Made by a program: the position numbers and the translations under genes. A stretch of 64,000 bases of DNA from Kribbella catacumbae DSM 19601 (GTDB lineage: Bacteria; Actinomycetota; Actinomycetes; Propionibacteriales; Kribbellaceae), in NCBI RefSeq assembly GCF_000372465.1, contig NZ_AQUZ01000028.1, forward strand, positions 1 to 64,000, in the 5' to 3' direction. The notes beneath the pieces were generated by a model. That model saw only the letters and a list, made by a program, of their open reading frames with translations, did not search any database and was not told the DNA's origin. Of this stretch, positions 1 to 64,000 are shown in pieces. Position 1 is the first letter of the stretch. Each line of letters begins with the position of its first letter.

Positions 1-249
1 GGCGTGACCCAGTCCATGGGTGCGGTCGGCACGAGCGCCGACAACGCACTCGCCGAGTCGTTCAACGCGACCCTCAAGCGAGAGATCCTCCAAGACCACA
101 ACTCCTGGCCCGACGAGGCCACCTGCCGCCGCGAAGTGTTCCGCTGGGTCACCCGCTACAACACCCGCAGGCGGCACTCCTGGTGCCGCTACCACTCCCC
201 GAACACCTACGAAACCCTCTACCCCGCTACGCTCCCGTCGGCGGCGTAA
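1..249 (+). CDS. IS3-type transposase, C-terminal part (cut by window edge)
   Basis: This is the end of a DDE integrase-type transposase. The reading frame is open from base 1 and stops at 247-249, so the N-terminal part lies outside the window. The visible residues carry the C-terminal core pattern of the IS3 group: an NALAESFNATLK segment containing the last catalytic Glu, then WVTRYNTRRRHS, then a SPNTYE tail. The enzyme would cut and rejoin IS ends. It marks the left side of a decayed accessory segment that reaches about 4.1 kb. Whether the full element is intact cannot be judged from here. Confidence 0.85.
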   Translation, partial: GVTQSMGAVGTSADNALAESFNATLKREILQDHNSWPDEATCRREVFRWVTRYNTRRRHSWCRYHSPNTYETLYPATLPSAA

Positions 250-313
250 TCCACCACCGTGTCCATGAACCGGGGGTAAGGCCCCATCCTGGTCAGGCTT
301 CGACAAGCAACGC

Positions 314-700
314 TCAAACGCGTGTGAGCCTGTACGCCTCGAATATCCGCTCCTGGCCTGTGCATGAGACGACGTCGATTACGGCTGTGTCTTCGAAGCC
401 TCCACCGACGGCTATCTCGTCGCCTGGCCGGCAGGCCAGCTGTCCAGTTGCATCAATCAGGGCGGGTGAGCCGTCACGGAGTGCGATACTCCAGCCTGGA
501 GGCCAGGCCACGTCGATATCGAAGAGGCTGTCGGTGCCAGCAGCAGTGCCCATTGGGGTGCGGACTACTAGGCAGTTTGTTGAAGTGTCGATCTCGAGGG
601 TTCCGATCAACTGAGCCTGTAACGCCACAGTAGGGGCTTCACGTTGAACAGTCAGACCAGGCATCGCAGCATCGTGGTTCTGCTTCGAATCGCGGTTCAT
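314..700 (-). CDS. Small hypothetical beta-rich protein
   Basis: This is a protein of about 128 residues if it starts at the ATG at 698-700. A longer frame reaches 892, but its extra N-terminal part is Arg/Ser-rich and low-complexity and looks non-coding. The C-terminal half has WPPGW, a DATGQLACRPGDEIAVGGG stretch and a late Cys. It recalls short actinobacterial proteins of unknown function with a WPPG...GD.V.VGGG pattern; that resemblance is from memory. There is no signal peptide or membrane segment. It lies between a transposase end and a broken protease. No function is assigned. Confidence 0.5.
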   Translation of the reverse strand: MNRDSKQNHDAAMPGLTVQREAPTVALQAQLIGTLEIDTSTNCLVVRTPMGTAAGTDSLFDIDVAWPPGWSIALRDGSPALIDATGQLACRPGDEIAVGGGFEDTAVIDVVSCTGQERIFEAYRLTRV

Positions 701-830
701 CGGATCATTTCCAGAGCTGTCTCTGAGCGGCCGATCACCGAGCTTGCTAGCAACCTCGAGAAGCGAGCGGCGTCCGCGGCCGACGAACGTCCGGGCACTT
801 GATGATCGGCGTCGCCGCTCTAAGTCTTGC

Positions 831-1200
831 TTAGGGCAAGAGAAGCGAGGCCTGCACCTTGCTGCTGATGTAGGTGACCGGTACCCAGACACATCCCTGG
901 TATCCGGTCGTTGTGCTGATGCCGCGATGCTGACCGTGGGCCACTACGTCGCCGGGGTAGGCGTCGTTTGCACCCATCGTGGTCAGCCAGGGGGCACCCG
1001 AGTCGCCCTCCGAGTCCTAGCGTCCTGTGTCGCCCACGGCGTCGGCAGGAAGCATTATTCCCCCACGATTGAGGTCCCGCATCGTTTCCTCACAGGGATC
1101 AGCACCGGAAGCCTGTCCCACTGATCGAGACCCGGGCTCGACACCGTTCGGGAGGGCACGCTTGGCGGCGCTCTCGAACCCACCGCTCGCCGCGGACCCA
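831..1200 (-). pseudogene. S1-family (trypsin-like) serine protease remnant
   Basis: Reading the minus strand towards the stop at 831-833 gives EGDSGAPW, the serine-nucleophile motif of chymotrypsin-fold proteases. It is followed by a plausible last beta-barrel portion with GYQGCVWVPVTYI and a final helix. Just upstream in the same frame a TAG codon (about 1017-1019) interrupts the sequence two codons before EGDSG. The frame above it (TMRDLNRGGIML, VGDTGR) is open for only about 60 codons, to a second TAG near 1210. No His or Asp catalytic segment and no signal peptide remain, so this is a 3' fragment. The bases from here to 1461 show nothing convincing. Confidence 0.6.
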
Positions 1201-1461
1201 AACCGTTCCTACGCCTCAGGCAAGGGTCGTCATGAGTCGGCTCGCCCGCGCCTCCCTATCGCGTCCTGGCTGCCGATCGGGCTGCGCCCCTTTTCGTGAG
1301 ATGAGCTGACGTGCTCGTGCGTCGAGCGGGTGACGACCAGCGATTTTTCGTCAGCTACTGAGTGTTGCAACTCGGACGCCGCCGACTGGGCGACGGCGAC
1401 CGCTAGGCCCTGGTCGCCGAGGTTGCGGGACGGATAAGGTTGGCCAGAAGCGGAGGCCAAG

Positions 1462-2190
1462 CTAGCGGTCCGAGGACTCGGACGCATCGCCACCTGTAGG
1501 TGCGTTGGTGGCGCTCGCGGCGCGTTTGCGAGCCGCCCGCTCGCGCTTCAGGCGTGATTTGAGCTCGGCTTCCCACGTGGGCAGGGAGTCACCATAACGC
1601 CGCAGTTTCTCGTACGCCTTGCGTGCGCTGAGAGTGTCGAGAAGGCCATGTTCTAGCGCAAGCGAGAACGCGTCTTCGATGGTGAAGCAGGTGACCTGAT
1701 GACGCCTCGCGAGCGTCTGTCCCTTCAGGTCGTCGATGGCCACAACCGCGGCCAGGCCTCGTCGGTGGGCGAGGATGCCATGGGTCACAACGACGCATTC
1801 CCCGAGGTCCGCGCTGCTACTGGCGGCAGTGCGGCCGTCGACGACATTGGGATGGCGGGATCTGACTTGGGCGAGCAGTATCGCGGCCTCCGTCTGTGCT
1901 GCGCTGATCTCCGGAATCTCGATGATGCGCACGTCGGCGCCCTGGTGAAGGTAGCGATCCAGCGCGCCAATGTTCCAGCGTTGACGCTTAGCTTTGTCGC
2001 GAACTTCCTTCAGAACCTCGGTCGGCAGGAGGATCTTATAGTTGGCTGCTGCGAGTATCTCGACCAGTAGGCTCAGCTGTCCGGACGCCGTGAAGTACAG
2101 CACGCAGACCGCATCGAGGATATTCAGCGGCTGCGGTGCAGGATCCGCCGCAGCCTCGGCGGAAGTAGGCTCGGCGCCTTCCTTGTTCAC
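1462..2190 (-). CDS. PIN-like domain protein, putative toxin of a HTH-ImmA module
   Basis: This is a 242-residue protein with a PIN-like nuclease pattern: Asp26 in NILDAVCV, Glu58 in LLPTEVL, Asp128/Glu131 in ADLGECVVV and Asp153/154 in VVAIDDLKG. These acidic positions would bind the metal for RNA cleavage. A basic C-terminal tail (RLKRERAARKR) could bind nucleic acid. The GTG start overlaps the TGA of the upstream HTH-peptidase gene (GTGA), so the two are translationally coupled. Regulator-first order and this coupling are typical of COG2856-type toxin-antitoxin or stress modules. The fold and polarity are inferred, and activity is unproven. Confidence 0.7.
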   Translation of the reverse strand: MNKEGAEPTSAEAAADPAPQPLNILDAVCVLYFTASGQLSLLVEILAAANYKILLPTEVLKEVRDKAKRQRWNIGALDRYLHQGADVRIIEIPEISAAQTEAAILLAQVRSRHPNVVDGRTAASSSADLGECVVVTHGILAHRRGLAAVVAIDDLKGQTLARRHQVTCFTIEDAFSLALEHGLLDTLSARKAYEKLRRYGDSLPTWEAELKSRLKRERAARKRAASATNAPTGGDASESSDR

Positions 2191-3416
2191 GAAGGCGTAG
2201 ATACGGCGGAGGCTTCTCGGACCCGCGGCTCGTCGTTGATGGTTGCTGCTGCCTCGGCGAGGATGTCCTGATCTTGGCCGAGTGCGTTCGCCGTGGTAGC
2301 GGCTGACAGGAATCCGTTGCGGAACGCCTCGAGGATTCGAACTTCCATACGGGTCGGCACACGTTCGGCATGACAGCTCCGCTCACGCATCTCATGCCGC
2401 GCCAGCGTCCCGGCAACGATGGCCGCGCTTGCGCTGGTGGGCGGTTGCTCTCTCGGAGCGGCGTCGAGATCTGCCAATGCGATCCATGCCGTCTTGGGGG
2501 AGACGCCGTACAGGTCGGCGAGGCGGCAGGCATCGTCACGACTGAGACGTTCGTCTGGGCTGTATTGGTGGTCGGCCATCCAGGCACGGACGCCGCCTTC
2601 GGGGATGAGGAAGTTCTGCGCGAACTTCTCCGCACGCATCTCAGTCGGAGAGCGTCGATGGTCATGCTCGTATGCGTGACCATCGGCGAACAATACGTGC
2701 GCGAGTTCGTGTGCAAAGCTGAATCGCTGACGAACCCAGGGGTCCGCCGCGCAAACTGCAAGGAATGCCAACTCTCGTTCGTCGTCGAAGGCTGCAACAG
2801 CCGACAGGCCATCGGGAAAGGACAGGACCGCAGCATCAACCCCCAGCTCGCGTTCCAATACCGTGGGTACGTCTTCCAGCGGGTCTGTTCCAAGTCCGAG
2901 CGTCTCTCGAAGGTCTTCAGCTCGTTCCTTCCCTTGCCGGCGCGACGCGTGAGCCATCGGCTTCACGAATTCCTTCCAGACTGCGCCATTTGCGACGCTC
3001 GGTCCCAGATTTGCGAACTCGGCGACATTCTCGAGTTCCGCGTCGAGTTCCAGCAAGCCCAAGGCCCGCTCGGCCCGATCCCGAACATCCTGTTCGTCTG
3101 TCCGACGCGCCGCCAGCCGAACGCGCGCGCGAACCGGAGACCCCAGCAGGAGCCAGGCCATCGACCGGCTCACGGCTTGTGATGCGCGCTCAAGAAGGGT
3201 CGATGTGACCCTGCTTGGTTCGATTCGACCGTTCTCTATCCGTGAGTAGGTGGCCTGAGATAGGTCCAAGAGGTTCGCCATGTCGTTTTGTGAGAGGTTC
3301 GCACCTATACGTGCATCGCGAAGGCGTCCGCCGAACCCAGCGGCGTCGAACTCCGCTGCACGCTCGACGCTCACCTCTGTGACTCCCTGACGGGTCGCTT
3401 CCTCATCCCAGAACAT
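2187..3416 (-). CDS. XRE HTH regulator fused to ImmA/IrrE-type metallopeptidase
   Basis: This is a 409-residue protein. An XRE helix-turn-helix spans about residues 30-80 (LSQNDMANLL, SQATYSRIENG). A zinc peptidase domain of the ImmA/IrrE (DUF955) class has HELAH at 236-240 and a downstream Glu263 in RAEKFAQNFLIP, supplying two His and one Glu zinc ligands. The start is the ATG at 3414-3416, because GAGGAG sits 8 nt upstream. An in-frame extension to 3470 would run through the promoter. By analogy with ImmA/ImmR and PezA/COG2856 systems, the HTH represses its own promoter and the peptidase domain may relieve that repression. The downstream PIN-like gene overlaps it by 4 nt. Confidence 0.85.
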   Translation of the reverse strand: MFWDEEATRQGVTEVSVERAAEFDAAGFGGRLRDARIGANLSQNDMANLLDLSQATYSRIENGRIEPSRVTSTLLERASQAVSRSMAWLLLGSPVRARVRLAARRTDEQDVRDRAERALGLLELDAELENVAEFANLGPSVANGAVWKEFVKPMAHASRRQGKERAEDLRETLGLGTDPLEDVPTVLERELGVDAAVLSFPDGLSAVAAFDDERELAFLAVCAADPWVRQRFSFAHELAHVLFADGHAYEHDHRRSPTEMRAEKFAQNFLIPEGGVRAWMADHQYSPDERLSRDDACRLADLYGVSPKTAWIALADLDAAPREQPPTSASAAIVAGTLARHEMRERSCHAERVPTRMEVRILEAFRNGFLSAATTANALGQDQDILAEAAATINDEPRVREASAVSTPS

Positions 3417-3429
3417 GTCACTCTCCTCT

Positions 3430-3470
3430 CGCGTGAATAAGAGCATACCTCTTCTATTCACGCGGCTCAA
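3430..3470 (-). promoter_or_regulatory. Autoregulated promoter and operator of the HTH-ImmA/PIN operon
   Basis: On the minus strand, TTGAGC (3470-3465) and TATGCT (3447-3442) are separated by 17 bp, an ideal -35/-10 pair. It would start transcription near 3435, about 20 nt before the ATG. A near-perfect inverted repeat covers the spacer and -10: CGCGTGAATA at 3430-3439 against TATTCACGCG at 3455-3464, with inner AAGAG/CTCTT arms. It is AT-richer than its surroundings. The natural reading is an operator for the HTH protein encoded just downstream. Confidence 0.75.
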
Positions 3471-3504
3471 CCTCCATGTTGCTGGAGCTCACCGCGTCGG
3501 GTCT

Positions 3505-3635
3505 ATCCATGGGGATCAACCGACCGATGGTGACCTAGCGTCTGCGGCGGTGGTAGATCCGTTCGATCCAGACCGCGATCGCGAGCCCGAGTTCCTCGCG
3601 AGTGCTCCAGTTGCGTCGGTCGATGAAGTTGTCTG
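3505..3635 (-). mobile_element. Transposase C-terminal remnant
   Basis: The minus-strand frame reads DRRNWSTREELGLAI followed by WIERIYHRRRR and then a stop. The next codons, past that stop, still spell a weak TIGRLIPMD ending. This is the C-terminal pattern of IS3/IS481-type integrase-core transposases (W.TR.EL..AI..WIE..Y.RRRR...LG.LTP.E). No upstream catalytic domain is present, so it is a short dead fragment. It is oriented opposite to the copy at the start of the window. Confidence 0.6.
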
Positions 3636-3879
3636 TTGCGGGGTGAAGAAGCTTTCCATCGACAGGGATGCGAACACGACTGAAAAGCCGACACGCAGGC
3701 TGGTTGAAGGTATCCCCGCATGTTCGCGCACTGGAGATGGGTTCCTTCGGTCCCGCGCGTCTGGTGACCAGGATGACAAGAGCCCGGTGAACCGAGAGGT
3801 TCACGCCGGGATCTGTGGGAGCCGGGGGCTGAAATGCCCCCGGCCACCCAACCAGGGTGTGCTTGAGGCCCTTGGCCCC

Positions 3880-4140
3880 CATCAGTCAGCAGCATTCTCA
3901 TGCGGCTGCCGAACCGTGCTTGCTCCGTCAGCCGCAGGCGGAGTCGCGCCAACCGACGGTCGACGGCCTGACGCGCTCTTTCGTGCGACGACGGCAAGAG
4001 ATGCGTAGAGAGGCGGAGGGTAAAACCAGGGTCGTGGTGTCCCAGATACTCCGCGAGTTCCTTGACGTTGACCCCGTCGTGCAGCGTCACGCTGGCGTAG
4101 TGGTGGCGAAGAGCGTGCATGCCGGTCTTGCGCTGAGTCA
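3880..4140 (-). pseudogene. Tyrosine recombinase (integrase) C-terminal remnant
   Basis: The minus-strand frame contains HALRHHYASVTLHDGVNV followed by ELAEYLGHHDPGFTLRLSTH. This matches the second half of the phage/ICE integrase catalytic domain: the HxLRH box, then LGH, then the segment that holds the nucleophilic Tyr. At the expected Tyr (usual pattern LR.YTH) the codon here gives Ser, so the enzyme would be inactive even if complete. The N-terminal half is missing, and the homology starts exactly where the MFS gene ends (4138). It is evidence that an integrated element once sat here and was deleted. Confidence 0.7.
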
Positions 4141-5394
4141 GGCCGGTTGGGCCTCGGTAGCGCCGAAGTTGCGGTTTCGGAGGGGGGAGCGCCAGGCGAG
4201 GATTGCACTGAGCAGGACGGCGGAGGACATCAGGGCGTAGGCGGGTCTTGTGCCGGTTGTTTCGGCCAGTACGCCGCCGAGTAGGGCTCCTAGTGGTGTG
4301 CCGCCCCAGGCGACCATTCGGGCTGTGGTGTTTACGCGTGCCTGTAGGTCCAGCGGGGTGACGATCTGGCGGGCGGTTATGCCGTTGATGATTGTGAGGG
4401 TGCTGGTGAAACTCCAGAGGAGCAAGGGGGCGGTTGCCCACGGCAACGTTGGGGCGGCGGCGGTCAGGAGCAGGGCGATCGGATTGGTCGTCAGGGTGGC
4501 GATGGTGATCCAGCCGATCGGGACGCGGGCGGTCAGTTTGGGCAGTGCCAGGGCGGCGAGGAAGGCGCCTGCTGCGACCACCGCCACCAAGAATCCGATT
4601 CCGCTGCCCTCCTCGGACAGTCCGAGGTCGCGAACTGCGAAGACGACCAGAAGGGCAGCGACCGCGCCACCGGTGATCGAGTTGCCGACGCCCAGCAGAG
4701 TCAGTGAGCGGACCACCGGTTGTCGCCACACGAACTCCAGGCCCTCCCGGATCCCGCTGCCGAGACCGCCCGGCCGATCAGTGCGAGGCTCACGGGCGTC
4801 GAAGGACCTGCCGATCAGGGCCAGCAGCGCGCCGGCGACGACGTACGACGCGGCATCGAACGACAACGCCTGCGCGGCACCGACCGTAGCTACCAGGACA
4901 CCTCCGACGACCGGTCCGCCGAGGCCGGCCAAGGTTGTCACGATCCAGACCATGCTGTTCGCGGGTACGACCCGCGCCCTGCCGACCAGCGCCGGCAGGG
5001 CCCCGAAGGAACCGGCATCGAACCAGACGAAGCTGGTGGCGACCACGGCGGACACGGCGACGGCATGCGGTGCCGTGAGTTCGCCGAGCCAGGAAGCGAT
5101 GGGAACGCTGAGGAGCGCAGCGGCCGACACCGCCTGGCAGCCGAGCATGAGCGGGCGGCGGGGGAGCCGATCGGCCATCGCGCCGGCGATCAGCCCGAAC
5201 AGTAGGTACGGAACGACCTGGACCGCCGTGACCAGGGACGTCACCAGGGCAGAGGACGTCACCTGGAAGACCAGAAGTGGCATGGCGACAGACGTGATCG
5301 CCGACCCGGCGACCGCGACAGTGCGGGCGAGGAGGAAGAGCATGAAGGCTCTGTCCCGCAAGAGCGGCAGCGAGACGTCGGCGGTCTGCGTCAT
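4138..5394 (-). CDS. MFS transporter in a metallophore operon
   Basis: This is a 418-residue integral membrane protein with about 12 predicted hydrophobic helices and an MFS loop signature between helices 2 and 3 (GAMADRLPRRPLMLG). I start it at MTQTADVSL (5392-5394), four bases after the substrate-binding protein gene, rather than at the longer frame that runs into that gene. It is the last gene of the permease-ATPase-binding protein-MFS operon. In such operons an MFS protein usually exports the metallophore or recycles it after metal release. The substrate is inferred. The 3' end abuts an integrase remnant and is not visibly truncated. Confidence 0.85.
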   Translation of the reverse strand: MTQTADVSLPLLRDRAFMLFLLARTVAVAGSAITSVAMPLLVFQVTSSALVTSLVTAVQVVPYLLFGLIAGAMADRLPRRPLMLGCQAVSAAALLSVPIASWLGELTAPHAVAVSAVVATSFVWFDAGSFGALPALVGRARVVPANSMVWIVTTLAGLGGPVVGGVLVATVGAAQALSFDAASYVVAGALLALIGRSFDAREPRTDRPGGLGSGIREGLEFVWRQPVVRSLTLLGVGNSITGGAVAALLVVFAVRDLGLSEEGSGIGFLVAVVAAGAFLAALALPKLTARVPIGWITIATLTTNPIALLLTAAAPTLPWATAPLLLWSFTSTLTIINGITARQIVTPLDLQARVNTTARMVAWGGTPLGALLGGVLAETTGTRPAYALMSSAVLLSAILAWRSPLRNRNFGATEAQPA

Positions 5395-5398
5395 CTGA

Positions 5399-6406
5399 TC
5401 AGCCCTTGGGGTGCAGGCCGTCGGCGATCGCGGCGACACCCTCGATCGACGCGAGCGTGCCGGGCGCGAACGTGGTGTTGCGGACCCCGACGAGCCGGCG
5501 GTCGCGGACGGCCGGCGTACTGGCAAAGGTCCGGGTCAGATAGTCAACGGTCTGCTGCTGGTGGGCGTCGTCCTGGACCGCGAACACGAAGGCCTCCGGG
5601 TTGCGCTCGAGCACGACCTCGGCGTTCACCTCGGCTGCGTAGAAGTCGGCGAACCGTTGTTCGGTGGCGGCGAAGACGTTCTGGCCGCCACCGAGTCGCA
5701 GCATGTCCACCTCGATAGCGGCGCCGATGGCGTAGAGCTTCCCGCCTTCGAAGAACACCTGGGCTGCCTTGACCGGCGGCCGTCCGGCGATCCGCTCGGT
5801 CGCCGCGGACAGGTCAGCGCGTGCCTGCTTCTCCAGTTCGGCCGCCTGAGTCGCGTGGCCCAGCACCTTCCCGAGAGTGCGCAGGTCGGTGAACGCGTCC
5901 TCGACCGTGCCGGCCGAGCGTCGTTCCCGGCAGCCGGCGGTCGCGACGTACGGCGTCGCTCCGGCCTTGACCAGTTCGTCCTTGCCGGCGAAGCCCTGCT
6001 CGGTGTTGAACTCGTACTCCGAGCCGCTGTAGACGAAGTCCGGCTGCTGAGCGACCAGGATCTCCTTGCTGGGTGGGGTTTTGGCCCCGAGCGAGCGGAT
6101 CGACGTGAAGTCCTTGGCCAGCTCCGGGTCCGGCTTCGACCTGCCTTCTTGAGCCTGGGCGACGATCCGGTCCTTCAGGCCCAGCCGCAGCAGGATCTCG
6201 GTCTGGCCCGGGTAGAGGCTGACGATCCGCTGCGGCTCCTTCGCGATCGTGTACTGCCGGCCGCAGTTCGTGATGGTCATCGGGTACTGCGACTGCGTCG
6301 TCGCCTCGGCAGAGGCTGTGTCCGAGCCGGCCGAGACGGTGCCGCAGCCGGCCAGTGTGGTCAGGGCGGTGAGTGCCAGGGCGGTTGCGTAAGGACGGAG
6401 AGTCAT
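5399..6406 (-). CDS. Metallophore ABC transporter substrate-binding lipoprotein
   Basis: This is a 335-residue FepB/FhuD-class (cluster A-II) periplasmic-binding fold anchored as a lipoprotein. The signal peptide ends in the lipobox LAGC with Cys21. After it comes the usual opening YTIAKEPQRIVSLYPGQTE, then a long linker helix and a second lobe containing EVVLERNPEAFVF. It would bind a metal-siderophore, zincophore or cobalamin-like ligand outside the membrane and hand it to the permease two genes upstream. Its start overlaps the ATPase stop by 4 nt. The ligand cannot be read from sequence; see the operator at 8287. Confidence 0.85.
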   Translation of the reverse strand: MTLRPYATALALTALTTLAGCGTVSAGSDTASAEATTQSQYPMTITNCGRQYTIAKEPQRIVSLYPGQTEILLRLGLKDRIVAQAQEGRSKPDPELAKDFTSIRSLGAKTPPSKEILVAQQPDFVYSGSEYEFNTEQGFAGKDELVKAGATPYVATAGCRERRSAGTVEDAFTDLRTLGKVLGHATQAAELEKQARADLSAATERIAGRPPVKAAQVFFEGGKLYAIGAAIEVDMLRLGGGQNVFAATEQRFADFYAAEVNAEVVLERNPEAFVFAVQDDAHQQQTVDYLTRTFASTPAVRDRRLVGVRNTTFAPGTLASIEGVAAIADGLHPKG

Positions 6407-7194
6407 GCGGTGGGTTCCTTTGTGGGGGTGATGGCCAGGTCCAGTGCCAGCAGCAGTCGGCCGGTCCGGGGATGGACGAGTACGTCGCAGGCAACGCCGT
6501 AGACATCGCGCACGCGCTCTGGGGTGAGCACTTCGTCGGGTGGTCCGACTGCGACCAGCTGACCGAGATCGAGCAGTGCGAGGCGGTCGCAGTACGCGGC
6601 TGCGAGGGTGAGGTCGTGGAGTGCGATCACGGCCGTGACGCCCAGCCGGCGTACCAGGCTCAGAAGTTCCAGCTGGTGCGAGATGTCCAGGTGGTTGGTG
6701 GGCTCGTCGAGCAGTAGAACCTTGGGCTGCTGGGCCAGCGCCCGCGCGAGCAGGACTCGCTGGCGTTCTCCGCCGGACAGGGTGGGCAGCATCCGGTCCG
6801 TGAGGTGGGCAGCGTCGACGCGGTCGAGACAGTCGCGGGCCAGCGCCTCGTCATCCCGATCGCTGCGCCGGATGAGGGTGCGATGGGGGATCCGGCCGAG
6901 CAGGACCAGGTCGAGCACGCTCAATTCCACCTCGGTGGCATGGTCCTGAGTCAGAACGGCGCACCGCCGGGCCACCTCACGGGTTGTCGAGCTCCACACG
7001 TCGAGGCCACCCACCTCGACTGCCCCGCCGTGCGGACGGATGGCTCGGTAGACGGTACGAAGCAGAGTCGACTTGCCGGATCCGTTCGGGCCCAGCAGAC
7101 CGAGCACCTCGCCCGAGCGCACCTCCAGATCGACGCCGGTGAGCACCGGACGGCCGGACAGGCTGACGACAACCTCTCGCGCCTCAACCTTCAT
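6403..7194 (-). CDS. Metallophore ABC transporter ATP-binding protein (FecE/FepC class)
   Basis: This is a 263-residue ABC ATPase with Walker A GPNGSGKST, signature LSGGERQRVLLARAL, Walker B KVLLLDEPTNHLD and the switch His in VIALHDLTLAAAYCD. The DLTLAAAYCDR segment and the length are typical of the siderophore/cobalamin importer group. I choose the ATG at 7192-7194 because it overlaps the permease TGA by 4 nt (ATGA). The longer frame to 7395 lies inside the permease gene. It powers the importer formed with the permease at 7191-8279. Confidence 0.9.
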   Translation of the reverse strand: MKVEAREVVVSLSGRPVLTGVDLEVRSGEVLGLLGPNGSGKSTLLRTVYRAIRPHGGAVEVGGLDVWSSTTREVARRCAVLTQDHATEVELSVLDLVLLGRIPHRTLIRRSDRDDEALARDCLDRVDAAHLTDRMLPTLSGGERQRVLLARALAQQPKVLLLDEPTNHLDISHQLELLSLVRRLGVTAVIALHDLTLAAAYCDRLALLDLGQLVAVGPPDEVLTPERVRDVYGVACDVLVHPRTGRLLLALDLAITPTKEPTA

Positions 7195-8279
7195 CGCACA
7201 CCTCCGACGGGCCGGCGCCGGAGCAACCAGAGGAAGAACGGTGCGCCGACAGCGGCGGTGACGATGCCGATCGGCAGCTCCTGAGGTGCGGCGGCGGTCC
7301 GGGCGACGATGTCGACCAGTACGAGGAAGATCGCCCCGCCTAGCGTTGCCACCGGGATCAGCCGCCGATGGTCGGCGCCGACCACAAGTCGGCACACGTG
7401 CGGGACGACCATGCCCACGAACCCGATGCCGCCGCTGACCGCGACGACAGCGCCGGTGAGCAACGAGGTGGCGACGAGCATCTCGATCCGGAACCGCGAG
7501 ACATCGACGCCCAAGGAGGTCGCGGTCTCGTCACCGGTCATCACCGCGTTCAACGGCCCGACCCGGACTCTCGCATGGATGACGCAGGCCAGTACGACGA
7601 CCGCCGGGATCGCGAGCATTTCCCATGTCGCCGTCGACACGCTGCCGAGGAGGAAGAACACCAGTCCGGGAAGCTTGCCGTGCTCTGCTGTCACGGTGAT
7701 CCAGCTGGTCGCTGCGCTGAACAGGTACGACAACGCGACACCGGCCAGGACCAGCCGGAGCGACTCGACCCGGCCGCCGCTCTGAGCCAGTACGAAGACG
7801 AGCAGCGCCGCCACCGCGGCACCCGAGAATGCCGCGCCCGAGACGAGCAAGCCAGGTACTGCGGCGCCTCCGGCGAGCGCGGCGACAGCACCGAGCGATG
7901 CACCCGATGAGGCACCCAAGACGAAGGGGTCTGCCAGCGGATTTCTGATCACTGCCTGGAGCACGGTGCCGGCGACGGCCAGGGCAGCCCCGACAAGGGC
8001 CGCGAGCAACGTTCGGGGCAGCCGGAACTGCCAGACGATCTGATCCTGCGCGAGGCTCCAGGTCGCGACGTGCTCACCAGGTGCGAGGTGAGCCCACAGG
8101 ATCCTGGCCGTCGTACCGACCGGGACCGGCACCGGCCCGATCCCGGCACTGACCACGATGATGACGAGCAACGCGACCACCAGCCCACCCAGCACCAGCC
8201 GTGGCCGTACGGAAGCTGGCCTGGGCGGAGCGTGTTCGCGGATGAGGGCAGGCCGGACTGAGGGCGGATTGGCTGACAC
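7191..8279 (-). CDS. FecCD-family metallophore ABC permease
   Basis: This is a 362-residue polytopic protein with about ten hydrophobic segments. It carries FecCD landmarks: AVIRNPLADPFVLGASSGASLGA early, and GGIGFVGMVVPHVCRLVVG then HRRLIPVATLGGAIFLVLVD late. It forms the homodimeric channel for the importer. The GTG start (8277-8279) lies only 7 nt from a Fur-family-like dyad, so the message may be leaderless. It is the first gene of a four-gene minus-strand operon: permease, ATPase, binding protein, MFS. Confidence 0.9.
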   Translation of the reverse strand: MSANPPSVRPALIREHAPPRPASVRPRLVLGGLVVALLVIIVVSAGIGPVPVPVGTTARILWAHLAPGEHVATWSLAQDQIVWQFRLPRTLLAALVGAALAVAGTVLQAVIRNPLADPFVLGASSGASLGAVAALAGGAAVPGLLVSGAAFSGAAVAALLVFVLAQSGGRVESLRLVLAGVALSYLFSAATSWITVTAEHGKLPGLVFFLLGSVSTATWEMLAIPAVVVLACVIHARVRVGPLNAVMTGDETATSLGVDVSRFRIEMLVATSLLTGAVVAVSGGIGFVGMVVPHVCRLVVGADHRRLIPVATLGGAIFLVLVDIVARTAAAPQELPIGIVTAAVGAPFFLWLLRRRPVGGVR

Positions 8280-8286
8280 AACAGCA

Positions 8287-8305
8287 AACGATAACCGTTG
8301 TCATT
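8287..8305 (-). promoter_or_regulatory. Fur-family (Zur-like) operator over the importer promoter
   Basis: On the minus strand AATGACAACGGTTATCGTT is a 9-1-9 dyad with seven of nine base pairs matching. It contains the likely -10 (TATCGT), 7 nt before the GTG start. It does not resemble the DtxR/IdeR iron box that this same window carries at 60114. Its TGAnAAC.GTTnTC layout is closer to actinobacterial Zur boxes. Zinc control is an inference from shape, not a proven match. Confidence 0.5.
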
Positions 8306-8315
8306 CCCGTTTGTT

Positions 8316-8372
8316 CAAGCACCCCCACGCTCGCCGGGTGCTTGACGGATTCTTGCGCGGGAGTTCTACTAC
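8316..8372 (+). promoter_or_regulatory. Hairpin and putative promoter upstream of the GntR-ABC operon
   Basis: CAAGCACCC (8316-8324) and GGGTGCTTG (8336-8344) form a perfect 9-bp inverted repeat with an 11-nt loop. The right arm overlaps TTGACG (8342-8347), a good -35. A TACTAC at 8367-8372 is a possible -10, although the 19-bp spacing is long and alternatives a few bases earlier exist. Long spacers are common in promoters under YtrA-type GntR regulators, so the first gene product may act here. Confidence 0.4.
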
Positions 8373-8402
8373 CTTCATAGGGAAATAGGACTGGGAGGGG
8401 CG

Positions 8403-8804
8403 ATGTTCGCGTTCCGTCTGGACAGCCGGTCTGGAGTGCCGCCGTACCTACAGCTGGTGCACCAGGTCAGGCAGGCGCTTTTGCTGGGCTACCTGCTCCA
8501 GGGAGATCGGCTCCCGCTGATCCGGGAGGCGGTCGAGCAGTTGGCGATCAATCCCAACACCGTCTCCAAGGCGTATCGGCAGCTGGAGCAGGAGGGCCTG
8601 GTGAGCGCCAAGCCCGGGGTTGGCACCTTCATCACCGGTGCACCTGCGGTGACGATGGTTCCTGCCACCTATACGACGTTGCGCCGGGGCTTGGACAAGT
8701 GGTTGCGAGGCGCCTACGCCGCGGGGCTGGACGAGGAAGCGATCGTGGCGCTCTTCGCCACGGCCAATCGCGAGGTCGGCGAGGGCAGCGAGGGCGTGGC
8801 ATGA
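8403..8804 (+). CDS. GntR-family (YtrA-like) transcriptional regulator
   Basis: This is a 133-residue protein. The N-terminal winged helix has PPYLQLVHQVRQALLLGYL, then AINPNTVSKAYRQLEQEGLV as the recognition helix and GVGTFIT as the wing. The effector domain is very short, with one helical stretch, as in the YtrA subfamily. It overlaps the next gene by 4 nt (ATGA). YtrA-type regulators normally repress their own operon, which encodes an ABC exporter induced by cell-wall antibiotics. Here the next two genes are exactly an ABC ATPase and permease. Confidence 0.9.
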   Translation: MFAFRLDSRSGVPPYLQLVHQVRQALLLGYLLQGDRLPLIREAVEQLAINPNTVSKAYRQLEQEGLVSAKPGVGTFITGAPAVTMVPATYTTLRRGLDKWLRGAYAAGLDEEAIVALFATANREVGEGSEGVA

Positions 8805-9673
8805 GTGCCCCGGTGCTTGAGACCTCGGGCCTCGGCAGACGGTACCGGTCGGTGTGGGCGCTTCGGGACTGTGACCTGGCCTTGCCTGCCGGGCGGGTGA
8901 TCGCGCTGGTCGGCCCGAACGGCGCCGGCAAGACCACCTTCCTCCGTCTGACCGTGGGGCTGCTTCGGCCGACCGAGGGGGAGATCACGGTTCTCGGGTC
9001 GCCGGCCGGACGGGAGTCGGCCGACTCTCTCGCCGACATCGGCTTCGTCGCCCAGGACCATCCGCTCTACAAGCGTTTCCTGGTACGGGATCTGTTACGG
9101 ACCGGAGCTGCGCTCAACCTCCGCTGGGATCAGGCGCTCGCGGAGAATCGACTCGAGGCCCTCGAGATTCCCCTCGATCAACGGGTCGGCACCCTGTCCG
9201 GCGGCCAGCACGCCCAGGTCGCGCTGACCCTGGCGCTGGCCAAGCGGCCGAAGCTACTCGTCCTCGACGAGCCGGTCGCCGGGCTCGATCCGCTGGCGCG
9301 ACTCACGTTCCTGCAGGCCTTGATGGGCGCTGTCGCGGAAGAGGAGTTGACCGTTCTGCTGTCGTCCCACATCCTTCCCGAGCTGGAGCGGGTCTGCGAC
9401 TACCTCATCGTGCTGACCGGTGGACGAGTTCAGCTGGCCGGCGAGATCGACGAGTTGCTGTCCGCGCACCGGTTGCTGATCGGACCGTCCGAGCCGACGA
9501 TGGCCAGCGCGCCCGGCGTGATCCATGTGAGCAGAGGCGACCGGCAGGCCAACGCGATCGTGCGGACCGACGGAGGTCCCGTTCTCGCCGGATGGGAGTC
9601 CCGGCCGATCGGTCTCGAGGAACTCGTGCTGGCCTACCTCCACCGAACGCCTCCTATCCCAAGCACACGGTAG
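8801..9673 (+). CDS. ABC transporter ATP-binding protein (YtrB-like)
   Basis: This is a 290-residue ABC ATPase with Walker A GPNGAGKTT, signature LSGGQHAQVAL, Walker B LLVLDEPVAGLDP and switch His in LLSSHILPELE. The signature motif has His where Arg is common (GGQHAQ), as in several drug/bacteriocin exporters. The start is the ATG at 8801, which overlaps the GntR stop. About 70 extra C-terminal residues follow the nucleotide-binding core. It pairs with the permease at 9684 and probably exports a drug or peptide, or protects the envelope. Confidence 0.9.
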   Translation: MSAPVLETSGLGRRYRSVWALRDCDLALPAGRVIALVGPNGAGKTTFLRLTVGLLRPTEGEITVLGSPAGRESADSLADIGFVAQDHPLYKRFLVRDLLRTGAALNLRWDQALAENRLEALEIPLDQRVGTLSGGQHAQVALTLALAKRPKLLVLDEPVAGLDPLARLTFLQALMGAVAEEELTVLLSSHILPELERVCDYLIVLTGGRVQLAGEIDELLSAHRLLIGPSEPTMASAPGVIHVSRGDRQANAIVRTDGGPVLAGWESRPIGLEELVLAYLHRTPPIPSTR

Positions 9674-9683
9674 GAGCACCGAC

Positions 9684-10634
9684 ATGATCTGGTTCACTTG
9701 GCGTCAGCACAGAGGAGAAGCAGTCGGTCTCGCCGCGATGCTGGCGGTGCTCGGCGGCATCGCGCTCATCAGCGGCCTTCCGATGCACAGCGCGTACGAC
9801 GGCGACGGCATCGCCGCCTGCCAGCAAGCCAATGGGGTAACCGAGTCCTGCAGGCAGCTGCTCGACTCCTTCCGAGACAAGTTCGCCGGACTGCCCGCGC
9901 AGGCGGCAGGACAGCTGAACCTGCTGCCCCTGGTCGTTGGAGTCCTGGTCGGGGCGCCCCTGCTCGCCCGAGAGTACGAGCAGGGAACCTGGCAGCTGGC
10001 CTGGACGCAAGCAGTTCCCCGAACTCGCTGGGTGGTTGTCAAACTCGCCATCGTCCTGGCGGCCGTGACCGCAGCGGCGATCGTTCTCAGCCTCGTACTC
10101 CGGTGGTGGCTGCGGCCGCTGTTCCCGTCTGCCTTCAGTGTGGAGAGGTTCAACTATGCCGCGCCGGTTCTCTGGGGGTACTTCGTACTGGCTGTCGCAA
10201 CAGGCATCCTTGCCGGCGCGTTGCTCAAACGTTCCCTTCCGGCGATGGTCGCGACCCTCGCCGTGTTCCTCCCGCTCCGGCTCGCCGTCGAGTTCTGGCT
10301 GCGACCCAGGTACATGACGCCGGTGACGGCCGTTGACCCTGTACCGGGCAGCGGAGCTGTCACCCAACAGATCTCGCAGGGCGACAACTGGGTGCTGGAC
10401 AACTACCTTGTCGGTCCGTCGGGCCAACGGCTCAGCGACGGCGACGAGTTCCAGCTCCTCGGGGGAGGCACTGTCGATGAGGCGACCCTCGCCCAGCACG
10501 GACTCAGGGAAGCCGTGACCTATCACCCAGCCTCCCGCTACTGGGACTTCCAGATCATCGAGACCGCCATCTTCGGAGGGCTGGCCCTCACCTTCGCGCT
10601 CCTGGTGATCTGGCGGATCCGCCACTGGTCGTGA
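9684..10634 (+). CDS. ABC-2 type permease of the GntR operon
   Basis: This is a 316-residue membrane protein with about six hydrophobic segments: near the N-terminus (VGLAAMLAVLGGIALIS), in the middle (LNLLPLVVGVLVGAPLL), and at the very C-terminus (GGLALTFALLVIWRI). A large extracytoplasmic loop separates the first two helices and another the last two. The first residues, MIWFTWRQHR, are typical of actinobacterial ABC permeases linked to YtrA-type regulators. It is 10 nt behind the ATPase gene. Its substrate is unknown. Confidence 0.8.
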   Translation: MIWFTWRQHRGEAVGLAAMLAVLGGIALISGLPMHSAYDGDGIAACQQANGVTESCRQLLDSFRDKFAGLPAQAAGQLNLLPLVVGVLVGAPLLAREYEQGTWQLAWTQAVPRTRWVVVKLAIVLAAVTAAAIVLSLVLRWWLRPLFPSAFSVERFNYAAPVLWGYFVLAVATGILAGALLKRSLPAMVATLAVFLPLRLAVEFWLRPRYMTPVTAVDPVPGSGAVTQQISQGDNWVLDNYLVGPSGQRLSDGDEFQLLGGGTVDEATLAQHGLREAVTYHPASRYWDFQIIETAIFGGLALTFALLVIWRIRHWS

Positions 10635-10705
10635 ACACCACGGCGGGGACCCGGCTTCTGGCAAACTGACCGGCTCGCGGGCACCATCTCAAATCGAGGC
10701 GGACT

Positions 10706-11446
10706 ATGAGTGAGGCCGAACGCCTGACGGCGATCCAGCAGAGCGTCGATACCTTCAGTCGATCCGTCGTGGACGGGCTGAACCTGCCGGCGGACGCCCG
10801 CTGTCTGGAACTGGGAGCCGGTGCCGGCTCGATCAGCAGCTGGCTGGCAGAACGCTTTCCGGACGGCCAGGTCGTTGCCGTGGACAAGGACATTGCGTTG
10901 TTCAAGGCGAGGCATCCAGCGAACCTGCGACTGGTCCAGGCCGACGTCAACGAGTTGCGGATGGAGCCCGGAAGCTTCGAGCTGATCCATGCTCGTTTCT
11001 TGCTCTGTCACCTGCCCTCCCGCGACGAACTGCTCGCAGCAGCCGTGCGGTGGCTGGCACCGGGTGGCTGGCTCGTCGTCGCCGATCCCTACCAACTGCC
11101 CGCGGCGACCTCGCCCTTTCCTGTGATCCGTCGGATCATGGCCGCCTACGAGGATCGATACGCGGCCCTCGGCACAGATCTCACGTGGTCGCGACGGTTA
11201 CCTTCGACCCTCGCATCGCTCGGCCTGACAGAGCTCGGGCATGCCGGATTCCTCGGCTGCCTCGGTGGCGGCGAACGAGACCGCTGGCGGGCGCTGCTCG
11301 ATCCGGTCATGCCGGAGCTGATCGCTAGGGGATCCGTGACCCAGCAGGACGCCGACCACTTTCACGATGCGCTGGACGACCCTTCTTTCCTGGACATCCC
11401 GCAGTTCACCCTTGCTGCGTGGGGACGAGCCGCCAACCGAACTTAG
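10706..11446 (+). CDS. Class I SAM-dependent methyltransferase
   Basis: This is a 246-residue protein. Motif I is CLELGAGAGSISSWLAE, the acidic residue after beta-2 is VVAVDKD, a VQADVNEL motif follows, and FELIHARFLLCHLP is motif IV. WLAPGGWLVVADPYQ marks motif VI. The C-terminal part resembles the UbiE/Methyltransf_25 group. GAGG lies 7 nt before the ATG. It is downstream of the ABC operon with a 71-nt gap, so co-transcription is possible. The substrate is unknown. Confidence 0.85.
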   Translation: MSEAERLTAIQQSVDTFSRSVVDGLNLPADARCLELGAGAGSISSWLAERFPDGQVVAVDKDIALFKARHPANLRLVQADVNELRMEPGSFELIHARFLLCHLPSRDELLAAAVRWLAPGGWLVVADPYQLPAATSPFPVIRRIMAAYEDRYAALGTDLTWSRRLPSTLASLGLTELGHAGFLGCLGGGERDRWRALLDPVMPELIARGSVTQQDADHFHDALDDPSFLDIPQFTLAAWGRAANRT

Positions 11447-11453
11447 TGACGAA

Positions 11454-11957
11454 CTACGCCGTCGGAGTGTGGGAGGCGTCGGTTGGGGGAGTGTGTTCGA
11501 GGGTGGTTTTGAGGGTGGTGAGGGTGTTGGCGAGTTCGTTGTCGATGGCTGCGGAGGCGGGGTGGCTGGTGTCCAGCCGGACGGTGACGTGGGAGGTGCC
11601 GTCGGCAACGAAATCGACCTCTAGTTCGCCGTGGTAGCCGGGGTTGCCGGGTGAGCCCCAGCGCAGCGTGCGGTTCTCCTCGACGACGTCGATCCAGGCC
11701 TCGCGGTGGACGGGTTGGCCCGATGGGTCGTCGGCCGTCACCTCGAGCTCGTGGTGGACGGGCTGCTGAGGTCGCCGGGCTTCGATGCCTTGCGCGTCGG
11801 CCGGTAGCGCCTCAGTCGGATGTACGTCTGTCATCCGGGGCAGGAACTGCGGGAGGTGCTGGAGGTCGGACAGGTACTCGAAGACGATGTTCGCCGCGAC
11901 GTCCACAGTCGTCGACGCTTCATGGTGTGCCATCTGGGCCGCCTTCCGCTGAGCCAT
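11454..11957 (-). CDS. SRPBCC-fold (polyketide cyclase/START-like) protein
   Basis: This is a 167-residue protein, or 159 if it starts at MAHHEAS. The N-terminal pattern TTVDVAANIVFEYLSDLQHLPQFLPRM is the classic first strand and helix of SRPBCC ligand-binding folds. WGSPGNPGYHGELEVDFV and THVTVRLD follow as later strands. Such proteins bind hydrophobic ligands, or act as cyclases or coenzyme-Q-binding-like proteins. No catalytic residues can be assigned. It is convergent with the methyltransferase (8-nt gap) and appears monocistronic. Confidence 0.75.
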   Translation of the reverse strand: MAQRKAAQMAHHEASTTVDVAANIVFEYLSDLQHLPQFLPRMTDVHPTEALPADAQGIEARRPQQPVHHELEVTADDPSGQPVHREAWIDVVEENRTLRWGSPGNPGYHGELEVDFVADGTSHVTVRLDTSHPASAAIDNELANTLTTLKTTLEHTPPTDASHTPTA

Positions 11958-12125
11958 CGCCTTCAGGTACCCAGGCTGCTGTCACGGAATGCAGAGAGCT
12001 GTCAGAGGATCATGCAGGTTGTGGTCAGCGTCGTGTGCACCGCGCAGCCGAGAGCGGAGTCCGCGCCTGGGCAGGAGCTCGTCGTGTACCACGCAGAACC
12101 GGCTACCCGCAGCGCCGAAGCCCTG

Positions 12126-13046
12126 TCACTCCTCAGCACTCTCGTCAACTGGTAACACTGCCGCGTGGAGGGCGGCGGCGACGACCTCGATCGCGGGGGT
12201 TCTGGCGGCGCGGGTGAGCAGGAAGACCTCGCGGTCGATCGTGCCTTCGGCCAGCGTTCGTACGGCGACGCCTGGTACGCCGTACCCGAGGACGAGGTCG
12301 GGGAGCAGCGCGCAAGCGCCGGCCGATCGGACCATCTCGACGAGGATGAGGAAATCGTCCGAGGCGTAGCGCAGATCCGGTTCGAAGCCGCCGAGGGCCC
12401 GGCAGGCACGGATCTGCATGTCGCGATGGCCGGTACCGGGCTGGCAAGCGGCCCACTGTGCCTCGGCGAGTTGCGCCATCTGCACGCGCGGGTTGCTTGC
12501 GAGCGGATGTGTCTCGGGCAGCACCAGGCGTACCTGCTCGCGCACCAGCGACTCGCGGGCCAGGTCGGCGTGGACCGGCCGCGGCTGGTCGGAGTACTCG
12601 TCGCCGACCACTGCGTCGAGCTGCCGCAGTCGCAGCGCGGGTATCGATGCCTCGACCTCCGCCTCGGTGACTTCGAGCCGGATGTCGGGATGGCTCTGTG
12701 CCAGCGCCGCGACCGCCGGAGCGACGATGCGCAGAAAGGCCGATTGGAAGGCCGACACCCGTACGACGCCGGTTGGGCGGCCGGCGGCGATCGCGGCAAC
12801 CTCAGCCTCAGCGGCCTCCATGCCGTCGAGCAGCACGGCCGCATGGCGTACCAGAGCCTGGCCGGCGTCGGTGAGCCGCACATTCCGGCCGGTGCGCTCG
12901 AGCAGCTTCGCGCCCGCCTCGCGTTCGAGGACGGCGAGCTGTTGCGAGATGGCGCTCGGCGAGTAGCCGAGCGACCGGGCGGCGCTGTGGACCGTTCCGC
13001 GGGCACTCAGCTCGCGAAGAAGGCGAAGGCGGTGGAGATCGAGCAT
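12126..13046 (-). CDS. LysR-family transcriptional regulator
   Basis: This is a 306-residue protein. The N-terminal HTH reads LHRLRLLRELSARGTVHSAA then YSPSAISQQLAVLEREAG. The substrate-binding domain starts near residue 90 (GVVRVSAFQSAFLRIVAP). It diverges from the EamA transporter at 13123, with a LysR-type T-N11-A palindrome in the 76-bp gap, so it most likely controls that transporter and itself. Actinobacterial LysR/EamA pairs often handle amino acids or their analogues, but the ligand here is unknown. Confidence 0.9.
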   Translation of the reverse strand: MLDLHRLRLLRELSARGTVHSAARSLGYSPSAISQQLAVLEREAGAKLLERTGRNVRLTDAGQALVRHAAVLLDGMEAAEAEVAAIAAGRPTGVVRVSAFQSAFLRIVAPAVAALAQSHPDIRLEVTEAEVEASIPALRLRQLDAVVGDEYSDQPRPVHADLARESLVREQVRLVLPETHPLASNPRVQMAQLAEAQWAACQPGTGHRDMQIRACRALGGFEPDLRYASDDFLILVEMVRSAGACALLPDLVLGYGVPGVAVRTLAEGTIDREVFLLTRAARTPAIEVVAAALHAAVLPVDESAEE

Positions 13047-13065
13047 CGTTCAGTAATGCTACCCA

Positions 13066-13080
13066 GTTTTGTGCGAAAAC
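13066..13080. promoter_or_regulatory. LysR-type operator
   Basis: GTTTT-gtgcg-AAAAC is a perfect 5-5-5 inverted repeat that fits the T-N11-A rule. It lies midway between the divergent LysR and EamA genes. It is the best candidate for the LysR binding site. Confidence 0.6.
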
Positions 13081-13122
13081 ATGAGATGGACGTGAACAGT
13101 TTGGCGCTGTCAGCATCGTCAG

Positions 13123-14061
13123 ATGGGTCCTCTCCTCTGCCTCCTCTCAGCCGTCTGTTTCGGCGCCATGGCGATCTTCGGCAAGCTCGCGTACGAGGCG
13201 GGGGTCGACCTTGGAGACCTGCTGCTCCTTCGCTTCGCGTTCGCGGCCGCGGCGCTGTTGGCGATCGCCCGCGCGACCGGAGCCTTCCGTGGGCTGTCGC
13301 GTCGGTCGATGGCGGCAGGCCTGGCCATGGGCGGGATCGGGTATGCCGCGCAGTCCGGTCTCTTCTTCGGGGCGCTGGAACGGATGGACGCGTCGTTGCT
13401 CGCGTTGATCCTCTACGTCTACCCGGCTTTGGTGATGCTCGGCGCGATCGCGCTGGGCCGCGAGAGGGCGTCGACTCGCCGGATCGCCGCGCTCCTGATC
13501 GCCTCCAGTGGCACGGCCCTGGTCCTGGGTGGCGCGGCCTCGGGCGGCCTGGATCCGCTGGGGGCTGCGATGGGCCTTGGCGCTGCAGTTGCCTACAGCA
13601 TCTACATCCTTGCCGGTGACCGAGTAGGTGCGACCACGCCGCCGATCGCCCTCTCCGCACTCGTCTGCACCGGCGCCACCTGCACCTTCGCCCTGGCATC
13701 CGCCGTACAAGGCGGACCTCGGCTGGGATTCGCTCCTAGTGGTTGGCTTTGGCTGATCGCGATCGCGATGATCAGCACGGTCGCGGCCATCCTGACCTTC
13801 TTCGCGGGAATGGCACGGGTCGGCCCTTCGGCAGCCTCGATCCTCTCGACCTTCGAGCCCGTCATCACGGTCGCCCTCGCAGCCGCGGCATTCAGCGAGT
13901 CCCTGAACCCGATCCAGACCCTCGGCGGCCTCCTGGTGCTCAGCGCCGTCCTAGTAATCCAATGGCCCACCAGCCGACGGCAACCACCCGCGCCAGAGCC
14001 AGCTGCACCCGCCCCACGAAGGAATTCAGCTGGCCGCGCCCATCCCACCCTGGCGGCCTAA
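13123..14061 (+). CDS. EamA/DMT-family transporter
   Basis: This is a 312-residue protein with two EamA repeats of about five helices each: residues about 1-140 beginning MGPLLCLLSAVCFGAMAIFG, and about 150-290 beginning GAAMGLGAAVAYSIYILAGD. Both repeats contain typical glycine and proline positions, such as YVYPALVML and STFEPVITVALAAAAFSE. A Pro/Ala-rich tail follows. It is an inner-membrane exporter of a small metabolite, probably controlled by the divergent LysR gene. The short spacing fits a leaderless or very short leader. Confidence 0.9.
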   Translation: MGPLLCLLSAVCFGAMAIFGKLAYEAGVDLGDLLLLRFAFAAAALLAIARATGAFRGLSRRSMAAGLAMGGIGYAAQSGLFFGALERMDASLLALILYVYPALVMLGAIALGRERASTRRIAALLIASSGTALVLGGAASGGLDPLGAAMGLGAAVAYSIYILAGDRVGATTPPIALSALVCTGATCTFALASAVQGGPRLGFAPSGWLWLIAIAMISTVAAILTFFAGMARVGPSAASILSTFEPVITVALAAAAFSESLNPIQTLGGLLVLSAVLVIQWPTSRRQPPAPEPAAPAPRRNSAGRAHPTLAA

Positions 14062-14089
14062 GCACATCGGCAGCCCGGTCAGGTGACCG

Positions 14090-14189
14090 AGCCCACCAGT
14101 GGTGGGCTTGAACACCTTCTGGTGACCTTGAACAGGGTGGACCTTGTTCAAGGTCACCGTTAGGGGTCCAAGCCCACCACTGGTGGGCT
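14090..14189. repeat. Composite palindromic element between convergent genes (copy A)
   Basis: Three inverted repeats lie in a row. AGCCCACCA-g-TGGTGGGCT is at 14090-14108. GGTGACCTTGAACA (14121-14134) pairs with TGTTCAAGGTCACC (14145-14158). AGCCCACCA-c-TGGTGGGCT at 14171-14189 is the exact reverse complement of the first. The first and second modules recur at 31364-31454, also between convergent genes. A bidirectional terminator, or a dispersed REP-like element, is the likely nature. Confidence 0.75.
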
Positions 14190-14282
14190 CGCGGCCGAAA
14201 GGCCGGCGACGAGACCCGTAGGCACGATGCCGGGTGGGGGGCGGCCTCGGCGAAGTACCTCCCCGAACCGCTGAGCTAGCTG

Positions 14283-14312
14283 GCCATTTGGGAGGTTAAC
14301 CGCCCAAATGGC
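14283..14312. terminator. Terminator-like hairpin
   Basis: GCCATTTGGG (14283-14292) and CCCAAATGGC (14303-14312) form a perfect 10-bp stem. The 10-nt spacer holds the small palindrome GGTTAACC. It lies 35 bp beyond the 3' end of the minus-strand ABC permease gene. The sequence from 14190 to 14282 shows no gene. Confidence 0.6.
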
Positions 14313-14346
14313 GTGGTCGTGCTGCCGGTAGCCAATCTCATTCGGA

Positions 14347-15093
14347 CTAGTTCAGCTGTAGGCGGCGCCAGGAGAGCATCGCGAGGCCCGCGCTGGCGAG
14401 GACGACGGGGATGACGAGGGTGAGATGGGTGCTCGGGACGTCGGTGCTGATCGCCCAGAGCGCCGGGACCGAGAACGGAAACCACTGACCTGCTCCGGCT
14501 ATTGCGGCGATCTGGGAGAGCACGAGGATGCCGACAGCAACCGCGATTCCGGCCAGAATCGATCTGCCGATGGTGGCAGCCCAGGCGACCGGCATGGCAA
14601 TGACGCCGGTGAGGACGGCGAGGACGAACTGACGACCCAGGGCGGGTAACACGTCCGCAGGAATCGGGCCGAGCCCGAAAGCCAGCCCGAACACGAGCAA
14701 CGCCGCAAGCAAGGCCGCGCTGCAGAACAGCAACCAGGCAAGGTAAACCAGCAGCTTGGCCGCGGCAATCGTCGGGCGAGACACCGGGATCGCGAACAGC
14801 CCAGTGATGGTCCCGTCGCCGAACTCGCGCCCGAACATCCAGCTCAGCACCACCCCGCAGCCAAGCAGCCCGGCCGCCGCGGTCACCTGCGCGGCGATGG
14901 TCAGGTAGCCGGCCCATCCGCCCGGGTCGATCAGCGCACCGAGCTTCGCGGCGATCTGCGGATCACCGGTATTGGTTGCCAACAGCATCGATGAGCAGAT
15001 CAGGCTGACGCCGAGCACCAGGATGGCGGTCGTTGCCCGCGGCACCGTCCCCCGGGCGAGCTTGATCAACTCCGTCACCAGCGCGGGCGTCAC
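14347..15093 (-). CDS. ABC-2 type permease (TetR-linked exporter, minus cassette)
   Basis: This is a 248-residue protein with six hydrophobic segments: AILVLGVSLICSSMLL, the AAQVTAAAGLLGCGVVLSW region, LLVYLAWLLFCSAALLAALL, AVLTGVIAMPVAWAATIG, GIAVAVGILVLSQIAAI, and the C-terminal LTLVIPVVLASAGLAML. It starts by overlapping the ATPase stop by 4 nt. It forms the membrane part of an exporter encoded as tetR-ATPase-permease. The final residues WRRLQLN form a basic cytoplasmic tail. The substrate is unknown. Confidence 0.8.
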   Translation of the reverse strand: MTPALVTELIKLARGTVPRATTAILVLGVSLICSSMLLATNTGDPQIAAKLGALIDPGGWAGYLTIAAQVTAAAGLLGCGVVLSWMFGREFGDGTITGLFAIPVSRPTIAAAKLLVYLAWLLFCSAALLAALLVFGLAFGLGPIPADVLPALGRQFVLAVLTGVIAMPVAWAATIGRSILAGIAVAVGILVLSQIAAIAGAGQWFPFSVPALWAISTDVPSTHLTLVIPVVLASAGLAMLSWRRLQLN

Positions 15094-15806
15094 GAGGCGA
15101 GCTCCTCGTCGGCCCGGACGAGGGCGAAGAAGGATCGCTCGATGTCGACGCCGTGCGGATCGAGTGAGCCGATGATTCGGCCGGCGTTCAGGACGGAGAT
15201 GCGATCGGCGATCCGCGCGACCTCGTCGAGATGATGGCTGCTGACCAGTACGCCGGCGCCGGCCGCGGCCCGCCGTACGATCGCCTCGCGGAGCAGGATC
15301 ACGCCCGACGGGTCGAGGGAGTTGGTCGGCTCGTCGAGGACGATCAGCTGGGATTCGTGCTGCAGCGCTGCGGCGAGTCCGAGCCGCTGCCTGTTGCCCA
15401 GCGAGAGCTTTCCCGCCCTGCGATCGCCGTACTGCGCCAGCCGGAGCTCGCTGATGATCGACTCGACCATCTCGCCGATTCGAGCAGCGGGGATGCGGTG
15501 CAGCCGCGCGTTGAGGGCGAGGTTCTGCCGGCAGGTGAGTTCTCGATACGCCAACGGGTACTCGATCAAGTGCCCGACCGTCGCCCAGTCGGCGTGATTC
15601 AGCGGCCTTCCGGCGATCGTGACCGTGCCGTCGAGCGGTTTCAGCATCCCCAGCAACAGGCGCATCAGCGTGGACTTGCCGGCCCCGTTCAGCCCAACCA
15701 GGGCATGGATTTCACCAGGAGCAACGAGGAGATCCGCACCCCGTACGCCGGTGCCGTCGTCGAAGGTGCGGACCAGCCCGCATGCCTCGACCGCGTACTC
15801 ACCCAT
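15090..15806 (-). CDS. ABC transporter ATP-binding protein (TetR-linked, minus cassette)
   Basis: This is a 238-residue ATPase with Walker A GLNGAGKST, signature LSLGNRQRLGLAAAL, Walker B LIVLDEPTNSLDP and switch His in VSSHHLDEVA. The signature reads LSLGN rather than LSGGQ, as in several bacitracin/lantibiotic exporter ATPases. I start at MGEYAVEACGL (15806), which overlaps the TetR gene end by 8 nt. The longer frame lies within the TetR gene. It works with the permease at 14347. Confidence 0.88.
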   Translation of the reverse strand: MGEYAVEACGLVRTFDDGTGVRGADLLVAPGEIHALVGLNGAGKSTLMRLLLGMLKPLDGTVTIAGRPLNHADWATVGHLIEYPLAYRELTCRQNLALNARLHRIPAARIGEMVESIISELRLAQYGDRRAGKLSLGNRQRLGLAAALQHESQLIVLDEPTNSLDPSGVILLREAIVRRAAAGAGVLVSSHHLDEVARIADRISVLNAGRIIGSLDPHGVDIERSFFALVRADEELAS

Positions 15807-16353
15807 GGCGATCCACCAACACGTCAAGGGCAGCATTGATTGCCTGACCCAACTCTTCATCGTCGGCCAGGCTCCACTCGAGCAAGGCGGTGTTGAGCGC
15901 CGCCATCACCGCGCTCGCAGCAATGGCCGCCTCGCGTTGTCCCGTTCCGCCGTCGATGAGCGCCTCGACGATCACCGCTTCGGTCGCCGCCGTACCGCCG
16001 GTCATGGCGGCACGCAGCGCTGGCGTCTGGGCGACAATCCGAAGCCGCATCCGTACTTCGATGCTGGCCGGCGGCGGAAGCTGCTGCCACGCCGACCGGA
16101 TCCCACGCGCCGCCCGGCTGATCGGATCCAAGTCCGCCGATTCCCGGCGGACCGCCGCACCGATCAGCGGATCGTACGGATCACCGACCAGCAAACTCGC
16201 CTTCGTCGGAAAGTGCCGGAAGAACGTCATCTCCGTAACCCCGGCCCGCGCGGCAATCTGGCCGACGCTGGTGCCGTCGTACCCGTGCTCGGCAAACAGC
16301 TCCAGCGCCACCGTGAGCAACCGGTGCCGTGTCCTTTCAGTTTTCGAGGTCAC
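15799..16353 (-). CDS. TetR-family regulator (minus cassette)
   Basis: This is a 184-residue protein. The N-terminal HTH reads RHRLLTVALELFAEHGYDG then SVGQIAARAGVTEMTFFRHFPTK. The C-terminal ligand domain is unclassified and includes IEVRMRLRIVAQTPALRAAM. The GTG start sits 5 nt from a perfect 7-5-7 palindrome, which suggests a leaderless, self-repressed transcript. It is the first gene of a tetR-ATPase-permease operon, so it probably senses the drug or metabolite exported by that transporter. Confidence 0.88.
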   Translation of the reverse strand: MTSKTERTRHRLLTVALELFAEHGYDGTSVGQIAARAGVTEMTFFRHFPTKASLLVGDPYDPLIGAAVRRESADLDPISRAARGIRSAWQQLPPPASIEVRMRLRIVAQTPALRAAMTGGTAATEAVIVEALIDGGTGQREAAIAASAVMAALNTALLEWSLADDEELGQAINAALDVLVDRHG

Positions 16354-16358
16354 AGCAG

Positions 16359-16377
16359 AATGTTACCCACTAACATT
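16359..16377 (-). promoter_or_regulatory. TetR operator and leaderless promoter (minus cassette)
   Basis: AATGTTA-cccac-TAACATT is a perfect 7-5-7 inverted repeat. Read on the minus strand, its inner TAACAT serves as a -10 placed to start transcription at or next to the GTG at 16353. TetR binding here would block the polymerase directly. Confidence 0.7.
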
Positions 16378-16408
16378 TTCACCTGCAAGGGTCCGGCCGG
16401 TCCAGCAC

Positions 16409-16454
16409 TTGCGCTCGCATTGAACAGGTGTTTAATCTTTGAACATGCGTTCAA
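16409..16454 (+). promoter_or_regulatory. Promoter with two palindromes at the plus TetR gene
   Basis: TTGCGC (16409-16414) and TTTAAT (16431-16436), 16 bp apart, make a promoter that would start near the ATG at 16445, so it is leaderless. Palindrome 1, ATTGAACA-gg-TGTTTAAT (16419-16436), covers the -10. Palindrome 2, TTGAAC-atgc-GTTCAA (16439-16454), covers the start codon itself. They share the half-site TTGAAC. They differ from the 16359 palindrome, so the two TetR proteins likely have separate operators. Confidence 0.65.
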
Positions 16455-17098
16455 CGGCGTCGTCCACGACGGAGCGGATCCGGGATGCTGCCGTTGCGCG
16501 CTTCGGTCGTGACGGGTTCTCCGCCGGGCTGCGCACGATCGCCGCGGATGCCGGCGTGACGGCCGGCCTGGTGGTCCATCACTTCGGTTCCAAGGACGGC
16601 CTTCGCCAAGCGTGTGACGCGTATGTGCTGGGCGTGATCCGGTCCGAGAAGATGCGGGCGACCACTTCCGGCAGCGCGGCGGGGATGCTCGCACAGCTGG
16701 CTGAGATCGAGCAGTTCGGCCCGCTGGCCCTGTACGCCGTACGCAGCATGCAGGCCGGCGGCGAGCTCGCGACCGCCTTCATCGAGCACATGGTCAGCGA
16801 CGCCGAGGAGTACCTGGCCGCCGGAGTGGAGGCGGGCACGATCCGGCCGAGTCGCGACCCGGCCGGCCGCGCGCGGTACCTCACGTTCCAGGGCATGGGC
16901 TCGCTGATGCTGTGGATCTCGATGCACCCCGAGATGGTTTCGGTCGACGACTTCCGGTCCGCGTTGCGGGAGATCTCCGACCAGATCACCTTGCCGGCTC
17001 TGGAACTGTTCACCGAAGGTCTGTTCGTCGATCGCACGATGCTGGACAGCTATCTGATGTACGTCCCCGATCCGCCCGGCGGCCCAGCCGTTCCGTAG
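16445..17098 (+). CDS. TetR-family regulator (plus cassette)
   Basis: This is a 217-residue protein from the ATG at 16445. Its HTH reads RIRDAAVARFGRDGFSAGLRTIA then GVTAGLVVHHFGSKDGLRQ. The C-terminal domain, with TIRPSRDPAGRARYLTFQGMG, resembles the TetR_C_33-like group found beside ABC exporters. The next two genes encode an ATPase and a large permease, 88 nt downstream. It likely represses that transporter and itself through the two palindromes around its start. Confidence 0.88.
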   Translation: MRSTASSTTERIRDAAVARFGRDGFSAGLRTIAADAGVTAGLVVHHFGSKDGLRQACDAYVLGVIRSEKMRATTSGSAAGMLAQLAEIEQFGPLALYAVRSMQAGGELATAFIEHMVSDAEEYLAAGVEAGTIRPSRDPAGRARYLTFQGMGSLMLWISMHPEMVSVDDFRSALREISDQITLPALELFTEGLFVDRTMLDSYLMYVPDPPGGPAVP

Positions 17099-17186
17099 CG
17101 GAAACGCGCTCGCCTTCACCGGGGGAGCGCCCGATCAGACGACATCACGCCGGGAGCTCCCGGAATCAGCGGAATGAGGAACAGCG

Positions 17187-18095
17187 ATGAGCGCTGCCCT
17201 GAAGATCCAGCAACTCCACAAGTCCTTCGGCCAGGTGAAGGCCCTCGACGGGCTCGACCTGTCCGTGCAGACCGGTCAGGTGGCCGGTTTCCTCGGTCCC
17301 AACGGGGCCGGCAAATCGACCGCGATCCGGGTCCTGCTGGGCCTGTTGCGGCCCGACTCTGGCTCGGTCGAGGTGCTCGGCAGGCATCCCTGGGATGACG
17401 CGGTCGAGCTGCACCGCCGCCTGGCGTACGTGCCCGGCGATGTCAGCCTGTGGCCGAACCTGACCGGTGGGGAAGCGATCGACCTGCTCTGCCGCCTCCG
17501 CGGTGGCGCGGACAAGTCCCGCAAAGCCGAGCTGCTGGACCGTTTCGAGCTGGATCCGACCAAGAAGGGCCGGACGTACAGCAAGGGCAACCGGCAGAAG
17601 GTCGCCCTGGTCGCGGCCTTGGCCGCGAACGTCGAGTTGCTCGTCCTCGACGAGCCCACTTCCGGCCTTGATCCGCTGATGGAGACGGTCTTCCAGGACT
17701 GCATCGCCGAGGCGAAGACGGCCGGGCGGTCCGTGCTGCTGTCCAGCCACATCCTGGCCGAGGTGGAGAAGCTCTGCGACAGCGTGACGATCATTCGTTC
17801 CGGCCGGGCGGTCCAGTCGGGCACGCTCGCCGAGCTGAGGCAGCTGACCCGCACCACCATCATCGCCTCGATCGACGGCTCGCCCGAGCGCCTCGCCGAG
17901 TTGCCGGGCGTTCATGACTTCGTGGCCGACAAGGGGGTCGTGACGTTCGATGTCGACCACGACCGAATGGCTACTGCCGTCCAGGCGCTCGGAGCCCTCG
18001 GAGTACGGACGCTGAACAGCGCGCCGCCATCACTCGAGCAACTGTTCCTGCGCCAGTACGGCGACGACCTGGTCGCGCAGGAGGTGTCCGCATGA
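17187..18095 (+). CDS. ABC transporter ATP-binding protein (plus cassette)
   Basis: This is a 302-residue ATPase with Walker [10 protein letters not shown], signature [15 protein letters not shown], Walker [14 protein letters not shown] and switch His in [11 protein letters not shown]. The signature is SKGN, usual in the actinobacterial DrrA-like exporter ATPases. A DUF4162-like C-terminal region of about 80 residues follows. It overlaps the permease start by 4 nt. Together they form a two-component exporter. Confidence 0.9.
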
Positions 18096-19696
18096 CGACC
18101 CACCGGGAAAGTCTCACCGCTACCCGGGACCTTGTCCGGTTCGCGCTCCGCAGGGACCGGATCAAGCTGCCCATCTGGGTCGGCGGCATCGGCCTGGGCA
18201 TGCTGTACGCCGTATCCGCGCTGCCCACTGTCTACGCGACGCCGGAGGAACGGCAGGTGCGGGCCGACCTGATGGATTCGCCTGCCGCGACGATGATGTC
18301 GGGCCCTGGCTACGGTCTCGACAACTACTCGCTCGGCGCCATGATCACCAACGAGATGGTGCTGTGGCTCGCCGTCCCGGCCGCCATGATGAGCATCTTC
18401 CTGGTCATTCGCCACACCCGCGCGGAGGAAGAGACAGGTCGCGCCGAGCTCGTCCGTTCGGCGGTCGTCGGCCGTCATGCCGCACCGGTGGCCGCGCTGA
18501 TCGTCGCGCTGATCGCGAACGCAGGCGTCGCAGTACTGACCGCACTGGCGATGATGAGCGGAGACCTCGCGGTAGGGGACTCGGTTGCGGTCGGCGTAGG
18601 TCTTGGAATGACCGGGCTTGTCTTCGCCGGAGTCGCGACCGTGACGGCTCAACTGACAGAGCATGCTCGCTCAGCATCGAGCCTGGCGATGGCCGTGGTC
18701 GGTACTGCGTTCCTCCTGCGCGCAATCGGTGATGCCGCCGAACCCGGCGGAAATCTGGTGTCGTGGCTGTCTCCACTGGCCTGGGGCCAGCAGATGCGTC
18801 CCTTCGTGGACCTGCGTTGGTGGCCGCTGCTTCTGGCGGGTGCGGTAGTCCTCGGAACCGTTGCCGTCGCCTACGCGTTGTCGGGCCGGCGCGACGTCGG
18901 TGCCGGGCTGCTGCCTGCACGGCTTGGCAAGGCGGAGGCGTCGGCGTCGTTGTCGACGCCGTTCGGTCTGGCTTTCCGTCAGCAGCGCGCCTCGGTCATC
19001 GGCTGGGGGACAGGGCTGTTCATCTTCGCCGTAGCCAGCGGTTCCCTGAGCGACTCGGTCACCGAAGCGGTCGCCGAGAATCCCGACATGGCCGAGGTCT
19101 TCGCCGGACAAAACCCCACCGATGGGTTCTACGCCACCATGGCGTTGTTCTTCGGCTTGCTGATCGCGGCCTTCGCCGTGACTTCAGTACTGCGGCTGAG
19201 GTCGGAGGAGCGCAGCGGCCACACGGAAGCGGTTCTCGCGACGGCGGTCAGCCGGAGCCGGTGGATCTCGGCCTGGCTGGCCTTCACCGTCCTGGCGTCC
19301 GCCTTCCTGTTGGCGGTGAGCGGGTTCGGCATCGGGCTCGGCGCGGTCAGCGGTGCCGCCGGCGCAACCGTCATCGGCGAGGTGACCCTTGCCACGATGG
19401 CCTTCCTGCCCGCCGTACTGGTCGTCATCGGTGTCGCTGCCGCACTGTTCGGGATCCGGCCGGGATGGTCGGTGTGGGTGTGGTTCCTGGTCGGCTACGC
19501 CTTCTTCTTCGGCATGTTCGGCGCGCTCCTCGACCTGCCGGACCTCATCGCCGACATCTCCCCGTTCAGCCACCTCACGGTCATGCCGCTGGACCAACTC
19601 GACGCCGTACCGCTGATCGCCCTCGCCGTCATCGCTGCCGGTCTGATCAGCGTCGGCAGAGCCCTGTTCCAGCACCGCGACCTCGACGCTCCCTGA
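18092..19696 (+). CDS. Large ABC permease, exporter of polyketide-antibiotic type
   Basis: This is a 534-residue protein with about twelve hydrophobic segments in two related halves. The first half begins [19 protein letters not shown]; the second begins [20 protein letters not shown] near residue 290 and includes [16 protein letters not shown]. This double-length layout is typical of actinobacterial proteins annotated as exporters of polyketide antibiotics (COG3559). It is partnered by the ATPase just upstream, and the TetR gene at 16445 probably controls both. Confidence 0.85.
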
Positions 19697-19706
19697 GGTC
19701 AGCGGA

Positions 19707-19737
19707 CCGGCCAGGACCGTACGCCGGTGCTGGCCGG
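19707..19737. terminator. Bidirectional terminator-like hairpin
   Basis: CCGGCCAG (19707-19714) pairs perfectly with CTGGCCGG (19730-19737) across a 15-nt loop. It fills the 42-bp gap between the convergent ABC permease and ktrA genes. There is no U tract, as is usual in high-GC actinobacteria. Confidence 0.5.
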
Positions 19738-19738
19738 G

Positions 19739-20413
19739 TCAGTCGAGGTCGGCGACCCGCTCGACTGCGGTGGTACGGCCGGCCAGGATCAGTACGTCAC
19801 CGGGTTGGACAACCGTCTCGGCGGTGGCATAGGTGAAGCCCTCGCCGGGGCGCTTGATCCCGACCACGGTCACGCCGTACTTGCTGCGCAGCCGACTCTG
19901 CCCGAGTGGCAGCCCGCCGGCCTCCCGTGGGGCGATGGTCTTGGCGATCGCGTAGTCGTCCTCGAACTGGATGAAGTCGAGCAGCCTGCCAGTGACCAGG
20001 TGGGCGACACGTTCGCCCATGTCGTGCTCCGGCAGTACGACGTGGTGGGCGCCGATCCGCTGGAGGATCCGGCCCTGCTGCTGGTTGAGCGCCTTCGCCC
20101 AGATCACGGGCGACCCGAGGTCGACCAGGAGTGATGTCGTCAGGATGCTTGCCTCGAGGTTGCTGCCGATGGCAACGACCGCGCGGTCGTAGTCGGGTAT
20201 GTCGAGTTGCCGCAGGGCCTCTTCGTCGGTCGAGTCGGCGACGGCGGCGTGACTCAGGTCGTCGGCCAGGGACTGGACCCGGCGTGGATCCGCGTCGATG
20301 CCGAGGACCTCATAACCGCCGCGGGCCAGCTCACGGGCCAGGGAACTGCCGAACCGGCCCAGACCGATGACGACGATCCGGGCACTGCGGGTCGGGCGCT
20401 TGGTGTCAGCCAA
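19739..20413 (-). CDS. ktrA: KtrA/TrkA-type potassium uptake regulatory subunit
   Basis: This is a 224-residue cytoplasmic protein. The RCK_N Rossmann domain has the nucleotide motif VVIGLGRFGSSLARELA, with an acidic residue in VLGIDADPRRV at the end of beta-2. An RCK_C domain follows in the last 80 residues (GVTVVGIKRPGEGFTYA...QPGDVLILAG). It forms the nucleotide-binding ring that gates the KtrB channel. It overlaps the ktrB stop by 8 nt, so the two are one operon. ATP/ADP and c-di-AMP control is known for the family. Confidence 0.92.
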   Translation of the reverse strand: MADTKRPTRSARIVVIGLGRFGSSLARELARGGYEVLGIDADPRRVQSLADDLSHAAVADSTDEEALRQLDIPDYDRAVVAIGSNLEASILTTSLLVDLGSPVIWAKALNQQQGRILQRIGAHHVVLPEHDMGERVAHLVTGRLLDFIQFEDDYAIAKTIAPREAGGLPLGQSRLRSKYGVTVVGIKRPGEGFTYATAETVVQPGDVLILAGRTTAVERVADLD

Positions 20414-21740
20414 CGACGGGTCGCTCCTCGGGTAGTTCGTAGCGGCGGGGGCGCTCGCGCAGTGCGAGTGCCGAGGCCATGGTGATGGGTCCGAGCCGGC
20501 CGATGAACATCAGTGCCACGAGGACCAGTTGGCCGGCGGCCGGAATCTTCGCGGTGATCCCGGTGGAGAGTCCTACTGTGCCAAAGGCCGATACCGTCTC
20601 GAACAGGATGTCGTCCAGCCGGAACGAGGTCATCGCCAGCAGGCTGAGGGTTCCGGCCATGACCGCGCCGACGCCGAGCAGGGCCACCGTCAGCGCCTGT
20701 CGCTGAACCTGGCTGGGGAGCCTGCGGTTCAGGACGTGGACGGTCGGCTCGCCGCGGATCTCGGCCAGGATGACGAACCCGAGCAGCGCGAAGGTGGTCA
20801 CCTTGATCCCTCCGGCGGTCCCGGCACTCCCTCCGCCGATGAACATCAGTACGTCGTTCAGCAGCAAGGTGGTCGGCTGGAAATGGGCGAGGTCGAGGCT
20901 GTTGAACCCAGCGGTCCGCGGCATGACGCCGTGGAACAGGCCGACCAGCAACTTGTCCGCGACACCCATCGGGCCCAGGGTGCGCGGGTTCGCCCATTCA
21001 GTGAGCGTGACCCCGATCGTGCCGACCACCAGCAGTACGCCGTACGTGTAGACGGTGATCCGGGTGTGCAGGCTCCACCTCCGGCCGCGGTTCTCCTGAT
21101 GCCGGCGGCGCAGTACCTCGTTGATCACGGGGAAGCCGAGGCCGCCGATCACTACGGCCGCCATGATGGGCACGCAGATAAACGGGTCGGTGGCGAAGCT
21201 GATCAGGTTGTCGCTGTACAGGGCGAAGCCGGCATTGTTGTAGGCCGACACCGCGTGGAACACGCCCAGGTAGGCGGCCTGCCAGAACGGTTCGTCGTAC
21301 CGGAACGCGAACCGCGACGCGAGCACGATCGCCACCACGGCCTCAACCGCCAGGCTGAGCCGGATCACGCCACCGACCACGCGCCGGACGTCACCGAGAC
21401 CGAGCGCCTTCGTCTCGGCCTGGGCGAACAGTTGCATCCGCGTGCCGAGCCGTTTGGCGAGCAGGAGCGCGAGCACCGAGGCCAGCGTCATCACGCCCAG
21501 GCCGCCGATCTGGATCAGCCCGAGGATCACGCCCTCGCCGAAACCCGACCAGTACGTCGGGGTGTCGACGATTACCAGACCGGTGACGCAGAGAGCCGAT
21601 ACCGCGGTGAACAGGGCGGTCACGAAACCGGTCCGCTCGGCGCCCGTCGAGGAGATCGGCAGCATCAGCAGGACAGTGCCGACCAGCGTGACGACGGCGA
21701 AGCCGGCGACCACCACCCGGCCGGGGTGCCGCCATTTCAT
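20406..21740 (-). CDS. ktrB: KtrB/TrkH-type potassium channel subunit
   Basis: This is a 444-residue membrane protein of the TrkH/TrkG/KtrB family with four M1-P-M2 repeats. The filter segments SALCVTGLVIVDTP, SAYNNAGFALYSDN, PRTAGFNSLDL and SAFGTVGLSTGITA each place a Gly in the pore. The loop between repeats 3 and 4 has FIGGGSAGTAGGIKVTTF, the gate and intramembrane loop. GGAGG precedes the ATG by 5 nt. A -10-like TATGCT lies upstream at about 21787. It is the first gene of ktrBA. Confidence 0.92.
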   Translation of the reverse strand: MKWRHPGRVVVAGFAVVTLVGTVLLMLPISSTGAERTGFVTALFTAVSALCVTGLVIVDTPTYWSGFGEGVILGLIQIGGLGVMTLASVLALLLAKRLGTRMQLFAQAETKALGLGDVRRVVGGVIRLSLAVEAVVAIVLASRFAFRYDEPFWQAAYLGVFHAVSAYNNAGFALYSDNLISFATDPFICVPIMAAVVIGGLGFPVINEVLRRRHQENRGRRWSLHTRITVYTYGVLLVVGTIGVTLTEWANPRTLGPMGVADKLLVGLFHGVMPRTAGFNSLDLAHFQPTTLLLNDVLMFIGGGSAGTAGGIKVTTFALLGFVILAEIRGEPTVHVLNRRLPSQVQRQALTVALLGVGAVMAGTLSLLAMTSFRLDDILFETVSAFGTVGLSTGITAKIPAAGQLVLVALMFIGRLGPITMASALALRERPRRYELPEERPVVG

Positions 21741-22021
21741 CCGGTCCTCCGTCGATCAAAGCTGGCCAGGTCGTAGTCCGAGCAGCATAGTGCCCTCTGT
21801 CCGGCGAGGTCCCGGTCGTCGCTTGGGTTCCGGAAGTATTTGCTCCTGGCCACGGAATGAGGAATGGTTGGCGCCGGAGCGCCGGGAAGTCTGGTCGGCA
21901 ATGCCTTGGCCCAGTTGGGCTCGGGCCGGTTGTCGATGCCCGGAAGGTCGTGTGCTGGTGAGCGCTCGTCATGCTTGTGAGGTCGGAGTTCTGCCGCCGG
22001 TCGACCGTTGGCGCGTAGGCT

Positions 22022-22474
22022 GTGCATGTGCATGGACAACAGATGGCCGAGGACTTTCCGGTGATCGGCCTGGACGACGACGCACGCAAGGCAGTCGAGT
22101 TGCTGGCGTCCCGCCGGTTGCCCGGTTTGATCGTGACGAACGCGGACGGCAGTCCGTACACCGTGCTCCCGGCCTCACAGGTAGTCCGGTTCCTCGTCCC
22201 GAGCTACGTCCAGGACGACCCGTCGCTGGCTCGGGTGATCGACGAGTCGCTGGCGGACCAGATCGCCGACAGGCTGGCTGGCGTCAAGGTGCGCAGACTG
22301 CTCTCGTCGCGGCCGGACGAACTGCCGGTGGTGAATCACGACGACACCGCCCTGGAGATCGCGGCGATCATGGCGCGGCTGCACTGCCCTTTGGTGGTGG
22401 TGCTCAAGGACGAGAAGATTCTGGGCGCCATCACGGCGTCGCGGCTGCTCGAACTGGTGATGGCAGCGCACTGA
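22022..22474 (+). CDS. CBS-domain pair protein
   Basis: This is a protein of about 150 residues containing two CBS motifs. The first is [25 protein letters not shown] with [15 protein letters not shown]; the second is [43 protein letters not shown] pairs bind adenine nucleotides and gate transporters. The next gene, 34 nt downstream, is an ArsB/NhaD-type permease, so a regulatory role on that carrier is likely. The start is uncertain: GTG at 22022 or 22028, or ATG at 22043. Confidence 0.85.
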
Positions 22475-22508
22475 TCGGGTTCCGGCGCGACATCGAGAGT
22501 GTCGCCTG

Positions 22509-23798
22509 ATGGCGGTGATCGCTGTCGCCGTGTTCGTGGTGGCCTATGTCCTGATCGCCACCGAGTGGACTCACAAGTTGATGGCGGCCCTCGGTGGCGC
22601 CGCGGTCCTCCTGCTGCTCGGGGTGACGGATTCCGAGCATGCCTTCTACTCCCATGAGACGGGCGTCGACTGGGACGTCATCTTCTTGTTGTTCGGGATG
22701 ATGGTGATAGTCGGCGTACTGCGCCGGACCGGTGTCTTCGAGTACATCGCGATCTGGGCCGCCAAACGGGCCAAGGGTTCCCCATTGCGGGTGATGATCC
22801 TGCTGACGCTGATCACCGCGGTCGCATCGGCGTTCCTGGACAATGTCACCACCGTGCTGCTGATCGCCCCGGTCACCCTGCTCGTCTGCGACCGGCTCAA
22901 CATCAACCCGGTGCCGTTCCTGATCGCCGAGGTCCTCGCCTCGAACATCGGTGGCGCGGCGACCCTGATCGGCGACCCGCCGAACATCATCATCGCCAGC
23001 CGTTCCGGCCTGACCTTCAACGACTTCCTGGTCCACATGGCGCCGCTGGTGGTGATCGAGTTGATCGTGTTCACGCTCGTCGTTCCCTGGCTGTTCAAGG
23101 GGTCGTTCTCGGTTGACCCGGCCCGGGTGGAGAACGTGATGAGGCTGAACGAGCGCGAGGCGATCGAGGATCCGCGCCTGCTGATCAAGTGCGGCGCGGT
23201 GCTGCTCGCCGTATTCGTCGGCTTCGTCGGCCACTCCGCCTTCCACATCGACCCTTCCGTGGTGGCCTTGCTCGGAGCCGGCCTGCTGGTGCTCATCTCA
23301 GGGGTGAAGACCCGGGACTACATGAGCAGCGTCGAGTGGCAGACGCTGCTGTTCTTCGCGGGGCTGTTCATCATGGTCGGCGCGCTGGTCAAAACCGGCG
23401 TGATCGGCAGCCTGGCCGAGCAGGTCGGCGATGTCACCGAGGGAAAGCCGCTGCTGGCAGTGATGCTGATTCTCTTCGTCTCCGCGATCCTGTCGGGTGT
23501 CGTCGACAACATCCCGTACGTCGCCACCATGAGCCCGGTGGTGCTGGAACTCACCAAGAGCATCCCCGATCCGGTCCAGGCGGAAGCGCTGTGGTGGGCG
23601 CTGGCCATTGGCGCCGACTTCGGCGGCAACGCGACCGCCGTCGGTGCGAGCGCCAACGTGGTCGTCATCGGCCTGGCCCTACGAGCCGGCTCCCCGATCT
23701 CGTTCTGGGAGTTCACCCGCAAAGGCATCGTGATGACCGCCATCACCATCACCGTCGCCGTGCCGTACCTCTGGCTCCGGTATTTCGTCTTGTCCTGA
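22509..23798 (+). CDS. ArsB/NhaD-family ion permease
   Basis: This is a 429-residue membrane protein with about 11-12 helices. Hallmarks of the ion transporter superfamily are [19 protein letters not shown], then [21 protein letters not shown], and in the second half [13 protein letters not shown] with [19 protein letters not shown]. The paired GDPPN and GASAN hairpins form the substrate site in this superfamily. It may be a Na+/H+ antiporter or a carrier for an oxyanion or organic anion, which sequence alone does not decide. It pairs with the CBS protein upstream and faces the ktrBA operon. Confidence 0.85.
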
Positions 23799-23858
23799 CG
23801 CTGAGGTGTGTTCTAGTCCGGCCGCCTCGCCCGGAGCCTGATCCACCTCAACTGAGGC

Positions 23859-25424
23859 TTACGGAGCTTCCTGCGGGTGGTATTCGCAGGCGTTGGCCAG
23901 GTCTGCGGTGGGCTCGGTCGTGGCCGGCGTGGACGGCTTGCCGGTTGGCTTGGTGGTCGGCTTGGGCGTGGTCTGGCTGGGGCGGGGTTTCGGGGTGGCG
24001 GCCGGCGTGGTGGGCTTGGTGGACAGTGCTGTCGCGACGGTGGTGCGGAGGCCGTCGTAGTCGGGGTGCGGGTAGGCGAACTTGAGCTTGCGGCCGTCCA
24101 GCGGTACCTCGGAGACCTTGGCCGACTTGATCCTCAGGGCGAGCTCGAGGAAGGCCGGCAGCAGGTCCTGCGGGATGTCGGTGCGGAGCATGTTCTTGCC
24201 GACCGCGGCGAGGCTGCGGTAGCTCTTCAGCAGGTTCGGCGGTGTCGCCGCCTCGGCGATCGCGTTGATGGCGCAGCGCTGACGGGCGCTGCGGGCGTCA
24301 TCGGGGTTCGCGATGCCGTAGCGACCGCGGGCGTACCAGAGTGCTTCCGCGCCCCAGAGGTGCTTGTTCTGCGCGGGTTGGAGGTAGTAGTTCGGTGGCC
24401 GTTTGTCGTCGTCGCTGCCGCCGACCGGGATCGGGTAGTTGATGTTGACCCTGATCCCGCCGAGTGCGTTGACGAGCTGGGTGAAGCCGGCCAGGTTGAT
24501 CTGGACGTAGTAGTCCATCGTCAGCCCGGTCGCCTCGCCGACACTGAGCTTGAGGATGTCGGCGCCCTCGTTGTCGGACGGCCCGACGATGCCTGGGCGC
24601 TGCTCAGGCACGTTCTTGTAGATCGCGTCGAGCATCCACTCCAGCCGCTCTTCCTTCGTGATGCCGTCCTTGCCGAAGCCATCCGGGTAGGCCTCGTGCA
24701 GCTTGGTGCCCTTCGGGAACGGCATGAACATCAGCTTGCGGGGCAGCGAGATCAGCGAGACGTTGCCGCTGACCGTGTCGACGCTCGCGACGATCACGGT
24801 GTCGGTCCGGACGCCTTTGCGTCCTTGGGCGTCGTCCGCGCCGAGCAGCAACACGTTGAGCCGCGGCTTGCCGGCCCACGGGTCCTTCTTGTTCTTGACG
24901 ATCGGCCGGGTCGCGCTCTTGCTGTCGCCGGCGGCGAAGACGGTCTGCACCAGGTCCTTCTGCGTCCTGGCCGTCTGCACGCCCATGGCAGTCGGTACTG
25001 CGACCGCGAAGCTGAGCATGCCGACCAGTACCGCGCCGCCGAACCGCGAGCCCTTGGTCGCGACTCCCGGCCGCAGCGCCCGGTGGGAGGTGACGATGAC
25101 GACGATCCAGAGCGTGCCGAGCAGGCAGAGCCCGATCGTGACGTACTGAAGTTGCTGTGGCGCCACGGCCAGTTCGAGGATCCGGTCCCGTTGCGTGAGT
25201 CCGAGATAGCCCGCCATCGCCAGCAGGCCCAGCGAGATCGTGAGCACCACCGCGCCGAGCTTCTTGCGGCCCGCCAGCAGGTAGCCGGTGCCGGGGATCA
25301 CGGCTCCGAGCAGCGTCAGCCCGAGGACGGCGCCTGCACCGCGCGGTCGGTCGGCTCGCCTCCGAGGGGCGGCCCGCCGGGCCCCGCGCCGCGAATGTTC
25401 CGGTTCGTGGTGGTCGCTCGGCAT
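23859..25424 (-). CDS. LytR-CpsA-Psr (LCP) family protein
   Basis: This is a protein of about 521 residues from MPSDHHEPE; an in-frame extension to 25469 is less likely. It has a cytoplasmic Arg-rich N-terminus and four hydrophobic segments (LTLLGAVIPGTGYLLAG, LTISLGLLAMAGYLG, TIGLCLLGTLWIVVIVT, GAVLVGMLSFAVAVPTA). The LCP catalytic domain follows with LLLGADDAQGRKGVRTDTV and LISLPRKLMFMPFP. The GVRTDT Arg and Asp and LPR Arg bind pyrophosphate and Mg. A Pro/Thr-rich tail ends the protein. LCP enzymes attach polyprenyl-linked glycopolymers to peptidoglycan. It resembles the LCP at 34940. Confidence 0.9.
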   Translation of the reverse strand: MPSDHHEPEHSRRGARRAAPRRRADRPRGAGAVLGLTLLGAVIPGTGYLLAGRKKLGAVVLTISLGLLAMAGYLGLTQRDRILELAVAPQQLQYVTIGLCLLGTLWIVVIVTSHRALRPGVATKGSRFGGAVLVGMLSFAVAVPTAMGVQTARTQKDLVQTVFAAGDSKSATRPIVKNKKDPWAGKPRLNVLLLGADDAQGRKGVRTDTVIVASVDTVSGNVSLISLPRKLMFMPFPKGTKLHEAYPDGFGKDGITKEERLEWMLDAIYKNVPEQRPGIVGPSDNEGADILKLSVGEATGLTMDYYVQINLAGFTQLVNALGGIRVNINYPIPVGGSDDDKRPPNYYLQPAQNKHLWGAEALWYARGRYGIANPDDARSARQRCAINAIAEAATPPNLLKSYRSLAAVGKNMLRTDIPQDLLPAFLELALRIKSAKVSEVPLDGRKLKFAYPHPDYDGLRTTVATALSTKPTTPAATPKPRPSQTTPKPTTKPTGKPSTPATTEPTADLANACEYHPQEAP

Positions 25425-25567
25425 CGGTGTGTCTACAACTCCGTCCAAGGGAGAGTTGGGCGCACACAATATGACGTACTTCGGGTTCAGATGGTTGCCG
25501 GTTTACCAAGGCCTGACGTTGGCTGACGGATCGTGGTCAGCCCATCACCCAGGGCGGCGGGTGGCAA

Positions 25568-26482
25568 TCAGGTGAAGTTCTTGATGATCTCGGTGAGCAG
25601 TTCCTGGGTCTTGCGCGGCGTACTGGCCGCGATCGACAGCGAGTCCATCGTGATCACGTACTCGTCCACGTCCTCCAGCTTGTCCACGTAGACCGCGCTG
25701 GTCAGGTGCTCGATGTAGACGACGTCGGGCAGGTCCGCGTCGGAGAACCGGAGCAGGGTGAACGCTCCGCCGGTGGCCGCGTAGCCGCCGGCCGAGAACG
25801 GCAGGATCTGCAGCGTCACGTTCGGCAGCCGGGATACCTCCGCGAGGTGTTCGAGCTGCGCGCGCAGGACGGCCCGCCCGCCGATCGGGCGCCGGAGTAC
25901 GGCCTCGTCGACGATCGCCCAGAGCCGGGCCGGGGGCGATCCCTCCAGGATCTCCTGCCGGGTCTTGCGTAAGGCGACCAGCCGGTCGATCTCGGCCGAG
26001 GGCAACGGCCGCTCGCCGCGGCCCAGCCGGATCACCGCGCGGGCGTAGTCGGGCGTCTGCAGCAGGCCGGGCACGAACTGGACCTCGTAGGTCCGGATCA
26101 GCTCGGCGGCCATCTCCAGCCCGAGGTAGGAGTGGAACCAGTTCGGGGTGATGTCGTCGTAGCGTTGCCACCAGCCCGGGTTGTTCGCGTTCTTGGCCAG
26201 GGTGATCAGCCGGGAGCGCTCGCCTTCGTCGGTGAGCTTGTACAGGCTGAGCAGGTCCTCGACGTCGCGCACCTTGAAACCGACCCGGCCGAGCTCGAGC
26301 CGGCTGATCTTCGACTCGGAGCCGCGGATGGCGTAACCGGCCTCGCCGCGGGTGATGCCGGCCTCTTCGCGCATCCGGCGGAGGTGGGCGCCGAGCATGA
26401 TCCGGAGCGCGGTTGGCCCGCCCGGCGTGCCTCGCTCCGTCACCGCCCCGTCCTCCCTGTCCCTGACGCTGTGATGGATCAT
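25568..26482 (-). CDS. XRE-family regulator with DUF5753 (Scr1-type)
   Basis: This is a 304-residue protein. The N-terminal HTH has RIMLGAHLRRMREEAGITRGEAG and SESKISRLELGRV. The C-terminal DUF5753 domain has LGLEMAAELIRTYEVQFVPGLLQTPDYARAVI and later NVTLQILPFSAGGY. These regulators are abundant in streptomycetes and relatives, often beside a small DUF397 protein or an abaA/whiJ-type partner. Here the divergent neighbour is a DUF574-type methyltransferase. A TAATCG -10-like box 8 nt before the ATG suggests a leaderless mRNA. Confidence 0.88.
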   Translation of the reverse strand: MIHHSVRDREDGAVTERGTPGGPTALRIMLGAHLRRMREEAGITRGEAGYAIRGSESKISRLELGRVGFKVRDVEDLLSLYKLTDEGERSRLITLAKNANNPGWWQRYDDITPNWFHSYLGLEMAAELIRTYEVQFVPGLLQTPDYARAVIRLGRGERPLPSAEIDRLVALRKTRQEILEGSPPARLWAIVDEAVLRRPIGGRAVLRAQLEHLAEVSRLPNVTLQILPFSAGGYAATGGAFTLLRFSDADLPDVVYIEHLTSAVYVDKLEDVDEYVITMDSLSIAASTPRKTQELLTEIIKNFT

Positions 26483-26601
26483 TTCACGATTACGGGAAGG
26501 CCGGGGCAGGCCGACGCGCCCCCAGGACCTGGAATCGTTCCCCTACTGTTAGTAGGCTCACACCTTCCAGCCGTGATCAGCCGACATCTGCGAGGTCGCT
26601 C

Positions 26602-27432
26602 ATGCCCGACGCCATCAATGCCCCGAGTTCGGTTCCGGTCGGGGTGGACACCACCCGGGCCAGTATCGCCCGGGTGTACGACGCGTTCCTGGGCGGCAAG
26701 GACAACTTCGAGATCGATCGCGAGGTACTGCGCCAGGTGGCGACGGTGGCCCCGCAGGTGACCGATCTGGCCTGGTCGAACCGGAACTTCCTGATCCGCG
26801 CCTGCCGCTTCCTGGCCGGCCAGGGTGCCATCACGCAGTACCTGGACTGTGGATCGGGCCTGCCGACGGCGGAGAACACACATCAGGTCGTGCAGCGGCT
26901 TCAGCCGACCGCCAAGGTGCTCTACATCGACAACGACCCGGTGGTGCTCGCGCACGGCCGGGCGCTGCTGGAGGAGAACGACAAGACGCTGTTCGTCAGC
27001 GCCGACATCTTCAAGCCCGACGAGATCCTGGACCACCCCGAGGTCCGGACCTTCCTCGACTTCAGCAAGCCGATCGCGCTGATCCAGAACGGCACGCTGC
27101 ACCACTACCTCGGCGATGACACGCCCGAGATGATGAAGCGGTACGCCGACGCGCTGGTCCCCGGGTCGTACGTGGTGATCTCGCACTTCCTCGACCCGGA
27201 GACGCCGGCGCACGCCAAGACGGCCCGGGCGCTGGAGGAGAGGTTCACTCACAGCCCGATGGGCAGCGGCCTGTTCCGCACCTACGACAAGATCCGCGAG
27301 ATGTTCGGCGACCTGGAACTGGTCGACCCCGGCCTGGTCGTCTGCGACGAGTGGTGGCCGGATGGCCCTCGCGTCAAGCCGCTGAGCCAGATCGAGGAGT
27401 GCATCGCCGGCGGAGTCGCCCGCAAGGTCTAG
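26602..27432 (+). CDS. SAM-dependent methyltransferase of the DUF574 (Methyltransf_19) family
   Basis: This is a 276-residue protein. The opening VDTTRASIARVYDAFLGGKDNFEIDRE is diagnostic of the family. QYLDCGSGLPTAENTHQVVQ is the SAM motif (DxGxGxPT), VLYIDNDPVVLAHG holds the acidic ribose ligand, and FLDFSKPIALIQNGTLHHY follows. Family members are actinobacteria-specific, found in many copies, and mostly uncharacterised. It is divergent from a DUF5753 regulator, a recurring arrangement. Its stop overlaps the stop of the next minus-strand gene. Confidence 0.92.
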   Translation: MPDAINAPSSVPVGVDTTRASIARVYDAFLGGKDNFEIDREVLRQVATVAPQVTDLAWSNRNFLIRACRFLAGQGAITQYLDCGSGLPTAENTHQVVQRLQPTAKVLYIDNDPVVLAHGRALLEENDKTLFVSADIFKPDEILDHPEVRTFLDFSKPIALIQNGTLHHYLGDDTPEMMKRYADALVPGSYVVISHFLDPETPAHAKTARALEERFTHSPMGSGLFRTYDKIREMFGDLELVDPGLVVCDEWWPDGPRVKPLSQIEECIAGGVARKV

Positions 27433-27998
27433 CTGGTCTCAGAAACCAGTACTGCGGTGGTGTTCGCGACGAGTGCCTTGAAGAGGTGCGGTACGTCGCC
27501 GGGATAGGCGATGTAGTCGCCCGGGTACATCTCGACCGGCTCGTCCAGCGGACCGATCAGGGCACGCCCAGTGCTCAGTACGACGTGTTCGATCGTGCCT
27601 GGCATGTGCGGCCGGGACTCGTGGCCCGGGCCGGGTGTGACGACGATGCGGTAGAGGTCGCGCCGCGCGTGTGGCGGGCTGGCGGCGACCAGGGTCGCGC
27701 TGTAGTTGGCGCGCTCCGAGTAGATCGCCGGGCCCTCGTTCGCGCGGATCACCTGGACCTTGGGACGCGGTGGTTCGAGCAGATCGGCGAACTGGATCTC
27801 CAGGGCGACGCTGATCGCCCAGAGCGTCTCCACGCTCGGATTGCCGGCGCCTGACTCCAGTTGGGACAGGGTGGACTTCGCGATCCCCGCGCGCTTGGCC
27901 ACCTCGGTCAGGGACAGGCCGGCCCGTCCGCGTTCCCGGCGCAGCGATGCCGCGATCACGTCGAGTGGTGCTTTGCTGTCCATCGGTGTTCGCTCCAT
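27429..27998 (-). CDS. XRE-family regulator with C-terminal cupin
   Basis: This is a 189-residue protein. The HTH spans about residues 10-65 (VIAASLRRERGRAGLSLTEVA then AGIAKSTLSQLESGAGNPSVETL). A single-stranded beta-helix cupin occupies the C-terminus (SRPHMPGTIEHVVLSTGRALIG, MYPGDYIAYPGDVPHLF). It is divergent from azlCD, and regulators of this type often control amino acid exporters next to them. Two GTTCG-N6-CGAAC sites in the gap are its probable operators. Confidence 0.88.
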   Translation of the reverse strand: MERTPMDSKAPLDVIAASLRRERGRAGLSLTEVAKRAGIAKSTLSQLESGAGNPSVETLWAISVALEIQFADLLEPPRPKVQVIRANEGPAIYSERANYSATLVAASPPHARRDLYRIVVTPGPGHESRPHMPGTIEHVVLSTGRALIGPLDEPVEMYPGDYIAYPGDVPHLFKALVANTTAVLVSETS

Positions 27999-28008
27999 CG
28001 GTCCACTT

Positions 28009-28072
28009 GTTCGGCTTGACGAACGGATGCCTGACTGTTCATTATAAAACCCATGCGTTCGATATGGCGAAC
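28009..28072. promoter_or_regulatory. Paired operators and leaderless azlC promoter
   Basis: Two copies of GTTCG-N6-CGAAC lie at 28009-28024 and 28057-28072, with centres 48 bp apart. Between them TATAAA (28043-28048) is an excellent -10 that would start transcription at or next to the azlC ATG (28053). The second operator lies inside the first azlC codons. The spacing would allow looping or blocking by the cupin regulator. Confidence 0.65.
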
Positions 28073-28745
28073 ATTAGATCCTGGGGTGCTGCGCGACATC
28101 GCGCTGGTCTGCCTGGCCGACGGCGTGGTCGGGGTTTCGTACGGCGCGATCAGCGTCGGGGGCGGACTCCAGTTCTGGGTGCCGGTCGCGCTCTCCCTGC
28201 TCGTTTTCGCCGGGGCATCACAGTTCCTGTTCGTCGGGATCGTCGCGGCCGGCGGTAGTCCGGTTGCGGCCACCGTCGCCGGGTTGCTGGTGAACACCCG
28301 GCACGTCGCGTTCGGGCTGGCGGTCAGCGACGTGATCGGCGGTGGCTGGCGACGGTTGCCGGGCAGTCACCTGATGACCGATGAGACCGTCGCCTTCGCC
28401 ATCGGGCAGGACGACCTGCGGCAGAAGCGGGCGGCGTACTGGGTCTGCGGGATCGGGATCTTCATCTTCTGGAACCTCGGCGTGGTGATCGGTGCGGCGG
28501 CCGGGACGGTGATCGCGGATACCGATGTGTTCGGACTGGATGCCGCGTTCCCCGCCGTGTTGCTGGCGTTGGTGCTGCCCGCGTTGCGCGACCGGTCGAC
28601 GCGGACGGCGGCTCTGATCGGCTCGGTCGTCGCGCTTGCCGCGACTCCGTTCCTGCCGGCGGGGTTGCCGGTGTTGCTTGCCCTTGTGGGGTTGGTGTTC
28701 TACCGCTCCGGCAAGCCTGTTGCTGCGTTGGAGGCTGCGCGATGA
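28053..28745 (+). CDS. azlC: AzlC-family branched-chain amino acid exporter, large subunit
   Basis: This is a 230-residue membrane protein with about five to six helices. The family start is visible: LADGVVGVSYGAISVGGGLQFWVPVALSLLVFAGASQF, followed by NTRHVAFGLAVSDVI and MTDETVAFAIGQ. With the small subunit AzlD it exports branched-chain amino acids or their analogues. The genes overlap by 4 nt. Expression is probably set by the divergent XRE-cupin protein. The leader seems absent. Confidence 0.9.
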   Translation: MRSIWRTLDPGVLRDIALVCLADGVVGVSYGAISVGGGLQFWVPVALSLLVFAGASQFLFVGIVAAGGSPVAATVAGLLVNTRHVAFGLAVSDVIGGGWRRLPGSHLMTDETVAFAIGQDDLRQKRAAYWVCGIGIFIFWNLGVVIGAAAGTVIADTDVFGLDAAFPAVLLALVLPALRDRSTRTAALIGSVVALAATPFLPAGLPVLLALVGLVFYRSGKPVAALEAAR

Positions 28746-29062
28746 ACAACACGGTGCTGCTGGGCGGAATCCTGGTGCTTGCCATAGGCACCTTTTCGCT
28801 GCGGCTGGCCGGGCCGTTGCTACGGACAAGATTCGAGTTGCCGGAGCGGGCGCAGCAGGTGATGTCGGTGGCGGCGGTCGTGCTGCTCGCCGCGCTGGTG
28901 GCGACTGCGGCGCTGACCGACGGACAGACCCATGCGGGGATCGCGCGACCGGCCGGGGTGCTGGTCGGCGGAGTGCTGGCCTGGCGGAAGACGCCGTTCG
29001 TGCTCGTCGTGGTGGCTGCAGCCGTGACGGCTGCCGGGTTGCGGCTGCTCGGCGTACCGTGA
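28742..29062 (+). CDS. azlD: AzlD-family exporter small subunit
   Basis: This is a 106-residue protein with four hydrophobic segments. It starts with ILVLAIGTFSLRLAGPLL and includes VMSVAAVVLLAALVATAAL, TPFVLVVVAAAVTAAGLRLLG and the expected conserved Arg/Pro positions. The size is typical for AzlD. Its ATG overlaps the azlC TGA, so the two are translationally coupled. It works only as a complex with AzlC. Confidence 0.9.
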   Translation: MNNTVLLGGILVLAIGTFSLRLAGPLLRTRFELPERAQQVMSVAAVVLLAALVATAALTDGQTHAGIARPAGVLVGGVLAWRKTPFVLVVVAAAVTAAGLRLLGVP

Positions 29063-29087
29063 CCGTGGTCGGGCCTATCGTTCTGGC

Positions 29088-29702
29088 ATGAAACGAGTCG
29101 CGATCGCTAGCCTCGCTGTCGGGGCCGTGCTGGCCGCGGTCTTCGTGGTGCTGCTCATCCGCAATCTGCCGAGTACGCCGCAGCCGGTCGGCGGTGGGTC
29201 GGTGCACCTCAGCAAGGAGGGGCTGCAGGTGTGGGCCTCGGTGCCCGGCGCGGAGCCGGCTTGCGACGTCAAGACCTCGGACGGTTCCGTGGTGGCGCTG
29301 AAGATCACCGGCGGGTCCGAGAGCATCACGATCAACGACGACAAGACCTGGTACCTGGTCGCGCGGTCGGTCGACAAGGTACCCGCGGGCGACTATGTGG
29401 TGACTTGTCCCGCGACTGAGGCCGGTCCGACGTACGCCGTGGGGCCGAGGGTGTCGATCGTGGCCTTCGTGCTGTCGATCCTGGGCCTGGTGTTCTCGGT
29501 GCTGATCTCTGTGGGCCTGGGGACCGTGCTGATAGTGGTCGACGCCAGCCGAAAGCGTAAGAACCCGCCGGGTTACACCTTCCCCGGCAGCCCGCCGCCG
29601 GGCGGTCCGCAGTACCCGCAGTCGGGTAATACCTTCCCCGGCTACCCGCCGCCTGGCACCTACAACCCCGGCCCGAACCCCGATCGCCCGCAAGACCGCT
29701 GA
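29088..29702 (+). CDS. Membrane protein with Pro/Gly-rich cytoplasmic tail
   Basis: This is a 204-residue protein of unknown function. There is an N-terminal hydrophobic helix (VAIASLAVGAVLAAVFVVLLI), an extracytoplasmic beta-rich region of about 90 residues with a CDVKTSDGS...CPATEAG cysteine pair, a second helix (VAFVLSILGLVFSVLISVGLG), and a cytoplasmic tail rich in FPGxPPPGG repeats. Such tails occur in many actinobacterial envelope proteins. It is 25 nt downstream of azlD, but a functional link is not evident. Confidence 0.7.
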   Translation: MKRVAIASLAVGAVLAAVFVVLLIRNLPSTPQPVGGGSVHLSKEGLQVWASVPGAEPACDVKTSDGSVVALKITGGSESITINDDKTWYLVARSVDKVPAGDYVVTCPATEAGPTYAVGPRVSIVAFVLSILGLVFSVLISVGLGTVLIVVDASRKRKNPPGYTFPGSPPPGGPQYPQSGNTFPGYPPPGTYNPGPNPDRPQDR

Positions 29703-29816
29703 GTGAGGGGGTACAGCCTGCACTACCTGTGATCCTGCAGGCTGCTGGATCGTTTGAAGCGGTGGCACAGAACAAGCTGTTGAGGTCAGCTTCTCAGCCC
29801 AGCAGAAAGTGTCGCC

Positions 29817-31013
29817 ATGTCCTTCACTCGCAATAGTTCCGGCCGTACTACGCGGCGTCGCCGAAGCGCGGCGCTCGCCTCGGCGGCAGCCACGATCACC
29901 AGTTTGACGGCCGGCGCGGTGACCACCTCCGCACCGGCCGCTGCCAACAGCAACTACATCGCGAGCAAGCCGTCCGGCGTCGTACAGCAGGGTCTGGACC
30001 GGCTGGTCAAGGACGACAAGTTCCCAGCCGCTCTGGCCTCAGTACGGGATCGCAATGGCCGCACCCGCAAATACACCGCCGGTGTCGCGGACCTGAAGAC
30101 CAAGGCGAGGGTGCCCGTCGACGGCCAGGTCAGGATCGCCAGCAACACCAAGACCTTCGTCGCCACCGTCGTTCTGCAGTTGGTCGGTGAAGGCAAGGTC
30201 GGGCTCGACCAACCGATCGAGAAGTACCTGCCCGGCCTGGTCCGCGGCAAGGGCATCGACGGCCACCACATCACCGTCCGCCAGTTGCTGCAGCACACCA
30301 GCGGTCTGCCCGACTACGACCAGGATGTCGCCACCGACTATCTCCCCTTGCAGCACACCTACTTCGAGCCGCGACAACTCCTCGATCTGGCGCTGGCTCA
30401 TGGAGCTGTCTCCGCTCCCGGTACGAACTGGAGCTACAGCAACACCAACTACATCCTGGCCGGGCTGCTGGTGCAGAGGGTGACCGGGCGTCCGCTCGGC
30501 GAGGAGATCACCAAGCGGGTGATCAACCGGATCGGACTGCGGCACACCTACTGGCCGGCCGTCGGGGACCAGACGATCCGCGAGCGCCACCCCAAGGGCT
30601 ACTGGCTGACCGAGCCCGGCAAGCCGCTGGTCGACGTGACCGAGCAGGAACCGTCGGCGTCTTGGGCTGCCGGGGCGCTGATCTCCACCCCGAGCGACCT
30701 CAACAGCTTCTTCGGCGCGCTGATCGGTGGCAAGCTGCTCAAGCCGGCACAGCTGAAGCAGATGCTCACCACCGTCGACGCGCCCGACGCCGGACCCCGC
30801 GGCGCCTCTCGGTACGGCCTCGGCATCCAGACCTTCAAGCTGAGCTGCGGAGGCATCGCCTGGGGCCATGGTGGCGACGCACCGGGCTACGAGACCCGCA
30901 ACGCCGTCCGTACCGATGGACGCCAGGCGACCGTCGCGGTCACCACGCTCCCGACCACCCTCGCCACAGCCACCGCTGTCGAGAACCTCGTCGACGCCGC
31001 ACTCTGCCACTGA
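29817..31013 (+). CDS. Secreted serine hydrolase (class C beta-lactamase/DD-peptidase fold)
   Basis: This is a 398-residue protein with a twin-Arg-rich N-terminus (GRTTRRRRSAALAS) and a hydrophobic signal with an Ala-x-Ala-like end near 43. The catalytic motifs are in order: SNTK at 109-112 (S-x-x-K), YSN at 207-209 (Y-x-N) and HGG at 351-353 (KTG equivalent). The length and motif spacing fit Streptomyces R61-like D-alanyl-D-alanine carboxypeptidases and related esterases. It likely trims peptidoglycan peptides or hydrolyses esters outside the cell. Export by Sec or Tat is unclear. Confidence 0.88.
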   Translation: MSFTRNSSGRTTRRRRSAALASAAATITSLTAGAVTTSAPAAANSNYIASKPSGVVQQGLDRLVKDDKFPAALASVRDRNGRTRKYTAGVADLKTKARVPVDGQVRIASNTKTFVATVVLQLVGEGKVGLDQPIEKYLPGLVRGKGIDGHHITVRQLLQHTSGLPDYDQDVATDYLPLQHTYFEPRQLLDLALAHGAVSAPGTNWSYSNTNYILAGLLVQRVTGRPLGEEITKRVINRIGLRHTYWPAVGDQTIRERHPKGYWLTEPGKPLVDVTEQEPSASWAAGALISTPSDLNSFFGALIGGKLLKPAQLKQMLTTVDAPDAGPRGASRYGLGIQTFKLSCGGIAWGHGGDAPGYETRNAVRTDGRQATVAVTTLPTTLATATAVENLVDAALCH

Positions 31014-31157
31014 CCCTGTCCGCCCAGGCGTCGATCTCTGTTCCGTCGCGTTGGGAGCAAGTTGGACCTGACCGTCGCCGTCATCGATGTTCAGCAACTC
31101 AAGGTGGTTCGCACCATCGGCCACCGACCCCAGGACAGCTAGTCAGCGTTCAGCGTC

Positions 31158-31252
31158 CCGACGGACAGGACGTAGTCATCTACGTATACGCCGCCGCCCG
31201 CCTGAGCAACCACTGACAAACCCGATTCGAGCGACTATGTCCTGTCCGTCGG
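31158..31252. repeat. Long inverted repeat, 20-bp arms
   Basis: CCGACGGACAGGACGTAGTC (31158-31177) faces GACTATGTCCTGTCCGTCGG (31233-31252), 19 of 20 positions complementary, with a 55-bp spacer. It lies between convergent genes, about 145 bp after the serine hydrolase stop. The left arm sits at the end of a short open frame that spells VQRPDGQDVVIYVYAAARL, possibly a gene fragment. It may be a decayed mobile element end pair or a structured terminator. Confidence 0.6.
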
Positions 31253-31363
31253 CACACAAACCCGAAGGATCGCCCGCCGGCGGCGGAGTACAGGGTGCTG
31301 AAGGTGGTGCCGGCTCAACCCCGGCGCCCAGGACCGCTAGCGCCCCCGAGCCCTGACCGAAAC

Positions 31364-31454
31364 GGTGACCTTGAACAACAAACGGTGGCCGTGAACAAGA
31401 AATACCTTGTTCACGGCCACCGCTTGTTGTTCAAGCCCACCAGTGGTGGGCTTG
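31364..31454. repeat. Composite palindromic element between convergent genes (copy B)
   Basis: An outer arm TTGAACAACAA (31371-31381) pairs with TTGTTGTTCAA (31424-31434). An inner perfect 17-bp arm runs 31383-31399 (CGGTGGCCGTGAACAAG) and 31406-31422. Overlapping the right end, AAGCCCACCA-g-TGGTGGGCTT spans 31433-31453. GGTGACCTTGAACA (31364-31377) and the GTTCAAGCCCACCAGTGG segment match copy A at 14090-14189, although the inner stem differs. The common modules with a variable core suggest a mosaic repeat family. Confidence 0.75.
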
Positions 31455-31460
31455 GCCGCC

Positions 31461-31490
31461 GCAGCCCGCCGCAGCCCGCCGCAGCCCGCC
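31461..31490. repeat. Tandem decamer repeat
   Basis: Three perfect copies of GCAGCCCGCC lie immediately beyond the palindromic element and 7 bp before the stop of the next minus-strand gene. A fourth, partial unit follows. Copy number could vary by slippage. Confidence 0.8.
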
Positions 31491-31497
31491 GCACGGG

Positions 31498-33573
31498 TTA
31501 GGTGGTGATGACTGATGAGCCCTTTGGTCTGAGCAGGAAGGCGCCGGCGTACAGCAGGGCGGCGATGATGAGCAGGCCGTCGAAGCCGATCAGCAGGGCG
31601 GCGTACTCCAGGCAGCCGCCGAGCATCGCGCCGAGCAGGTTGGCGCCGAAGCTCGCGGTGCCGTCTGCCGTGTCGGTGAACCGTTTCGCGAAGATCACGT
31701 TCGCGGCGAAGATCGGCATGAACGCGATCACCACCGCGACCAGCGCGCGCAACCCGACCGGCATCGAGAGCAGCCAGCTGTCCGGGAACACCCAACTCAG
31801 CAGCAGACCCGCGGCGAGTACGCCGTACATCACCTTCATCGGTGGGGTCTTGAACTTCCGCGTCACTTCGACAGCAGCCAGTACTGCGACCAGCACCCCG
31901 GCGAAGACGATCGCGTTCACCACCCACGTCGTACCGAACAGCAGCGCGAACCCGGTGATGCTCTTGGTCTCCAGCAGCATGAAGCCGGCGCCGAGCAGGA
32001 ACAGATCGGCGTACGGCCGCATCCGCCGGTACGACGAGCCGCCGCCCGCGATGCCGACGCCGATCAGGCCGGCGACCAGGACGAGCCCGAGCGTGACCAG
32101 GTAGAGCGATGGGATCCGGTCGGTGAACAGGTACAGGAACGGCCGGTTGTCCGTCGCCGGCGGCGGCGTGACCGCGGTCTTGCCCGCCCACGCGGTGCCA
32201 CAGGTCTGGTCAGCCTCGGTCAGCCCGACGGTCACCACGGCCTGCTGCAGATTGTCGCCGACCTTGTCGACGCACGGCTTGTGCCCGAAGGCCTTCTCCG
32301 CCGTCAGAGCGAGCCGGTCGATCAGCCAGGTCTCGCGGTAGTAGTTGTACATCGCGAACGCGCCACCCGGTGCGAGGTGTTCCTTCGCGCTCTCGAACGC
32401 CTGCTGGGTGAACAGGTAGCTCTCCAGCCGCAGCGAGCTCGCGCCGTTGACCAGCGTCAGCGAGTCCGGCAGGGCCAGCATGATCAGGTCGTACTTCTTG
32501 TCCGTGCGCGACAGGAACGCCCGCCCGTCGTCGATGTGCGACGTCACCCGCGGGTCCTGGTACGGGTGGTCGGGGTGCTTGGCCTTGCCGATGTCGCGGA
32601 TCCGCGGGTCGATCTCGACCGCGTCGACGTGCTCCGCGCCCTTCTTCAAGGCGATCGCGACGTCGGAGCCCGAGCCGGCACCGATGATCAGCACGTTCTT
32701 CGGCGCCTTGCCAGCGTTGGCCCGCTCGTACGGCAGCCCGTACTGCGGTTCCCACTGCAGCCGCGCGTCGGCCGGGATCGCCTGCTGATGCGGTACGCCG
32801 TTCACCGTGATCGTCAGCAGCGGAACGCCTTGCCACTCGAATCCCGAGGTCTGCACCTTGTAGTACGGCGACCAGCTGTTCTCCGGCCGGGTGGACTCGT
32901 GGAACAGCACACCGACCATCACCAGCAGCGGCGCGGCCACCAGCGCGGCACTCAGCGCGGTCGCGGTCGCCTTCTGCTGCGGGACCATCAGCACCAGGAA
33001 CGTGATCGTGACGATCGCACCCCACCAGATCGGCGGCGCGCCGAGGAACGACAGCCCCGTGAAGCAGACGATGCCGAGCAGGCTGCCGATCAGGTCATAC
33101 CGGTACGCCGTCAGTCGCGGCAGCTCGGCGAAGCACCGGCCGACCAGCTCGGCCGGGCCGGCCAGGATCACCGCGGCGGCGACGAAGACGATCGGCAGGA
33201 TCACCCAGGTCGGCGGGCCGGTGGTGTTCAGGCTGGTGAAGTAGATGACGCTGGAATCGCTGCCCCGGTTGACCGTGACCGGCTTCCACGCGATCACCGC
33301 GACCAGCAGGCCGAGCATGATGGGGGAGTAGTAGGGCAGCCGCCTCGCCCGGGAGGATCGCAGGATGCCGATCCCGATGCCGAGGAACGAGCCCAGCAGC
33401 ACGAAGTTCGAGAAATAGCTGAGGTGGACCACGTTGGACCCGGTCCAGCGGATCAGCGCCAGCTCGAGGAACAACATCAGCGCGCTGGAGGCGATCAGGC
33501 GCGGTCTCACCGCCAGCGGACTGTGCCACCGGGGAACACTGATCTGATCAGGTGTGGAGGAGTCGACTGCCAT
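31498..33573 (-). CDS. Spermidine-synthase-like membrane protein
   Basis: This is a 691-residue protein. About eight hydrophobic helices occupy the first 210 residues (ALMLFLELALIRWTGS, LLGSFLGIGIGIL, IVFVAAAVILAGPAELVG and others). A soluble Rossmann methyltransferase/aminopropyltransferase domain covers about residues 290-440 (VLIIGAGSGSDVAIALKKGAEHVDAVEIDP, DDGRAFLSRTDKKYDLIML). At least six further helices follow. The motif set matches PF01564-type spermidine synthase domains embedded in membrane proteins, whose reaction is unknown. The polyamine-binding acidic pair cannot be confirmed. It appears monocistronic. Confidence 0.75.
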   Translation of the reverse strand: MAVDSSTPDQISVPRWHSPLAVRPRLIASSALMLFLELALIRWTGSNVVHLSYFSNFVLLGSFLGIGIGILRSSRARRLPYYSPIMLGLLVAVIAWKPVTVNRGSDSSVIYFTSLNTTGPPTWVILPIVFVAAAVILAGPAELVGRCFAELPRLTAYRYDLIGSLLGIVCFTGLSFLGAPPIWWGAIVTITFLVLMVPQQKATATALSAALVAAPLLVMVGVLFHESTRPENSWSPYYKVQTSGFEWQGVPLLTITVNGVPHQQAIPADARLQWEPQYGLPYERANAGKAPKNVLIIGAGSGSDVAIALKKGAEHVDAVEIDPRIRDIGKAKHPDHPYQDPRVTSHIDDGRAFLSRTDKKYDLIMLALPDSLTLVNGASSLRLESYLFTQQAFESAKEHLAPGGAFAMYNYYRETWLIDRLALTAEKAFGHKPCVDKVGDNLQQAVVTVGLTEADQTCGTAWAGKTAVTPPPATDNRPFLYLFTDRIPSLYLVTLGLVLVAGLIGVGIAGGGSSYRRMRPYADLFLLGAGFMLLETKSITGFALLFGTTWVVNAIVFAGVLVAVLAAVEVTRKFKTPPMKVMYGVLAAGLLLSWVFPDSWLLSMPVGLRALVAVVIAFMPIFAANVIFAKRFTDTADGTASFGANLLGAMLGGCLEYAALLIGFDGLLIIAALLYAGAFLLRPKGSSVITT

Positions 33574-33705
33574 GGGCGGCGACCATACCGGATCAGCAGT
33601 GGTCTATATCACCCGTACACCCCTTCTTGGACAAATACTGTCGAACAGTCCGGCGACCACCTGCGCGGGCGGAAGTGCCCTGCGCGAGGTGGTCGCCGGA
33701 GGCTG

Positions 33706-34578
33706 TCAGCGGTTGCGGGCAGGCTTGGCCAGCTGGCAGCCGGCCTTGTTCAGGTCGAGCGTGCGGGTCGCCGTCAGGCAGGTGTAGAGCCACCAGGTCT
33801 GCTGGCCGTACGCCGCGCCCTGGTCGACGGTGATGTTGCCGTTGGCGTCTACCTCGCACGGGTTGTTCAGCGTGCAGCGGCCGCCGTCCTCGTTGCCGGT
33901 GTTGTTCACGCCGATCACCTCACCGGTGGAGGTGCTCACGATCGGTGAACCCGACGTACCGCCGATCGTCTCGCAACCGGGCTGGCGGTACTTGATCGAG
34001 CTCTTCATCACCCAGCCTGCTTCGCGCAGCTCGGGGATGATGGACTGCACCGAGCAGGTGTAGATCCGCTTCCAGTAACCGGACACGACGGCCATGCCGG
34101 CGCCGGGGGCCGGGGACTGCTTGGCCAGCGTCAGCGGGGTGACGTTCAGCCGGGACTGGATCGCGGCGTAGGTCTCGGTGAGCCGGTACAGCGACACGTC
34201 GGTCTTGGTCATCGTCGCGTAGAGCAGCCGGTTGGCCCGGACAGTGCCGGCATTGCTCGAGCTCGGCCGCAGCAGCGTGAACGAGCGGCTGGAGGACCGG
34301 TTCACGAGCACCTGGCCGGGGCTGGGCATGCCGCCTTCGTAGCAGTGGCCGTTGGTGAGGATCAGAGCGCTGTCGGTGGACAGCGATTCGGCGTACCGGA
34401 CGAGTGAGCCGGAGCAGTTGCTGAGCGCGGCGATGCCGGTGAAGTCGGCACCGGGTGCGGCGACGGCGGTGGGGGCGGAGGCCTGTGGTGTGGCCTCGAC
34501 GGCGAGTGCCTGGCTGCTGCCGAGCAGCGCGGCGCTGAGCGCGACGGTAGTCGCGGCAAAGGTACGGAACAGTCTCAT
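33706..34578 (-). CDS. Secreted trypsin-like (V8/S1-fold) serine protease
   Basis: This is a 290-residue protein starting at MRLFRTFAATT (34578), which gives a clean Sec signal ending near ALA26. The catalytic triad can be read: His78 in LILTNGHCYEG, Asp127 in TKTDVSLYRL and Ser209 in GGTSGSPIV. Cysteine pairs (Cys55/Cys79, and later ones near Cys175, Cys202, RCTLNNPC) suggest disulfides. It is secreted and likely cleaves extracellular proteins. The arrangement fits glutamyl-endopeptidase-like proteases. An in-frame extension to 34626 would put charged residues before the signal, so I reject it. Confidence 0.88.
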   Translation of the reverse strand: MRLFRTFAATTVALSAALLGSSQALAVEATPQASAPTAVAAPGADFTGIAALSNCSGSLVRYAESLSTDSALILTNGHCYEGGMPSPGQVLVNRSSSRSFTLLRPSSSNAGTVRANRLLYATMTKTDVSLYRLTETYAAIQSRLNVTPLTLAKQSPAPGAGMAVVSGYWKRIYTCSVQSIIPELREAGWVMKSSIKYRQPGCETIGGTSGSPIVSTSTGEVIGVNNTGNEDGGRCTLNNPCEVDANGNITVDQGAAYGQQTWWLYTCLTATRTLDLNKAGCQLAKPARNR

Positions 34579-34939
34579 GGGCGGTTTCCTGTCCTCACTG
34601 GAGTGCTTGCGATCGGGGCGGTGCAAGCAGGCCGTAGCCGGCCCAGGACTCTTCGTATCCGATCAACCCCTCACCGTGCCATCACAACGCGAAGAAAACT
34701 TCGCCGCAGGCCGTAGTACACGGGTAAACCTGCGGCAACCGGCTCGTCACCCGCGGTTATCCACGCCAGTCGGCGCCTTCGGTGGGTGAGTGGGCTGTTA
34801 CCCTTCGTCTCCGGATCCGCCCGGCTCGAACCAGGACCACACCCGGTACGTCGTACCCGGTGAGGGATGGGAACAGAAGGCATCGCGGCGCGCCTGAGAA
34901 GGTGGAGTCGTCAATGCCACGGGAGAACGGAAGGACTTC
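34579..34939. other. Divergent intergenic region with palindrome
   Basis: There is no convincing gene in these 361 bp between the protease and LCP genes, which are divergent. GCGAAG-aaaa-CTTCGC (34689-34704) is a perfect 6-4-6 palindrome and the clearest regulatory candidate. GGAAGGA, 5 nt before 34940, is the LCP ribosome-binding site. A short GCAGG...CCTGC pairing lies at about 34706-34733. Confidence 0.5.
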
Positions 34940-36418
34940 ATGCCGCAGGACAAGCCAGACCTGCGCAATCTCAGCGAGCCGGTGCGGTTCAAGCGAGCTC
35001 TGACGTTGCTGCTGATGACCTTGATCCTGCCCGGATCCGCGCAGATCGCGGCGGGCAGCAAGCGGGCCGGCCGCTGGGCCTGGCGGGTGATCGGCGGCAT
35101 CGTCGCGATCGTCGTCTTCCTGATCGTGCTGTCGCTGATCTGGCGGGCCGGCGCGATCAACCTGATGGTCTCGCCGACCACGCTGCGGCTGGTCCAGATC
35201 CTGCTGATCGTGCTCGCGATCGGCTGGGCGGCGCTGTTCGTCGATGCCTACCGGCTCGGCCGGCCGCTGACGCTGGAGCGCAAGCACCGGCTGACCACGA
35301 GCATTCTCGACGGCGCGCTGATCGTGCTGGTCGTCGGCGCGCTGATCTGGGGCAGCACGATCGTGTCGACCCAGCGCGACTTCGTCGCCTCGGTGTTCGG
35401 CAACGGCAAGAAGTCAGAGGCCGACAAGGGCCGGTACAACGTGCTGCTGCTCGGCGGCGACTCGGGCGCGGACCGGGTCGGCACCCGGCCGGACAGCATC
35501 ACGCTGGCCAGCATCGACGCCAACACCGGCCGGGCCGTGCTGATCGGCCTGCCACGGAACATGGCGCGCGTCCCCTTCCCGGCCGGGACCGCGATGAACA
35601 AGCAGTTCCCGGACGGGTTCCGGTGGAAGGACTGTGCCGAGAACTGCCTGCTGAACGGCGTCTACACCTACGGGGCCGGTCACCCGGCACTGTTCCCCGG
35701 CGACCCGAACCCTGGCGTCACGGCGACCAAGCAGGCGGTCGAGGGTGTCACCGGGCTGAAGGTCAACTACCACGTACTGATCGACCTGGCCGGCTTCCGC
35801 GACCTGCTGAACGCGGTCGGCGGAATCACCCTGGACGTCGGCAAGCGGGTCCCGATCGGCGGCATCGGTTCGCCGATCAAGGGGTACATCGAGCCCGGCA
35901 AGAACCAGCATCTGGACGGGTACCACGCCCTCTGGTTCGCGCGGTCGCGGGCCGGTGCGACAGACTACGAGCGGATGACCCGGCAGAAGTGCGTGATGAC
36001 GGCGATGCTGAACCAACTGTCGCCGCAGACGGTACTGACCAAGTTCCAGGGCATCGCGAAGGCGAGCAAGAAGGTGGTCAATACCGACATTCCGGCCGGT
36101 GATCTGGGCACCTTCACCGATCTCGCGCTGGACTCGAAGAAGCTGCCGGTGTCAAGCTTCTCCGCGGTCCCGCCGCTGATCAAGACGGGTAACCCGGACT
36201 TCGAACTGATCCGGACCAAGGTCGCCGAGGCGATCAGCAAGTCGGAAGCGCTGGACAAGGCGTCCAAAGACGGAGACGGTAAGACAACGAACACCCCGAG
36301 TAGCAGCACCAGCACCACCAAGAAGCCGACCACGTCGGCCAAGCCCGGCAAGACCAGCACCACCCCGTCCAAACCCGGTAACGACGTCGATGACGTCGCT
36401 TCGATCTGTAAGGCCTGA
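34940..36418 (+). CDS. LytR-CpsA-Psr (LCP) family protein
   Basis: This is a 492-residue protein. Four hydrophobic segments (LTLLLMTLILPGSAQIAAG, VIGGIVAIVVFLIVLSLIW, LVQILLIVLAIGWAALFVDA, GALIVLVVGALIWGSTIV) precede the LCP domain. That domain has LLLGGDSGADRVGTRPDSITLASID and VLIGLPRNMARVPFP, where Arg and Asp residues contact the polyprenyl pyrophosphate and Mg. It then has WFARSRAGATDYERMTRQK, the second Arg-rich catalytic stretch. The tail is Ser/Thr/Lys-rich. It would transfer a wall glycopolymer to peptidoglycan. A family-2 glycosyltransferase follows after 7 nt. Confidence 0.92.
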   Translation: MPQDKPDLRNLSEPVRFKRALTLLLMTLILPGSAQIAAGSKRAGRWAWRVIGGIVAIVVFLIVLSLIWRAGAINLMVSPTTLRLVQILLIVLAIGWAALFVDAYRLGRPLTLERKHRLTTSILDGALIVLVVGALIWGSTIVSTQRDFVASVFGNGKKSEADKGRYNVLLLGGDSGADRVGTRPDSITLASIDANTGRAVLIGLPRNMARVPFPAGTAMNKQFPDGFRWKDCAENCLLNGVYTYGAGHPALFPGDPNPGVTATKQAVEGVTGLKVNYHVLIDLAGFRDLLNAVGGITLDVGKRVPIGGIGSPIKGYIEPGKNQHLDGYHALWFARSRAGATDYERMTRQKCVMTAMLNQLSPQTVLTKFQGIAKASKKVVNTDIPAGDLGTFTDLALDSKKLPVSSFSAVPPLIKTGNPDFELIRTKVAEAISKSEALDKASKDGDGKTTNTPSSSTSTTKKPTTSAKPGKTSTTPSKPGNDVDDVASICKA

Positions 36419-36425
36419 CCTGAAC

Positions 36426-37460
36426 ATGTCCTTGTCTTCCTGGCCCCCCGTCTCCGTCGTGATGCCGGTGCTGAACGAGGAACGCCACCTCGAAGAGGCA
36501 GTCGGCCGCGTCCTCGACCAGGAGTACCCCGGCGAGCTGGAGGTGGTGCTCGCGATCGGTCCCAGCAAGGACAAGACCCAGCTGATCGCCAACCGGCTGG
36601 CCGAGGCCGACAAACGGATCACGATCGTCGCGAACCCGTCGGGCAAAACCCCGTCCGGCCTCAACACCGGGATCGCCCACGCCCGCCACGACATCGTCGT
36701 ACGGGTCGACGGGCACGGCGTACTGACCCAGGGCTACATCACCCGGGCGGTCGAGGTGCTGCACGAGAGCGGCGCCGACAACGTGGGTGGCGTGATGGCG
36801 GCTGAGGGTCGTACGCCGATCGAGATGGCCGTCGCCTGCGCGTACCGGTCGCGGCTCGGGCTTGGGGCGTCGACGTTCCACCAGGGCGGCAAGGCGGGCC
36901 CGGCGGACACGGTGTACCTCGGCGTCTTCCGCCGCGCGGCTCTGGAGCGGGTCGGTGGCTTCGACGAGTCGATGCACCGGGCTCAGGACTGGGAGCTCAA
37001 CTACCGCATCCGCAAGACCGGCGGCCTGATCTGGTTCAGCCCCGACCTGTCGGTCACCTACCGCCCGCGCTCGTCCCTCAAGGACGTCGCCAAGCAGTTC
37101 TTCCACACCGGCCAGTGGCGCCGCGAGGTCATCCGCCGCCACCCCGAAACAGCCAACAAGCGCTACCTGGCCCCACCGGTCGCCGTGATCCTCCTGGCGG
37201 TCGGCACGATCCTCGGCATCATCGGCCTGGCCACCGGCGTAAGCATCCTCGACATCGGCTTCCTGGCCCCTCTCGGCTACGCCCTCCTGCTCCTGGTCGG
37301 CTCAGCCATGGAAGGCCGCTACCTCCCCTGGAAAGCCCTCTTCTGGCTCCCCCTGATCTGCGCCACCATGCACATCTCCTGGGGGCTGGGCTTCCTGATA
37401 GGCCTCCAGGAACGCCCCGCACCCCCCGCGACAGCCCCTGGCGCACCCGCCTCGGCCTAG
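36426..37460 (+). CDS. Family 2 glycosyltransferase (ExoA-like)
   Basis: This is a 344-residue protein starting at MSLSSWPPVS; the start 36 bp earlier would overlap the LCP gene. The GT-A fold is shown by VSVVMPVLNEERHLEEAVGRVL, then VRVDGHGVLTQGYI as the DxD-type motif, GVMAAEGRTPIEMA and AQDWELNYRIRKTGGLIWF (the catalytic ED-like region). Two or three C-terminal hydrophobic helices (AVILLAVGTILGIIGLATG and others) anchor it to the membrane. It resembles succinoglycan glycosyltransferase ExoA. It likely builds the lipid-linked glycan that the upstream LCP attaches. Confidence 0.9.
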   Translation: MSLSSWPPVSVVMPVLNEERHLEEAVGRVLDQEYPGELEVVLAIGPSKDKTQLIANRLAEADKRITIVANPSGKTPSGLNTGIAHARHDIVVRVDGHGVLTQGYITRAVEVLHESGADNVGGVMAAEGRTPIEMAVACAYRSRLGLGASTFHQGGKAGPADTVYLGVFRRAALERVGGFDESMHRAQDWELNYRIRKTGGLIWFSPDLSVTYRPRSSLKDVAKQFFHTGQWRREVIRRHPETANKRYLAPPVAVILLAVGTILGIIGLATGVSILDIGFLAPLGYALLLLVGSAMEGRYLPWKALFWLPLICATMHISWGLGFLIGLQERPAPPATAPGAPASA

Positions 37461-37510
37461 CGCGCAACACCCGCCGGAGGAGCAACAGGCCGGCGGAACC
37501 TGCACCTGCA

Positions 37511-37592
37511 CCACACACCAACCCGGTAAGTCGCGGGCTGCCCACGCTCACGGCCACCCCGAAACAGGCTCGCCAGACGAGTTGGTGTGTGG
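37511..37592. repeat. Inverted-repeat-bounded element, copy 1
   Basis: CCACACACCAAC (37511-37522) and GTTGGTGTGTGG (37581-37592) are perfect 12-bp inverted termini around a 58-bp core containing GCCCACGCTCACGGCCACC. The core and about 45 bp beyond the right end resemble the copy at 38381-38468. The two lie on either side of the lipoprotein gene in direct orientation. Confidence 0.6.
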
Positions 37593-37680
37593 TGGCGATC
37601 CGGGGCCACGTAACACCCGGCCCAGACAGACCGATGTGACCTGCGCCGTCCCTCGCCGTGGCAGTCGTCAAGGAGATCTC

Positions 37681-38346
37681 ATGCGCCCGCTGGTGCCTGC
37701 CACTGTGCTCGCGCTGACCTTGGCCAGCTGCAGTTCCCAGACCGGAACTGTCGATGACCATCCCGTGTCGTCCACTCCATCGAAGCCGCCGATGTCCGTC
37801 GCGAAGGCCAAGACGGCGCTACTCACCCTGCGCGATCTTCCGGCGGGGTGGACTGGGGGTGAGCCCATTGGGGTCACACCAGAAGATGTGCGGCCACGAC
37901 GCACCTACGCTCCGGCCGAGTGTTTGGAGCTCTTCCACCCGGAGTACGAGCTGGGCAGGCCATCGACGGCAGCACAGGCCACCTTCGATGCTGAGGGGGA
38001 CCAGCGGATCTTCGAGACGGTTCAGTCCTGGCCCGCGCAGCAAGCGGCGCTTGTGCAGAAGGTCACCGATGCCTTGCCTCGCTGCGCCACCTTCACGGTG
38101 ACGGACCCGGCCGATATCAAGACCTCCTTCAAAGTCAGGCAGGTGCCGCTCGCCGGCCTAGCCGATGGCGTTGGACTGCGAGCTCAGATCACCGGTGACG
38201 GCGGCGGGTTCGTCATGTACCTGGTGTACGTCGTACGAGGCGGCAGCGTGCTCCACCTCCACCTGAACGGCGACAAGCTCACCGAGGCCGACGTGGCCCG
38301 AACGGCACGCAAGGCGACCGCACGACTGGAAGCAGCCAGGAAGTAA
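37681..38346 (+). CDS. Lipoprotein of unknown function
   Basis: This is a 221-residue protein starting at the ATG after AAGGAG (7 nt). The signal peptide ends at lipobox LASC with Cys17. A linker rich in Ser/Pro/Lys is followed by a compact domain beginning LLTLRDLPAGWTGGEP. Two cysteines (AECLELFHP and ALPRCATFTV) and a C-terminal strand-rich part (GGGFVMYLVYVVRGGSVLHLHL) are visible. The overall pattern recalls PknH-like sensor or DUF-type actinobacterial lipoproteins, but I cannot assign it. Imperfect repeats bracket the gene on both sides. Confidence 0.75.
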   Translation: MRPLVPATVLALTLASCSSQTGTVDDHPVSSTPSKPPMSVAKAKTALLTLRDLPAGWTGGEPIGVTPEDVRPRRTYAPAECLELFHPEYELGRPSTAAQATFDAEGDQRIFETVQSWPAQQAALVQKVTDALPRCATFTVTDPADIKTSFKVRQVPLAGLADGVGLRAQITGDGGGFVMYLVYVVRGGSVLHLHLNGDKLTEADVARTARKATARLEAARK

Positions 38347-38380
38347 TCCGGAGGACCCGGCGCGACAGAGTGTCGGACCT

Positions 38381-38468
38381 CCAACACTCACAAACTCGGC
38401 CGGTGAAGGGGTGCTCACGCTCACGACCGCTCCTGAACCCACACGTCAGACGGGTTCATGAGTGCTGG
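38381..38468. repeat. Inverted-repeat-bounded element, copy 2
   Basis: CCAACACTCA (38381-38390) and TGAGTGCTGG (38459-38468) are 9 of 10 complementary. The core contains GCTCACGCTCACGACC, and the bases after the right end (GGTCCGGGCCGGACGTAACAC) match the stretch after copy 1 at about 80%. The rest of the 393-bp gap up to 38739 shows no gene. Confidence 0.55.
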
Positions 38469-38739
38469 CGGTCCGGGCCGGACGTAACACTCGGGCCAGG
38501 CGAACCGAATTCGTCCAAACGGTGAGCAGGGCCACTGCGAGGCTCGAGGCGGTCACCGGGTAGTACTCGGGTTGCCGCCGGTACGACCTCGCGCTGATGC
38601 GCTGACGCGGCGCCCTGCCCCGGCCCCGGGTACTTGCGCCGACGCGCCTGCGGCCACCACCGCCTTGCCGCGAGGCAGGAGCGGAAACATGGGTGGGTGA
38701 GCATGGGCGACGCAGGAGCCTAAGCGTCCGGGCGGCTTG

Positions 38740-39501
38740 TTATCTGTTGGCTGTTGTTTCGTGGGTGTAGGCCTGGACAACCTCTCGGGCGTCGCCGTCC
38801 ATTCGCAGTACGCCTTTGTCCAGCCAGATGGCTCGGTTGCAGGTGTCCAGTACTACGTCGAGGCTGTGGCTGACCAGGAAGACTGTGCCGGCTTCGGCGC
38901 GGAGGTCTTTGATCTTCTGTTCGGACCGGACGCGGAACTCGGCGTCGCCGGTTGCCAGGGCCTCGTCGACCAGGAGGATGTCGTGGGTCTTGGCCGATGC
39001 GATGGCGAACTTCAGCCGCGCCGCCATGCCCGACGAGTACGTCGACATCGGCAGGTCGATGAAGTCGCCGATGCCGGAGAACTCCACGATCTCGTCGTAC
39101 CGCGACGCGATCTCGGCCGAGGACATCCCCATCGCCAGGCAGCCGAGGACGACGTTCCGGTCCCCGGTGAGGTCGTTCATCATCGCCGCGTTCACCCCGA
39201 GCAGCGACGGCTGCCCGCCGGTGTAGATCGCGCCCGACGCCGGCGGCAGCAACCCCGCGATCGCGCGCAGCAGCGTCGACTTGCCCGATCCGTTCCGCCC
39301 GATCACGCCGATCGCGTCGCCCTTGTACGCCGTGAAGGTGACGTTCTTGACCGCGTGCACCTCGCGGATCGTCGGCCGGTCCTGACGCTTCAGGATCCGC
39401 CGGAACGCGGTCGCCGCAGTACCTTTGCCGCCCTGTCCGGCGATCACCTTGTAGATGATGTTGACGTCGTCCGCGATGACGGTCGGCACGGGCTCAGCCA
39501 C
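38740..39501 (-). CDS. Polysaccharide/teichoic acid ABC exporter ATPase (TagH/Wzt-like)
   Basis: This is a 253-residue ATPase with Walker A GRNGSGKST, signature YSSGMAARLKFAIA, Walker B DILLVDEALATGD and switch His in LVSHSLDVV. The SSGM signature and the VDEALA.GD Walker B are characteristic of TagH/Wzt exporters of lipid-linked polysaccharides. It ends at a C-terminal TANR, so it lacks a long carbohydrate-binding extension. It overlaps the permease gene by 8 nt. Confidence 0.92.
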   Translation of the reverse strand: MAEPVPTVIADDVNIIYKVIAGQGGKGTAATAFRRILKRQDRPTIREVHAVKNVTFTAYKGDAIGVIGRNGSGKSTLLRAIAGLLPPASGAIYTGGQPSLLGVNAAMMNDLTGDRNVVLGCLAMGMSSAEIASRYDEIVEFSGIGDFIDLPMSTYSSGMAARLKFAIASAKTHDILLVDEALATGDAEFRVRSEQKIKDLRAEAGTVFLVSHSLDVVLDTCNRAIWLDKGVLRMDGDAREVVQAYTHETTANR

Positions 39502-40384
39502 GGCCGTACCGATCTTCCGCCCGCCAGAAGAAGACGAACCCGCCAGCCAGTACTACGACCGCCCACCCCGCCGCGATCGGCCACGCATTCGGCAAGGCAT
39601 GACGCGAGTGGTCGTCGAGCAGCGCGCGCCGTACGAGGTCGATGTACGCCGAGATCGGGTTGAGCGACAGCAGGTGGATCACCCAGCCCGGCGCGTCCAG
39701 GTCGGCGAGCTTGTCGGGGATGGAGAAGAAGATGCCCGAGGCGTACAACCAGGTCCGGGTCACGAACGGCAGCAACTGGCTGATGTCGGACACGAAGGTG
39801 CCGATCCGGGCGAAGATCAAGGTCATCCCGAGGTTGAACATCGTCTGCAGAACCAGCGCCGGTACGACGAGCAGCCAGCGCCAGGCGAATCCGTCCGTCA
39901 CGCCGACGAGGACGAAGAGGATGCCCATCGAGACGGCCATTTGGTTCAGCTCGTTCACCACATAGGCCAGTGGCAGTGTCGCGCGCGGGAAGTGCAGCGT
40001 GCGGATCAGCGACAGGTTCAGGGCGAGTGCGCGCGACCCCTCGGTCATCGAGCGCTGCGTGTAGGTGAAGACGAACATGCCGCAGATCAGGAAGGCGGCG
40101 TAGTTGTGGATGCCGTTCTTCGTGCCCAGCAGAACGCCGAACGCCAGGTAGTACACGCCCGCGTTCATCAGCGGGGTCAGCACCTGCCAGACCGAGCCAA
40201 GCCGCGCACCGGCGTACATGGCGTAGGTGCGGGCGCGGGCATAGCTGAGGATGAACTGCCGGCGTCCCCACAGCTCTCGCAGGTAACCGCCGAGCGGCGG
40301 CCGCGCGGAACTCCTGGACAGGCCATGCCGCTCTGCCAGTGCCGCCAGGTCGACGGTCTCGGCCGGCCCGGCCGCGTTAGACAT
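39494..40384 (-). CDS. Polysaccharide ABC exporter permease (TagG/Wzm-like)
   Basis: This is a 296-residue protein from the ATG at 40384; the frame reaches a TTG at 40393. Six helices of the ABC-2 type are visible: near GVYYLAFGVLLG, YAAFLICGMFVFTYT, then the MAVSMGILFVLVGV region and MFNLGMTLIFARIG, ending AAGWAVVVLAGGFVFFW. The N-terminal part has the SYARARTYAMYAGARLGSVWQVLTPLM interface helix of Wzm/TagG proteins. With the ATPase it moves an undecaprenyl-linked wall polymer outward. Confidence 0.9.
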   Translation of the reverse strand: MSNAAGPAETVDLAALAERHGLSRSSARPPLGGYLRELWGRRQFILSYARARTYAMYAGARLGSVWQVLTPLMNAGVYYLAFGVLLGTKNGIHNYAAFLICGMFVFTYTQRSMTEGSRALALNLSLIRTLHFPRATLPLAYVVNELNQMAVSMGILFVLVGVTDGFAWRWLLVVPALVLQTMFNLGMTLIFARIGTFVSDISQLLPFVTRTWLYASGIFFSIPDKLADLDAPGWVIHLLSLNPISAYIDLVRRALLDDHSRHALPNAWPIAAGWAVVVLAGGFVFFWRAEDRYGRG

Positions 40385-40505
40385 GCGGGCCAATCTAGCG
40401 GCCCCGGCCCGGCGCCTTCACATCGGCGCCACGGACATCGGTGTACGGACTGTCGACGCCACGGGTCCGGTCGCGATGAGCCCCGAAGGGTCGTAGCGTG
40501 TCGGG

Positions 40506-42215
40506 GTGAAACAGAGCCGCCCTTCTGATCTGTCCGAGGAAGAGCTCGGATTCCGCATTCGAGGACCAGTGCGCTGGCTGCTGCCGTCAGTGCTCGCCAG
40601 TATCGGCGTAAAAGCTGTCCTGTCAGGCATTTTCGGTGCGTACGCCGACAAGCGGGAACTGCAGAGCTCGTTGCCCGCGGACGGCTATCAGCACGGCACC
40701 GACGAGTTGTGGTTCGACTTCGTCGCCGACCTGGGTGACGGGTTCGACGCGACGTACACGGTCGCCTCCCTGCTCGCCGCCCCAGAACTCCAGCCCGTCG
40801 AGGGTTTGCGCCTCCCGCGAGCCGAGCTGCTCGTGATGGGCGGCGATCAGGTCTACCCGGCCGCCTCGTCGACGGCGTACGAGGATCGCACGAAAGGCCC
40901 GTACCGCGCCGCGCTGCCGGAGCCCGCGGATCCACCGACTCTGTTCGCGCTGCCGGGCAACCACGACTGGTACGACGGCCTGACGGCGTTCCTGCGCGTC
41001 TTCGCCCAGCAGCGGAAGGTCGGCGGCTGGGAGACCGAGCAGGGCCGCAGCTACTTCGCGATCAACCTGCCGCAGCGGTGGTGGCTCGTTGCCATCGACA
41101 CCCAATTCAGCGGCTACATCGACGCCCCGCAACTCGAGTACTTCCGTACTGCGCTCGCCGGGATGGAGGACGGCGACGCGGTCATCCTCTGTACGCCGAC
41201 ACCCGCGTGGATGGACGCCGGCTCGGGTGGCGACACGCACGAGTACGACACGATCCGCTTCTTCGACCGCGCGATCATCCGGCCGGCGGGTGGGGTCACG
41301 CGAGTGATGCTGTCGGGCGACAAGCACCACTACGCCCGGTACGCCGAACGCGACGGCAGCGGTCAGCGGATCACCAGCGGTGGTGGCGGCGCCTACGTCA
41401 GCGCGACCCACCTGCTACCGAAGGAAATCACCCTGCCTCCGAAGGTGTCCCGCGTCGCCGACGTCAACGAGGTCACGACGTACGAGCAGGTGCAGACGTA
41501 CCCCGAAGCCAAGGTGTCGAAGCGGCTGTCCAAGGGCATCTACCGGCTGCCGGTGCGCAATCCGGGTTTCTGGGGGCTGACTGCTGTCTTGCAGACGGTG
41601 CTTGCGTTGCTGATCCAGTTTGGGTTGGCTGCTGAGCCTCATGGGATCTTTGGTGTGCTCGCTGCGTGGACACCTGCTGCGTTTGGTGTTGTCGGCACTG
41701 TGGTTGCCGGGGTGCTGTTTGCCCGGTTTGGGTTGGTGCGAAGTTCGTTTGCCGCCGGGGTTGCTGGGTTTCTGCATTCCCTTGTGCACTTGATACTTGC
41801 GGTGGCTTGGGCCGCCGTACTGTTCCGGCTCGAGCAGGACGCGGCCGATTGGGTCACGGTGGTAGCGGCACTCGTGGTGACACCGATCGTGGTCGGCTTC
41901 GTCGACGCGGAGCTCGTAGCGGCGTACCTGCTGATCGCGGGTAAGTTCGGCTTCAACATGAACGAGCTGTTCGCCGGCCAGAGCATCGAGGACTACAAGG
42001 GCTTCCTCCGCATGCATATCAGCCCGACCGGCGAACTGACGATCTACCCAATCAAGGTCCCCAAGGTCTGCCATTCCTGGAAGGCCGCACCCACAGCAGA
42101 CCCGCAAACCCCTTGGCTGATCCCAGCCAAGGGCTCACTACGGGTCGCCCTGATCGAACCACCAATCGAAGTACCCCGCCGCGTCAAATCCGCCGAGACT
42201 GCCGCGGTCCTCTAG
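40506..42215 (+). CDS. Membrane-anchored metallophosphoesterase
   Basis: This is a 569-residue protein. The calcineurin-like phosphoesterase core has its metal-binding motifs: VADLGDGFDATY, MGGDQVYPAAS, LPGNHDWYDGL and, near residue 270, LSGDKHHYARY. About five hydrophobic helices (GLTAVLQTVLALLIQFGL, FGVVGTVVAGVLFARFGL, FLHSLVHLILAVAWAAVLF, VVTPIVVGFVDAELVAAYLLIAG) follow at 360-500, and a soluble tail ends the protein. The GTG start lacks a strong Shine-Dalgarno. It probably hydrolyses a phosphoester at the membrane; the substrate is unknown. Confidence 0.85.
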   Translation: MKQSRPSDLSEEELGFRIRGPVRWLLPSVLASIGVKAVLSGIFGAYADKRELQSSLPADGYQHGTDELWFDFVADLGDGFDATYTVASLLAAPELQPVEGLRLPRAELLVMGGDQVYPAASSTAYEDRTKGPYRAALPEPADPPTLFALPGNHDWYDGLTAFLRVFAQQRKVGGWETEQGRSYFAINLPQRWWLVAIDTQFSGYIDAPQLEYFRTALAGMEDGDAVILCTPTPAWMDAGSGGDTHEYDTIRFFDRAIIRPAGGVTRVMLSGDKHHYARYAERDGSGQRITSGGGGAYVSATHLLPKEITLPPKVSRVADVNEVTTYEQVQTYPEAKVSKRLSKGIYRLPVRNPGFWGLTAVLQTVLALLIQFGLAAEPHGIFGVLAAWTPAAFGVVGTVVAGVLFARFGLVRSSFAAGVAGFLHSLVHLILAVAWAAVLFRLEQDAADWVTVVAALVVTPIVVGFVDAELVAAYLLIAGKFGFNMNELFAGQSIEDYKGFLRMHISPTGELTIYPIKVPKVCHSWKAAPTADPQTPWLIPAKGSLRVALIEPPIEVPRRVKSAETAAVL

Positions 42216-42686
42216 CGAGCGAGTACTCCCCACGCCTGCTCCATTGGTACTCCCCGCGCCTTCTCCGACGGTCGCTCCTGCGTCGCACCCTCGTTCGCTA
42301 GCTCCCACCCACCCTGGTTTCTGCTCCTCCGTCGCCTTTGTCCACGCGGCTCCTGCGTCGCGCCGTGCTGCGCGGCGTGTGCTCCTGCGTTGACGTGCGT
42401 GCTGCGCGGAATGCTCCGCCGCCACCCGAGTGCAGGCGCGGCTCTCCGTCGCGTCCTCTACAGCGTTGCGGAGCCCAAGACGCGTGCCGAGAAGCGTATG
42501 GGTAGACAGCATCAGCCTGCACGGTGCTCTCCGTCAGCAGCGGTATGCCACCTTGAGCACCGGTCAGGCATAGGTCCGGTGTATTGGTGCCCGACGGGTG
42601 CCCAAGGCGCGAACACACCGCCATCGCATGGCCAAGCCACACCGGGCGCGACTCTGTGCACGGCCCGGGCGTTGACCGGTCGGTGA
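42216..42686. repeat. Gene-free region with repeated 13-mers
   Basis: This is a 471-bp gap between convergent genes with no believable gene. GCTCCTGCGTCGC or a one- or two-base variant occurs at 42274, 42323, 42349 and 42381. GTGCTGCGCGG occurs twice (about 42365 and 42399), and TACTCCCC(A/G)CGCC twice near 42228 and 42248. The segment from 42271 matches, in inverted orientation, the bases at about 47900-47945. It is probably a dispersed intergenic repeat. Confidence 0.55.
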
Positions 42687-45488
42687 TCAGGTGGGTGGTG
42701 CGGGGTTGCCCGCGAGGCCGAGCCGGATCGCTTCGGCGGCGGCCTGGACGCGGGTCCGTACGCCGAGCTTCTCGAAGATGTGCGTGACGTGCACGCTGGC
42801 AGTCTTGGGGCTCATGTAGAGCATCGCGCCGATCTCGCGATTTGTCCGCCCGTCCGCGACCAGGGCAAGAACCTGACGCTCACGCTCGGTCAACGGTGGG
42901 TGTAGGTCTGTGGTGGCCGTGCCTTGCTCGTGGTGCTCGGTCACGGAGTCGTCGAGATGGATTCGGGCGATTTTCGCCAGCCCCTGAATCTGGCCGAGCA
43001 GCGGTGCCGCGCCGAGCCGCTCGGCGATCCGTCGCGCCGCTTCCAGCTCGCCGGTCGCCCGGCCGCGGGCGCCAGGTTGCCCGCGATGGGCCACCAGCGC
43101 TTCGGCTGCCCTCAGTCGGGCTTGCGCCTCCCAGTACGGCCGGCCGAGTGACGCCCATTCCTGTGCGGCGGTGAGCCACGGGGTCGGGTCGGGCGTGCCG
43201 CGGATCCGGGATCGTTCACCGTCGACAATCGCAGCCAGCGCTGCGGCCTCGACCCCGAATACGGCGCGCCGGAGGAGCGTCACGAGTCGATCGAAGCCGT
43301 CGGGTGAGTGCGACGCGACCGCTGCTTCGAGACCGATACGTAGCAGCCCGCCGCACACCAGTTCGTCTTCGGTGTCGTGGCTCAGTTCGGCGGCGTCGAG
43401 TGCAAGGGCCAGGGCCTCATGCGGGCGTTGCTGGAGTAGGCGCAGCTGGCCCTCGATCTCTGCGTAGCCGCGCTTGTCCTGGGGCTGGTCGTCAACCGCG
43501 AACAGCTCCTGTCCTCGCTGCAGCTCGACGGCGGTCTGTAAATTCCCGCGTGCCATGTGGATCAGCGCGAGCTCGGTGTCCTTGAATGCCGGTCCGGACG
43601 GTGGCCGGCCTCTGTCCTCGCGGCTCAAAGCCTCATCCCATCGGCCGGCCGCGTAGAGGTTGTAGACGGCGTTGGACTCGATGAGGCCCTCGAGCCAGTG
43701 CTCGTTGACCATCAGGCGCCGGAGCTCGGACTGGGTTGTGTTCGCGACGGCCACCACCTGGTCGGTGTCGCCGCGCAACCCGTGCACATAGGTCAGCGTC
43801 ATTGCCGCCATGGCCAAGTCCTCAGGTTCAGCGAGGTCGCGAGCGATCTTGAGCGCAGCCAGCGTCTCTTCCAGCGCCTTGTCGATCCGGCCCTCGTTTG
43901 CGGCGACCGCTCCCAGCTCCGCCCGAGCCTGGCCGATCATCCGGGTGTCGCCAGCTCGGGTCGCGTGCTGCAGCGCCGCCTGAGCTGCCTCGGCAATCTC
44001 CGCCGAGCGGCCGTAGGGCCTCATCATCACTGCGTGCGAGATGCAGACCTGGCCGAGCGCTCGGTCGTCACCGGCCGGCACCAGACGCCGTGCTCGTTCA
44101 ACGTCCGCCATCGCGCCGGTGATGTCATCGACCAGTGCGCGCAGCCTGCCCCGCATCAGCAAGGCCTCAAGCGTGCCCACCTCGGCGTCGGATTCATCCA
44201 CCGCCGCCTCGAGCAAGGCGAGAGCCTCGGCATGCCGGCCGGCGCCGCCCAGCAGCGAGGCCGCCCGCTCGGCGAGCATGAGGCGCTGCGGCACCCGGTC
44301 ATCTGCCAGGTCAGACGGCCGCCACAGCGACGATGCAACAGAGAACCAGTGGCCTGCCTCCGCAAACGCGCATTCCTTCTCGGCGGCACGGGCGGCCAGG
44401 AGAGCCCAACGGAAGGCCGCATCCCGGTCGCTCGCGCGGCGATACTGCTCAGCGACCTCTGCGAGCTGCGCTGCGTTGCTAGCGTTGGCAACGCAGCCCG
44501 CCAAATGTTTCGCGAGTCGCGCATGCAGGTCGCGGCGTTCCGAAGACAGCAACTGGTCGTAAGCGACCTCGGCGATCACCGGGTGCCGCGCAGAGCAGCC
44601 GACCGCCGGGTCCCGGATCACCAGACCGGAGTCACAGGCCTCTCGTACGGCGTCGGCGGCACGGTCTGCCGCCGCCAGCAGGTCATCGTCATCGAGAGTG
44701 CGAGCCAACGTGCCGGTGGCCGCGACGACTACGCGGGCCGTCGGCGAGAGTGCCTGCAGGCGCGCGAGCAGGAGTTGGCGCAACGAAGCCGGCACCGTCA
44801 GGTCACCGCGAACCAGTTCGACATTCAGATACGGGTTGCCTGCGCTGCGCCGATAGACGGCAGCGACCGTCTCCGCCGTACAGTCCAACTGGAGATCAAG
44901 CAATTGGTGCGACGTCTCCTGCTCGGTCAGCCGACGCAACGGCAGATCGACGACGGCCGGGGTGCGAAGCAATTCCCCGAGCCAGGTCAGGTATTCGTGA
45001 TCGGCAGTCTCGTCGCGCCAGGTCAGCAGCACGAGCAACCCTCGCTCGGGCAGGCTGCGCGTCTCATGAGCGAGAAAATCCAGCGTGGACCAGTCGGCCC
45101 AGTGAACGTCCTCGACCAGCAGGATCGTGCCCTGCGCCGCGTCGCTGTCGAGCACGTCGGCGAGGGTCTGCATTGACCATGCTCGGGCCGCCGCAGCTGA
45201 CGGGAACTGGCCGGATGCTGTGGATTGGCTCAGCGCAGCCGTCACCGTGGAGCCGAGGCCGCTGTAGGCAGCCGCACCGGACATCGGCGCACAGGCGCCG
45301 CGAAGGATCCGTACTCCGCTACCGGAATGCTCGTCGAGAACCGACCGGACGAGCAGCGTCTTGCCGATGCCCGCCTCACCCCGAACCACGACGGCTGCGG
45401 ACCGCTCCGGCAGATCCGCGATCAATCCTCGCAGTACCGCAGCCTCGACCCCGCGTCCGACCACCAAGCCGGCCATATCCCCGATCAT
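42687..45488 (-). CDS. Large LuxR-type ATPase transcriptional regulator (LAL-like)
   Basis: This is a 933-residue protein. An N-terminal AAA/STAND ATPase has Walker A VRGEAGIGKTLLV and Walker B TILLVEDVHWADWSTLDFL. A long alpha-helical, TPR-like middle spans about residues 350-840. A C-terminal LuxR HTH completes it (LTERERQVLALVADGRTNREIGAMLYMSPKTA). This architecture is that of MalT/LAL regulators, which bind an inducer and ATP and activate nearby genes. No target is obvious: downstream is a convergent gene-poor gap and upstream is a small secreted protein gene. A start at Met5 is also possible. Confidence 0.92.
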   Translation of the reverse strand: MIGDMAGLVVGRGVEAAVLRGLIADLPERSAAVVVRGEAGIGKTLLVRSVLDEHSGSGVRILRGACAPMSGAAAYSGLGSTVTAALSQSTASGQFPSAAAARAWSMQTLADVLDSDAAQGTILLVEDVHWADWSTLDFLAHETRSLPERGLLVLLTWRDETADHEYLTWLGELLRTPAVVDLPLRRLTEQETSHQLLDLQLDCTAETVAAVYRRSAGNPYLNVELVRGDLTVPASLRQLLLARLQALSPTARVVVAATGTLARTLDDDDLLAAADRAADAVREACDSGLVIRDPAVGCSARHPVIAEVAYDQLLSSERRDLHARLAKHLAGCVANASNAAQLAEVAEQYRRASDRDAAFRWALLAARAAEKECAFAEAGHWFSVASSLWRPSDLADDRVPQRLMLAERAASLLGGAGRHAEALALLEAAVDESDAEVGTLEALLMRGRLRALVDDITGAMADVERARRLVPAGDDRALGQVCISHAVMMRPYGRSAEIAEAAQAALQHATRAGDTRMIGQARAELGAVAANEGRIDKALEETLAALKIARDLAEPEDLAMAAMTLTYVHGLRGDTDQVVAVANTTQSELRRLMVNEHWLEGLIESNAVYNLYAAGRWDEALSREDRGRPPSGPAFKDTELALIHMARGNLQTAVELQRGQELFAVDDQPQDKRGYAEIEGQLRLLQQRPHEALALALDAAELSHDTEDELVCGGLLRIGLEAAVASHSPDGFDRLVTLLRRAVFGVEAAALAAIVDGERSRIRGTPDPTPWLTAAQEWASLGRPYWEAQARLRAAEALVAHRGQPGARGRATGELEAARRIAERLGAAPLLGQIQGLAKIARIHLDDSVTEHHEQGTATTDLHPPLTERERQVLALVADGRTNREIGAMLYMSPKTASVHVTHIFEKLGVRTRVQAAAEAIRLGLAGNPAPPT

Positions 45489-45734
45489 GCGCCCCCGATC
45501 GGAGTACGGCCAGAGAGTGCCTACCCCGCCATCTCACCGCGGCGTATCCCCCAGTCGCGAGGTGGCCGTGCTGGCCCGGCTTGGCACACCTAACCGCAAC
45601 TAAGGCACGCCTGATCCAAGTAGCCGCGATGTAAGGCGAACGGCGGCCAATCTGAGCGCGAGTACCCGATGTCGACGGCACTCCTTATCCCGGACAGTCA
45701 TTGGCATGTCCAACCAACGAAGGAGTGGATTCCA

Positions 45735-46037
45735 ATGGTCACCAAGACCATCACCAGAATCGCCGCCATCGCCGCAACTATCGGCATCGCCGGCCTCCCG
45801 CTGACCATCAGCGCGCCCGCCAGCGCCATCAACAAACCCGAACCCGGTGGGAACGCCCAGCCAGAACCAGTGCCCCCTCCAGTAGACAGCGACGGCAATC
45901 TGGACCTGGTGCAGCTCGGCGCCGGAACACTCGGCGGGATCGCCCTGACCGGAGCCGGGTTCGCCGCAGCTGCTCGACTGCGCCGCCACAAGCCACTCAG
46001 TAACTCGACCAGTGTGAAGACTCTGACCGCGCGCTGA
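45735..46037 (+). CDS. Small secreted/membrane protein
   Basis: This is a 100-residue protein that starts at [11 protein letters not shown], because GAAGGAG lies 9 nt upstream; the frame is open 66 bp further. A Sec signal ([24 protein letters not shown]) is followed by a Pro-rich stretch, and a hydrophobic segment ([25 protein letters not shown]) with a basic tail looks like a membrane or sorting anchor. There is no LPXTG. The function is unknown. A hairpin terminator follows, so it is likely monocistronic. Confidence 0.7.
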
Positions 46038-46068
46038 GAGTGGAGCCCACACCAGCCTTGACCGTGAC

Positions 46069-46101
46069 GCCGGTGGTCGGATCGCCTCGCCGACCACCGG
46101 C
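46069..46101 (+). terminator. Terminator-like hairpin after the small secreted protein gene
   Basis: GCCGGTGGTCGG (46069-46080) pairs perfectly with CCGACCACCGGC (46090-46101) across a 9-nt loop, 32 bp after the stop. The 12-bp GC-rich stem without a U tract is typical in this GC range. Confidence 0.65.
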
Positions 46102-46258
46102 TGCCTCAAAGCGTTTCGTTCCTGACCACACGGCGTGGTGTGACGGTAGATGCCCGCACGGCACTCGACAGCTTCTCGCAGTTGCTCGGCCAGGGCAGCC
46201 TGCTCGGCCTCAGTTGGCTCGCAGATCGGGCTGTCGGGCTTTCGGGCAGAATCAGCGT

Positions 46259-46738
46259 GTGAAGAAACCCGAGACCAACCCCGTGGTCGCGCGCAACCGT
46301 AAGGCTGCCCATGACTACCAGCTGGGCGAGTCCTGGGAGGCAGGGATCGTGCTGCAGGGTGTGGCGGTGAAGGCGCTCCGTGCCGGGCGGGCGTCGCTGG
46401 TCGGCGGCTTTGCCATTGTCGAGGACCGGGAGATCTGGCTGCACGGCGTGCACATCCCGCAGTACCCCCAGGCGCGCTGGTTCAACGATGGCTCGCGTCG
46501 CAAGCGGAAGCTGCTGCTGCATCGTGCCCAGATCGACAAGATCGAGCGCAAGGTCAACGAGGGCGGCCTGACGATCGTCCCGTTGACCCTCTATTTCAAG
46601 GACGGTCGCGCGAAGGTGGAGATCGCCCTGGCCCGCGGCAAGAAGACCTGGGACAAGCGGCACGCGCTCGCCGAGCGGGAGGCGACCCGGGAGGTCGAGC
46701 GTGCAGTCAGCCGCCGGCGGAAGGGTCGCCCGGACTGA
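46259..46738 (+). CDS. smpB: SsrA-binding protein SmpB
   Basis: This is a 159-residue protein. Its core matches SmpB throughout: [75 protein letters not shown] and [27 protein letters not shown] basic C-terminal tail is also typical. The start is the GTG at 46259. A frame open to 46040 adds non-homologous sequence and crosses the terminator region. It binds tmRNA and rescues stalled ribosomes. In many actinobacteria ssrA lies next to smpB, but no tmRNA is recognisable in the following 400 bp. Confidence 0.95.
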
Positions 46739-47090
46739 TTCAGCGGTGCGTAGGGCTGCCCATTTACGACGGAAGCAAGCCGGTCCTGGTGACCGGCGCC
46801 CTGGGACAGCTCGGCAAGAATGGCACGATTACCACAGTCCAGGGCACTCCCAACAACGCCGCCCGCAAGCACATCCCTTCGACCCCGCGATGTCAGAAGA
46901 CGGACATCTAGGTCCGCTTCTAGAACACCGAGCGGATCACGACCCCAACTCGCGTTCGTAGATGCGTGTGGGAACAGCCGTGGGAACACACAAGTGATCT
47001 CGCAGGCTCACAGAGCACAATGCGGGGAGTCTGCTGATGTGTCGCTGACGCCTGGAGCGCGCTCAGGGAAGCAGGTGTCTACGGCAGCGC

Positions 47091-47136
47091 TCGGTTTCCT
47101 GAACCGTGCGTCGCAGGTCCGAATCCTGGGGCTGTA
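47091..47136 (+). other. Degenerate tRNA-Arg(CCU) 3' half, likely attachment-site scar
   Basis: TCGGTTTCCTGAACCG, then GCGTCGCAGGTCCGAATCC, reproduces the anticodon arm (loop TT-CCT-GA, anticodon CCU), variable region and T arm of a tRNA-Arg. The T loop has C in place of the second T of TTCGAAT, the T stem has one G-G mismatch, and the acceptor end has decayed. There is no 5' half. This is what remains when an integrative element duplicates the tRNA 3' end. From 46739 to here there are only a possible coding fragment (about 46760-46911, LPIYDGSKPVLVTGALGQLG) and a TGTGGGAACAG/CGTGGGAACAC repeat. Confidence 0.65.
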
Positions 47137-47144
47137 GCGAATTA

Positions 47145-47468
47145 TCAACCGGCTTGGCGCTCTTCGTTCAGCAGTCGCTCGATCCGGTCCAGCCGGTCGA
47201 GGATCTCGGTCTGCTCGACCGCCTCCCCGGCGACGTGGGCGGCCAGGACTCTACGCATTAGTGCGGTGTGACGGATGTGCTGCTGGCCGGCCTCTGCCTT
47301 GAGGGCGTCCACCAATGGCTTGGGTAGCCGTAGTGAGGTAGTGACCATCGGCGGTTCGACCCATTCGCCACCGGCCATCTCCGAACCGGTGTCGTGCGTG
47401 CCGTAGTGCTCGGCCAACGCCTCTAGTTCGGTCTTCGACCGCGGCAACCTCTCGCTCTTCTTCTTCAT
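47145..47468 (-). CDS. CopG/BrnA-like antitoxin
   Basis: This is a 107-residue protein. The N-terminal LPRSKTELEALAEHYGTHDTGSEM and following PPMVTTSLRLPKPLVDALKAEAG resemble antitoxins encoded behind BrnT-type toxins. The TSLRLPKPLVDALKAEA part is a ribbon-helix-helix that would bind the operator upstream of the pair. A C-terminal coiled segment (LDRLDRIERLLNEE) may dimerise. It starts one base after the toxin stop. It is encoded right beside the tRNA-Arg scar, so it probably arrived with a mobile element. Confidence 0.75.
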   Translation of the reverse strand: MKKKSERLPRSKTELEALAEHYGTHDTGSEMAGGEWVEPPMVTTSLRLPKPLVDALKAEAGQQHIRHTALMRRVLAAHVAGEAVEQTEILDRLDRIERLLNEERQAG

Positions 47469-47469
47469 C

Positions 47470-47739
47470 TCAGCGTGCCTCCCTCTGGAAGGACTTCTTC
47501 TCGGCTCGTGTCATGTCCCGGGCGGTGACTATGAAAGCTGTTCCTGGAGCATCCTCGACAGCGACGACAAGCAGGTGCCGTCCCGCGTATGTCTGGCCAT
47601 AACAGAGCAGTGAGCTGCCTCTTCCCTGCACCTGGTAGTACGGCCGCTCGAGGATGGCTTCGCGAACCTCGGCCATCGTGACGTCGTGCCTGGCGATGTG
47701 CTCTTCGGACCACTCGCTGTCTTTGACTTCCAAGAACAC
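47470..47739 (-). CDS. BrnT-like toxin
   Basis: This is an 89-residue protein with a GTG start at 47737-47739. The pattern EWSEEHIARHDVTMAEVREAI, then YGQTYAGRHLLVVAVE and TAFIVTARDMTRAEKKSF, follows BrnT/HigB-fold ribonuclease toxins: K/RH at the first helix end, a basic strand and a final helix. Toxin-first order with the antitoxin immediately downstream is as in brnTA. A promoter with a dyad lies upstream. Assignment to BrnT rather than another RelE-like family is tentative. Confidence 0.7.
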   Translation of the reverse strand: MFLEVKDSEWSEEHIARHDVTMAEVREAILERPYYQVQGRGSSLLCYGQTYAGRHLLVVAVEDAPGTAFIVTARDMTRAEKKSFQREAR

Positions 47740-47745
47740 AGATCA

Positions 47746-47764
47746 AATGTAATGCGTTTGCATT
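47746..47764 (-). promoter_or_regulatory. Promoter with dyad upstream of the toxin-antitoxin pair
   Basis: TACATT (47751-47746, minus) is a -10 placed for initiation at or near the GTG at 47739, which would make a leaderless transcript. Immediately upstream AATGC-gttt-GCATT (47751-47764) is a perfect 5-4-5 dyad, a probable binding site for the ribbon-helix-helix antitoxin. Confidence 0.5.
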
Positions 47765-47899
47765 GCGTTGCCAAGGGCGGGCGGCGGGGCGCCGTGGTCG
47801 GCGTGACCGACCGGTCCAGCCTGGTCGATAGCTTCAGGACCGGCGATGGGCTAGGTGCGAGGCGGGTCCTGTCACCCAAGCGGGCAACGTAGGAGCCCG

Positions 47900-47945
47900 C
47901 GTTCGGTGTGGGTGAGAGCGGTAACGAGAGTGCGACGCAGGAGCG
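47900..47945. repeat. Dispersed intergenic repeat, inverted copy
   Basis: The reverse complement reads CGCTCCTGCGTCGCACTCTC then CGTTACCGCTCTCACCCAC. It matches the start of the repeat-rich gap at about 42271-42312. The sequence lies just after the 3' end of the phosphatase gene (47972), as the other copy lies after the phosphoesterase gene. The rest of 47765-47971 shows no gene. Confidence 0.5.
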
Positions 47946-47971
47946 ATCGCAGCGGAGGCTGCGTGGGGTCT

Positions 47972-48685
47972 TCAGGTGGTGAGGCGGGTGCGTAGGGCGT
48001 TGAGGTCCGTGGGGGTTAGGCCGGCCCGCTGGAGGTAGGGCAGAGGGCCGCCGTACTTCGTGTCCAAGTGGCGGAGGATTTCGGTGAGGGAGGAGGCTCG
48101 GGTGTCGCGGTACTCGATCATTTCGGGGTGGAGCGACTCGTCGGGTTCGGCGGCGAGTTGGTCGGCTAGGAGGGGTGCTAGGCGGGCTTGGGTCAGGGCG
48201 TAGTCGGCGACGATCTCGTACTCCGGTACGCCGGCCACTGTCAGGGCTAGGGCGACGACGACGCCGGTGCGGTCTTTGCCGCCGAAGCAGTGGACGATGA
48301 CTGGGCCTTCGGGGGCTTCGGCGATGGCGCGGAGGGCGGCTGCGATGCGGTCTGGGTGGAGGTCGAGCATCGTGATGCAGGCGCCGACGATGGTGGTGTG
48401 GTCCTGTGGGTCGGACGGGTCTTCGACGGAGATGTGCAGGGCGATCGGGTCAGCGGTGAAGGGCGTGGGGAAGGTGGAGACCTCGCCGTGAGAGCGCAGG
48501 TCGATGATGCGGCTCACGCCGGTACGCCGTACTGTCTCGACGCCCTCCGGCGATAGGAACTGAAGGCAGTCCGAGCGGATCAGAGCCGCGGTCCGGATCA
48601 CTCCGCCGTCGGCCGTCGGGAGACCACCAAGATCCCGGGCGTTGCGGCAGTCCGGCCAGTCGAGATGACGATCAACGCTCACCAA
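47972..48685 (-). CDS. Tyrosine/dual-specificity protein phosphatase
   Basis: This is a 237-residue protein of the bacterial PTP (PF13350) group. The N-terminal DCRNARDLGGLPTADGGVIR is the family hallmark, ISRIIDLRSHGEVS follows, and the P-loop is IVHCFGGKDRTGVVVA, giving the CX5R pattern C-F-G-G-K-D-R. The general-acid Asp lies upstream near DPSDPQDHT. It removes phosphate from protein tyrosine or from phosphoinositide-like lipids. It is 11 nt downstream of the G1P-dehydrogenase-like gene and may share its transcript. Confidence 0.9.
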   Translation of the reverse strand: MVSVDRHLDWPDCRNARDLGGLPTADGGVIRTAALIRSDCLQFLSPEGVETVRRTGVSRIIDLRSHGEVSTFPTPFTADPIALHISVEDPSDPQDHTTIVGACITMLDLHPDRIAAALRAIAEAPEGPVIVHCFGGKDRTGVVVALALTVAGVPEYEIVADYALTQARLAPLLADQLAAEPDESLHPEMIEYRDTRASSLTEILRHLDTKYGGPLPYLQRAGLTPTDLNALRTRLTT

Positions 48686-48696
48686 GCCTCCTAGAC

Positions 48697-49809
48697 CTAT
48701 TGGTCTTCCAGATTGACGCCTTCGGGCGTGATGCGCGGTGCGGTGATTCGGGCGTAGGCGTGGTCGTTGAACGCGCTTACCTTCGCTGCGATCCGGGCCG
48801 GAGTCAACGCTGATTCTTCGAGCACGGTGAAGCGGCCCGGCCGGGTCTGCGGTGCGTAGTCGATGATCGCCTCGAACTCCTCCAGCGTGAAGCCGAGATC
48901 AGCTGCGAGTACCGGCAACCCGTGCCGATGCAGGCAGTCGACCGTAGCCTCGAACATCCCGAGATCCCCACGCAAGAACCAAGAAAAGGCCGCGCCCACC
49001 CCCACCTGTTCGCCGTGAAAAGCGCGTCGCGAAGGATGCAGCAGGTCGATGGCATGGGAGATCTCGTGGCAAGCGCCCGACGACGGCCGCGAGGTGCCCG
49101 CGACGACCATCGAGATGCCGGACAATACGAGCCCCTCGGCCAGGCAAGCCAAGAACGCGTCGTCGGCGATCGAGCCCGGATGGTTCATCACCGCGTGCGC
49201 CGCGGTCCGCGCCAACGACACAGCGAGGCCGTCGATTTCCTCACCACGCAAGGCGTGCGCGGTTTCCCAGTCGGCGATCGCGGACAGGTTCGAGATGATT
49301 TCGCCGATGCCGGAGCGGATCGAGCGCGGTGGTGCCTGGGCGATCAGGTCCAGGTCGACGAGGACGGCCAGCGGCGCCGGTACGCCGTACGAGCCGCGGC
49401 CGGCGTCGTTGTCCAGGGTGCTGATCGGCGAGGCGATCCCGTCGTGCGCGAGATTGGTGGCGACGGCAACCATCGGCAGGCCGAGGCGCGCGGCGGCGAA
49501 CTTGGTCACGTCCAGCACGGTGCCGCCGCCGATCCCGACGATGGCGTCGTAGCGCTGCGGGCGGATCTGCTCGACGAGTTTGATCGCGGTGTTGATCGTG
49601 CCGCCGTCGACGGTGAACCAGTCGGCCCCGGCCAGCCCGTCCCGGAAGGTCGCCTGCACGATCGGCCCGTACGTCGAACCGACGGCGATCGCGACTCGTC
49701 CTGACGTCGAGATCCGCTGGTCGGCCAGGATCGCGCCGAGCTCCGCGAGTGCTCCCCGCCGTACGTCGACGACCAGCGGAGCCGGGATCATCCGCGCTAG
49801 CAGGGGCAT
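48697..49809 (-). CDS. Iron-containing-alcohol-dehydrogenase fold, sn-glycerol-1-phosphate dehydrogenase-like
   Basis: This is a 370-residue protein. The NAD(P) motif reads VGIGGGTVLDVTKFAAARLG, and LPMVAVATNLAHDGIASPISTLD carries the substrate-binding and first metal-ligand Asp. Two His ligands are probable in SSGACHEISHAIDLL and SRRAFHGEQVGVGA. This motif layout matches EgsA/AraM-type glycerol-1-phosphate dehydrogenases. The adjacent cytidylyltransferase makes CDP-glycerol-type chemistry plausible. A dehydroquinate-synthase-like or other polyol-phosphate role is the alternative. The next gene upstream begins 78 nt away. Confidence 0.8.
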   Translation of the reverse strand: MPLLARMIPAPLVVDVRRGALAELGAILADQRISTSGRVAIAVGSTYGPIVQATFRDGLAGADWFTVDGGTINTAIKLVEQIRPQRYDAIVGIGGGTVLDVTKFAAARLGLPMVAVATNLAHDGIASPISTLDNDAGRGSYGVPAPLAVLVDLDLIAQAPPRSIRSGIGEIISNLSAIADWETAHALRGEEIDGLAVSLARTAAHAVMNHPGSIADDAFLACLAEGLVLSGISMVVAGTSRPSSGACHEISHAIDLLHPSRRAFHGEQVGVGAAFSWFLRGDLGMFEATVDCLHRHGLPVLAADLGFTLEEFEAIIDYAPQTRPGRFTVLEESALTPARIAAKVSAFNDHAYARITAPRITPEGVNLEDQ

Positions 49810-49887
49810 ACCGTCAGTGTCCTTCAGTCAACCAACGTCGAACGCAGGACACTAGTGCGCTGTCAGCAGTTCCGTAGGCGCGATGCA

Positions 49888-50625
49888 CTAGCGCGGGCAG
49901 ACGATCTCGCGGGCCCGGGCGAGGTCGGCGTGGTTGTCGATCTCGACCCAGTCGACCTTGCCGATGCCGGCGACGTCGATCCGGATGCCCTCGTCGACGA
50001 GGAGTTGGTAGCCGTCCTCGTAGTACAGGTTGGGATCGCGTTCCCAGGTCCGCTGAAGCGCATCCGCGAGCAAAGGAGCCGCCGATGGCTCGAGCAGCGT
50101 GACGCCGATGTACTCACCCGTCGCGGTCGCCGGGTCCATCAGTTTGGTGATCCGCTCAACGCCTCGCGCAGAAGACCAGATCACCTTCATCTCCTCGTCG
50201 GCGAGTGACTTCTCCGTGTCCAGCGCGAGGATGATGGACCGGTCGTCACCGCGGGCCTCGAGCAGCGCGCGCTGGACCGAGGCCGGGTGCACGGTGTCGC
50301 CGTTGGCCAGCATCGCGCCCTGGTGCAGCAGGTCACGGGCACACCACAGCGAGTACGCGTTGTTCCACGTCTCGGCCTTGTCGTTGTGCACTAGTTCGAT
50401 CCGTACGCCGTACCGCTCCTCGAAACCCGCCACCCGAGACTCGATCGCCGCGGCGGCGTACCCGACCACGATCGCGACGTCCGTGATGCCGACCTCGGCG
50501 TAGTTGGCCAGCGTCAGATCGAGCACCGTCGTCTCCGGATCGATCGGGACGAGTGCCTTGGGCAGCGTGTCCGTGTACGGGCGCAGGCGGCGGCCGGTAC
50601 CGGCGGCAAGGACGAGTCCGATCAT
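49888..50625 (-). CDS. Nucleotidyltransferase, phosphocholine-cytidylyltransferase-like
   Basis: This is a 245-residue GT-A-like NTP transferase. The signature is IGLVLAAGTGRRLRPYTDTLPKALVPI with the catalytic Arg and Lys, followed by VAIVVGYAAAAIESRV and a metal-binding Asp in MLANGDTVHP. It lacks the C-terminal left-handed beta-helix of GlmU-type enzymes. The family (COG1213) couples CTP to phosphocholine or a polyol phosphate. Beside a G1P-dehydrogenase-like gene, a glycerol-phosphate substrate is a reasonable guess. AGGA precedes the ATG by 8 nt, directly after a 42-bp hairpin. Confidence 0.85.
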   Translation of the reverse strand: MIGLVLAAGTGRRLRPYTDTLPKALVPIDPETTVLDLTLANYAEVGITDVAIVVGYAAAAIESRVAGFEERYGVRIELVHNDKAETWNNAYSLWCARDLLHQGAMLANGDTVHPASVQRALLEARGDDRSIILALDTEKSLADEEMKVIWSSARGVERITKLMDPATATGEYIGVTLLEPSAAPLLADALQRTWERDPNLYYEDGYQLLVDEGIRIDVAGIGKVDWVEIDNHADLARAREIVCPR

Positions 50626-50637
50626 GCGCGCATCCTA

Positions 50638-50679
50638 GTGTCCTGAGTCGGATGTGCCTGCACATCCGACTCAGGACAC
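50638..50679. repeat. 20-bp perfect palindrome
   Basis: GTGTCCTGAGTCGGATGTGC (50638-50657) and its exact reverse complement (50660-50679) are separated by only CT. Transcribed towards the cytidylyltransferase gene, it would form a 20-bp hairpin ending 12 nt before the ATG, adjacent to the AGGA ribosome-binding site. It lies between divergent genes, so it is not an ordinary terminator. Confidence 0.9.
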
Positions 50680-50718
50680 ATGGGCAGGAATCGCGAGCCA
50701 AGACCATGAGTGATTATG

Positions 50719-50747
50719 TTTAAATCTGATCGTTTGTGTGGTTAGAT
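50719..50747 (+). promoter_or_regulatory. AT-rich putative galE promoter
   Basis: Within an AT-rich island in otherwise GC-rich DNA, TTTAAA (50719-50724) and TTAGAT (50742-50747) are 17 bp apart. This would place the start around 50754, 30 nt before the galE ATG. Confidence 0.4.
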
Positions 50748-50783
50748 GAGACTGAGGACCACGGCTGATGGGAGCATCTGGAC

Positions 50784-51737
50784 ATGACATGGCTGGTGAC
50801 CGGCGGAGCTGGGTACATCGGGGCGCACGTGGTGCGGGCTTTCCGTGCGGACGGCATCGACGTGGCGGTGATCGACGACCTGTCCAGCGGCAAGGCCGAG
50901 TTCCTCGTCGAGGGGGTGCTGTTCACGCAGGCGAACCTGCTGGACGGCGACGCGACCCGCCGCGCCCTCGAAGGGGCGACCGGGGTCGTGCACCTGGGCG
51001 GTTTCAAGTACGCCGGCGTCTCGGTCGAGCGCCCGCTGCACACCTACACGCAGAACGTCACCGCCATGGTCACGCTGCTGGAGGCGATGGCCGAGCAGGG
51101 CGTGGGCAACATCGTCTTCTCGTCCAGCGCGGGCGTCTACGGTACGCCGAAGGACGAGGTGGTGACCGAGGAGACCGCCCCGGATCCGCAGAGCCCGTAC
51201 GGCGAATCGAAGCTGATCGGCGAGTGGCTGCTGAAAGACCAGGCCAAGGCGCAGAACCTGAACCACACCTCCTTGCGCTACTTCAATGTGGTTGGCTCCG
51301 GCGACCCGTCGGTGTACGACGCGAGCCCGTACAACCTGTTCCCGATCGTCTGCAACCTGCTGACCCAGGGCAAGGTCCCGCAGATCTACGGCACCGACCA
51401 CCCGACCCCGGACGGCACCTCGGTCAAGGACTACGTGCACGTCGCCGACCTCGCCCGGGCGCATGTCTCCGCCGCCCGGACTCTCAATGAGGGCAAGACG
51501 CTCGAGCCCGTCTACAACCTCGGCAGCGGTGCCGGTACGTCGGTCCGCGAGATCATGGACGCCGCCCGCCGCGTCACCGGCATCGACTTCACCCCCACCG
51601 AAGGTCCTCGCCGCCCAGGCGACCCGTCCCGCGTCGTCGCGTCCGGCGAACTGGCCGCCCGCGACCTCGAGTGGAAGAACAGCTACACCGTCGACCAGAT
51701 GTTCGCCACCGCCTGGGAAGCCTGGCCAAAGCCCTGA
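50784..51737 (+). CDS. galE: UDP-glucose 4-epimerase (GalE-type)
   Basis: This is a 317-residue extended SDR. MTWLVTGGAGYIGAHVVRAF has GxxGxxG for NAD, IDDLSSGK follows, IVFSSSAGVYG carries the catalytic Ser/Thr, and PYGESKLIGEW gives YxxxK. HTSLRYFNVVGSGDP and a C-terminal DGTSVKDYVHVADLA segment are typical of GalE. It interconverts UDP-glucose and UDP-galactose, providing sugar for envelope glycans. GGGAG lies before the start. It diverges from the cytidylyltransferase gene across a 20-bp palindrome. Confidence 0.92.
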   Translation: MTWLVTGGAGYIGAHVVRAFRADGIDVAVIDDLSSGKAEFLVEGVLFTQANLLDGDATRRALEGATGVVHLGGFKYAGVSVERPLHTYTQNVTAMVTLLEAMAEQGVGNIVFSSSAGVYGTPKDEVVTEETAPDPQSPYGESKLIGEWLLKDQAKAQNLNHTSLRYFNVVGSGDPSVYDASPYNLFPIVCNLLTQGKVPQIYGTDHPTPDGTSVKDYVHVADLARAHVSAARTLNEGKTLEPVYNLGSGAGTSVREIMDAARRVTGIDFTPTEGPRRPGDPSRVVASGELAARDLEWKNSYTVDQMFATAWEAWPKP

Positions 51738-51750
51738 CCTGTCAGTGCGG

Positions 51751-52503
51751 TCAACCCCTGACTCCTTCAAAGCAAGCCATCGGGATGGTCAGTGAGATCT
51801 CGCCGTGGCGGTTGAATTCCTCTTCTACCGCAGTGAGTTCTTCGGCGGTCGCGATGGTTCGCCAGCCGTCGAGGAAGCCGAGCTTGATGAAGTAGTGGTC
51901 GAAGAGCGCGGTGCCATCGGCGAAGCGCATCGTGAAGGAACCCGTCCCGCTGACCGACGCCGAGAATCCAGCGCCGGTCAGCAGGGCGAGTGTCCCGTCG
52001 CGAGTGGCCCGATGGCTGACGTGGGCATCCAGTTGCTCGTGGTCGTCGAGTACTTCGCGCAGTACGTCGTAGAACTCGGACATATGGCCGACCAGGTTAG
52101 TGCTCAGCAACAGCCGGCCACCTGGCCGTAGTACGCGATGGCACTCGGTGAGGACTGTCTCCGCGTTGTCGAAGTTGTTGATGCCGAGATTGGAGACGAC
52201 GACGTCCACCGAGCCGCTCGGAAGGTCGAGCACGGCCGCGTCCGAGACGAGCAGTTCGACGTTGGTGAGGCCCAGGTAGGCGACCTTGCGGCGCAGTACC
52301 TCCATCGCTTCGGCCCACGGGTCGACAGCGATCACCCGGGCCGCCGCGCTGCGCTGGGCCAGCTCGATGGTCAGGAACCCCGTCCCGGCGCCGATGTCGA
52401 CGATCGTCTGACCTCGTCGCAGTGGAACTCGCTCCAGAATCAACTGGCCGAACGGCGCCGACCACAGCGATAGCTCGTCGTAGTTGTCCGCAACCTCGCT
52501 CAT
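51751..52503 (-). CDS. Class I SAM-dependent methyltransferase
   Basis: This is a 250-residue protein. Motif I is TIVDIGAGTGFLTIELAQRS, motif II is VIAVDPWAEAM, the post-I acidic segment is LLVSDAAVLDLPSGSVDVVVSNLGINNF, and CHRVLRPGGRLLLSTNL follows. The class is Methyltransf_11/25, close to UbiE in layout. Its ATG overlaps the SDR stop by 4 nt, so it is the last gene of TIGR03089-SDR-methyltransferase. No substrate can be assigned. Confidence 0.85.
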   Translation of the reverse strand: MSEVADNYDELSLWSAPFGQLILERVPLRRGQTIVDIGAGTGFLTIELAQRSAAARVIAVDPWAEAMEVLRRKVAYLGLTNVELLVSDAAVLDLPSGSVDVVVSNLGINNFDNAETVLTECHRVLRPGGRLLLSTNLVGHMSEFYDVLREVLDDHEQLDAHVSHRATRDGTLALLTGAGFSASVSGTGSFTMRFADGTALFDHYFIKLGFLDGWRTIATAEELTAVEEEFNRHGEISLTIPMACFEGVRG

Positions 52504-53288
52504 GGTGCGCTGGGGTAGTCCTTGCGGAAGTGGCCGGTGGTGGACAGGTCTAGCTGGCCGGGGCCGGTGAGGACTCCGCCTTCGACCGGGAGGGTGTGGC
52601 CGGTGATCCAGGCGGCGTCGGCGGAGGCCAGGAAGGCGACCGCGGCGGCGATGTCCTCGGGTTCGCCGACCCGGCCGAGCGGGTACATCTTCTCGAACCG
52701 CTCGAGGATGTCCGGTTGGGAGTCCCAGTTCGGCGTACGGATGGTGCCGGGGGCAACGACGTTGAAGCGGACGCCGAGGTTGCCGTAGCGGGCGGCGAAG
52801 TTCTGGGTCAGGGCGATCTGGCCGGCTTTCGCCGCGGCGTACTCGATGTTGCCGAAGGCAGCGATCCCGTTGACCGAGCTGATCGTGACCACGTTGCCCT
52901 GGGTCTTCACCAGGTGTGGCAGCGACGCCTGGATGCAGCGCGCGGCGCCGACCAGGGTGAGGTCGAGCTGGCGGTGCCAGTCCTCGTCCGTGGTGTCCTC
53001 GGGGACCGAGGTGACGATGCAGCCGCCCGCGTTGTTGACGAGCACGTCCAGCCGGCCGAACCGCTCGACCGCCGCCGCGACCGCGGCATCGACGTCCTCG
53101 CGGGAGGTGACGTCCATCCTGACCGCCAGCGCGTTCCCGAGCTGCTCGGCGAGCTCACCGATCTTGTCCTCCTGCAGGTCGGTGACCACCACCGAGCCGC
53201 CCTCAGCGGCGATCCGCCGGGCCACCGCCGCGCCGATTCCTTGCGCCCCCGCAGTGACCAGCGCGACCTTGCCCTCAAACCGCAGCAT
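52500..53288 (-). CDS. Short-chain dehydrogenase/reductase
   Basis: This is a 262-residue classical SDR. VALVTAGAQGIGAAVARRIAAEG is the TGxxxGxG cofactor motif, VLVNNAGG is NNAG, ISSVNGIAAFGNIEYAAAKAG holds Ser, Tyr and Lys, and VAPGTIRTPNW is the cofactor loop. Asp in VVVTDLQEDKI suggests NAD preference. It lies between a TIGR03089 gene (1 base or overlap) and a methyltransferase gene, in one operon. The substrate is unknown. Confidence 0.9.
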   Translation of the reverse strand: MLRFEGKVALVTAGAQGIGAAVARRIAAEGGSVVVTDLQEDKIGELAEQLGNALAVRMDVTSREDVDAAVAAAVERFGRLDVLVNNAGGCIVTSVPEDTTDEDWHRQLDLTLVGAARCIQASLPHLVKTQGNVVTISSVNGIAAFGNIEYAAAKAGQIALTQNFAARYGNLGVRFNVVAPGTIRTPNWDSQPDILERFEKMYPLGRVGEPEDIAAAVAFLASADAAWITGHTLPVEGGVLTGPGQLDLSTTGHFRKDYPSAP

Positions 53289-53966
53289 TTACTGCTCCTC
53301 CAGTACTCGATCGACCTTCTCGTCCGAGATCCGCCGGTTGAGTTTCGCGGCGTCGAGATTGCGGCACAGCACGATCGAACCGCCGCCCGCGATCACCCCG
53401 ATCAGCGTGCCGATCCCGGCCGGCGAGACGAGGTCGGTCGTGGTGAGCACGCGATCGGCGATCGGCTCGGCGGCCTCGATCAGGTCGGCATGCGACTTCT
53501 CGTCGTACGCCGGGCTGGTGGGCTCCGGAGGGTCGAACGGGACGAACAGGTCGGGATGGTTGTACACCTCGGCGCCGTAGTCGTGGATGCCTTCGGGCAC
53601 CGGTTCCCGGAACCGCCCGCCGAGGGGGAGCAGCGCGGACGCGATCGTCTCCCGCGAGCCGCGGATGCGGAAGTCGGGGCCGGTGATGGCGAGCGTGCCC
53701 TCGCCGGTTGTGACGCTCGCGCCGGCCGACCAGGTCGATAGTGCCCAGACGACGCCCAGCCAGTGCGGTGGCAACCCGAGCGCGACGGTCTCGCCGGCTT
53801 CCAGATCGTACTCGTCGACCAGCAGGTTGGCGGTCTTGGCCACCCAGTTCGCGGTGGTGACCGCGCTGAGCTCGATCCGCTCGCCGGTGACGTCGTCGTA
53901 GTAGGTAAGGAACGGGTTGGCGCCATCCCGCCGTACCGCAGCGCCGAACAGCTCAGGAAGAGTCAC
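53289..53966 (-). CDS. TIGR03089 family protein
   Basis: This is a 225-residue protein with a GTG start. The opening LFGAAVRRDGANPFLTYYDD followed by ERIELSAVTTANWVAKTANLL and LPPHWLGVVWALSTWSAGA is the recognisable start of this actinobacterial family. It resembles an AMP-binding enzyme N-domain without its adenylation motif. The function is unknown. It heads an operon with an SDR and a methyltransferase. In other actinobacteria the family sits beside LCP and glycosyltransferase genes. Confidence 0.85.
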   Translation of the reverse strand: MTLPELFGAAVRRDGANPFLTYYDDVTGERIELSAVTTANWVAKTANLLVDEYDLEAGETVALGLPPHWLGVVWALSTWSAGASVTTGEGTLAITGPDFRIRGSRETIASALLPLGGRFREPVPEGIHDYGAEVYNHPDLFVPFDPPEPTSPAYDEKSHADLIEAAEPIADRVLTTTDLVSPAGIGTLIGVIAGGGSIVLCRNLDAAKLNRRISDEKVDRVLEEQ

Positions 53967-54066
53967 TCCTCAACCCTACGTTTGCCCCCGAAGTATCCGT
54001 GCCGGGGGCCTGAGCCGCATCGACCCCGCGGACCTGCGCTACCTGGAGTTCTCGTAAGGTCACTGC

Positions 54067-55404
54067 ATGTTGATCGTGATCGGCCTGGTGCTGATCCTGG
54101 CGTTGACCGTTGCCACCGGCTACTTCGTGGCGCAGGAGTTCTCCTACGTCGCGGTGGACCGCAACCGGCTGCAGGGTTTGGCCGACGGTGGTGACGCCGC
54201 CGCTGCCCGGGCGCTGAAGGTCACGTCGCGGTTGTCCTTCGTACTGTCCGGCGCGCAGGTCGGCATCACGGTCACCGCACTGCTGGCCGGCTACGTCGCA
54301 CAGCCCTACCTGGGCAAGGGTCTCGAGGGCCTGCTCGGCGCGGCCGGCCTGCCGACGGGCGTCAGCCTGTCGATCTCGGTTGTCCTAGCGTTGCTGTTGG
54401 CAACGATCATCCAAATGGTGTTCGGCGAGCTGGCACCGAAGAACCTGGCGATCGCGCGGGCCGAGGCGATCGCGTTGCGGCTGTCCCGCTCGACCCTGAT
54501 CTACCTGGCCGTCGCCGGTCCGCTGATCCACGTCTTCGACGCCACCTCGAACCGGATCCTGCGCCGGGTCGGCATCGATCCGGTCGAGGAGCTCCCGCAG
54601 GGTGCCACCGCGCAGGACCTGGACCGGATCATCGCTACGTCGTACGAGCGGGGCCTGCTGGACCAGGACACGATGCGGCTGCTGGATCGCGGGCTGGACT
54701 TCCGGCACCGGAACGCCGATGAGGTGATGACGCCGCGGGTGGACGTGATCACTGTGCATCGCGACGCCCCGCTGACCCGGGTGGTGGAGTTGCTCGACAC
54801 CGGGCACAGCCGGTTCCCGGTGATCGGCGACTCGGTCGACGAGGTGGTCGGCGTGATCGCGATCGGCGATGTGGTCGAGCTGGAGCCCGCCGACCGGGCC
54901 GGCGTCAACGCCGGTTCGCTCGCGTCGCCGCCGGTCGTCGTACCGTTCACGTTGCCGCTGCCCGCAGTACTGCAACAGCTCCGTACTGCGCATCGCCAGC
55001 TGGCCATCGTCGTCGACGAGTTCGGCGGGTTCGCGGGGGTGCTGACGCTGGAGGACATCGCCGAGGAGCTGGTCGGCGAGATCCGAGACGAGGACGACCT
55101 GCCCGAGGCCGAGCTGATCGAGAATCCGGACGGCTCGTGGACGTTGCCGGCCCGCTGGCGGATCGACCAGGTGGCCGAGGCGACGGCGATCCAGCTGCCG
55201 GAGGACGAGGACTACGACACCGTTTCCGGCCTCATCATGGCCCGGCTCGGCCGGGTCCCCGTCGTCCACGACGAGCTGGTGGTGGAGCTGCCGCGGCGGT
55301 TCGACCATGACGGCCGCGCGGTCCCTGTCGAGCTAGTCCACCTCCGGGTCCAGACCGTACTGCGGCATGTGCCCGGCATCGTCGTCCTGGAGCGCCTCTC
55401 GTGA
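54067..55404 (+). CDS. CNNM/CorC-family membrane protein with CBS pair
   Basis: This is a 445-residue protein. The DUF21/CNNM transmembrane domain covers about residues 1-190 and begins LIVIGLVLILALTVATGYFV. Two CBS motifs follow (VMTPRVDVITVHRDAPLTRVVELL and LRTAHRQLAIVVDEFGGFAGVLTLEDI). A CorC_HlyC domain (PARWRIDQVAEATAIQLPED) completes it. These proteins are annotated as hemolysins but act as Mg or Co efflux or uptake regulators, or structural transporters. It overlaps the next, related gene by 4 nt. Confidence 0.9.
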   Translation: MLIVIGLVLILALTVATGYFVAQEFSYVAVDRNRLQGLADGGDAAAARALKVTSRLSFVLSGAQVGITVTALLAGYVAQPYLGKGLEGLLGAAGLPTGVSLSISVVLALLLATIIQMVFGELAPKNLAIARAEAIALRLSRSTLIYLAVAGPLIHVFDATSNRILRRVGIDPVEELPQGATAQDLDRIIATSYERGLLDQDTMRLLDRGLDFRHRNADEVMTPRVDVITVHRDAPLTRVVELLDTGHSRFPVIGDSVDEVVGVIAIGDVVELEPADRAGVNAGSLASPPVVVPFTLPLPAVLQQLRTAHRQLAIVVDEFGGFAGVLTLEDIAEELVGEIRDEDDLPEAELIENPDGSWTLPARWRIDQVAEATAIQLPEDEDYDTVSGLIMARLGRVPVVHDELVVELPRRFDHDGRAVPVELVHLRVQTVLRHVPGIVVLERLS

Positions 55405-56480
55405 GTACTACGGTCGCGCTGCTCATCTCATTGCTGTTGCTCATCGTCAATGGCTTCTTTGTTGCGGCGGAATTCGCGCTGGTCGCGTCCAAGCGGCACC
55501 GGCTCGAACAGGCGGCCGCGGCGGGAAGCAGGTCGGCGCGCGCCGCGATCGCCGACGTCAGCGAGCTGTCGCTGATGCTGGCCGGCGCACAGCTCGGGAT
55601 CACCCTTTGCACGCTCGGCCTCGGCTCGTTGTCGGAGCCTGCGGTGGCCCATCTGCTGCATCCGTTGTTCGAGCTGATCGGGCTGCCGGAAGACGTCGGG
55701 CACGTGATCGCTTTGATCATCGCGGTTGGTGGAATCGGCTTGCTGCACGTGCTGTTGGGGGAGATGGCGCCGAAGTCGTGGGCGATCAGCGATCCCGAGC
55801 GCTCGGCCTTGCTGCTCGCCTTGCCGTTCCGCGGCTTCACCTATGCCGTGCGGCCGCTGCTGATCGTGTTGAACAGCTTGGCCAACGTCTGCCTGCGCAT
55901 CCTGAAGGTGACTCCGCAGGACGAGCTCGCCAACGCGCACGGGCCGGACGAGCTGCGGTTGCTGATCGAGTCGTCCCGCGAGCACGGCACCCTTGAGGCT
56001 CCGGAACACGACCTGCTGACGGCGATGCTCGCACTCCAGAACACCACGGTCGCTCAGGTGATGACGCCGATGTCCCAGCTGTCCACCGTGCCCGCGTCGG
56101 CGGCTGCCCGCGAGGTCGAGCTGACCAGCCGGCGCGAGGGGCACTCGCGATTGGCCGTGGTGACGCCTGGTACTACGGCGGTGTGCGGCATCGTGCACGT
56201 CAGCGATGCGGCCCGCGCGACTACTCGTGGTGGCACTACGTTCAGGGCCTCCGACCTGATGACCGAGCCGGTCCGGCTGCCGGCGAACACGCCAGTGGCC
56301 GCGGCGATCCGGTTGATGCGGGAACGACGGTCGCAGCTGGCCGTAGTACAGGAGGGGGACGAGCCGCTGGGTGTCGTTGCGCTCGAGGATCTGTTGGAGG
56401 AGGTCATCGGGGAGTTCGATGACGAGACAGATCCGATCATCAGCGCCGCGGCCCGGCGCCCTGGCGCTGCGGGAGGATGA
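55401..56480 (+). CDS. CNNM-family membrane protein without CorC tail
   Basis: This is a 359-residue protein with a GTG start overlapping the previous gene. A CNNM domain (TTVALLISLLLLIVNGFFVAAEFALVASKRHRL and LLHVLLGEMAPKSWAI) precedes a CBS pair (VMTPMSQLSTVPASAAAREV, RRSQLAVVQEGDEPLGVVALEDLLEEVIGE). It ends soon after the second CBS and so lacks the C-terminal CorC_HlyC domain of its partner. The two probably form a hetero-complex for divalent-cation transport. Its last 41 nt are antisense to the end of the hmuV gene. Confidence 0.9.
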   Translation: MSTTVALLISLLLLIVNGFFVAAEFALVASKRHRLEQAAAAGSRSARAAIADVSELSLMLAGAQLGITLCTLGLGSLSEPAVAHLLHPLFELIGLPEDVGHVIALIIAVGGIGLLHVLLGEMAPKSWAISDPERSALLLALPFRGFTYAVRPLLIVLNSLANVCLRILKVTPQDELANAHGPDELRLLIESSREHGTLEAPEHDLLTAMLALQNTTVAQVMTPMSQLSTVPASAAAREVELTSRREGHSRLAVVTPGTTAVCGIVHVSDAARATTRGGTTFRASDLMTEPVRLPANTPVAAAIRLMRERRSQLAVVQEGDEPLGVVALEDLLEEVIGEFDDETDPIISAAARRPGAAGG

Positions 56481-57270
56481 CGGGCTCGCCAGTAGCGGGA
56501 TGCGGCCAGACCTCGACCTTGTGCTGATAGACGTCACTCAGCAACTCAGCCGTCAGTACTTCGGCCGGCGGGCCGCAGGCGGCTAGCTGTCCGTTGGAGA
56601 GGATGGCCACTTGGTCCGCGTACCCCGCGGCGAGGTTGAGGTCGTGGAGGACGATGACGACGGCATCTCCGGTGGCTGCCTGGCGGCGGGCGAGCTGGAG
56701 GACGTCCTCTTGGTGATGCAGGTCGAGTGCGGCCGTTGGTTCGTCGAGCAGGAGTAGTTGGGACTGTTGGGCCAGTGCTCTGGCTAGCGAGACACGTGCT
56801 CGTTCGCCACCGGAGAGGGAGCTGAAAACCCTTTCGCTGAAAGGGATCACGTCGGCCAGGGTCATCGCAGTACGGATCGCTTGTTCGTCGGCGTCAGCGC
56901 GGCCGGTGCCGGACCAGGGCGCTCGGCCCATCTCGACGATCTGGGCGACGGTGAACGGAAACGAGATCGTTGCCTGCTGCAACATCACGGCGCGGCGCAT
57001 GGCCATCTCGACCGCGGACCAATGGGCCAGTGGCTCCTGGTAGAGAAGGGCCTGGCCGCTGTCGATCGGGAGATCGCCGCAGAGGGCACTGAGCAGGGTC
57101 GACTTTCCGGCGCCGTTCGGGCCGACCAGGGCGAGCACTTGACCGGCGGTGACGTCGAGGGTGACACCGTCGAGGATCTTGGTGCCGCCGAGGCGGATGT
57201 GCAGTTCGCGGACGGCGGCGATCGTCGTACCGGGGTCGAGGCGGGCGGGCAGGCGGCGCCTCATCCCCAT
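56440..57270 (-). CDS. hmuV: Heme ABC transporter ATP-binding protein
   Basis: This is a 276-residue ATPase with Walker [10 protein letters not shown], signature LSGGERARVSLARAL, Walker B LLLLDEPTAALD and switch His in VIVLHDLNLAAGYAD. Length and the DLNLAAGYADQ motif match HmuV/FepC-type importers. It overlaps the permease stop by 10 nt and is the last gene of hmuO-hmuT-hmuU-hmuV. Its 3' end lies antisense to the CNNM gene by 41 nt. It energises heme import. Confidence 0.92.
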   Translation of the reverse strand: MGMRRRLPARLDPGTTIAAVRELHIRLGGTKILDGVTLDVTAGQVLALVGPNGAGKSTLLSALCGDLPIDSGQALLYQEPLAHWSAVEMAMRRAVMLQQATISFPFTVAQIVEMGRAPWSGTGRADADEQAIRTAMTLADVIPFSERVFSSLSGGERARVSLARALAQQSQLLLLDEPTAALDLHHQEDVLQLARRQAATGDAVVIVLHDLNLAAGYADQVAILSNGQLAACGPPAEVLTAELLSDVYQHKVEVWPHPATGEPVILPQRQGAGPRR

Positions 57271-58331
57271 CCTCCCTGCCGGGTTCTGGTTCGGCGGAGG
57301 AGCCAGAAGAAGAACGGGGCGCCGACGAGTGAGGTGATCATGCCGATCGGCAGGTCGGCGTTGCGGATCAGGGTGCGGGCGATCAGGTCGGCGGTGATGA
57401 CCAGGACGGCGCCGCCCAGAGCGCTTGCCGGGAGCAACAACCGGTGGCCGGGGCCGGCGATCATCCGGATCAGGTGCGGGACGACCAGACCGACGAAACC
57501 GATGATGCCGGAGAAGGCGACGCTCGCCCCGACCAGCAGCGCGACCACGACGATCGCGAACAGGCGCAGGCGTTCCACGTCGACGCCGAGGTGTGCGGCC
57601 GACCGGTCGCCGAGGGAGAGCAGGTCGAGCTTGTGAGACAGTGCGAACGCTGCGGCCAGGCCGACGATCGTGAACGGCAGCACCGCGGCGACGGCCTGCC
57701 AGGTGGCGCCGTTGAGGCTGCCGAGCTGCCAGAAGACGAGTTGCTCACGGGCGCTGGTGTTCGCGATGAAGGTGGCGAACGAGATCAGCGTGAAGGTAAG
57801 GGCGTTGACCGCGATCCCGGTCAGTACCAGCGTGACGACTTCGGTTTTGCCGCCGGCTCGCGAGAGCGCGTGGACGAGCAGCGTGGTGATCAGTCCGGTG
57901 ACGAAGGCAGCCGCGGCGATCGTCCAGTTGCCGAGGAACGTGGCACCGGTAACGATCACCAGACTGGCCCCGACCGCCGCCCCTGACGACACTCCCACCA
58001 CAGACGGCTCAGCCAGCGGATTCCCGAAGATGCCTTGCATCAACGCCCCCGCTGCAGCCAGCGACGCCCCGACCAGCACAGCCAGCGTCACCCGCGGAAA
58101 CCGCACCTTCCACAAGGCATTGTCCCCCTGCGGATGCCGAGGCATCGGCCCGACGTCCAGCGGCAACCTGACGTGCAGCAGCCCTTCCAGCCCTCGATCA
58201 AGCCGATGCATCACCGACCCGAGGATTTCGCTGGCCGGGATAGGCAACTGCCCAACCCCGGCAGCAACCACAGCCATCACCAGCAGCACGACGACGAGAC
58301 CGCCGACCAGACCGGCCTTCCTGAGCCTCAA
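57261..58331 (-). CDS. hmuU: Heme ABC transporter permease
   Basis: This is a 356-residue FecCD-type permease with about ten helices. Landmarks are GIFGNPLAEPSVVGVSSGAAVGA early and SGIIGFVGLVVPHLIRMIAG then HRLLLPASALGGAVLVI late. The first loop after helix 1 has a 30-residue extension with RLPLDVGPMPRHPQGDNALW, as in actinobacterial HmuU. The start overlaps the HmuT stop by 4 nt. It forms the heme channel with HmuV and receives heme from HmuT. Confidence 0.92.
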   Translation of the reverse strand: MRLRKAGLVGGLVVVLLVMAVVAAGVGQLPIPASEILGSVMHRLDRGLEGLLHVRLPLDVGPMPRHPQGDNALWKVRFPRVTLAVLVGASLAAAGALMQGIFGNPLAEPSVVGVSSGAAVGASLVIVTGATFLGNWTIAAAAFVTGLITTLLVHALSRAGGKTEVVTLVLTGIAVNALTFTLISFATFIANTSAREQLVFWQLGSLNGATWQAVAAVLPFTIVGLAAAFALSHKLDLLSLGDRSAAHLGVDVERLRLFAIVVVALLVGASVAFSGIIGFVGLVVPHLIRMIAGPGHRLLLPASALGGAVLVITADLIARTLIRNADLPIGMITSLVGAPFFFWLLRRTRTRQGGWG

Positions 58332-59434
58332 GGAAGGTAGACCGCCTTGGCCAAGGCTTCTACTGTGCGGCCGGTTCGAGGGCCGAAGCCCAGGAGGTCG
58401 GAGTCGAACATGTCGATGACGCGGCGGTTGCGGCCGGCTGGGGTTTGGGCGATGCCGGGGAGTTTGACCAGACCCTCGACGCCTTTGATCGACTTGAGGC
58501 CCTCGGTCATCACGATGATGACGTCGGGCTGCGAGCGGATCAGCGCCTCGCTCGTCAGCGGGACGAACGGTTTGGTCAGGCCGATGTCCGTTCCGGTGTC
58601 GACGCCGCCGATCGACTTGATCATCGCGTCCGCACCCGATCCAGGACCGCTCATCAGGTAGACGCCGGCCGTGCCCCGGATGTACAGGAACGTCATCCGC
58701 AGTGGTGTCCCGCCACGCGGGGCGAGTGTCAGCGCCTTGACGATCTCACCCTGCGTACGGCGTACCAGCTCTTCGCCTCGCTCCGGTACGCCGAGCGCTG
58801 CCGCGACCGCGCGGACCTGACTCGGCAGGCCGTCCATCGTGCGGGCGTCGTCGAAGAAGACCACCGCGACGCCGGACGCGCGGAGCTGTTCGAGGACCTC
58901 GGGCGGCCCGATGCTCTTGTCGGTCAGTACGACGGTCGGGTCGAGCGCGAGGATCGCCTCGGCGTTCAGGTCGTGCGCGGACGGCGTGACCTTGGGCAGC
59001 TTGGCCGCCTCGGGGAAACCGGTCGAGGTGTCCCGGCCGACGACCTTGTCGCCGAGGCCGAGGCTGAAGACGATCTCGGACAGCGTGCCGTAGAGATCGA
59101 CCGGGATGATCCGGCTGACGTCCTTCACCTGCACCTGCTTGCCATCGCACGACTTGACCTCGACCGGGAGCTTCGGCTCTTGCGTGGACTCGACCGGGTG
59201 GATGCCGTGGTCGGTCAGCGTCGCCGTCGACGGGCCGGTGATGGTATGCGGGGCCTTCTGGTGTTCGGTGGGTGTTGCCGTGGGCAACGGCTTGCCGTCG
59301 GCGTCGGCGGTGACGGCGAATCCCTTCACCGCCGGGCGGCAGGCGTCGACTGTCGTAGTACCGGGTGATGCTGCGTCCGATGGGCCGGCGCAGGCGGTGA
59401 GGGTGAGCAGTAGCAGAGCTGCGAGTCGCGTCAC
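58328..59434 (-). CDS. hmuT: Heme-binding lipoprotein HmuT
   Basis: This is a 368-residue cluster A-II binding protein with lipobox LTAC, Cys15. After a low-complexity linker it has the typical HmuT layout: IVFSLGLGDKVVGRDTSTGFPEAA, LNAEAILALDPTVVLTDKS and later LLGFGPRTGRTVEALAKAVY. Members bind heme with a His and a Tyr. A His in VTPSAHDLNAE and a Tyr in MTFLYIRGTAGVY are the candidates. It has about 80 extra N-terminal residues compared with gram-negative HmuT. It sits between hmuO and hmuU with 4-nt overlaps on both sides. Confidence 0.9.
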   Translation of the reverse strand: MTRLAALLLLTLTACAGPSDAASPGTTTVDACRPAVKGFAVTADADGKPLPTATPTEHQKAPHTITGPSTATLTDHGIHPVESTQEPKLPVEVKSCDGKQVQVKDVSRIIPVDLYGTLSEIVFSLGLGDKVVGRDTSTGFPEAAKLPKVTPSAHDLNAEAILALDPTVVLTDKSIGPPEVLEQLRASGVAVVFFDDARTMDGLPSQVRAVAAALGVPERGEELVRRTQGEIVKALTLAPRGGTPLRMTFLYIRGTAGVYLMSGPGSGADAMIKSIGGVDTGTDIGLTKPFVPLTSEALIRSQPDVIIVMTEGLKSIKGVEGLVKLPGIAQTPAGRNRRVIDMFDSDLLGFGPRTGRTVEALAKAVYLP

Positions 59435-60108
59435 GAGGCCGCCTGCGGGAGTAGCTCCTCGGCGAGCGAGGTCAGTACGTCGACGTTGAACTTGTAGGCC
59501 AGCAGGACCTCGTCGAGCACCTCCTCCTGCTCGCGTTCGTCGAACGGCGCGTTGTCGAGCAGGGTCCGGTAGTTGTCCTTGAACGGCTTGGGCGAGACGT
59601 TGTCGAACGAGTAGAATCGCACCCCATCGCCGCCCGGAACCAGCCCGTACGCCGTGGCGATGAGCCGCCCGATCGCCTGCCCGCCGGAGAGATCGCCGAG
59701 GTAGCGGACGTAGTGGTGAGCCACGAAGCCGCCCGGCCAGGTGGCGAGCTGCGCCAGGCGTTCGGCGTACCGGGTGGTGGCGGCGGTGGGTGCTGCGGCC
59801 GGGATGCCTTGTGCTGCGAGGAAGGCGAGGTCGGCTTCTAGGTGTGGGCGGCGGGCGAGCTCGGGGAAGGCGAACTGGCCGGCGATCGGGTCGTCGGTGA
59901 AGGCGTCGGTGAGGCCTTCCAGCGCTTGGTAGATGACTGCGTGCTGGCTGACCAGGGCCGCGTAGGCGGTCAGGTCTAGCTGGCCGGCGGTCAGTGCGGC
60001 GAGGTACGTGCTCCCTTCGGCGTCGCGATGCATGCGCAGGCTCCGTTCCCGGAGGCGCTGCGAGAACGGCGGCTGAGCGGTGGCCGTCGGGCCCGATTGT
60101 GGGGTCAC
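59431..60108 (-). CDS. hmuO: Heme oxygenase (biliverdin-producing)
   Basis: This is a 225-residue protein of the HO-1/HmuO family. The proximal heme ligand is His27 in LRMHRDAEGSTYLAAL, and the distal helix carries the family hallmark YLGDLSGGQAIGRL. FYSFDNVSPKPFKDNYRTLLD near the C-terminus contacts the other heme face. It opens heme to biliverdin, CO and Fe2+ using reductant. The GTG start sits 5 nt from a DtxR/IdeR iron box, which makes a leaderless, iron-repressed mRNA likely. It is the first gene of the heme operon. Confidence 0.95.
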   Translation of the reverse strand: MTPQSGPTATAQPPFSQRLRERSLRMHRDAEGSTYLAALTAGQLDLTAYAALVSQHAVIYQALEGLTDAFTDDPIAGQFAFPELARRPHLEADLAFLAAQGIPAAAPTAATTRYAERLAQLATWPGGFVAHHYVRYLGDLSGGQAIGRLIATAYGLVPGGDGVRFYSFDNVSPKPFKDNYRTLLDNAPFDEREQEEVLDEVLLAYKFNVDVLTSLAEELLPQAAS

Positions 60109-60113
60109 GAGAG

Positions 60114-60132
60114 TTAGGTTAGCCTAACCTCA
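60114..60132. promoter_or_regulatory. DtxR/IdeR iron box between the divergent heme operons
   Basis: TTAGGTTAGCCTAACCTCA matches the 19-bp consensus TTAGGTTAGSCTAACCTAA at all but one position and is palindromic at its core (AGGTTAG-c-CTAACCT). It overlaps -10-like TAACCT on either strand and lies 5 nt from the hmuO GTG and 55 nt from the plus-strand start. Iron-loaded DtxR/IdeR would repress both operons. Confidence 0.92.
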
Positions 60133-60186
60133 GTCTCGTGTCGTCAGGTGGCGGCGCGGGTGAGGCAGCTGGGGAGGGGACGGATC

Positions 60187-60900
60187 TTGAGAAGGTTTGC
60201 GGGACTGGTACTTCTGCTCACGGTGGTTCCCGCCGGAGTCGCTCACGCGGCGACCGGACCGTCGGGGCAGGAGGTGACGGTCAGCCGGAGCGAAGGGCTG
60301 AACCCGGCCGGTACGCCGGTGACGGTGCGCGGGCGTGGATTCGACCTGAACAAGGGGATCTACGTGGTGTTCTGCGTGAACAAGGGCGCCGGCCAGATGC
60401 CGTCCCCGTGCCTCGGCGGCGTCGACATGCAGGGGGCGTCGGGGTCGTCGGCGTGGATCTCGTCGAACCCGCCGTCGTACGGCGAGGGCTTGGCCAAACC
60501 GTTCACGAAGGTGGATGGCAAGGGCTCCTTCGAGGTGCAGTTGACGATCAAGGCGAAGGACCAGTTCACCAACTGCCTGGACAAGAAGGCAGCCCCACTC
60601 GGCTGCGTCGTCGGCACCCGAGCCGACCACACCCGTACCGCGGACCGCAGCGCCGACGTTCTCATCCCAGTCACCTTCACCGGCGCCGGCGCTACCACCA
60701 CGCCGACCACGAAGGCTCCCACCACCCAGCCCACCCCCGGCGCCACCCCAGGCACCGAGCAGAAGCCCTCCGGGAAGCTCGCCAGCACTGGCGGCCTCCC
60801 CACAGCCTTCCTGATCGCCGCCCTGGTCCTGCTGGCCGCGGGTGCCGCTCTCCTCATCACCGCCCGCCGCCGCAAGAACCCCAAGGAGCCCACCCCATGA
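60187..60900 (+). CDS. Surface-anchored heme-uptake accessory protein (LASTG anchor)
   Basis: I start this at the TTG at 60187, with GGGGAGGGG just upstream; it then begins with a clean signal (RRFAGLVLLLTVVPAGVAHA). A GTG at 60148 in the same frame is the alternative. The 237-residue product has a domain with GTPVTVRGRGFDLNKGIYVVF and SSAWISSNPPSYGE, two cysteines later (NCLDKK, GCVVG), a Pro/Thr stalk, LASTG, a helix (LPTAFLIAALVLLAAGAALLI) and RRRK. LAXTG is the sortase E-type signal. It overlaps the HtaA gene by 4 nt and shares a domain with it. A heme or hemoprotein relay role is inferred. Confidence 0.75.
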   Translation: MRRFAGLVLLLTVVPAGVAHAATGPSGQEVTVSRSEGLNPAGTPVTVRGRGFDLNKGIYVVFCVNKGAGQMPSPCLGGVDMQGASGSSAWISSNPPSYGEGLAKPFTKVDGKGSFEVQLTIKAKDQFTNCLDKKAAPLGCVVGTRADHTRTADRSADVLIPVTFTGAGATTTPTTKAPTTQPTPGATPGTEQKPSGKLASTGGLPTAFLIAALVLLAAGAALLITARRRKNPKEPTP

Positions 60901-63900
60901 CCCGCCGCCCAGGCGCTGCCGTCCGACGCGGGTTCGCGGGACTGGCTCTGGTTCTTCTACTCACCACGGCCGTCGCCACACCCACCTCCGCTGCCCCGAC
61001 CCCGCCCGCCGGCGAGGTTTCAGCAGCTCCTACACCTACCGCGGAACAGCAGGTGTGGGAACCGAAGATCGTGGTTTCCAAGACGAGCGAGGTGGCTGAA
61101 GGGGAGGAGCTCACGGTCAAGGGAACTGGGTTTGATCCTGCGGCCAACAAGTCCCTGCGGGTGCCCGTGACACCGGGGGAACCTGCTGGGGTTTATGTGG
61201 TGTTCGGGTCGTTCGCGGAGACCTGGAAGCCTTCGACCGGAGCCGATGCGACCACTCGAACCTTGCTCGACACCAAATGGCCGTTGCCGCAGGCATCTTT
61301 TGAGCAGGTGGGCCGCGACTTCCCCAACCAGCTACCGCGGCTCGTCAAGCTGAACCCCGACGGCACCTTCGAGCTCAAGCTCAAAGCCAAGAAGGCACCT
61401 GAGAACCCCCGCAACTACGGCGTCTACACCTACCCCGGTGGCGGCGCGACCAACGCCGACCACGAACTCGCAGTACCAGTAGCCTTCACCACCGGCGGCG
61501 GCGATCCCAGCCCAGGCACCCCGCCCGTCGACACGATCGACTGGGGATTGAAGCTCTCGTTCCGCACCTACATCGAGGGCAACATCGCGCACGGCTCGAT
61601 CACCCTGCGCCCGCCGGCCACCCGCAACGCCGACGGCACGTTCCGCTTCCCGGTCGGCACCGGCGGCGCCTACTTCAAGGGCCACGAGAGCCAACCGGGC
61701 AACCCGCTGCTCGAAGTCACCGTCTCCGACCTCCGAGTGAAACTCAACGGCACAACGGGTTCCGTGATCGCCGACGTGATCAGCAAGAGCCTGGAGAACG
61801 GCCAGCTGACGACGTACGACGATCTGGCGCTGGCCGACCTCGACTTCGCGGCTCACCCCGTCGCCATCAAGGACGGCGTCGCGACCGCCATCGGCGTACC
61901 GGCGAAACTCACCGAAGCCGGTGTCCCCGCGTTCGCCAACTTCTACACCGCCGGTACTGCGCTCGACCCGGTCAGCTTCTCTATCAAGCTCGCACCCACC
62001 CCCGTTTGGGAACCGAAGCTGGAGCTTCGAGGCCCCGACGGCCAGCCGGTCACCACCATTCCGGCAGCCGGTCTCACCGTGACCGTCCGCGGATCGGGCT
62101 TCGACCCCGCCGCCAACCTCTCGACCCGCCCGCCCGTGACGCCTGGCCTGCCCGCAGGCGTGTACGTCGTCTTCGGCAGCTTCGACGCGACCTGGCGCCC
62201 GTCGGAGAACGCCCCTCCCGAATCCCGCCGAGTCCTCGACCAGAAGTGGGCCCTGCCCGACTCGTCCCGACCGGGCGGCGCCAACCCGGCGTACGTGACG
62301 CTCAAACCCGACGGCACCTTCGAGACCACAGTCACCGTCAAGCCCGCCGACACAGCCAAGGGCACTTACGGCATCGCGACGTACGCCGCCGGTGGTGCAA
62401 CACCGAACGCGGTTCAGGAACTCCTCAAGCCACTCACCTTCACGAACCCCAGTACTCCGGTACTGACGGTCGAGCCGAGCACCGACCTCACCGACAAGCA
62501 GGCGGTCACCGTGAAGGGCAGTGGGTTCGCGGCCAACCGTGCTCTCTATGTCGCCCAAGCCCCGCAGGGCAAGTCAGGCGAGTCGAACCCGTCGCCGTTC
62601 TCCGGCGCGCAACGCGTGGTGACGTCGGCGACCGGCACGTTCGAGACGTCGGTCGAGACGACGGTGACGTTCCGGAACGAGGGTGTCGATGTCGATTGCC
62701 TCGCTGTGCCTTGCTACCTCGCGAGCTTCAACTCACCGCTTGCCTCCGACAACGTCGAGGTCGATCACCGCGGTGATCGCAGCCAGGACGTCTTCCGGCC
62801 GATCAAGTTCAAGCCCGCCGGACCGCAGCCCGTCCTGCCGGCGATCACCCTCCAGCCGTTGCCTGTCACAACAATTGCTGGCAGCAACGTGTCCTTCACG
62901 GTACGAGCCACCGGTACTCCGGCGCCGTCGGTGCAATGGGAGCGCAGCGACGACGCCGGCAAGACCTGGACGCCGATCTCCTCGCCTTCCGCGGTGACCG
63001 GCACGCTGAGCCTGACCGCCGTCGCGAACGCGCATTTTCGAGCGGTGTTCAGCAACGAGGCCGGTTCGGCGACCTCCACCGCAGCCGCTCTGACGGTCAC
63101 CCAGCCGTCGGTGAAGATTGCGCCAAGCAACGTCAAGCCTGGCGAGGAGATCGTTGTCACCGGCACCGGATTCCCAGGCAGCCAGAAGGTGAGGGCGGTC
63201 ATCGACGCCGGCAAGCCTGCGGAGTACACCTTCCGCAACGCCAGCGGCCAGAGCGTCGTCGTCAGCGCTGCCGATGGCAAGCAATTAAAGGTTGTCAGCG
63301 GCAAGCTGTTGCTGGCGAATGGTGCCAAGGTCAACGTTCGTGCAAGCGGGCTGCACAACAGCAAGGCGAACACCACGGCAGCTCCGAGCGGGTTCTACGT
63401 CCTGACAGCGGTCGACAACGGCCCGGGCAAGCAGGCGTCACCAGCGATCGGCGGCGCCGACATGACCGGCTCCTCGGGCGAATCCCAGTGGATCACGAAC
63501 TTCCCGTACGCCGGCTCGGAGCACCTCGTCGTACCGATCGGGGCCGATCTGGTCGCGAAGGCGTCGGTGAAGGTCTCGTCGGCCGACGAGCACACCGATT
63601 GCACGAAGGCGCCGAACGGATGCGTGCTGTATCTGCGGACCGACCACCGGTCGACGGGTAACCGGCAGTTCGACGTACGGGTGCCGTTGCAGTTCGTCGC
63701 GTCGGCCGAGGCTGATCAGGGGACCGTGCTGGGAGAGCAGACGGCTGATGCCGCCGGCAACATCTCCTTCAGCTGGAAGGTGCCCGCGGAGCTTGCCACC
63801 GGCAAGCACACGGTGACGTTGTCGGCCGGCGAGAAGGCGACCGCCTCGGCAGACTTCACGGTGACCGCAAGCTCGACGCCAACCCCAACGCCAACGCCGC

Positions 63901-64000
63901 CGCCGACCTCGACGCCGACGAGCGCCCCGCCGACGTCCGCTCCACCATCGACGACCGAGCCCCCTGTAACCGACGTACCGACCAAGCCGACCGGCGCTCT
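60897..64000 (+). CDS. htaA: Secreted HtaA-domain heme-binding surface protein (3' end beyond window)
   Basis: The frame is open from the ATG at 60897 to the window end, at least 1034 residues. After a signal peptide there are two related units (residues about 52-198 and 370-518), each opening VWEPK and containing GVYVVFGSF. Between them lies an HtaA domain at about 213-365 (WGLKLSFRTYIEGNIAHGSI, DGTFRFPVGTGGAYFKGHE). A third unit (about 519-638), an Ig-like domain (about 648-738), a unit resembling the previous small protein (about 738-990) and a Pro/Thr stalk follow. It would capture heme at the cell wall. The anchor lies beyond the window. Confidence 0.9.
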   Translation, partial: MTRRPGAAVRRGFAGLALVLLLTTAVATPTSAAPTPPAGEVSAAPTPTAEQQVWEPKIVVSKTSEVAEGEELTVKGTGFDPAANKSLRVPVTPGEPAGVYVVFGSFAETWKPSTGADATTRTLLDTKWPLPQASFEQVGRDFPNQLPRLVKLNPDGTFELKLKAKKAPENPRNYGVYTYPGGGATNADHELAVPVAFTTGGGDPSPGTPPVDTIDWGLKLSFRTYIEGNIAHGSITLRPPATRNADGTFRFPVGTGGAYFKGHESQPGNPLLEVTVSDLRVKLNGTTGSVIADVISKSLENGQLTTYDDLALADLDFAAHPVAIKDGVATAIGVPAKLTEAGVPAFANFYTAGTALDPVSFSIKLAPTPVWEPKLELRGPDGQPVTTIPAAGLTVTVRGSGFDPAANLSTRPPVTPGLPAGVYVVFGSFDATWRPSENAPPESRRVLDQKWALPDSSRPGGANPAYVTLKPDGTFETTVTVKPADTAKGTYGIATYAAGGATPNAVQELLKPLTFTNPSTPVLTVEPSTDLTDKQAVTVKGSGFAANRALYVAQAPQGKSGESNPSPFSGAQRVVTSATGTFETSVETTVTFRNEGVDVDCLAVPCYLASFNSPLASDNVEVDHRGDRSQDVFRPIKFKPAGPQPVLPAITLQPLPVTTIAGSNVSFTVRATGTPAPSVQWERSDDAGKTWTPISSPSAVTGTLSLTAVANAHFRAVFSNEAGSATSTAAALTVTQPSVKIAPSNVKPGEEIVVTGTGFPGSQKVRAVIDAGKPAEYTFRNASGQSVVVSAADGKQLKVVSGKLLLANGAKVNVRASGLHNSKANTTAAPSGFYVLTAVDNGPGKQASPAIGGADMTGSSGESQWITNFPYAGSEHLVVPIGADLVAKASVKVSSADEHTDCTKAPNGCVLYLRTDHRSTGNRQFDVRVPLQFVASAEADQGTVLGEQTADAAGNISFSWKVPAELATGKHTVTLSAGEKATASADFTVTASSTPTPTPTPPPTSTPTSAPPTSAPPSTTEPPVTDVPTKPTGA

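Follow-up and report, generated by a model that had tools for sequence, protein, structure and literature searches.

REPs, with their BIME and REPIN composites, are extragenic palindromes in inverted arrangement, biased towards convergent and co-directional gene pairs and close to 3′ ends in the account of PMC3733652, and an association with the RAYT transposase is described in PMC2817692. The SPRITE repeat is an interspersed hairpin enriched between convergent genes, near their 3′ ends and in close relatives only; as presented in PMC3049150 it is AT-rich, has an 18-bp duplex and a U-rich tail, and no target-site duplication (TSD) is established for it. The pneumococcal BOX element, boxA-boxB(n)-boxC, has constant ends that enclose internal units in varying number, and it causes TSDs, according to the same source (PMC3049150). 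REP-like families without tags are listed for M. tuberculosis, Deinococcus, Bordetella, Brucella and Cyanobacteria in PMC3733652, and stem-loops in general are reported to favour 3′ ends (PMC1590033).

The family described here, in Kribbella, is of this known general kind, the small interspersed palindromic repeat, with many similar short palindromic copies outside genes; it is unusual in its ladder-like internal build and in gaining and losing whole units. It shares with REPs the extragenic palindromes, the inverted composite arrangement and the position relative to genes. In contrast to REPs, its consensus ends GCGAGCCC...GGGCTCG, without a GTAG/CGTC tag (41 copies, by eye), and the element is about 106 bp long with 20-bp rungs, as against a REP unit of 20-40 bp. 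The transposase type searched for, Y1/RAYT (PF01797), was absent from the genome studied and from 36 of the 37 other genomes of the genus, being found in G007 only, with a control search positive in 5 of 14 known genomes. Having neither tag nor transposase, the family cannot be counted among the RAYT-mobilised REPs, and RAYT mobilisation was rejected. It resembles SPRITE in kind of location and in its restriction to close relatives, and differs from it, compared by description, in being GC-rich, with a stem of up to about 50 bp and rarely a U-tract. As in BOX, the number of internal units varies between constant ends; unlike BOX, again compared by description, the repeated unit itself carries a hairpin ladder. 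Likeness to the untagged REP-like families, as extragenic palindromes without tags, was also judged by description. ERIC is 127 bp long and near-palindromic over its length. It is an intergenic repeat counted as a MITE, which may occur at the 3′ end of a gene and influence the mRNA, as described in PMC10969869. Terminal inverted repeats, a feature of MITEs, are present in the Kribbella element, the outer modules being mutually complementary; it differs from ERIC/IRU and from Correia-type MITEs in being found only in Kribbella among the genera searched and in its internal 20-bp periodicity. No paper describing the family was found by title or abstract start among those listed, most subscription journals lying outside the coverage of that search.

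Two copies lie in the window, the stretch of 64,000 nucleotides that was analysed, which belongs to a Kribbella genome of 9.63 Mb in 151 contigs (G000). Their parts and neighbours are as follows.

13123..14061, + strand: EamA transporter gene, 3′ end towards element 1
14087..14192, unstranded: full composite element 1, one 81-bp unit plus closing palindrome
14090..14108, unstranded: left outer palindrome of element 1, AGCCCACCAGTGGTGGGCT
14101..14114, + strand: rung 2 of element 1, GGTGGGCTTGAACA, 20 bp before rung 1
14121..14137, + strand: left arm of the central stem of element 1, which is rung 1, GGTGACCTTGAACA...
14142..14158, + strand: right arm of the central stem of element 1
14171..14189, unstranded: right outer palindrome of element 1, AGCCCACCACTGGTGGGCT, starting 81 bp after the start of the left one
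14347..15093, − strand: ABC-2 membrane protein gene, 3′ end towards element 1
29817..31013, + strand: PF00144 beta-lactamase-fold gene, left neighbour of element 2
about 31364..31454, unstranded: element 2, a two-rung long hairpin with a single terminal palindrome (model match 31346-31455)
31364..31399, + strand: left hairpin arm of element 2, rungs at 31364 and 31384, 20 bp apart
31406..31441, + strand: right hairpin arm of element 2, minus-strand rungs at 31408 and 31428
31434..31452, unstranded: terminal palindrome at the right end of element 2
31498..33573, − strand: spermine-synthase-domain gene, right neighbour of element 2, 3′ end about 45 bp off

The initial annotation had placed these elements at 14090-14189 and 31364-31454, in gaps between convergent genes. 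Both gaps are indeed convergent (EamA/ABC-2 and PF00144/spermine-synthase-domain pairs), and element 1 reaches slightly further than had been thought, from 14087 to 14192. Its outer palindromes AGCCCACCAGTGGTGGGCT and AGCCCACCACTGGTGGGCT are exact reverse complements, as had been read. Element 2 has no left palindrome, and GGTGACCTTGAACA, which occurs in the window at 14121 (+), 14145 (−) and 31364 (+), opens its left end directly. Both elements fold far better than shuffled sequence on either strand, with z-scores for the two strands of −14.0/−13.8 for element 1 and −9.3/−11.4 for element 2. The 14-mer, with at most 2 mismatches, was found 8 times in the window against 0.27 expected, one of these sites (26231) lying outside both elements; the 15-bp core with at most 3 mismatches was not above chance in the window alone (3 found, all exact, 3.57 expected).

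The repeat family is real, and of the genera searched Kribbella is the only one in which it was found. The 19-bp palindrome occurs exactly at 35 places in G000, and GGTGACCTTGAACA at 16, with no occurrence of the control in either case (the reversed pattern for the palindrome); the repeat is thus genome-wide and not limited to two occurrences. Where pairs of palindromes were found, 16 of 17 were spaced by 81 bp. A covariance model (R1) was built, and orientations were chosen, from 22 copies, a subset of the 41-row alignment discussed below, with a mean column identity of 87%. On both strands of G000 this model gave at least 104 matches at E≤1, corresponding to at least 53 places, and at least 46 places at E≤0.001; as 150 of 7,314 first-look candidates were scored, the copy number is a lower bound. 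Element 1, itself among the 22 rows used to build the model, is the top-scoring copy of the genome (109.8 bits on the + strand, 103 bits on the − strand). Across the genus, with at most 103 candidates scored per genome, matches at E≤0.001 were obtained in 28 of 38 genomes and none in the other 10. Counts on both strands were at least 91 in G000, 84 in G030, 29 in G028, 27 in G017, 25 in G007 and 21 in G008; the model rewards any long hairpin, and weak matches may be other hairpins.

The exact palindrome is present in 4 of the 38 genomes (35 in G000, 13 in G027, 3 each in G028 and G030). An order-wide search of 293 genomes at E≤1e-5, with stricter filters that lose weak matches, matched 13 genomes, all of them Kribbella, 1 of 37 genera. 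In a scan of 84,980 species the 19-mer was found in 16 stretches, 12 from ‘Streptomyces sp. SID13031’, a record that lies within Kribbella, and 4 from unrelated bacteria, namely two Chitinophaga and two gammaproteobacterial MAGs. The motif match L013 has no flank similarity to other loci, and its surroundings look coding by eye.

A copy is laid out as a ladder of 20-bp rungs (GGYGACCTTGAACA plus a spacer), a short loop and the rungs reversed. Copies of G000 are usually bordered by the palindrome AGCCCACCASTGGTGGGCT, to which the outer rung is joined, and a typical copy of G030 is one long hairpin made of two rungs, e.g. GGCGACCTTGAACACCAAAC, a loop, e.g. AGTTATTACC, and the reversed rungs. The middle stems of the two window elements had been described as different; they are variable throughout the family, with the refinement that the variation is compensated between the arms. 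Across the 41 rows of the G000 alignment (L010, L016, L126, L127 and L129-L133 are omitted, and L040 contributes two rows), the central stem is 91.5% paired, 8 pairs are doubly changed, a number reached in 3 of 500 shuffles, and the covariation score was reached in none of 500. At the columns that separate palindromicity from cross-pairing, the outer modules paired with each other at 0.854 versus 0.73 in shuffled data (0 of 2000), and their local palindromicity showed no excess over shuffles; over all its columns, local pairing was also above shuffles. Three independent hairpins instead of one were rejected in part, as at the separating columns the outer modules match each other and not themselves. 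No covariation was detected in the inner segment (columns 21-34/73-86). Beyond the palindromes, copy-specific flanks still pair, at 0.424 versus 0.32 (1 of 5000), in a test that used 35 of 48 copies and in which a few copies dominate; none of the six column ranges examined exceeded 26 of 5000. The rung 1 positions G-.-A-C-A do not vary in either arm, in 41 of 41 G000 rows and in the 18 G030 copies used out of 20 (L141 and L148 were omitted). Because the central stem covaries and the outer palindromes covary with each other, the element behaves as one long hairpin with 20-bp rungs. Matching of the arms can also arise from template switching, without selection.

Comparison of copies accounts for the mosaic look of the elements, which results from the presence of 0, 1 or 2 of the 81-bp unit. 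L030 is a lone palindrome (0 units) and L033 has one unit, both being inside the same longer repeat; L040 has two units with the middle palindrome in common; L038 is also a lone palindrome, with longer arms; and in one arm of a G030 copy at least 4 of the 20-bp rungs stand in tandem. The state also differs at a single 3′ end whose flanks match, with one unit in G000, a lone palindrome in SID13031 and a two-rung hairpin in G030. Of the proposal of a recombining or mobile family, the recombining part is supported by the unit states and the tandem rungs; mobility is a possibility, for which no empty/filled pair was seen by eye and no Y1/RAYT gene, the transposase type searched for, was found. The longer repeat just mentioned, several hundred bp in length, carries the element or a lone palindrome (L033:1137-1800, L030:995-1697 and others) at about a dozen places of G000, and no gene was called across it at the 5 loci checked.

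Flanks matching a G000 element locus were found for 5 of 20 G030 loci, and there was in addition one G000/G028 pair. When copies were ranked out of 45 by closeness (L129, L130 and L133 being omitted), those orthologous to G000 copies took ranks 5, 39, 40, 11, 1 and 1 for G030 and 2 for G028. The gene at L063 was matched in all 38 genomes; two of the 30 3′-end loci read (G000 and G028) have the element, and many of the others have ordinary GC-rich hairpins by eye. In relatives, the neighbour on the other side of the element 2 site differs in the 26 loci read, and at the element 1 site, where both flanks match one relative, the flanks lie apart, among the matches listed. By eye, no empty/filled pair giving the ends and a target-site duplication was found, the gaps being too diverged to define an empty site. 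A separate observation concerns the L063-gene 3′ end of G013, G017 and G037 (L176, L177, L179), where another hairpin was seen by eye, with CCGAAGAA/CCGAAGAG arms; its sequence is ACGTCCGAAGA... in G013 and G017 and ACGCCCGAAGAA in G037, and G017 has two copies in tandem, followed by the beginning of another.

The position of the copies was then related to genes called with a home-made ORF caller, trained on 400 kb of G030 and on the window. The initial annotation was right about constant modules around a variable stem and about convergent gaps; copies also lie behind co-directional genes. The 48 places of G000 divide into 23 convergent, 23 co-directional and 2 divergent, and 0 of 48 is mostly inside a called gene, so that promoters and genes do not host the repeat equally. 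This table omits C96:1, C97:94 and C97:175 (contig ends) and the overlapping matches C8:185460 and C84:7519; it keeps five weak places (L129-L133, E 0.0025 to 0.18), without which the counts are 22, 20 and 1. The 170 background gaps of at least 60 bp, taken from G030, comprise 27 convergent, 90 co-directional and 53 divergent ones, against which the 48 G000 places gave Fisher p = 1e-5 for the convergence excess and 3e-5 for the divergence deficit. A sample of 20 G030 copies, taken from about 42 places (84 matches halved), gave 13 convergent, 7 co-directional and 0 divergent. Co-directional copies are closer to the 3′ end of the upstream gene in 19 of 23 cases in G000 and 6 of 7 in G030, and a stop codon is at most 30 bp away for 25 of 48 and 19 of 20 copies, respectively, the other 23 G000 copies lying further off, which speaks against a 3′-end role for them. 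Overlap with the end of a called gene was seen for a few copies and reached 45 bp at most. The 13 SID13031 palindromes comprised 7 in convergent gaps, 4 in co-directional and 1 in a divergent gap, with the last one inside a doubtful ORF where the fetched sequence ends; 17 more loci from seven relatives gave 10, 5 and 2 (L078 and L090 being the same place). This location could reflect only a tolerance of insertions behind genes.

We tentatively favour, and give nearly an even chance to, the reading that the family is a Kribbella interspersed palindromic repeat residing mostly at gene 3′ ends, whose hairpin marks or protects the 3′ end of the mRNA; the element is then best read as an untagged REP/SPRITE-like repeat, an orientation-indifferent hairpin at mRNA 3′ ends. 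In a transcript coming from either side, the sequence behind the gene would fold into a hairpin of up to about 50 bp, and this hairpin would mark or protect the mRNA 3′ end and limit read-through between facing genes, acting either as a U-less (I-shaped) terminator or as a barrier at which the trimming of Rho-terminated transcripts stops. A hairpin used by transcripts from both sides is in keeping with the position, the symmetry and the covariation of the arms. The family would change through whole 81-bp units gained or lost between palindromes, through slippage of the 20-bp rungs and through matched changes in the two arms. The sequences show the repeat family, its location, the covariation across arms, the differing unit states and the restriction to the genus within the order searched; we infer transcription of the element, its 3′-end function, the direction of unit changes and a non-autonomous spread.

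The hairpin is GC-rich, as expected of a canonical intrinsic terminator; with a U-tract (4 or more U within the following 8 nt) at 4 of 102 sense-strand exits, U-tracts are too rare behind it for the element to be classed as one. In a mycobacterial study, the U-tract is reportedly required, going by the title. Of 1,427 3′ ends mapped in Streptomyces clavuligerus, 353 have structure yet few U, and PMC8269248 presents these as possible I-shaped terminators or trimmed Rho ends. The rarity of U-tracts, taken with these U-poor ends, favours a 3′-end barrier or protector, termination being brought about by Rho or by the hairpin itself. A known RNA family was rejected, as Rfam gave no match at gathering score over either element; a lax search of 13950-14340 remained far below cut-off, its best hit being a miRNA model (E 0.014).

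The G.U versus A.C test revealed no sense-strand bias in co-directional copies (L129-L133 omitted; counts small, copies related), with 52:76 in G000 (p = 0.04, in the wrong direction) and 17:13 in G030. Convergent copies, for which orientation is arbitrary, gave 66:58 and 48:35, and other co-directional hairpins 8:1 (n = 20). In fold energy, co-directional G000 copies have a sense strand whose stability falls short of that of the antisense strand by a mean of 3.5 kcal/mol, with sense favoured in 4 of 20 copies (p = 0.037) and, in G030, in 3 of 7 (p = 0.78). Selection on a sense-strand RNA, by G.U excess or fold energy, was thus without support. With these small counts from related copies, the absence of bias keeps alive a selfish and a DNA-level reading.

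The more serious of these, possible if rather doubtful in our estimation, is that the repeat is selfish, MITE-like and non-functional, and accumulates behind genes because insertion is least harmful there, the matching of the hairpin arms being a mobilisation signal or the history of repair. The copy number is patchy across the genus, as the counts above for G000, G030 and G028 and the 10 of 38 genomes without a match illustrate; G000 is also rich in copies of at least one further inverted-repeat family; orthologues are often no more alike than paralogues, two of the six G030 pairs having ranks 39 and 40 of 45; and over-representation between convergent genes is mentioned in the SPRITE paper as a possible sign of mobile, parasitic repeats (PMC3049150). 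However, the 5 of 20 sites common to G000 and G030 were judged, by a rough estimate, to be more than independent insertion would give, and no Y1 transposase was found in the genome. An unlikely explanation at the level of DNA would see in the 20-bp rungs putative protein-binding sites, about two turns of B-DNA apart, between facing genes, with a role in supercoiling or chromosome folding as proposed for BIMEs. A putative Kribbella protein would bind one face of the DNA, or an extruded cruciform, along this inverted ladder and set a boundary for transcription and supercoiling, so that pairing would serve DNA and not RNA, which we likewise consider improbable. The 20-bp period agrees with this, as does the lack of RNA bias, and four rung 1 positions (G-.-A-C-A) are 100% conserved when other stem positions change with compensation; yet shared descent may account for this invariance, and copies differ in rung number and in loop. 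Ordinary terminators, alike through shared base composition, would also stand behind stop codons, and GC-rich hairpins were seen by eye at the same 3′ end in many relatives. Such look-alikes hardly deserve credence: they are already contradicted by sequence identity (87% in 22 copies; 35 exact 19-mers, 0 in the control), by spacing (81 bp in 16 of 17 palindrome pairs) and by restriction to 1 of 37 genera, and U-tracts are rare.

A function of the family as a 3′-end hairpin, the reading preferred here, is plausible, judged from the sequences at hand. One repeat family supplies gene-end hairpins at dozens of places, and from species to species these hairpins adjoin the same genes with both arms altered in sequence; it also makes mosaics through addition and loss of whole units. 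A genus with many-copy and no-match species is a good system for finding how 3′-end repeats spread without a RAYT, and repeated U-less bidirectional hairpins at gene ends would offer a test of whether transcripts in actinobacteria are ended or protected in this way.

Other sequences of the window deserve mention. At 3778-3852 (+) lies the window's only Rfam match at gathering score, to a group II catalytic intron (54 bits, cut-off 40), and an overlapping ORF on the other strand has a sub-threshold phage-integrase match. The inverted pair GACAGGAC(A/G)TAGTC...GACTATGTCCTGTC at 31160-31252 belongs to a separate, larger repeat family, with forward/reverse counts of 38/45 in G000, 21/17 in G027, 5/8 in G030 and 1/10 in G019, at most 5 in each remaining genome and matches in 28 of 38; control counts were 0 in G000 and G027 and 1 each in G001 and G029, and many pair starts are 68-69 bp apart. 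Directly behind element 2, at 31456-31493, lie tandem 10-bp units, CCGCCGCAGC. The gap that holds element 1 has another palindrome, GCCATTTGGGAGGTT/AACCGCCCAAATGGC, at 14283-14312. Related GGTTAACC palindromes occur in 8 of the 38 genomes, with 6 in G030, and in the convergent gaps L155 and L163 of G030 palindromes of this type stand on either side of a middle stem, which gives the three-part layout again.
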